This document shows positions 1 to 15,027 of a DNA stretch of 15,027 nucleotides, piece after piece. The first letter of the stretch is position 1. Each line of letters opens with the position of its first letter. The stretch lies in the NCBI GenBank assembly GCA_019057975.1, contig JAHLWJ010000088.1, forward strand, positions 1 through 15,027, read 5' to 3'. Both the position numbers and the translations under genes were made by a program. The notes beneath the pieces are model-generated. The model was not told the origin of the DNA. It was given only the letters and a program-made list of their open reading frames with translations, and ran no database searches. This stretch comes from Promethearchaeota archaeon. GTDB lineage: Archaea > Asgardarchaeota > Lokiarchaeia > Sigynarchaeales > SOKP01.

Positions 1-265
1 CATCTTTATAATTATAAGTGGCGGCAATATTTCTATGATAACTATATTTTAATTTCCGGTATTTTGGATTATAAAGAAAACCGTTTTTACGACAGGCAAA
101 GCAGTGATATTTTTCTTTTTCTTCGTCAATATATAAATTAGGCCGATTTTTATCCGGATGAAAAGGACACAGAGCTATCCAGTTTTTACCTTCTTTTTTA
201 GTAGCTTCAACAGATACTATTCTTCTCGCTTGATTATCCCATAAATGAAAAATCCTACTTTTCAA
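1..265 (-). CDS. CHC2 zinc-finger (DNA primase-like) protein, 5' part only
   Basis: The minus strand encodes 88 residues before running off the left edge of the window, so only the N-terminus is visible. It contains the pattern CPFHPDKNRPNLY, about 12 residues, then YHCFACRKNGF. This is the CPxH...CxxC arrangement of the CHC2 zinc finger found at the N-terminus of bacterial primases (DnaG) and of plasmid, phage and integrative-element replication proteins. The zinc ribbon contacts single-stranded template DNA during primer synthesis. The start is a TTG at 263-265. An in-frame TAA lies three codons upstream, and AGGAGG lies 13 bases before the TTG, a long but usable spacing. It lies 49 bp downstream of the 59-aa gene on the same strand and is probably co-transcribed. 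Without the TOPRIM part I cannot tell chromosomal DnaG from a mobile-element primase. The short loop after the finger and the neighbours favour the latter. Confidence 0.75.
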   Translation of the reverse strand, partial: MKSRIFHLWDNQARRIVSVEATKKEGKNWIALCPFHPDKNRPNLYIDEEKEKYHCFACRKNGFLYNPKYRKLKYSYHRNIAATYNYKD

Positions 266-314
266 TGATTCTACTTACCCTCCTGACAGATTATTAAAAA
301 AATATAAAAAACAA

Positions 315-494
315 TTACTCGGTTTCTTCCAGCTTACTCTCATGGGCTAACAAGAAATTAAACAAGGCAGTCATGTTTTGGGTGATTTCCCTGGCATCAC
401 GCATAGTGAGGGGAGTAGGGAAATAGGGCTGCCAAACTTGAATGGTCTTTTCCAGAAACTTCCTGGAATATCCGGGAGATATTTTTTTCGCCAT
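315..494 (-). CDS. Small conserved-looking protein, 59 aa, upstream of the CHC2 protein
   Basis: The reading frame begins MAKKISPGYSRKFLEKTIQ and ends HESKLEETE followed by TAA. The start ATG at 492-494 has a good ribosome binding site (GAGGTG, 7 bases upstream). The core, around residues 13-45 (FLEKTIQVWQPYF, PLTMRDAREITQNM), is amphipathic and helical with no transmembrane segment and no zinc ligands. From memory, short proteins of this kind (VWQPY...PLT..DAREI.. pattern) are common in accessory regions of uncultivated bacteria, often near primase-like genes. I know no function and cannot verify the family here. It is followed closely by the CHC2 gene, so the two likely form an operon. A 12-bp palindrome lies 25 bp upstream of the start and could be its operator. 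Codon use is less AT-extreme than that of the 602-aa gene next door. Confidence 0.7.
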   Translation of the reverse strand: MAKKISPGYSRKFLEKTIQVWQPYFPTPLTMRDAREITQNMTALFNFLLAHESKLEETE

Positions 495-519
495 ATGTTT
501 TCACCTCTATATATAATTA

Positions 520-531
520 GTGACATGTCAC
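520..531. promoter_or_regulatory. 12-bp perfect palindrome upstream of the 59-aa gene
   Basis: GTGACATGTCAC is a perfect inverted repeat located 25 bp before the start codon of the minus-strand 59-aa gene, next to an AT-rich stretch (TAATTATATATA) that could hold its -10 element. Size and position fit an operator for a dimeric helix-turn-helix repressor. The half-site GTGAC recurs in the palindrome at 602-621. No repressor gene can be matched to it from sequence alone. Confidence 0.4.
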
Positions 532-556
532 ACGGGGCGAAATAAAACGGTCAAGA

Positions 557-575
557 TCCTTGTAAATAAAGGATT
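557..575 (-). terminator. Weak hairpin after the 602-aa gene
   Basis: ATCCTT (557-562) pairs with AAGGAT (570-575) across a 7-base loop, and the stem can extend by three pairs including one G-T wobble. It lies 18 bp past the stop of the 602-aa gene in its direction of transcription. The following minus-strand bases (GACCGTTTTATTT) have only a poor U-tract, so it is a possible but weak terminator. Confidence 0.25.
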
Positions 576-593
576 TTGATTTTGGAAAATAAT

Positions 594-2402
594 TTAAGAG
601 GTCTCTGTGACGTCACAGAGAATTTTGGAATTGAGCGGATCGGGGAGCAGGAAGAATTTGGTTTTGTAGGCTTCGTATTTTACATAATCATAAAAAGGGG
701 ATTCATTGATATTGAAGTATTGTTTTAATGAGTCGGATAATCTTTGAATCTGTTTTCTTATTTTTGGAGTGGAAAGGGGGTGGGAGTCAACTTTTTTTCT
801 ATAAGTGGTTATTGTCCAGGTAAGGTCTCCCCGGTATCGAGAGAGATCATAAAGCAGCTTCCATTGCGTATTTGGTTTCCCGTTCTTCAGGTTTTCAAAA
901 CCCATTTTCTGAAAATTTACTATCTTGCTGAATTTATTGGGTGCTTGTATTTTAACTTTGTCATAATCCAGGAACTGTATGGTGACATGTTCCCACTTTG
1001 TACCGGATGGTAGTTTTAATGGAGTTATTCTTTTTGATAGCGATTTATCTAATTTTTCCGGAAGCTTAATATCCATAGTTAATTTTTTACTAATTTCGAT
1101 TAGCTTAATGAAATTTATTACTTGTTCGTAATGTTTAGGTTTTATTAATAAGGATAATTTTAAATATTCTTTTTTAAATGACTCTAAAGTATCAGACATA
1201 AATTGTTTATTTTTTATTATTTCTTTTTCGATTTTATCAAGTTCATTATTTAATTTATTTTTCATTTTATTAAAGCGTTTATTCTCATAATCATCTTCTG
1301 CAAATTGGGCTAATTGATAATACGATCTGAACTTTCCTTGATAATTGAATTTCGATCCTTTTAAAATTGAATTCATGGTATTTTTTTCAAGAGTCATTTT
1401 CTCAAATTTGCATTCTTCGTATAAAAAGAAAATATTTTCTAATAACCCATTTAAGCCCCCATTTAATATATTGTTAAATATTTTAATTTTATCATATTTT
1501 TTTTCAATGGATGCTATAATTTGAAGATCTTTTTGTGAGAAACTGCTAAAAAGTATTCTTGCACAATTTTTAAACCAAACATCTTTATCGGTTGTTTTCA
1601 AAAAAAGATATTGATTAATTTCATTTAAAATCGTTTTTTTTAAGCATAAAAATTTATACCTCATATCTTCAATAAAACCAAGTTCTTTATAAGATAATAT
1701 TTTCGATAATGACACCGTTTTACATTTGTATTTTTTAAATTGATTGGTTTTATTTGAAAAATATTTTTTTACAAAATAATAAGGGTCACTACTTGGATTT
1801 TTTAATTTATTAAAATTTTTAATGTAAACCGGTATTTCTATTGGATAGTTCGGGGCTAATTTATAAAAAAGCCAGGCACTGTCAGTAAAATTGTAATCAG
1901 GCCAGCCCGTTTCTATTAAAGATTCACTATTATCTTCAATAAACAAAGCAAAATTTTTATATAAGCAAGATAATTCTTTTATTGTAAAATATGGAATAAT
2001 CCCGTTGTCTTTTTGATAAATTAGGTGTTTATCAGCATAAAATCTGTTAACATCGCCTAAATATTTTTCTTCAAAAAGACCTAATGCGCTTAAAGGTGAG
2101 AGATATTTTAGTGATTCTTCAAAATTTGGAGAGAAAAATATATTTGAATCGGCTCCAAAAGTATCGGTGGCAGATAAAATATAATTTTTATCTAAATATC
2201 TTTTTCTTTTTGGAGTGATTAATGTTTTTTTTAAGATAAAGCAAATTTTATTGACAAAATATGCTTTATCGTTTTTTTCTTCATTTAATGCAAAATCTGG
2301 ATTACTAGAATAATATTTTTCGTAAATATTATTAGCTTTCCCTTTAATTATTCCTTCAATATCTTTTTTCAAATTCCATCCCTGAATTAAATTTACAAAC
2401 AT
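594..2402 (-). CDS. Unrecognised 602-aa protein with possible winged-helix-like C-terminal domain
   Basis: I do not recognise the full protein. It is lysine-, asparagine- and phenylalanine-rich, has no signal peptide or clear membrane helix, and is therefore probably cytoplasmic. Residues about 370-455 form a charged, coiled-coil-prone region (ENKRFNKMKNKLNNELDKIE). Residues about 476-590 form a distinct domain with KWEHVTIQFLD, QKMGFENLKNGKPNTQW and PKIRKQIQRLSDSLKQYF. The beta-hairpin followed by basic helices resembles a winged-helix DNA-binding fold, but this is inference. The annotated ATG at 2400-2402 has no ribosome binding site. A TATAAT on the minus strand at 2408-2413 would put the transcript start about at the ATG, giving a leaderless message. 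TTG at codon 11, preceded by GGGATGG, is an alternative start. The last codons lie inside a 20-bp palindrome. Three iteron-like sites lie 80-205 bp upstream and may be targets of this protein (inference). Confidence 0.75.
   Translation of the reverse strand: MFVNLIQGWNLKKDIEGIIKGKANNIYEKYYSSNPDFALNEEKNDKAYFVNKICFILKKTLITPKRKRYLDKNYILSATDTFGADSNIFFSPNFEESLKYLSPLSALGLFEEKYLGDVNRFYADKHLIYQKDNGIIPYFTIKELSCLYKNFALFIEDNSESLIETGWPDYNFTDSAWLFYKLAPNYPIEIPVYIKNFNKLKNPSSDPYYFVKKYFSNKTNQFKKYKCKTVSLSKILSYKELGFIEDMRYKFLCLKKTILNEINQYLFLKTTDKDVWFKNCARILFSSFSQKDLQIIASIEKKYDKIKIFNNILNGGLNGLLENIFFLYEECKFEKMTLEKNTMNSILKGSKFNYQGKFRSYYQLAQFAEDDYENKRFNKMKNKLNNELDKIEKEIIKNKQFMSDTLESFKKEYLKLSLLIKPKHYEQVINFIKLIEISKKLTMDIKLPEKLDKSLSKRITPLKLPSGTKWEHVTIQFLDYDKVKIQAPNKFSKIVNFQKMGFENLKNGKPNTQWKLLYDLSRYRGDLTWTITTYRKKVDSHPLSTPKIRKQIQRLSDSLKQYFNINESPFYDYVKYEAYKTKFFLLPDPLNSKILCDVTETS
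602..621. promoter_or_regulatory. 20-bp perfect palindrome at the 3' end of the 602-aa gene
   Basis: A perfect 20-bp inverted repeat is centred between 611 and 612, with core GTGACGTCAC flanked by TCTCT and AGAGA. It overlaps the final codons of the minus-strand 602-aa gene. It has no loop and no following T-run, so it is a poor terminator and a better protein-binding site. It shares the GTGAC half-site with the palindrome at 520-531, with half-site centre spacing differing by 2 bp. Confidence 0.4.
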
Positions 2403-2407
2403 TAAAT

Positions 2408-2413
2408 ATTATA
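2408..2413 (-). promoter_or_regulatory. Possible -10 element of the 602-aa gene
   Basis: The minus strand reads TATAAT here, 5 bp before the ATG at 2402. The hexamer 17 bp upstream (TATGAA) is a poor -35. If real, transcription would start almost at the ATG, which fits the absence of a ribosome binding site. In such AT-rich DNA a TATAAT can occur by chance. Confidence 0.3.
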
Positions 2414-2485
2414 AGTCATTAAAATTGAAATTCATAATAAATAAGTTCATTGCTTATTTATTATCTCAAAATACTAACCTGATCC

Positions 2486-2605
2486 CTGATATCCCCTGAT
2501 TTATCAGAACATTTTTGGCGATATTCCACGATTTATCGAACCTTACTTTTTGTTATTTTCTGTTATTTCTAACAATCTGCAACCGATTTTCACCGATTTA
2601 TCGGT
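2486..2605. repeat. Three phased iteron-like repeats with GATTTATC palindromic cores
   Basis: Three copies of a 23-bp unit lie at about 2486-2508, 2518-2540 and 2583-2605. Each has an upstream GAT(A/T)T exactly 10 bp before a GATTTATC core. The cores are imperfect palindromes with a 2-bp centre: CTGATTTATCAG (2496-2507), CGATTTATCG (2529-2538) and ACCGATTTATCGGT (2592-2605). Unit spacings are 32 and 65 bp, close to 3 and 6 helical turns, so all present the same DNA face. A separate inverted repeat, TGTTATTTCTAACA, lies at 2561-2574. The array sits in the 361-bp gap between the 602-aa gene and the recombinase remnant. It could be an operator array, a replication iteron cluster or recombinase accessory sites. 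Apart from this array I see nothing else in 2606-2763. Confidence 0.55.
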
Positions 2606-2763
2606 AAATACCAAGAACTACATACTGGAAAGTTTGAAATATGTTTTAAAAAAAGAAGGATTTTATAAGCCTTTTGTTGTATTATGAAGAGGATATAGAA
2701 AAATTAAAAAAGATTTTTTTTACTCCCTACTGGTGATATAATAAAATAAATATAGATGTCTGA

Positions 2764-2970
2764 GATAAAACAAAAAACCATCTCCTGATACGTAAGAGAA
2801 TAGGATTAAGAGAAATAGCCCGGGAGCTAAATGAAAAAGGCGTACCTACTACAAGGGGCGGCAAGTGGTATGCTGGGACTATTAAATATATACTGGAAAA
2901 TCCTCTTTATAAGGGGATAGCTCATTATAATGAAAATAATGTAAAAAATAAAGATTTGCCTTTATTTTAA
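2764..2970 (+). pseudogene. Remnant of a large serine recombinase (recombinase domain, C-terminal part)
   Basis: After an in-frame TGA at 2761-2763 the frame reads 68 residues to TAA at 2968-2970. Its core, GLREIARELNEKGVPTTRGG then KWYAGTIKYILENPLYKG, is the signature of the Recombinase domain (Pfam PF07508) of large serine recombinases and transposon resolvases. This helix-turn-helix-like region normally follows the catalytic N-terminal domain. The catalytic domain with the nucleophilic serine is absent, there is no plausible start codon, and nothing upstream resembles the missing part. The cysteine-rich zinc region and coiled coil expected downstream are missing too. I read this as a decayed fragment left by an integration or excision event. 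It shows that the region has been a target for mobile elements. Confidence 0.8.
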
Positions 2971-2982
2971 TAAATAGAAGGC

Positions 2983-3588
2983 TTGTTTAACATTATGATA
3001 AGAACTTACAAGCAAATTATATTTTCTGAAAATAAAAAGAGGTTAGCTCTTTTAGAAAACTTTAAGCTTCATTTGAAGGCCTATTTAAGTAATCTAATGG
3101 GTGCCTTTGAGGGGGGTCTATACGAAAATGTAAAAGCGGGGGAAGAACATAAAGAAATAAATAAACTTATAGATGAAGCATGTCTTTATATAGAGGCTAT
3201 TCCTTCTATTGTAGGTGTCGTAGATGAAAATAATTATTTGACAAAAAACTTAATTTACAATCAAAACATAATAGATAGGAAATATTTTTATGAATCATTA
3301 GTAAATATGACGGAAAGGGCAATAGCCGTATACAAAAAGGATAATGTAAGAGCTAAGCAGAGAACTTATTGCCCTCTTTTTTGGATAGCATTAGTAATAG
3401 ACTGTCTTGTTGTCTTACCTTTTGAAGCTCTCGGCAGAGCGGGCTTTAATCAGAACAGGATAGAAGTTTCCTTTATAGGGAAACTCTTTAAATACGTATT
3501 TTATGTAATTTCTTATCTTTCCCTTGCTGTAGCTGCACGCGTTGTTATTAATGCTTTGGTTAAAGCAGGGTATCTTAATGGGTCTTAA
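2983..3588 (+). CDS. Hypothetical protein with two C-terminal membrane helices, 201 aa
   Basis: I do not recognise a family. Residues 1-125 are soluble, mostly helical and charged, with no cysteine or histidine motif. Residues about 131-150 (PLFWIALVIDCLVVLPFEAL) and about 168-192 form two membrane helices separated by a short polar loop (GRAGFNQNRIEVSFIGK). The likely layout is a cytoplasmic N-terminal domain anchored by a helical hairpin. The start is uncertain. TTG at 2983 lies only one base after AGAAGG, too close for that site, while ATG at 2995 lies 13 bases after it, rather far. The shorter 197-aa product from ATG 2995 is at least as likely. It starts 12 bp after the recombinase remnant and is followed by a 116-bp gap before the methyltransferase, so it may or may not belong to that operon. 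A defence-associated membrane effector is conceivable, but nothing in the sequence proves it. Confidence 0.65.
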   Translation: MFNIMIRTYKQIIFSENKKRLALLENFKLHLKAYLSNLMGAFEGGLYENVKAGEEHKEINKLIDEACLYIEAIPSIVGVVDENNYLTKNLIYNQNIIDRKYFYESLVNMTERAIAVYKKDNVRAKQRTYCPLFWIALVIDCLVVLPFEALGRAGFNQNRIEVSFIGKLFKYVFYVISYLSLAVAARVVINALVKAGYLNGS

Positions 3589-3704
3589 TTTTAAAGAGTT
3601 CAAATAAATAACTGTAAGAACGAAATCCCGACAAACCAAAATTTTACTTAATAAAAATTAAACAAAAAATTTTCTTATTTTTACGGACGGAGGTATATGA
3701 AAGT

Positions 3705-4595
3705 TTGAAAAAAACGGAATTAATAAACCAACAAAAATATGCTCTTAATAAAAAGGTTACACATCATAAACTAATAATCGGAAATTGTATGAATATGCCT
3801 GAAATTTCAGATGGGAGTGTTCATCTTGCAGTAACTTCTCCACCTTATTTTAATGCTCCTTTTGATTATAAAGGATTATTTAGAGATTATAAGCAATATT
3901 TAAGCGTTCTTCGCAAATTTGCAAAAGAAGCATTCAGAGTTCTTGCGAAAGGACGAATATTTATTTTAAATATTGATGATATGTTAATTGATGGTGAGAA
4001 ATTTCCTATTGTGGCAGATGTAACAAAGATTTTTCAAAAAGCTGGTTTTAGATATAGAGATAGAATAATTTGGGAAAAACCAGAAGGGTATATAAGAATT
4101 AGTAGAAGAAGTGGAGTTATAATTCAGAATCCTTATCCTATGTATTTTTATCCTGATAATCTTCTTGAAAGTATTATTATATTCCAAAAAGGGAAATTTG
4201 ATTATAAATCAATTGACAAAAAAATCAGAGAGGAGTCAAAAGTAGACATTAAAGAATTTCAACAAAAAAAATGGTTTCTAACTCTTTGGAGAATGAATAA
4301 TGTAATGCCTGGCTCACCATTAGAAAAAGACATAGCAGCATTTCCAGAAGAATTACCTTATCGAGCAATAAAATTATTCTCTTATGTTGGTGAAACAGTT
4401 CTTGATCCTTTTGCCGGTTCAGGTACAACCATGAAAATTGCAAGACAACTTGGAAGGAATAGTATAGGTATAGAAATTAAAAAATCATTAATTCCCATTA
4501 TAAAAGAAAAGCTTGGGTTTAGCGGACAAGAGACATTGTTTAAAAATGATGATACATTTGAAACAATAGAAAGAACAAGGGGGTGGATAAAATAA
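3705..4595 (+). CDS. Beta-class DNA methyltransferase (N4-cytosine or N6-adenine)
   Basis: This enzyme transfers a methyl group from S-adenosylmethionine to an exocyclic amino group in DNA. Motif IV, TSPPY (residues 44-48), comes before motif I, DPFAGSGTT (residues 234-242). This is the beta-class order of the N4/N6 DNA methylase family (PF01555). The (S/T)PPY form is most typical of N4-cytosine enzymes, but N6-adenine is not excluded. FPEELPYRAIKLFS (213-226), just before motif I, is another family hallmark. At 296 aa it is a normal length and looks intact. The start is TTG at 3705 with GGAGG ending 11 bases upstream. A nearer ATG at 3697 opens only a three-codon frame (MKV, then TGA) that overlaps the TTG. 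The endonuclease gene overlaps its 3' end by 13 bp, so the pair is translationally coupled. The methylase would protect host DNA from the neighbouring nuclease. Confidence 0.93.
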   Translation: MKKTELINQQKYALNKKVTHHKLIIGNCMNMPEISDGSVHLAVTSPPYFNAPFDYKGLFRDYKQYLSVLRKFAKEAFRVLAKGRIFILNIDDMLIDGEKFPIVADVTKIFQKAGFRYRDRIIWEKPEGYIRISRRSGVIIQNPYPMYFYPDNLLESIIIFQKGKFDYKSIDKKIREESKVDIKEFQQKKWFLTLWRMNNVMPGSPLEKDIAAFPEELPYRAIKLFSYVGETVLDPFAGSGTTMKIARQLGRNSIGIEIKKSLIPIIKEKLGFSGQETLFKNDDTFETIERTRGWIK

Positions 4596-5656
4596 TAAAC
4601 ATAACTGCAAATATTAACGGTATAAGATATACTCCTCTCTTGTGTAAGGAATTATATACTTTTAACATATCAGAATTATCTGAAGCACTTTCAAAAAAAG
4701 CGACCTTTATTTTAAGGGTAGATGATAAAAATCAAATCGCTATAAGTTGGTGGGTTTCTGCAAAAAGGACAAGGTCTTACCCATACACTCGTATTTATAA
4801 TTCTCTTGGCTTTTCTGGCAAAAAACTAACCGTTATTCCTATGGTAAAAGACGAAGGGAAAGAAGGTGATAGAGATTTTTTGCAATGGGATACGGTTTCT
4901 TTAATGAGCCTATTAAATGTTTATGTAATTATCTCTTATTATAAATATGCGGAGAAAAGCTCAAGATATAAAAACAAAATAACAAATCAAAGATTTGATG
5001 CAAAACAGATTAAATTTGAAATGAATAAATTACTCTCATATCAATCAGATGCTTTACACTGGAATATAGAACAAATAAATAAAGTTGCAGAAATAGGGGA
5101 AAATGCTCTTGCTTCATACGAAAATATTTCAAGCTCCCTTAATATTGAAATGCACTCAAAAATATCTGCTGAAAAAAGAATAAAAGAACTTTTAAAAGGA
5201 AAAGAAAATTTTATGAATCTATCAAGAGATTTAGCACATAAAGCCCAGCAAAGAGAAGGTATTACTGTTCAACCAAAGGAAAAACTGGTAGGAATTAAAG
5301 CAGCCCTAACTATCAAAAACTATCTTGGTGGAAACTATTATTTTACTTCTGATGAAGTGGAGATAAATAAAGAAAATATTTCGTTAATAGAAGCCAAACA
5401 TACTAAAGAAAATAAACTTCCATCAATTGGGGATATTAAAGATGGGTTACTAAAGATGATACTTTTTACAAATTTAGAAAATGTTAAAATTGGTAATAAA
5501 TATTACAATCCTATTCCAATATTAAAATTAACAACAGGATTAGGTTTCGATATCAAGAATATAAGCGGCCCTAATAAAAAAATATTGAATTTATTGAAAA
5601 AAGAAGCAGAAATAAATAAATTCAGAATTATAATCAATAACAATTTTTTTATATAA
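4583..5656 (+). CDS. Probable type II restriction endonuclease, PD-(D/E)xK fold
   Basis: The 357-aa product follows the methyltransferase with a 13-bp overlap, starting at GTG 4583 inside its last codons, which is typical of a restriction-modification pair. Near the C-terminus DEVEI is followed about nine residues later by LIEAKHTKE. This matches the acidic residue plus ExK of a PD-(D/E)xK nuclease active site (Mg-dependent DNA cleavage). The next stretch, LPSIGDIKDGLLKMILF, could be the helix packing on the active site. The N-terminal half has another conserved-looking block, VIPMVKDEGKEGDRDFLQWD, whose acidic residues might also be functional. No helicase or ATPase motif is present, so cleavage should be of the simple type II kind unless the downstream GHKL protein takes part. 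The recognition sequence cannot be read from the protein. Function rests on context plus the nuclease motif. Confidence 0.8.
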   Translation: MDKIINITANINGIRYTPLLCKELYTFNISELSEALSKKATFILRVDDKNQIAISWWVSAKRTRSYPYTRIYNSLGFSGKKLTVIPMVKDEGKEGDRDFLQWDTVSLMSLLNVYVIISYYKYAEKSSRYKNKITNQRFDAKQIKFEMNKLLSYQSDALHWNIEQINKVAEIGENALASYENISSSLNIEMHSKISAEKRIKELLKGKENFMNLSRDLAHKAQQREGITVQPKEKLVGIKAALTIKNYLGGNYYFTSDEVEINKENISLIEAKHTKENKLPSIGDIKDGLLKMILFTNLENVKIGNKYYNPIPILKLTTGLGFDIKNISGPNKKILNLLKKEAEINKFRIIINNNFFI

Positions 5657-5729
5657 TTTATAGCTGTTTAATCAATATTTTTAAAAAATAAATACCTAAA
5701 ATAATAAAAAAGAATTCCAGGAGATTTAG

Positions 5730-6362
5730 ATGAAAGACAAAGAAAAATTAGAAGAATTAAAACCATTCATTGAAGGTAGATACAAGAATATTGATTTAGA
5801 TCATTTGATGATGTATGTCATAAAAGAGCTAGAGAGAATAAAAGTGAATTTATCTTATGAAAATGCTGCTGTTGCAGCTTTTAGAATATTTCCAAAAAAG
5901 TTTTCTCTACCTGGTTTCCCAGAATATCCTGATTCTAACAGAGTTGATCAGTGTTTATGGCGTTGCTCTGGTAAAACAAGGCAATGGTTAGGTGGCAAAA
6001 CCAGGCAAGGATTTTACATAACCCCAAGAAGCAGAATTATTTTTGAGGAATCAGTAGATCTTTTAGAAGGTAGAAAATCTACAAAAACAAGAGCAATTTC
6101 TCAAACAAGGAGAAAGGAAACAATATTAGCCGAAACGCTTAATTCTTCAGCATATAAAAAGTTTTTAGAAGGAAATGGTAATTTAATAACAGAAGGAGAA
6201 ATATGTTTTTTGCTGCAGGGGACATTGGATTCTGAAAAGGATACTCTAAAGAAAAATTTAGATTTACTTAAAATGTTTGCAGAAGAACTTGATAGAAAAG
6301 AAATAACAACTTTTCTAGAGTGGATAGAGAGCCACTTTAAAGGTTTTTTAAGGAAAAAATGA
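5730..6362 (+). CDS. Putative winged-helix-like accessory protein of the RM/GHKL locus, 210 aa
   Basis: A soluble, basic protein with ATG at 5730 and a good CAGGAGA ribosome binding site 7-8 bases upstream. Residues about 22-112 look like one domain: helices (DHLMMYVIKELERI), then AAFRIFPKKFSL, PGFPEYPDSNRVDQCLW, and GKTRQGFYITPRSR near the end. The order helix, helix, then a basic hairpin ending in an ITPRSR-type turn resembles a winged helix, so DNA binding is a reasonable but unproven guess. Residues 113-135 are very basic (GRKSTKTRAISQTRRK), and 136-210 are helical and acidic. It lies 18 bp upstream of the GHKL ATPase, so the two are almost certainly co-expressed, and 73 bp after the endonuclease. 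I recall similar small proteins beside GHKL ATPases in restriction loci but cannot confirm it here. It may deliver the ATPase to DNA or act as the locus regulator. Confidence 0.7.
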   Translation: MKDKEKLEELKPFIEGRYKNIDLDHLMMYVIKELERIKVNLSYENAAVAAFRIFPKKFSLPGFPEYPDSNRVDQCLWRCSGKTRQWLGGKTRQGFYITPRSRIIFEESVDLLEGRKSTKTRAISQTRRKETILAETLNSSAYKKFLEGNGNLITEGEICFLLQGTLDSEKDTLKKNLDLLKMFAEELDRKEITTFLEWIESHFKGFLRKK

Positions 6363-6380
6363 TTATAGGGGGCAATTAAT

Positions 6381-8594
6381 ATGAAAGGAATTATTGAGGT
6401 TGACCCAAGGCATACTATACGAAGAATGAAAACAGGAATGCAAGGAGATGTTATTCGGGCTCTTGTTGAACTTATAACAAATTCAGATGATAGTTATATA
6501 AGAATGGAAGAAAATGGAGAAATTGAAGAAGGTAAAATAGAAATTGAATATGCAAAGTATGCAAATTTTGGCTTTTTTGTAGTTAGAGATCACGCAGAAG
6601 GTATGACAATAGAAGATGTCTATAATAATTTTAAGAAATATGGTGCTCCAACTAGCGGATTGAAAGTTGGAAAAAAAGTCCGGGGATATTTTGGGCAGGG
6701 TGCTAAGGATGCTTTGGTATCTATGTCTAATGGAACATTATTTACATTTAAAGATGATAAATTCACTCAATGTAAATTATATATTGAAGAAGGCAAACCA
6801 ATGTATGATATTAGTGATGCATTGTTTGCAACAAAAGAATTAAGGGCTAAACATAAGATATATGGAAACGGAACTATTGCAAGTTTTTTAGCCCACTCAA
6901 AAATAACTGGTAAAGTACCTAGGTTTGATACTATTCACCAAGAATTAGCAAATCATTATTTGCTACGTAAAATTATGAGCAATCCAAGAAGAAAAGTTAC
7001 ACTAAAAAATTTAGATAACAAAGTATATAGAAAACTTGGATATGTAAATCCAAAGGGGCAAGAAATTCTTTCAGAAGAATTTAATATTGACTATGAAAAG
7101 TATGGTAAATTCCCGATCCAGATTTCTATATCCCGAGCCGAAAGAGAGCTTAATCAGTCCGGTGATGACAGAAATGGTGGGCTTTTAATAGTTGACGAAG
7201 AGGGAATAATACTAGGCATTTCTCTTTTTAAATATGAAAATGAACCATTAGCAGCAAATTTCTTTGGAGAAGTTAAAATTGGCCGCTTCAGAGAACTGCT
7301 TTTGGATGAAGAACCAGTTTTAAGCGAAGAAAGGGATGGACTATTAAAGCGTCATCCATTTTGTCAATTATTAATACCGGAAATTGAAAAACGTTTAAGT
7401 GATATGGTAGAAAAAGAAAGAACAAGAAAACAAAACGAAGAGCGAAGCAAGGTAGATGCAGAGGAAACACTACGATATAGGAAAGCATTTTCAATCTTAA
7501 ATGAAATTGCTGAGGTTGAGGCTAAACCTACTACCTATTTGGGAGAAAAGAAAGATGATCAAATTGAAGATCCGCCTGGTGGATTTTGTATTTATCCATC
7601 TTCAGCTCAAATAACCATAGGAAAACGCTATGCACTTGAACTACGAGTCGATCCAAAGGTAATACCACATAGTACTATTGTAAAAATTTCTTCTAATAGT
7701 TCCAAGATTAACATATTAACTCCCCAAATAGAATTAGAATTATCTCAAGAAAATGGTGATGAAATAATCCGAAAGTTTATTAGCATAGAAGGAACAGAGC
7801 CAAATATTGACGCTGTTATTCAAGCGACAGCGGATAGCAAAATATCAAAAGCGAGGGTGTATATATTACCGGAAAAAGAATTATTATTGAGCGAAGGAAT
7901 GTCTTTTCAGCCTGAAAGCGTAACTTTACACCCTAACCATGTTAGGAAAGTAAACTTATTAATATATGTAAAGATGATCGAAAGTGGCAGTCAAATCCAG
8001 TTTTCTTGTGATAACGAAGTAGTACATATTTCAAAGGACCATATTATTGTAAACGAATTTGATGCTATTAGGCATATTGCCTCATACCAACTAGAGGTAT
8101 GGGGCGAAGGAGAAGGACAAGATGCTTTAATAGAAGCTACTTATGAAAATTATTTAGCTTTGTTGCAAATTAAAATAAGAGCAAAAGAAGAAAGCAAAAA
8201 AGGGAAAAAGGGGATGTTTAATGAGCCTGAATTTAATTTTGATCCTGAACCATTACAAAGAATCTCATATAGTAATGAGACAGGTAAAGTAATTATTTAT
8301 ATAAATTTCCCTTCAGTTAAGCATTATTTAGGTTTTAATTGTCAATTCAGAAAAGAAATATCGGCTCAAGTTTTTATTGCCGATATTATTGCAGAAAGGT
8401 GTTTCTATGAGATAGCAAAAAAAGGAGTCTTCTCACGTGTAGGCTTTTCCTTGAGCAAAGAAGCAGCTCCTGATAGGATACAAAGAGATGCTTTTAAACT
8501 GTCGAATAAATATGGGAAAAAAGTCCATCAAGCTTTAGTAGATCAAAGCATTTTAAAAGAATCACGCAAAATTAGTTTAGATAAAGAAAATTAA
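6381..8594 (+). CDS. GHKL ATPase, MORC-like (paraMORC type), linked to restriction-modification
   Basis: Residues 1-180 form a GHKL (Hsp90/MutL/histidine kinase-type) ATP-binding domain. The N box is ALVELITNSDDSY, with E30 as general base, N34 for Mg and D37. Motif G1 is RDHAEGM (D70, G74; the usual first glycine is alanine). The lid and G2 are GYFGQGAKDAL (G102, G105, G107). Residues about 180-335 look like the S5-like transducer domain. A charged, coiled-coil-prone stretch follows (339-372). Residues about 402-496 and 505-600 are beta-rich and look like two Ig-like sandwiches, and 612-725 is a separate C-terminal domain (VIIYINFPSVKHYL, then helices). GHKL ATPases related to eukaryotic MORC proteins are known from bacterial restriction-modification loci (Iyer, Abhiman and Aravind), which fits the neighbours. 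By analogy it would clamp or loop DNA on ATP binding. ATG 6381 follows a GGGGGC-like site. Confidence 0.87.
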   Translation: MKGIIEVDPRHTIRRMKTGMQGDVIRALVELITNSDDSYIRMEENGEIEEGKIEIEYAKYANFGFFVVRDHAEGMTIEDVYNNFKKYGAPTSGLKVGKKVRGYFGQGAKDALVSMSNGTLFTFKDDKFTQCKLYIEEGKPMYDISDALFATKELRAKHKIYGNGTIASFLAHSKITGKVPRFDTIHQELANHYLLRKIMSNPRRKVTLKNLDNKVYRKLGYVNPKGQEILSEEFNIDYEKYGKFPIQISISRAERELNQSGDDRNGGLLIVDEEGIILGISLFKYENEPLAANFFGEVKIGRFRELLLDEEPVLSEERDGLLKRHPFCQLLIPEIEKRLSDMVEKERTRKQNEERSKVDAEETLRYRKAFSILNEIAEVEAKPTTYLGEKKDDQIEDPPGGFCIYPSSAQITIGKRYALELRVDPKVIPHSTIVKISSNSSKINILTPQIELELSQENGDEIIRKFISIEGTEPNIDAVIQATADSKISKARVYILPEKELLLSEGMSFQPESVTLHPNHVRKVNLLIYVKMIESGSQIQFSCDNEVVHISKDHIIVNEFDAIRHIASYQLEVWGEGEGQDALIEATYENYLALLQIKIRAKEESKKGKKGMFNEPEFNFDPEPLQRISYSNETGKVIIYINFPSVKHYLGFNCQFRKEISAQVFIADIIAERCFYEIAKKGVFSRVGFSLSKEAAPDRIQRDAFKLSNKYGKKVHQALVDQSILKESRKISLDKEN

Positions 8595-8619
8595 TAATTT
8601 TTTCCGAAATAAAAAATTA
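8595..8619 (+). terminator. Weak all-A/T hairpin after the GHKL gene
   Basis: TAATTTTTT (8595-8603) pairs with AAAAAATTA (8611-8619) over a 7-base loop, right after the stop codon of the GHKL ATPase. The stem has no G-C pairs and no T-run follows, so it would terminate poorly. It may simply reflect the AT-rich background. The 115-bp gap to the next gene nevertheless suggests that the defence operon ends here. Confidence 0.25.
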
Positions 8620-8709
8620 TAGCCCGGTGATAATATGGAATGAATATTAAATAATAGAGGAATAAATAGACACACATCCCACACTAAATTTAATAGGATA
8701 AAGGTACCT

Positions 8710-9294
8710 ATGAAGAAATTATTTGTTTTAGGAATTGCACTATTTTTTTGTTTATTTTTTGTGGGTTGTAGTTGGATAATAACACCAACAATTATTCCAG
8801 ATAATGGCGGGATGGATGAATATGACCCCCAATTTATTTCTTTACTAAACGAATTAGATACCCCTTCAAAATTAATGAGTTATTTAAAGAATAGCACCCA
8901 ATACGGAATCCACATCGGGATATATACCCCTTATGAATTTTATCTTAAAAAAGAAGGAGACTGTGCTGATTATAGTATTTTTAGTTGTTATGTTTTACAC
9001 TATCATAACTACGTTGTACATTCTGTAAGAATAAGATTTTTTAACGAATTTTTAAACCACGTAATAACCGTTTTTGAACATAAAAATACAGACCAGTACT
9101 TTGGGTACACGTTAGCTAAATATGGTTATATTAGCGGTAGAAATATTTATCCAACAGGCTATTTTAACACACTAGATACCATTGAAGACTGTGTGTATAA
9201 TTTTACCAAGTGGCCGGAGGGTGAAGGGTATGTTGTAAAAAGTTATGATGTTAACCCTTGGAATTATTGTTCTTATAGAACGATAGCCCGATGA
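8710..9294 (+). CDS. Lipoprotein with transglutaminase-like cysteine domain
   Basis: The N-terminus is a lipoprotein signal peptide: basic MKK, a hydrophobic core (LFVLGIALFFCLF), and lipobox FVGC with the lipidated cysteine at residue 20. The mature protein would be anchored to the outer face of a membrane. Residues about 80-140 contain GDCADYS (C85), NHVITVFE (H117) and a following TDQYFGY (D128). This order and spacing fit the Cys-His-Asp triad of the transglutaminase-like superfamily, whose bacterial members act as peptidases or bind peptides, often in the cell envelope. At 194 aa it is short but complete. ATG 8710 is preceded by AAAGGT at a suitable distance. Its stop overlaps the start of a 26-codon frame (ATGA). 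The substrate is unknown, and it need not be related in function to the restriction genes upstream. Confidence 0.75.
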   Translation: MKKLFVLGIALFFCLFFVGCSWIITPTIIPDNGGMDEYDPQFISLLNELDTPSKLMSYLKNSTQYGIHIGIYTPYEFYLKKEGDCADYSIFSCYVLHYHNYVVHSVRIRFFNEFLNHVITVFEHKNTDQYFGYTLAKYGYISGRNIYPTGYFNTLDTIEDCVYNFTKWPEGEGYVVKSYDVNPWNYCSYRTIAR

Positions 9295-9371
9295 AAGCGA
9301 AGAGGGGAGAAATAATAAAAGCGCGGATTAAAGAAGGCAAAATAATTTTAAAAGGAGCTATAAAAGGTTAA
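9291..9371 (+). CDS. Possible 26-aa peptide coupled to the lipoprotein gene
   Basis: ATG at 9291 overlaps the lipoprotein stop in an ATGA junction and opens a frame ending at TAA 9369-9371. The peptide is very basic: KAKRGEIIKARIKEGKIILK plus a short tail. It has no ribosome binding site of its own and would depend on coupling. A similar string, REIIKEWIESGRIKN, can be read without a start codon at about 13470-13517 after the 105-aa gene. Both may be relics of one small gene type, or chance in AT-rich DNA. I see no function. Nothing else is evident in 9372-9430. Confidence 0.3.
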   Translation: MKAKRGEIIKARIKEGKIILKGAIKG

Positions 9372-9409
9372 AAATACAAGAATTGTAATTTTATTATTAC
9401 AAGTAAATG

Positions 9410-9415
9410 TATAAT
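9410..9415 (+). promoter_or_regulatory. Possible -10 element of the HEPN gene
   Basis: A TATAAT at 9410-9415 lies 15 bp before the ATG of the HEPN gene, which has no ribosome binding site, so a near-leaderless transcript is possible. The only -35-like hexamer (TTGTAA, 9383-9388) is 21 bp away, too far for a standard promoter. Confidence 0.25.
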
Positions 9416-9430
9416 GCCTTACAAAAGTAA

Positions 9431-10111
9431 ATGGGAGAAATAGAAGAATTATATGAAGAATTTCAAAGTGAGGTTAATGTTGCGTGTTGGTCTTTTTATA
9501 CTTGGAAAAATATCCATAATATAGCAGCAGGTGATAAGAAAGTTCATCATGCTCTAAATAGGAATCCATTATCATGGAACATTATTTTATATTCACTGCA
9601 AAATGCTTTTTTTAGTGCTATCGCTCGGCTTTTTGATAAAGACGAAAGAACATTTTCTGTTCATATGTTTTTAAGGGCGTGTATTGAAAACACCGATCAA
9701 TTTAGTAAAGATGCATTACGAGAAAGAAAAATAAAAGGTCCGGATGCAGATAAATTATCCTGGCTTGATGGATATATAAAAAAATCTTATCAGCCAAACA
9801 AAGAAGATTTTCTGAAACTGAAAGGTGGAGTATCAAAAAAACAAAAGCTATACTACTTGGGATGCAAACCGATTAGAGATAAGATATTTGCTCATAAAGA
9901 ATTTAAAGAAATAAAATGTGTAGACGAATTATTTAGAAAAATAAAAATTGGTGAAATTCAAGATTTATTATGTTTTCTATATCAAATAGAAAGGATAATA
10001 TTCCAGCTTCTATATAATGGAAGATTAATGAATGTCGGAGATTTCAAATTTAACGAAGAGGAATTTATAATAAAAGATATTGCAGAGCTTCTTGATAAAA
10101 TAAAATCATAA
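9431..10111 (+). CDS. HEPN domain protein, AbiU2-like putative RNase
   Basis: An all-helical 226-aa protein. Residues 149-155 read RDKIFAH, the R-x(4-6)-H catalytic motif of HEPN ribonucleases. Residues about 54-80 (YSLQNAFFSAIARLFDKDER) match the pattern I associate with the AbiU2-like HEPN family (PF18734), where a hydrophobic helix is followed by a LFD turn. Proteins of this family are linked to abortive infection and toxin-type defence, probably by cutting RNA. No antitoxin or nucleotidyltransferase partner is adjacent; the neighbours are a lipoprotein and a 74-aa membrane protein. The annotated ATG has no ribosome binding site. Length and ends look intact. Assignment to HEPN is fairly firm; the subfamily is from memory, and toxin activity is inference. 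Confidence 0.75.
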   Translation: MGEIEELYEEFQSEVNVACWSFYTWKNIHNIAAGDKKVHHALNRNPLSWNIILYSLQNAFFSAIARLFDKDERTFSVHMFLRACIENTDQFSKDALRERKIKGPDADKLSWLDGYIKKSYQPNKEDFLKLKGGVSKKQKLYYLGCKPIRDKIFAHKEFKEIKCVDELFRKIKIGEIQDLLCFLYQIERIIFQLLYNGRLMNVGDFKFNEEEFIIKDIAELLDKIKS

Positions 10112-10153
10112 CAAGACTATCAATGCGTAAAGATTAAAGGAGGGTTTTAAAAA

Positions 10154-10378
10154 GTGAATAAAACACAGAAATTTATTTTGGCGATTTTTGTGCCAATAAT
10201 ATTTTTCTTTATTGCCGTATTTATTGCAAAAAAGGCAGTAGATTATAGAAGCAGTATTCTTTTTAACTTAGGGGAAACTTGGTGCGTGTGGCTTGTTTAT
10301 TCAGCCTCCTGTTGTCTTTTTGAATTTTTACTATTTAGAGATAATAAAATAATTCCCCGGAAAAATAAAAAAGATTAA
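10154..10378 (+). CDS. Small two-helix membrane protein, 74 aa
   Basis: GTG at 10154 is preceded by a strong ribosome binding site (AAAGGAGGG, about 8 bases upstream). Residues about 7-27 (FILAIFVPIIFFFIAVFIA) and about 42-62 (TWCVWLVYSASCCLFEFLLF) are membrane helices. The C-terminus is short and basic (RKNKKD), predicting a cytoplasmic tail. Small proteins with an MNKTQK start and a TW.VWL.Y second helix are familiar to me as uncharacterised proteins in environmental genomes, but I know no function. It starts 42 bp after the HEPN gene and may be co-transcribed. A holin-like or toxin-like role could be imagined from size alone, but nothing specific supports it. Confidence 0.7.
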   Translation: MNKTQKFILAIFVPIIFFFIAVFIAKKAVDYRSSILFNLGETWCVWLVYSASCCLFEFLLFRDNKIIPRKNKKD

Positions 10379-10400
10379 ATGCCACTTATATTTAGAAGAA

Positions 10401-10505
10401 TATTACAAGGATTAAGGAGGGTTTTTTATTATAAAACTATTTAATAAATACATTAAAGATGAAGATAATTCCATATTTATTAAGAATTATGAAAATATTA
10501 TTTAA
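10401..10505 (+). pseudogene. Deleted copy of the small gene at 13175-13411
   Basis: Bases 10401-10475 closely match 13144-13219, including the ribosome binding site (GGAGG, 10416-10420) and the first 15 codons after ATA (KLFNKYIKDEDNS). The match then stops. After about 15 unrelated bases the sequence from 10491 matches 13543-13593, which is the leader of the next gene at the other site. Relative to that copy about 310 bp are missing. What remains is a 24-codon frame without ATG, GTG or TTG, ending at TAA 10503-10505, with an in-frame stop just before the ribosome binding site. Confidence 0.65.
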
Positions 10506-10537
10506 AATTAAGGGGGTTTCTATTTATGAAAAGAAAA
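10491..10537 (+). repeat. Leader repeat, copy 1 (before the CHAP/lectin gene)
   Basis: GAAAATATTATTTAAAATTA and the following G-rich ribosome binding site and ATGAAAA resemble 13543-13593 in front of the channel-like gene. The repeat spans the last 35 bp of leader and the first four codons. Two otherwise unrelated genes thus share a translation-initiation region, which suggests shuffling of gene cassettes behind a common leader. Confidence 0.6.
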
Positions 10538-13033
10538 TTAAATGAACCAATTAAAAATAATTTATCAACTATGATGAAAAGAATAATAAATATTTTTATT
10601 ATTCTTTTCCTATTTTTGATAGTAATTTTTTATATTGCGAATGCAGCAGATGAAAGTATTATTATAAACTATAATAGTGATCTTTCTTATTTTATAGGCA
10701 TGGTTCATTTGGGAGTGAGACCCTATCAGAATATTGGTTTTTGGATGGGTAAAGGAGGTGCAGAGATACAATCTCACTCATATAATAGAGATAATATAAT
10801 AGAGAGTGTTCATAGAAAAATAGAGGAGAATGATCCATTTATCTATTATATCTATCGTTTCCCGGACCCTAATGGTTACGAAAATCTAACACAAATAGTA
10901 AATGAGAAAACTAAAATTGTTGAAAAAATTCAATTAACTATTAACTTGAGTTATGAAATTAAAGTATTTGGATCATTAGAAGAAGCATGTTTGGCTGTAA
11001 TAGAAAGCTTTATCAACAGCCGATATTTAGAAAAAGACATTGATTATAAATTTATAGATGAGTTTATTCACTCAGGAAAAAAGATTTGGATAAAAGGAAT
11101 TAAGAATAGTATAATATATGAGCTTATAAATATTCAAAAGGATAAGAAAGATAATTATTATTTAGTGGCAACATTTTTAAAAAATACCAATGGTGGAAGT
11201 GCTAAAGATAAAACATCTTCAAGTTATCAAGTGATTCAATATCCCATTTTTGATTCTTATCAATGGGAAGTAGGAATCCCTGGATTTTTCGAACCCGGTG
11301 AGATCACTAAATTTAAAGATACAACTATTAGCACAGTCCAACTTTCAAGTCCATCAAATGGAGAAACATTGCCGCTTGGAGATATTACTTTCTCTTGGAA
11401 TCCTGTGAGTAATGCTACAAAATATCAATTCATTTTCTACAACCGTCAAGGACAAGTTGCGCTAGACACGACTAAAAATACAACTTCTTTGACTATTCCC
11501 CTTGCTGGTGGTGAAGGAACAATCACCTGGAAAGTAAGGGCGGGTGATAACAGCGGTAATTGGAGTGCATGGTCTAGCTCATGGAGTTTGAATTTAAAAT
11601 CTAATACAACTATCAGCCCCGATTTCTCCCTCCAAGGTTTCGATACTGCCCACTCTTTAACCGGTAGCTTGCATTGTCCCGATAAAACCGGCTATGCCTG
11701 CCCCAGTTGCAGCACTGCCCCAGGTTATGATAATCATTTTAAAGGTTTTAACGTTCTAACTACCAATGAAGATTGTTACGTTAAATTAACTTATAATGAT
11801 GGAGATTATATAGGTAATCAAAATAATTATGAAGTCACCATCAAAGGAGAAAAGTGGTTAGGATTAGAAAACGAATCAGGAACAGAATTAGTAGAAGAAA
11901 TAAACAAGGGAAACTTTGACTTTGCACGCGCAAATAAATTTATTAAAAGAACAATGAATTTTCCCGGAGATAATTATAAATACGAATTTGCCGACGAGGG
12001 CAAGGAATTTCGGTTATACCTTTCAAGAAGTAGAGAAGAGGCTTTCAAGGCAGTACCTTGGAAAAATATCACTGTAGAAATAAAAAATAAAGAAACTGAT
12101 AAGATTTTTAAATATAAATTTTCGAAAGGCATTTTCCCCCGTGCATACTCTTGGAGTAATGGAGGGGTGGCAAATTATGGACAATGTGTATGGTGGACAG
12201 CTAAAAGATGGGTTGAAGAAGTGGACTCGAAGACACTGTTTCCTTTTTATCCTCCTTCCCCAGAAGCGGTAAACGTAAAAACAATTGATTCTAATTACCA
12301 ACCCAAAAAATATGATGTCCTTATCAATTATAAGCCAGGGGGGCCACCCGAACATTATGGCTTCGTAGAAAAAGTAGAGGGCGATAAGATGTATATTAGC
12401 CAATTTAATTGGATAAAACCGGGTGAAGTTTACAATTATATTATAAGGACCTGGAACGGAAACACAACTAGCCTTTTTTACTCTGGTACTTTTGATGATA
12501 AATATTATTTTAAATATTATTATAGACGGATGTCTACTGTATCAGAGACCGATACCTATGCCCTGCGCGACATCGGACCTGCGGAAGGCCAAATCTTCTA
12601 CGACAAAGGCAGTTACTCCAATGGCTGGCGGTATTTAGAAGCCACCCCTAAATCTACTGAATGGACGGGAAAAAAATGGGGTAGCAAGGGAACTTTGATT
12701 GGAGGAACAGAAACGGGCATTGGAACCGGGCAGAACAATACGACTAAAATCGTGACCTGGTTAAATAGTTATTCTGAAACAGACTGTGCGGCACAGCTTT
12801 GCGATGCTCTGGTTTACGGTGGCTATAGTGACTGGTTTTTGCCCTCGAAAGATGAATTAAATCTGATGTACGAAAACCTATACCTCGAAGGAGTCGGTGA
12901 TTTTAGTGTCGGCTACTGGAGTTCGTCGGAGGACATTGCTTACACCGCATGTTCCCAGGGTTTCTATAATGGTGGTCAGTTCTTCAACGCCAAGGACGAT
13001 AACTTACGGGTCCGTGCCGTTCGGGCTTTTTAA
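10526..13033 (+). CDS. Secreted CHAP-domain protein with C-terminal DUF1566/C-type-lectin domain, putative DGR target
   Basis: An 835-aa multidomain exported protein. A hydrophobic helix at residues 20-37 followed by ANA (38-40) looks like a signal peptide; ATG codon 16 (MMKRI) is an alternative start, although AGGGGG supports 10526. Residues about 265-357 resemble a fibronectin type III domain (SSPSNGETLPLGDITFSWNP, SGNWSAWSSSWSL). Residues about 545-655 are a CHAP domain with YGQCVWW (C554) and HYGFVEKV (H610), the Cys-His pair of peptidoglycan amidases and peptidases. Residues about 672-835 are a DUF1566/Lcl-type C-type-lectin fold, with DWFLPSKDEL, GYWSSSE and terminal RVRAVRAF. That ending and the NNY-rich codons before it are typical of diversity-generating retroelement targets. 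The segment from about 12550 on is clearly richer in G+C than the rest. A likely role is binding and local hydrolysis at a cell wall or partner surface (inference). Confidence 0.87.
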   Translation: MKRKLNEPIKNNLSTMMKRIINIFIILFLFLIVIFYIANAADESIIINYNSDLSYFIGMVHLGVRPYQNIGFWMGKGGAEIQSHSYNRDNIIESVHRKIEENDPFIYYIYRFPDPNGYENLTQIVNEKTKIVEKIQLTINLSYEIKVFGSLEEACLAVIESFINSRYLEKDIDYKFIDEFIHSGKKIWIKGIKNSIIYELINIQKDKKDNYYLVATFLKNTNGGSAKDKTSSSYQVIQYPIFDSYQWEVGIPGFFEPGEITKFKDTTISTVQLSSPSNGETLPLGDITFSWNPVSNATKYQFIFYNRQGQVALDTTKNTTSLTIPLAGGEGTITWKVRAGDNSGNWSAWSSSWSLNLKSNTTISPDFSLQGFDTAHSLTGSLHCPDKTGYACPSCSTAPGYDNHFKGFNVLTTNEDCYVKLTYNDGDYIGNQNNYEVTIKGEKWLGLENESGTELVEEINKGNFDFARANKFIKRTMNFPGDNYKYEFADEGKEFRLYLSRSREEAFKAVPWKNITVEIKNKETDKIFKYKFSKGIFPRAYSWSNGGVANYGQCVWWTAKRWVEEVDSKTLFPFYPPSPEAVNVKTIDSNYQPKKYDVLINYKPGGPPEHYGFVEKVEGDKMYISQFNWIKPGEVYNYIIRTWNGNTTSLFYSGTFDDKYYFKYYYRRMSTVSETDTYALRDIGPAEGQIFYDKGSYSNGWRYLEATPKSTEWTGKKWGSKGTLIGGTETGIGTGQNNTTKIVTWLNSYSETDCAAQLCDALVYGGYSDWFLPSKDELNLMYENLYLEGVGDFSVGYWSSSEDIAYTACSQGFYNGGQFFNAKDDNLRVRAVRAF
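12911..13030 (+). other. Putative DGR variable region at the end of the CHAP/lectin gene
   Basis: The last 40 codons begin GYWSSSE and end RVRAVRAF. Between these fixed blocks most codons end in C or T (GAC, ATT, GCT, TAC, TCC, GGT, TTC, TAT, AAT, TTC, TTC, AAC, GCC, GAC, GAT, AAC). Random replacement of the A bases in AAC/AAT template codons would produce this, and it is the hallmark of adenine-directed DGR mutagenesis. The GC-rich 3' end (CGGGTCCGTGCCGTTCGGGC, 13008-13027) would be the initiation-of-homing sequence. A GC-rich hairpin follows. No template copy or reverse transcriptase lies in this window. Confidence 0.6.
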
Positions 13034-13063
13034 TTATTTATCCATTTAACAATTAAGAAGACT

Positions 13064-13085
13064 GCAGGGGGCTTACGCCCCCTGC
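13064..13085. repeat. Perfect 9-bp GC-rich hairpin downstream of the variable region
   Basis: GCAGGGGGC (13064-13072) pairs perfectly with GCCCCCTGC (13077-13085) around the 4-base loop TTAC (GTAA on the other strand). An outer GAAGAC (13057-13062) can pair with GTCTTC (13099-13104). Neither strand has a T-run after the stem, so it is not a standard Rho-independent terminator. GC-rich hairpins or cruciforms just downstream of the variable region are a known target-recognition element of DGRs such as that of Bordetella phage BPP-1. Here the stem begins 30 bp after the stop codon. Confidence 0.7.
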
Positions 13086-13093
13086 CAAATAAA

Positions 13094-13411
13094 ATGGGGT
13101 CTTCACTGCTCCATAAAATAATAATGCGGTTATTGCAAAAATATATTACAGGTATTAAGAGGGAGGTTTTTACTATAAGACTATTTAATAAATATATTAA
13201 AGATGAAGATAATTCCATACTAGAAGTTTATTGTGATAACTTAAAAAGAGACGAGATTGAAGAGCTGTTAACATTACTTAAAGGTATAAAATTTAAATAT
13301 ATCTCTGTTGATATAAAAAGCATTAAAGCGGCCAAAGAAGGTCATTTTCGGGAAGTATATCAAGCTAAGAAGAGATTAGAAAAAGAAGGATTTAGCTGGT
13401 CGGGAAAGTGA
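13094..13411 (+). CDS. Small unrecognised protein, probably translated from ATA 13175 (78 aa) rather than ATG 13094
   Basis: The open frame from ATG 13094 gives 105 residues, but neither that ATG nor the one at 13124 has a ribosome binding site. A strong GGAGG (13162-13166) lies 8 bases before an in-frame ATA at 13175. The same binding site and following codons recur at 10416-10475, where upstream translation in frame is blocked by a stop. This points to initiation at ATA, or at another non-standard codon, giving a 78-aa protein starting IRLFNKYIKDEDNS. The product is charged and mostly soluble (RDEIEELLTLLKG, KKRLEKEGFSWSGK), with alternating strands and helices, and I do not recognise it. 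It could also be a decayed gene that has lost its start. After its stop, 13412-13542 holds only a start-less string resembling the 26-aa peptide at 9291-9371. Confidence 0.5.
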   Translation: MGSSLLHKIIMRLLQKYITGIKREVFTIRLFNKYIKDEDNSILEVYCDNLKRDEIEELLTLLKGIKFKYISVDIKSIKAAKEGHFREVYQAKKRLEKEGFSWSGK

Positions 13412-13542
13412 AAAGCCAAAGGAGAAACTTCGAAATTACTCGAGGGTGTCCTAGAAAAAAAAGAGAAGAGAGATAATAAAAGAGTGGATTGAATCCGGAA
13501 GGATTAAAAACATATAGCAATTAAAAAATATTACCGAAATTA

Positions 13543-13593
13543 GAAAAATATTATTTAAAATTAAGAGGGATTTCGAATTATGAAAAAAGAAAA
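13543..13593 (+). repeat. Leader repeat, copy 2 (before the channel-like gene)
   Basis: This matches 10491-10537 with few differences: AAATATTATTTAAAATTAAG, a purine-rich ribosome binding site (AGAGGGA here, AGGGGG there), then ATGAAAA. It includes the start of the channel-like gene. Together with 13144-13219 it brackets the 323 bp missing from the copy at 10401-10537. Confidence 0.6.
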
Positions 13594-14554
13594 TCACACC
13601 AGTAAAAAACAAAAAAAAGAAGAAACCTTTTTCAATAAAATTTTACTATATTTAATATTCTATCCATTTGCTACGATTTGCGGCGTGATTTACCTTTTCA
13701 GGGAAATTCTTTTTACAGTACTATTTAGAATAAAAGATATATATGAAAATATTTTAAAGCCTTTTAAAAAGGTTCAAATTCAAATTTTATTGGGTTGCAT
13801 TGATTTTGTTTGTGGATGTTTAATATTAAGATTATCTAACACGATTGTTATTATGAGTGCTATGGTAATATTAATAGTTTTGTTAAAATTACACTTCATT
13901 TTTTTATTCCAATTGATTACAAATCCCATGATGGCCTTTAGTCCTATTTTTCTGCAATACGAATTTTTTTATATACCAAATAAAGAAAATGTTATTGTTA
14001 AAAAATATTTTGATAAAAAAAATAAGACAAAAGATTTAAAAATTTTAGAAAAAATAAAAAAAGATTTAAAAGCAAGTATAATAATTTATGCAAAGGCATT
14101 TAATCGGTTAAATAATAGGATTAAGAACATAAGTGAAGAAAGAGCACTGTTAAAATTTTTTATCGCAGTTTTTATTATAACTGTTGTTTTTGCTATAATT
14201 GTTTTTTCTTTTGAGTATTATGGCCTAGCTAAGATAAATATTGAACATTTTTCTCTTTTGAAAGTAGTACAATATTTTGAATATTTCTATTTCAGCATAT
14301 CAATATATTCAACAATAGATTCAGATATTACACCATTAACTACTTGTGCTAAATCAATTGTGATTGTACAAATTTTAGTAGGGATTTTTTTGTTTTACAT
14401 ATTTATACTTTCGTTTTCAACTATTGGGCTTAAATCAACTTTAAAAGATAAAGAAAAAATGTTAAATAAAATAGAAAAGATATTAAATTATTTAGACGAT
14501 GTTGCTAAAAAGGAATTAAATACAAATATTGAGAATTTATTACAAGAGAAGTGA
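13580..14554 (+). CDS. Membrane protein with ion-channel-like pore module lacking the canonical filter
   Basis: The N-terminus is lysine-rich (MKKENHTSKKQKKEE). Hydrophobic segments lie at about 20-41, 66-84, 87-113 and 190-213, and the C-terminal part is FEYFYFSISIYSTIDSD followed by ITPLTTCAKSIVIVQILVGI. The latter has the layout of a two-helix potassium channel pore (Ion_trans_2, PF07885): pore helix, filter, DI.P.T...K loop, inner helix with a glycine hinge. The filter itself reads TIDSD (245-249) in place of T-x-GYGD, so both glycines and the tyrosine are missing. Potassium selectivity is therefore unlikely; a non-selective, altered or dead pore is possible. Residues about 141-190 are a charged, cytoplasmic, helical linker, and 285-324 a helical tail. 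ATG 13580 follows AGAGGGA, and the gene ends before a strong terminator. The last 324 residues have no domain I can name besides the pore. Confidence 0.75.
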   Translation: MKKENHTSKKQKKEETFFNKILLYLIFYPFATICGVIYLFREILFTVLFRIKDIYENILKPFKKVQIQILLGCIDFVCGCLILRLSNTIVIMSAMVILIVLLKLHFIFLFQLITNPMMAFSPIFLQYEFFYIPNKENVIVKKYFDKKNKTKDLKILEKIKKDLKASIIIYAKAFNRLNNRIKNISEERALLKFFIAVFIITVVFAIIVFSFEYYGLAKINIEHFSLLKVVQYFEYFYFSISIYSTIDSDITPLTTCAKSIVIVQILVGIFLFYIFILSFSTIGLKSTLKDKEKMLNKIEKILNYLDDVAKKELNTNIENLLQEK

Positions 14555-14608
14555 TTCTGTGATATATTTTTTCTGATTCTTCTTTTTTAATGCTATAAAT
14601 ATAAGTAC

Positions 14609-14647
14609 AAAAGGGAGTGTGATTCGCTAAAATTACACTCCCTTTTT
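14609..14647. terminator. Strong Rho-independent terminator, probably bidirectional
   Basis: AAAAGGGAGTGT (14609-14620) pairs with ACACTCCCTTTT (14635-14646). The stem extends inward by three more pairs, including a G-T wobble, to leave an 8-base loop. A T-run ends the plus-strand stem, and the A-run at the left end supplies one for minus-strand transcripts. It lies 54 bp after the channel-like gene. Confidence 0.85.
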
Positions 14648-14655
14648 ATGGCTAT

Positions 14656-14694
14656 ACCGAAAGACTTAACATACGTTTTCCTTTCGGTTTTTTT
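14656..14694 (+). terminator. Second Rho-independent terminator
   Basis: ACCGAAAG (14656-14663) pairs with CTTTCGGT (14681-14688) across a 17-base loop and is followed by seven T residues on the plus strand. It directly follows the first terminator, so transcription from the left should end completely here. Confidence 0.75.
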
Positions 14695-15027
14695 ATTCTA
14701 TTAGATTTAATTATTTTTTCAGTATTTCTTACCCAGCAAATTGAGGCCCCACTCTTTCTCTCTTTCTCTCTCATTAATCATTACCATGCCAGGACAACTT
14801 TTCTCTAATATTTCACATTTTATTTAATCTAATTCAATCATTCTCGATTTAATCAATCCTGGTCACTCTGCCCAATATGATTTAATCTATTTTAACCAAT
14901 CCGATTAATTCACTCCGGCTATTCTAATTTTACAATCAAACGCGCGGGGCGGGTAACTTTCCTTCCCCCTTTAATCCCCCCTAAAACCCCCCTCTTAACC
15001 CCCTTCTTTTTATTATTGCTCCTTGGC
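14695..15027. other. Gene-free pyrimidine-rich region with ATTTAATC repeats and C-runs
   Basis: I see no convincing gene on either strand in the last 333 bp. The plus strand is strongly biased to C and T (for example CTCTTTCTCTCTTTCTCTCT at about 14752-14771) and poor in G. ATTTAATC or close variants occur at about 14704, 14821, 14848 and 14879, with a related GATTAATTC near 14903. Four runs of five or six C at 14965-14969, 14976-14981, 14987-14992 and 14999-15003 make a G-quadruplex motif on the minus strand. This could be the leader of a gene beyond the window, an element end or low-complexity spacer. Confidence 0.55.

What the first reader, a model, noticed from the sequence alone, without database searches (positions are those of the whole stretch)
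12911..13085. Candidate diversity-generating retroelement variable region without a local retroelement
The last 40 codons of the CHAP/lectin gene show fixed GYWSSSE and RVRAVRAF blocks around a run of NNC/NNT codons, as expected if AAC/AAT codons in a template had their adenines randomised. The segment is GC-richer than its surroundings and is followed by a GC-rich hairpin. Seen: the codon pattern, the RVRAVRAF end and the hairpin. Known: DGR targets commonly end in such C-type-lectin/DUF1566 folds. Inferred: mutagenesis in trans by a retroelement elsewhere in the genome.
Basis: partly seen in the sequence, partly recalled or inferred. Interest (0 to 1): 0.8.

Follow-up and report, generated by a model that had tools for sequence, protein, structure and literature searches.

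The report
Retroelement-diversified lectin tail, writer elsewhere
The end of this secreted bacterial protein carries the hallmarks of a spot rewritten by a diversity-generating retroelement, a known machine that scrambles one binding surface of a protein, but the machine itself is not in this piece of DNA, so either it works from elsewhere in the genome or this is a left-behind target.

Summary
Codons 12911-13033 end a CHAP + C-type-lectin (Lcl_C) gene; 16 of 16 codons expected to vary are NNC/NNT, and a perfect 9-bp, 4-nt-loop GC hairpin lies at 13064-13085. A matching template (ENNANNAWNQNFNNGNQNNNNKNNN) lies beside a broken DGR reverse transcriptase in Atribacterota locus L051. Against it the window differs at 22/42 adenines but 2/38 other bases at codon positions 1+2 (codons 8-33: 21/38 versus 0/14). 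Of 45 lectin ends tried as template, only the two true templates among them gave P<1e-3. Six protein relatives are 76-81% identical just upstream but share 0-4 of 16 residues at template-Asn positions. Spirochaete loci show VR, hairpin, avd, TR, RT in order; one, L006, has the window's hairpin arms. The window holds no TR, Avd or RT and its genome is not held, so writing in trans versus an orphaned target stays open. Extra: the unit is a ~545-bp, GC-rich, sharply bounded lectin+VR+hairpin cassette (12544-13093) on a CHAP gene. This is a new member of a known kind (remote DGR target), probably in Atribacterota.

The parts
10526..13033 (+). Target gene, 835 aa: N-terminal hydrophobic, signal-like segment (by reading), CHAP domain, C-terminal Lcl_C lectin domain
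   Evidence: PF05257 E 7.3e-5, PF07603 E 1e-6; both under the curated cut-offs; NF046116 partial, far under cut-off
12164..12406 (+). CHAP (amidase/peptidase-like) domain, residues 547-627
12544..13093 (+). Portable cassette: lectin domain + VR + spacer + hairpin; DNA similarity to Atribacterota loci L002 (79% over 547 columns, 12555-13093) and L001 (77% over 543, 12544-13083) starts and stops at about these bounds; GC 0.476 (12542-13085) against 0.331 before and 0.291 after
   Evidence: that it moves as a unit is inferred
12542..13033 (+). [not shown]
12911..13033 (+). DGR variable region (VR) up to the stop codon; diversified codons 12932-13006
13007..13030 (+). Probable IMH (VR 3' anchor) reading RVRAVRAF; templates of this type in relatives end VRGF or VRDF where their variable regions end VRAF/CRAF
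   Evidence: comparison; role as IMH inferred
13064..13085 (+). Target-site hairpin/cruciform, 9-bp GC stem, loop TTAC; arms GCAGGGGGC/GCCCCCTGC identical to those of the complete spirochaete DGR locus L006

Best explanation
The gene end is a genuine DGR variable region of a remote target gene. A DGR elsewhere in the genome transcribes a template repeat close to the one in L051; its reverse transcriptase with Avd copies the RNA with random bases opposite adenines; the cDNA replaces 12911-13033, anchored at the GC-rich 3' end and helped by the 13064-13085 hairpin. About 16 residues of a C-type lectin are thereby re-drawn on a secreted CHAP protein. Shown: template relation (to another species' template), predicted lectin fold, hairpin, absence of the machinery in the window. 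Inferred: that template and RT lie in this genome and are active, the direction of copying, secretion and the binding role.
For: L051 template beside DGR-type RT pieces. Window versus that template: 22/44 A differ, 13/76 non-A; codon positions 1+2 22/42 versus 2/38, P 2.3e-6; a 54-bp upstream control is even, 3/18 versus 6/36. Codons 8-33: 21/38 versus 0/14. Of 45 gap-free lectin ends tried as mock template only L051 and L006, the two true templates among them, reach P<1e-3; the L181 template gives P 1e-4. 48 gap-free relatives: 3.28 bits entropy at template-Asn columns, 0.88 elsewhere; residues that NNY cannot encode 32/768 against 16% upstream. Window versus the six closest CHAP-lectin relatives: 76-81% just upstream, 0-4/16 identical at Asn columns, 17-21/23 at the others. 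GC-rich hairpin after 15 of 91 such lectin genes versus 13 of 787 control ORFs. Full spirochaete cassettes with within-locus bias. Host: window tetranucleotides nearest L001, L002, L051, all Atribacterota, of 51 loci; neighbour protein 48% to L001. The gene is an intact ORF.
Against: No template, Avd or RT in the window. No L006-type RT in 49 of 50 Atribacterota genomes searched; the one match, L051's, is broken. Templates come from other species, so 13 non-A differences remain, among them a conserved Trp codon turned Cys; the templates of L183 and L045 reach only P 0.0012 and 0.25 against the window (L045 has a one-codon indel). 76 of the 91 lectin genes have no such hairpin. Loop TTAC is not the GRNA of phage DGRs (PMC3240598, passages); of five complete spirochaete loci with a 4-nt loop, GGAA and GATA fit it and CTTG, ATAT, GCAA do not. 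P0003 and P0008 share 38 of 39 VR residues although their CHAP parts are 71% identical, so a VR can be copied without being rewritten. The CHAP part gave no match in 50 of 50 Atribacterota genomes (no positive control in that search).
Confidence: 0.6

Rival explanations
1. Orphan target: a DGR wrote this VR in an ancestor or in a donor, then template and RT were lost or never came along; the sequence is now fixed.
For: In Atribacterota the lectin is found in 6 of 50 genomes (one of them L051's own fused template) but the RT in 1, broken. L001 keeps only the first codons of avd behind the VR (tblastn); L173 and, less clearly, L176 seem to as well (by reading). Leftover targets in strains without core DGR are described for Treponema denticola (PMC4891356, passages). 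Trp to Cys non-A change; cassette movement P0003/P0008.
Against: VR is intact, 0 of 14 non-A changes at codon positions 1+2 in codons 8-33 against another species' template, perfect hairpin; the genomes searched are mostly drafts whose completeness is not told, so a missing RT says little.
Confidence: 0.33
2. Ordinary lectin end: Lcl_C domains vary in this loop by normal selection and the NNY bias is coincidence of composition.
For: Psychroflexus ends (L068, L070), nearly identical to each other, show 14/16 NNY; their genomes were not searched for an RT. The family signature blocks are general.
Against: The base-level test separates adenines from the other bases, and of 45 lectin ends only true templates pass it; variability of 3.28 bits flanked by nearly invariant columns; hairpin and flanks shared with complete DGR loci.
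Confidence: 0.04
3. The hairpin is only a transcription terminator and unrelated to the VR.
For: The scan calls it terminator-like on the minus strand.
Against: No T run on the gene's strand; a hairpin of nearly the same arms lies at the same offset (30 nt after the stop) in L002, and one of identical arms 42 nt after the stop in L006, before avd.
Confidence: 0.03

Closest known systems
Treponema denticola DGR with remote TvpA-like targets (PMC4891356, passages read)
   Same: One RT/template serving several distant lectin-ended targets; also targets left in strains without the core; A-biased differences
   Different: There the templates are in the same species and the targets are FGE-sulfatase-type lectins; here Lcl_C on a CHAP protein and no genome to close the loop
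Cyanobacterial remote variable proteins (PMC7517822, passages read)
   Same: C-terminal lectin domains grafted on varied N-terminal domains and dispersed in genomes, VR at the 3' end
   Different: Most are predicted cytosolic there; here a protein with a signal-like start and a CHAP domain in a probable Atribacterota
Bordetella phage BPP-1 DGR target (PMC3240598, passages read)
   Same: GC-rich 7-10 bp stem with 4-nt loop downstream of the VR; here 9 bp, 4 nt, 30 nt after the stop
   Different: Loop TTAC, not GRNA; no mtd, avd or brt here
Spirochaetales DGR locus L006
   Same: Same lectin type, VRAF end, similar spacer, identical hairpin arms
   Different: L006 has avd, template and RT right behind; loop GGAA; hairpin 42 nt after the stop

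Membership tests
DGR target gene (variable protein) | VR at the 3' end of a C-type-lectin-fold domain | tested here: met
   [not shown]
DGR target gene (variable protein) | Near-repeat template differing mainly at template adenines | tested here: met
   Met against templates of other species (L051; also L006, L181); weak for L183 and not for L045. The organism's own template could not be sought
DGR target gene (variable protein) | GC-rich 3' anchor and downstream hairpin/cruciform | tested here: met
   the loop does not fit the phage consensus GRNA
DGR target gene (variable protein) | DGR RT and template in the same genome | not testable with these tools
DGR target gene (variable protein) | Active diversification in the population | not testable with these tools
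   No reads
Complete DGR cassette | RT in the window | tested here: not met
   tblastn of a DGR RT: best E 0.61 in the window, with strong hits in control loci L045, L181, L051
Complete DGR cassette | Template repeat in the window | tested here: not met
   Best other segment has 22 non-A mismatches in 102 bases (L051: 10)
Complete DGR cassette | Avd accessory gene in the window | tested here: not met
   tblastn of L006 Avd: best E 5.7 in the window, with hits in L181, L045, L001

The most novel reading that the evidence does not exclude
The ~545-bp lectin + VR + hairpin unit is a mobile, self-contained 'diversifiable tag' that spreads between genes and species apart from its writer. It can be grafted onto any secreted protein (here a putative wall hydrolase) and is rewritten wherever a compatible DGR is met.
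Probability: 0.25. Interest if true: 0.65.

Novelty: new member of a known kind. Interest (0 to 1): 0.42.

Why it matters
It extends remote DGR targets to a probable Atribacterota, an uncultured-rich subsurface phylum (one search of the held papers for 'diversity-generating retroelement' with 'Atribacter' found 0; supplements were not looked at), and to a CHAP protein, a putative wall hydrolase. Surveys that look near the RT miss such targets, as one of them says itself (PMC8144416, passages). If the cassette moves as a unit, a targeted-mutation site can be passed on independently of the machine that writes it.

Tried and rejected
Own-genome search for template and RT: no genome is held. Viral contigs: the target protein found no relative; the alignment found 4 distant ones; a pattern of the window's constant bases found 0 stretches. 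Phage records: no match for the lectin at E 1e-5. The first structure job had a poor alignment (pLDDT 56.5) and was replaced. The RVT_1 hit in L001's genome (L085, E 2.2e-20) lies in a 690-aa ORF and was not matched by the DGR RT search; I did not classify it further. Idea that the loop TTAC is an inverted GTAA loop acting as a switch: dropped, since loops vary in this group. NNY bias as sole proof: dropped because of Psychroflexus. L006 and L045 ungapped counts were spoilt by a one-codon indel and were recounted with gaps. Rfam: no match in the window. DGR RT homologues in plasmids (483 records, 8 listed) and proteins (5619, best 120 listed): none could be tied to this organism; among those 120 the closest to L051's broken RT pieces are about 70% identical. 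Paper search for JS1/OP9 listed 8 of 79 papers, each with 0 occurrences of the DGR term; it shows nothing about the other 71.

Full report

The template. L051 ends its lectin gene with YYWSSSENNANNAWNQNFNNGNQNNNNKNNNKRVRAVRGF, a string of AAC/AAT codons, followed by pieces of a reverse transcriptase with the GNLTSQ and YVDD motifs (that GxxxSQ marks DGR RTs is recalled). That RT is broken. Because template and lectin gene are continuous in L051, I read it as a VR/TR fusion in a decayed DGR (inference).

The adenine test. Aligned without gaps, the window differs from L051 at 22 of 44 template adenines and 13 of 76 other bases; at codon positions 1+2, 22 of 42 against 2 of 38 (P 2.3e-6). The 54 bases around DWFLPS upstream show no bias (3/18 against 6/36). 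Inside codons 8-33 no non-adenine base at positions 1+2 differs (0/14; adenines 21/38); 6 of 24 non-A third positions do, as may be expected for a template of another species. Used as mock templates, 45 distinct lectin ends from the fetched loci give P<1e-3 only for L051 and L006, the true templates among them. These 45 are the gap-free 40-codon ends; longer or shorter ends were left out. Three further templates gave P 1e-4 (L181), 0.0012 (L183) and 0.25 (L045, one codon shorter).

The family. Of 120 listed protein relatives (2091 passed the threshold), 90 hold the lectin motif and 51 a gap-free 40-residue end, 49 distinct, 48 without the window. Entropy is 3.28 bits at the 16 template-Asn columns and 0.88 elsewhere; E, K, Q, M and W make up 32 of 768 residues there, against 16% upstream. 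Against the six closest relatives with the same CHAP-lectin layout, the window is 76-81% identical just before the VR, 17-21 of 23 identical at non-Asn VR columns, and 0-4 of 16 at Asn columns.

Complete relatives. L006 (Spirochaetales) has in order VR, hairpin, avd, template, RT; its Avd matches NF033474 (E 3.1e-19, 69.2 bits, below the cut-off of 80). Within-locus differences, gaps allowed, are 13/43 A and 5/77 non-A in L006, and 18-21 A with 1-3 non-A in L181, L182, L183 and L188; L045 is worse (19/39 and 11/80). In these loci the variable regions end in RAF where the templates end RGF or RDF, and the window has RAF. In viral contigs 79 stretches hold this kind of template; of 83 template placements scored (4 of them the one L051 locus fetched several times), 71 have a partner VR in the locus, 60 of these with at most 2 non-A mismatches in the best partner.

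The hairpin. 13064-13085 is a perfect 9-bp stem with a 4-nt loop, 30 nt after the stop. GC-rich hairpins of stem >=7 within 100 nt follow 15 of 91 lectin-ended genes (window included) and 13 of 787 control ORFs of the same loci; so 76 of the 91 lack one by this test. The arms are identical in L006 (42 nt after the stop) and nearly so in L002 (30 nt). Guo et al. 2011 (PMC3240598, passages) describe 7-10 bp GC stems, 4-nt loops and 4-34 bp spacing, with loop GRNA. The window's loop TTAC does not fit. Of six complete spirochaete loci, five have such a hairpin before avd; their loops are GGAA (L006) and GATA (L045), which fit, and CTTG (L181), ATAT (L182), GCAA (L183), which do not; L188 has none.

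The cassette. DNA similarity to L002 and L001 covers 12544-13093 and stops at or just past the hairpin; with L173 it stops earlier, at 13038. The stretch is 47.6% GC against 33.1% before and 29.1% after. Nineteen of the 120 listed relatives end one residue after the CHAP part's YYYR, where the window continues into the lectin, so the lectin looks added; six others carry a different extension there and P0018 a cut-short lectin. The script counted 28 without lectin, but its motif missed P0004 and P0006, which have one. P0003 and P0008 are 71% identical in the CHAP part but 92% in the lectin and 38 of 39 in the VR: the cassette moved, or was converted, as a unit and was not rewritten afterwards.

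Where the writer is. The window has no RT, Avd or template. The host is probably Atribacterota: its tetranucleotides are nearest L001, L002 and L051 of 51 loci, and a neighbour protein is 48% identical to one in L001; against this, the CHAP part gave no match in 50 Atribacterota genomes. In those 50, the lectin is in 6, one of them L051's fused template, and an L006-type RT in 1, L051's. In Spirochaetota that RT is in 14 of 392 genomes at E 1e-40. So in the likely host phylum targets outnumber writers. Either the writer is rare and unbinned, or many targets are orphans; L001 (tblastn), and by reading L173 and less clearly L176, even keep the first codons of avd behind the hairpin. Both states are described for T. 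denticola (PMC4891356, passages), and dispersed grafted lectin targets for cyanobacteria (PMC7517822, passages).

Judgement. That a DGR wrote this sequence: about 0.93. That a writer is present and working in trans: 0.6. Orphan: 0.33. The kind is known; the host, the CHAP partner and the sharply bounded cassette are the new parts. Papers were searched seven times; no paper holding both 'diversity-generating retroelement' and 'Atribacter' is in the held library. Three papers hold 'CHAP domain' with the DGR term; I saw them in the listing only. PMC6642488 (passages) names DUF1566 (the older name of this lectin family, recalled) as the most common domain of DGR targets.

Noticed in passing
window 3705-4595 and 4583-5656 (+): Overlapping type II restriction-modification pair: methyltransferase (PADLOC E 6.7e-75) and restriction enzyme (E 1e-95).
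   Followed up: partly
window 9431-10111 (+): HEPN AbiU2-like protein (PF18734, E 4.2e-19); no PADLOC match.
   Followed up: no
window 6381-8594 (+), with 5730-6362: 737-aa protein with a HATPase_c_3 ATPase domain behind a 210-aa ORF without Pfam match; no PADLOC match for either, possibly an undescribed defence pair next to the restriction system.
   Followed up: no
L051:9134-11332: Lectin gene fused directly to the template repeat, with a frame-broken DGR RT behind it and no significant avd match: looks like a recombination between VR and TR that ended the element.
   Followed up: partly
L001:10559-10621; L173 and L176 behind the VR: Only the first codons of avd remain after the target hairpin, marking decayed DGR cores (L001 by tblastn; L173 and, less clearly, L176 by reading).
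   Followed up: partly
P0003 and P0008: Cassette swap: 71% identity in the CHAP part, 92% in the lectin, 38/39 in the VR.
   Followed up: yes
L181, L182, L183: Hairpin loops behind the VR are CTTG, ATAT and GCAA in complete loci, so the GRNA loop rule of phage DGRs does not hold throughout this group.
   Followed up: partly
window 594-2402 (-): 602-aa protein without any Pfam, NCBIfam or PADLOC match at E 1e-3.
   Followed up: no
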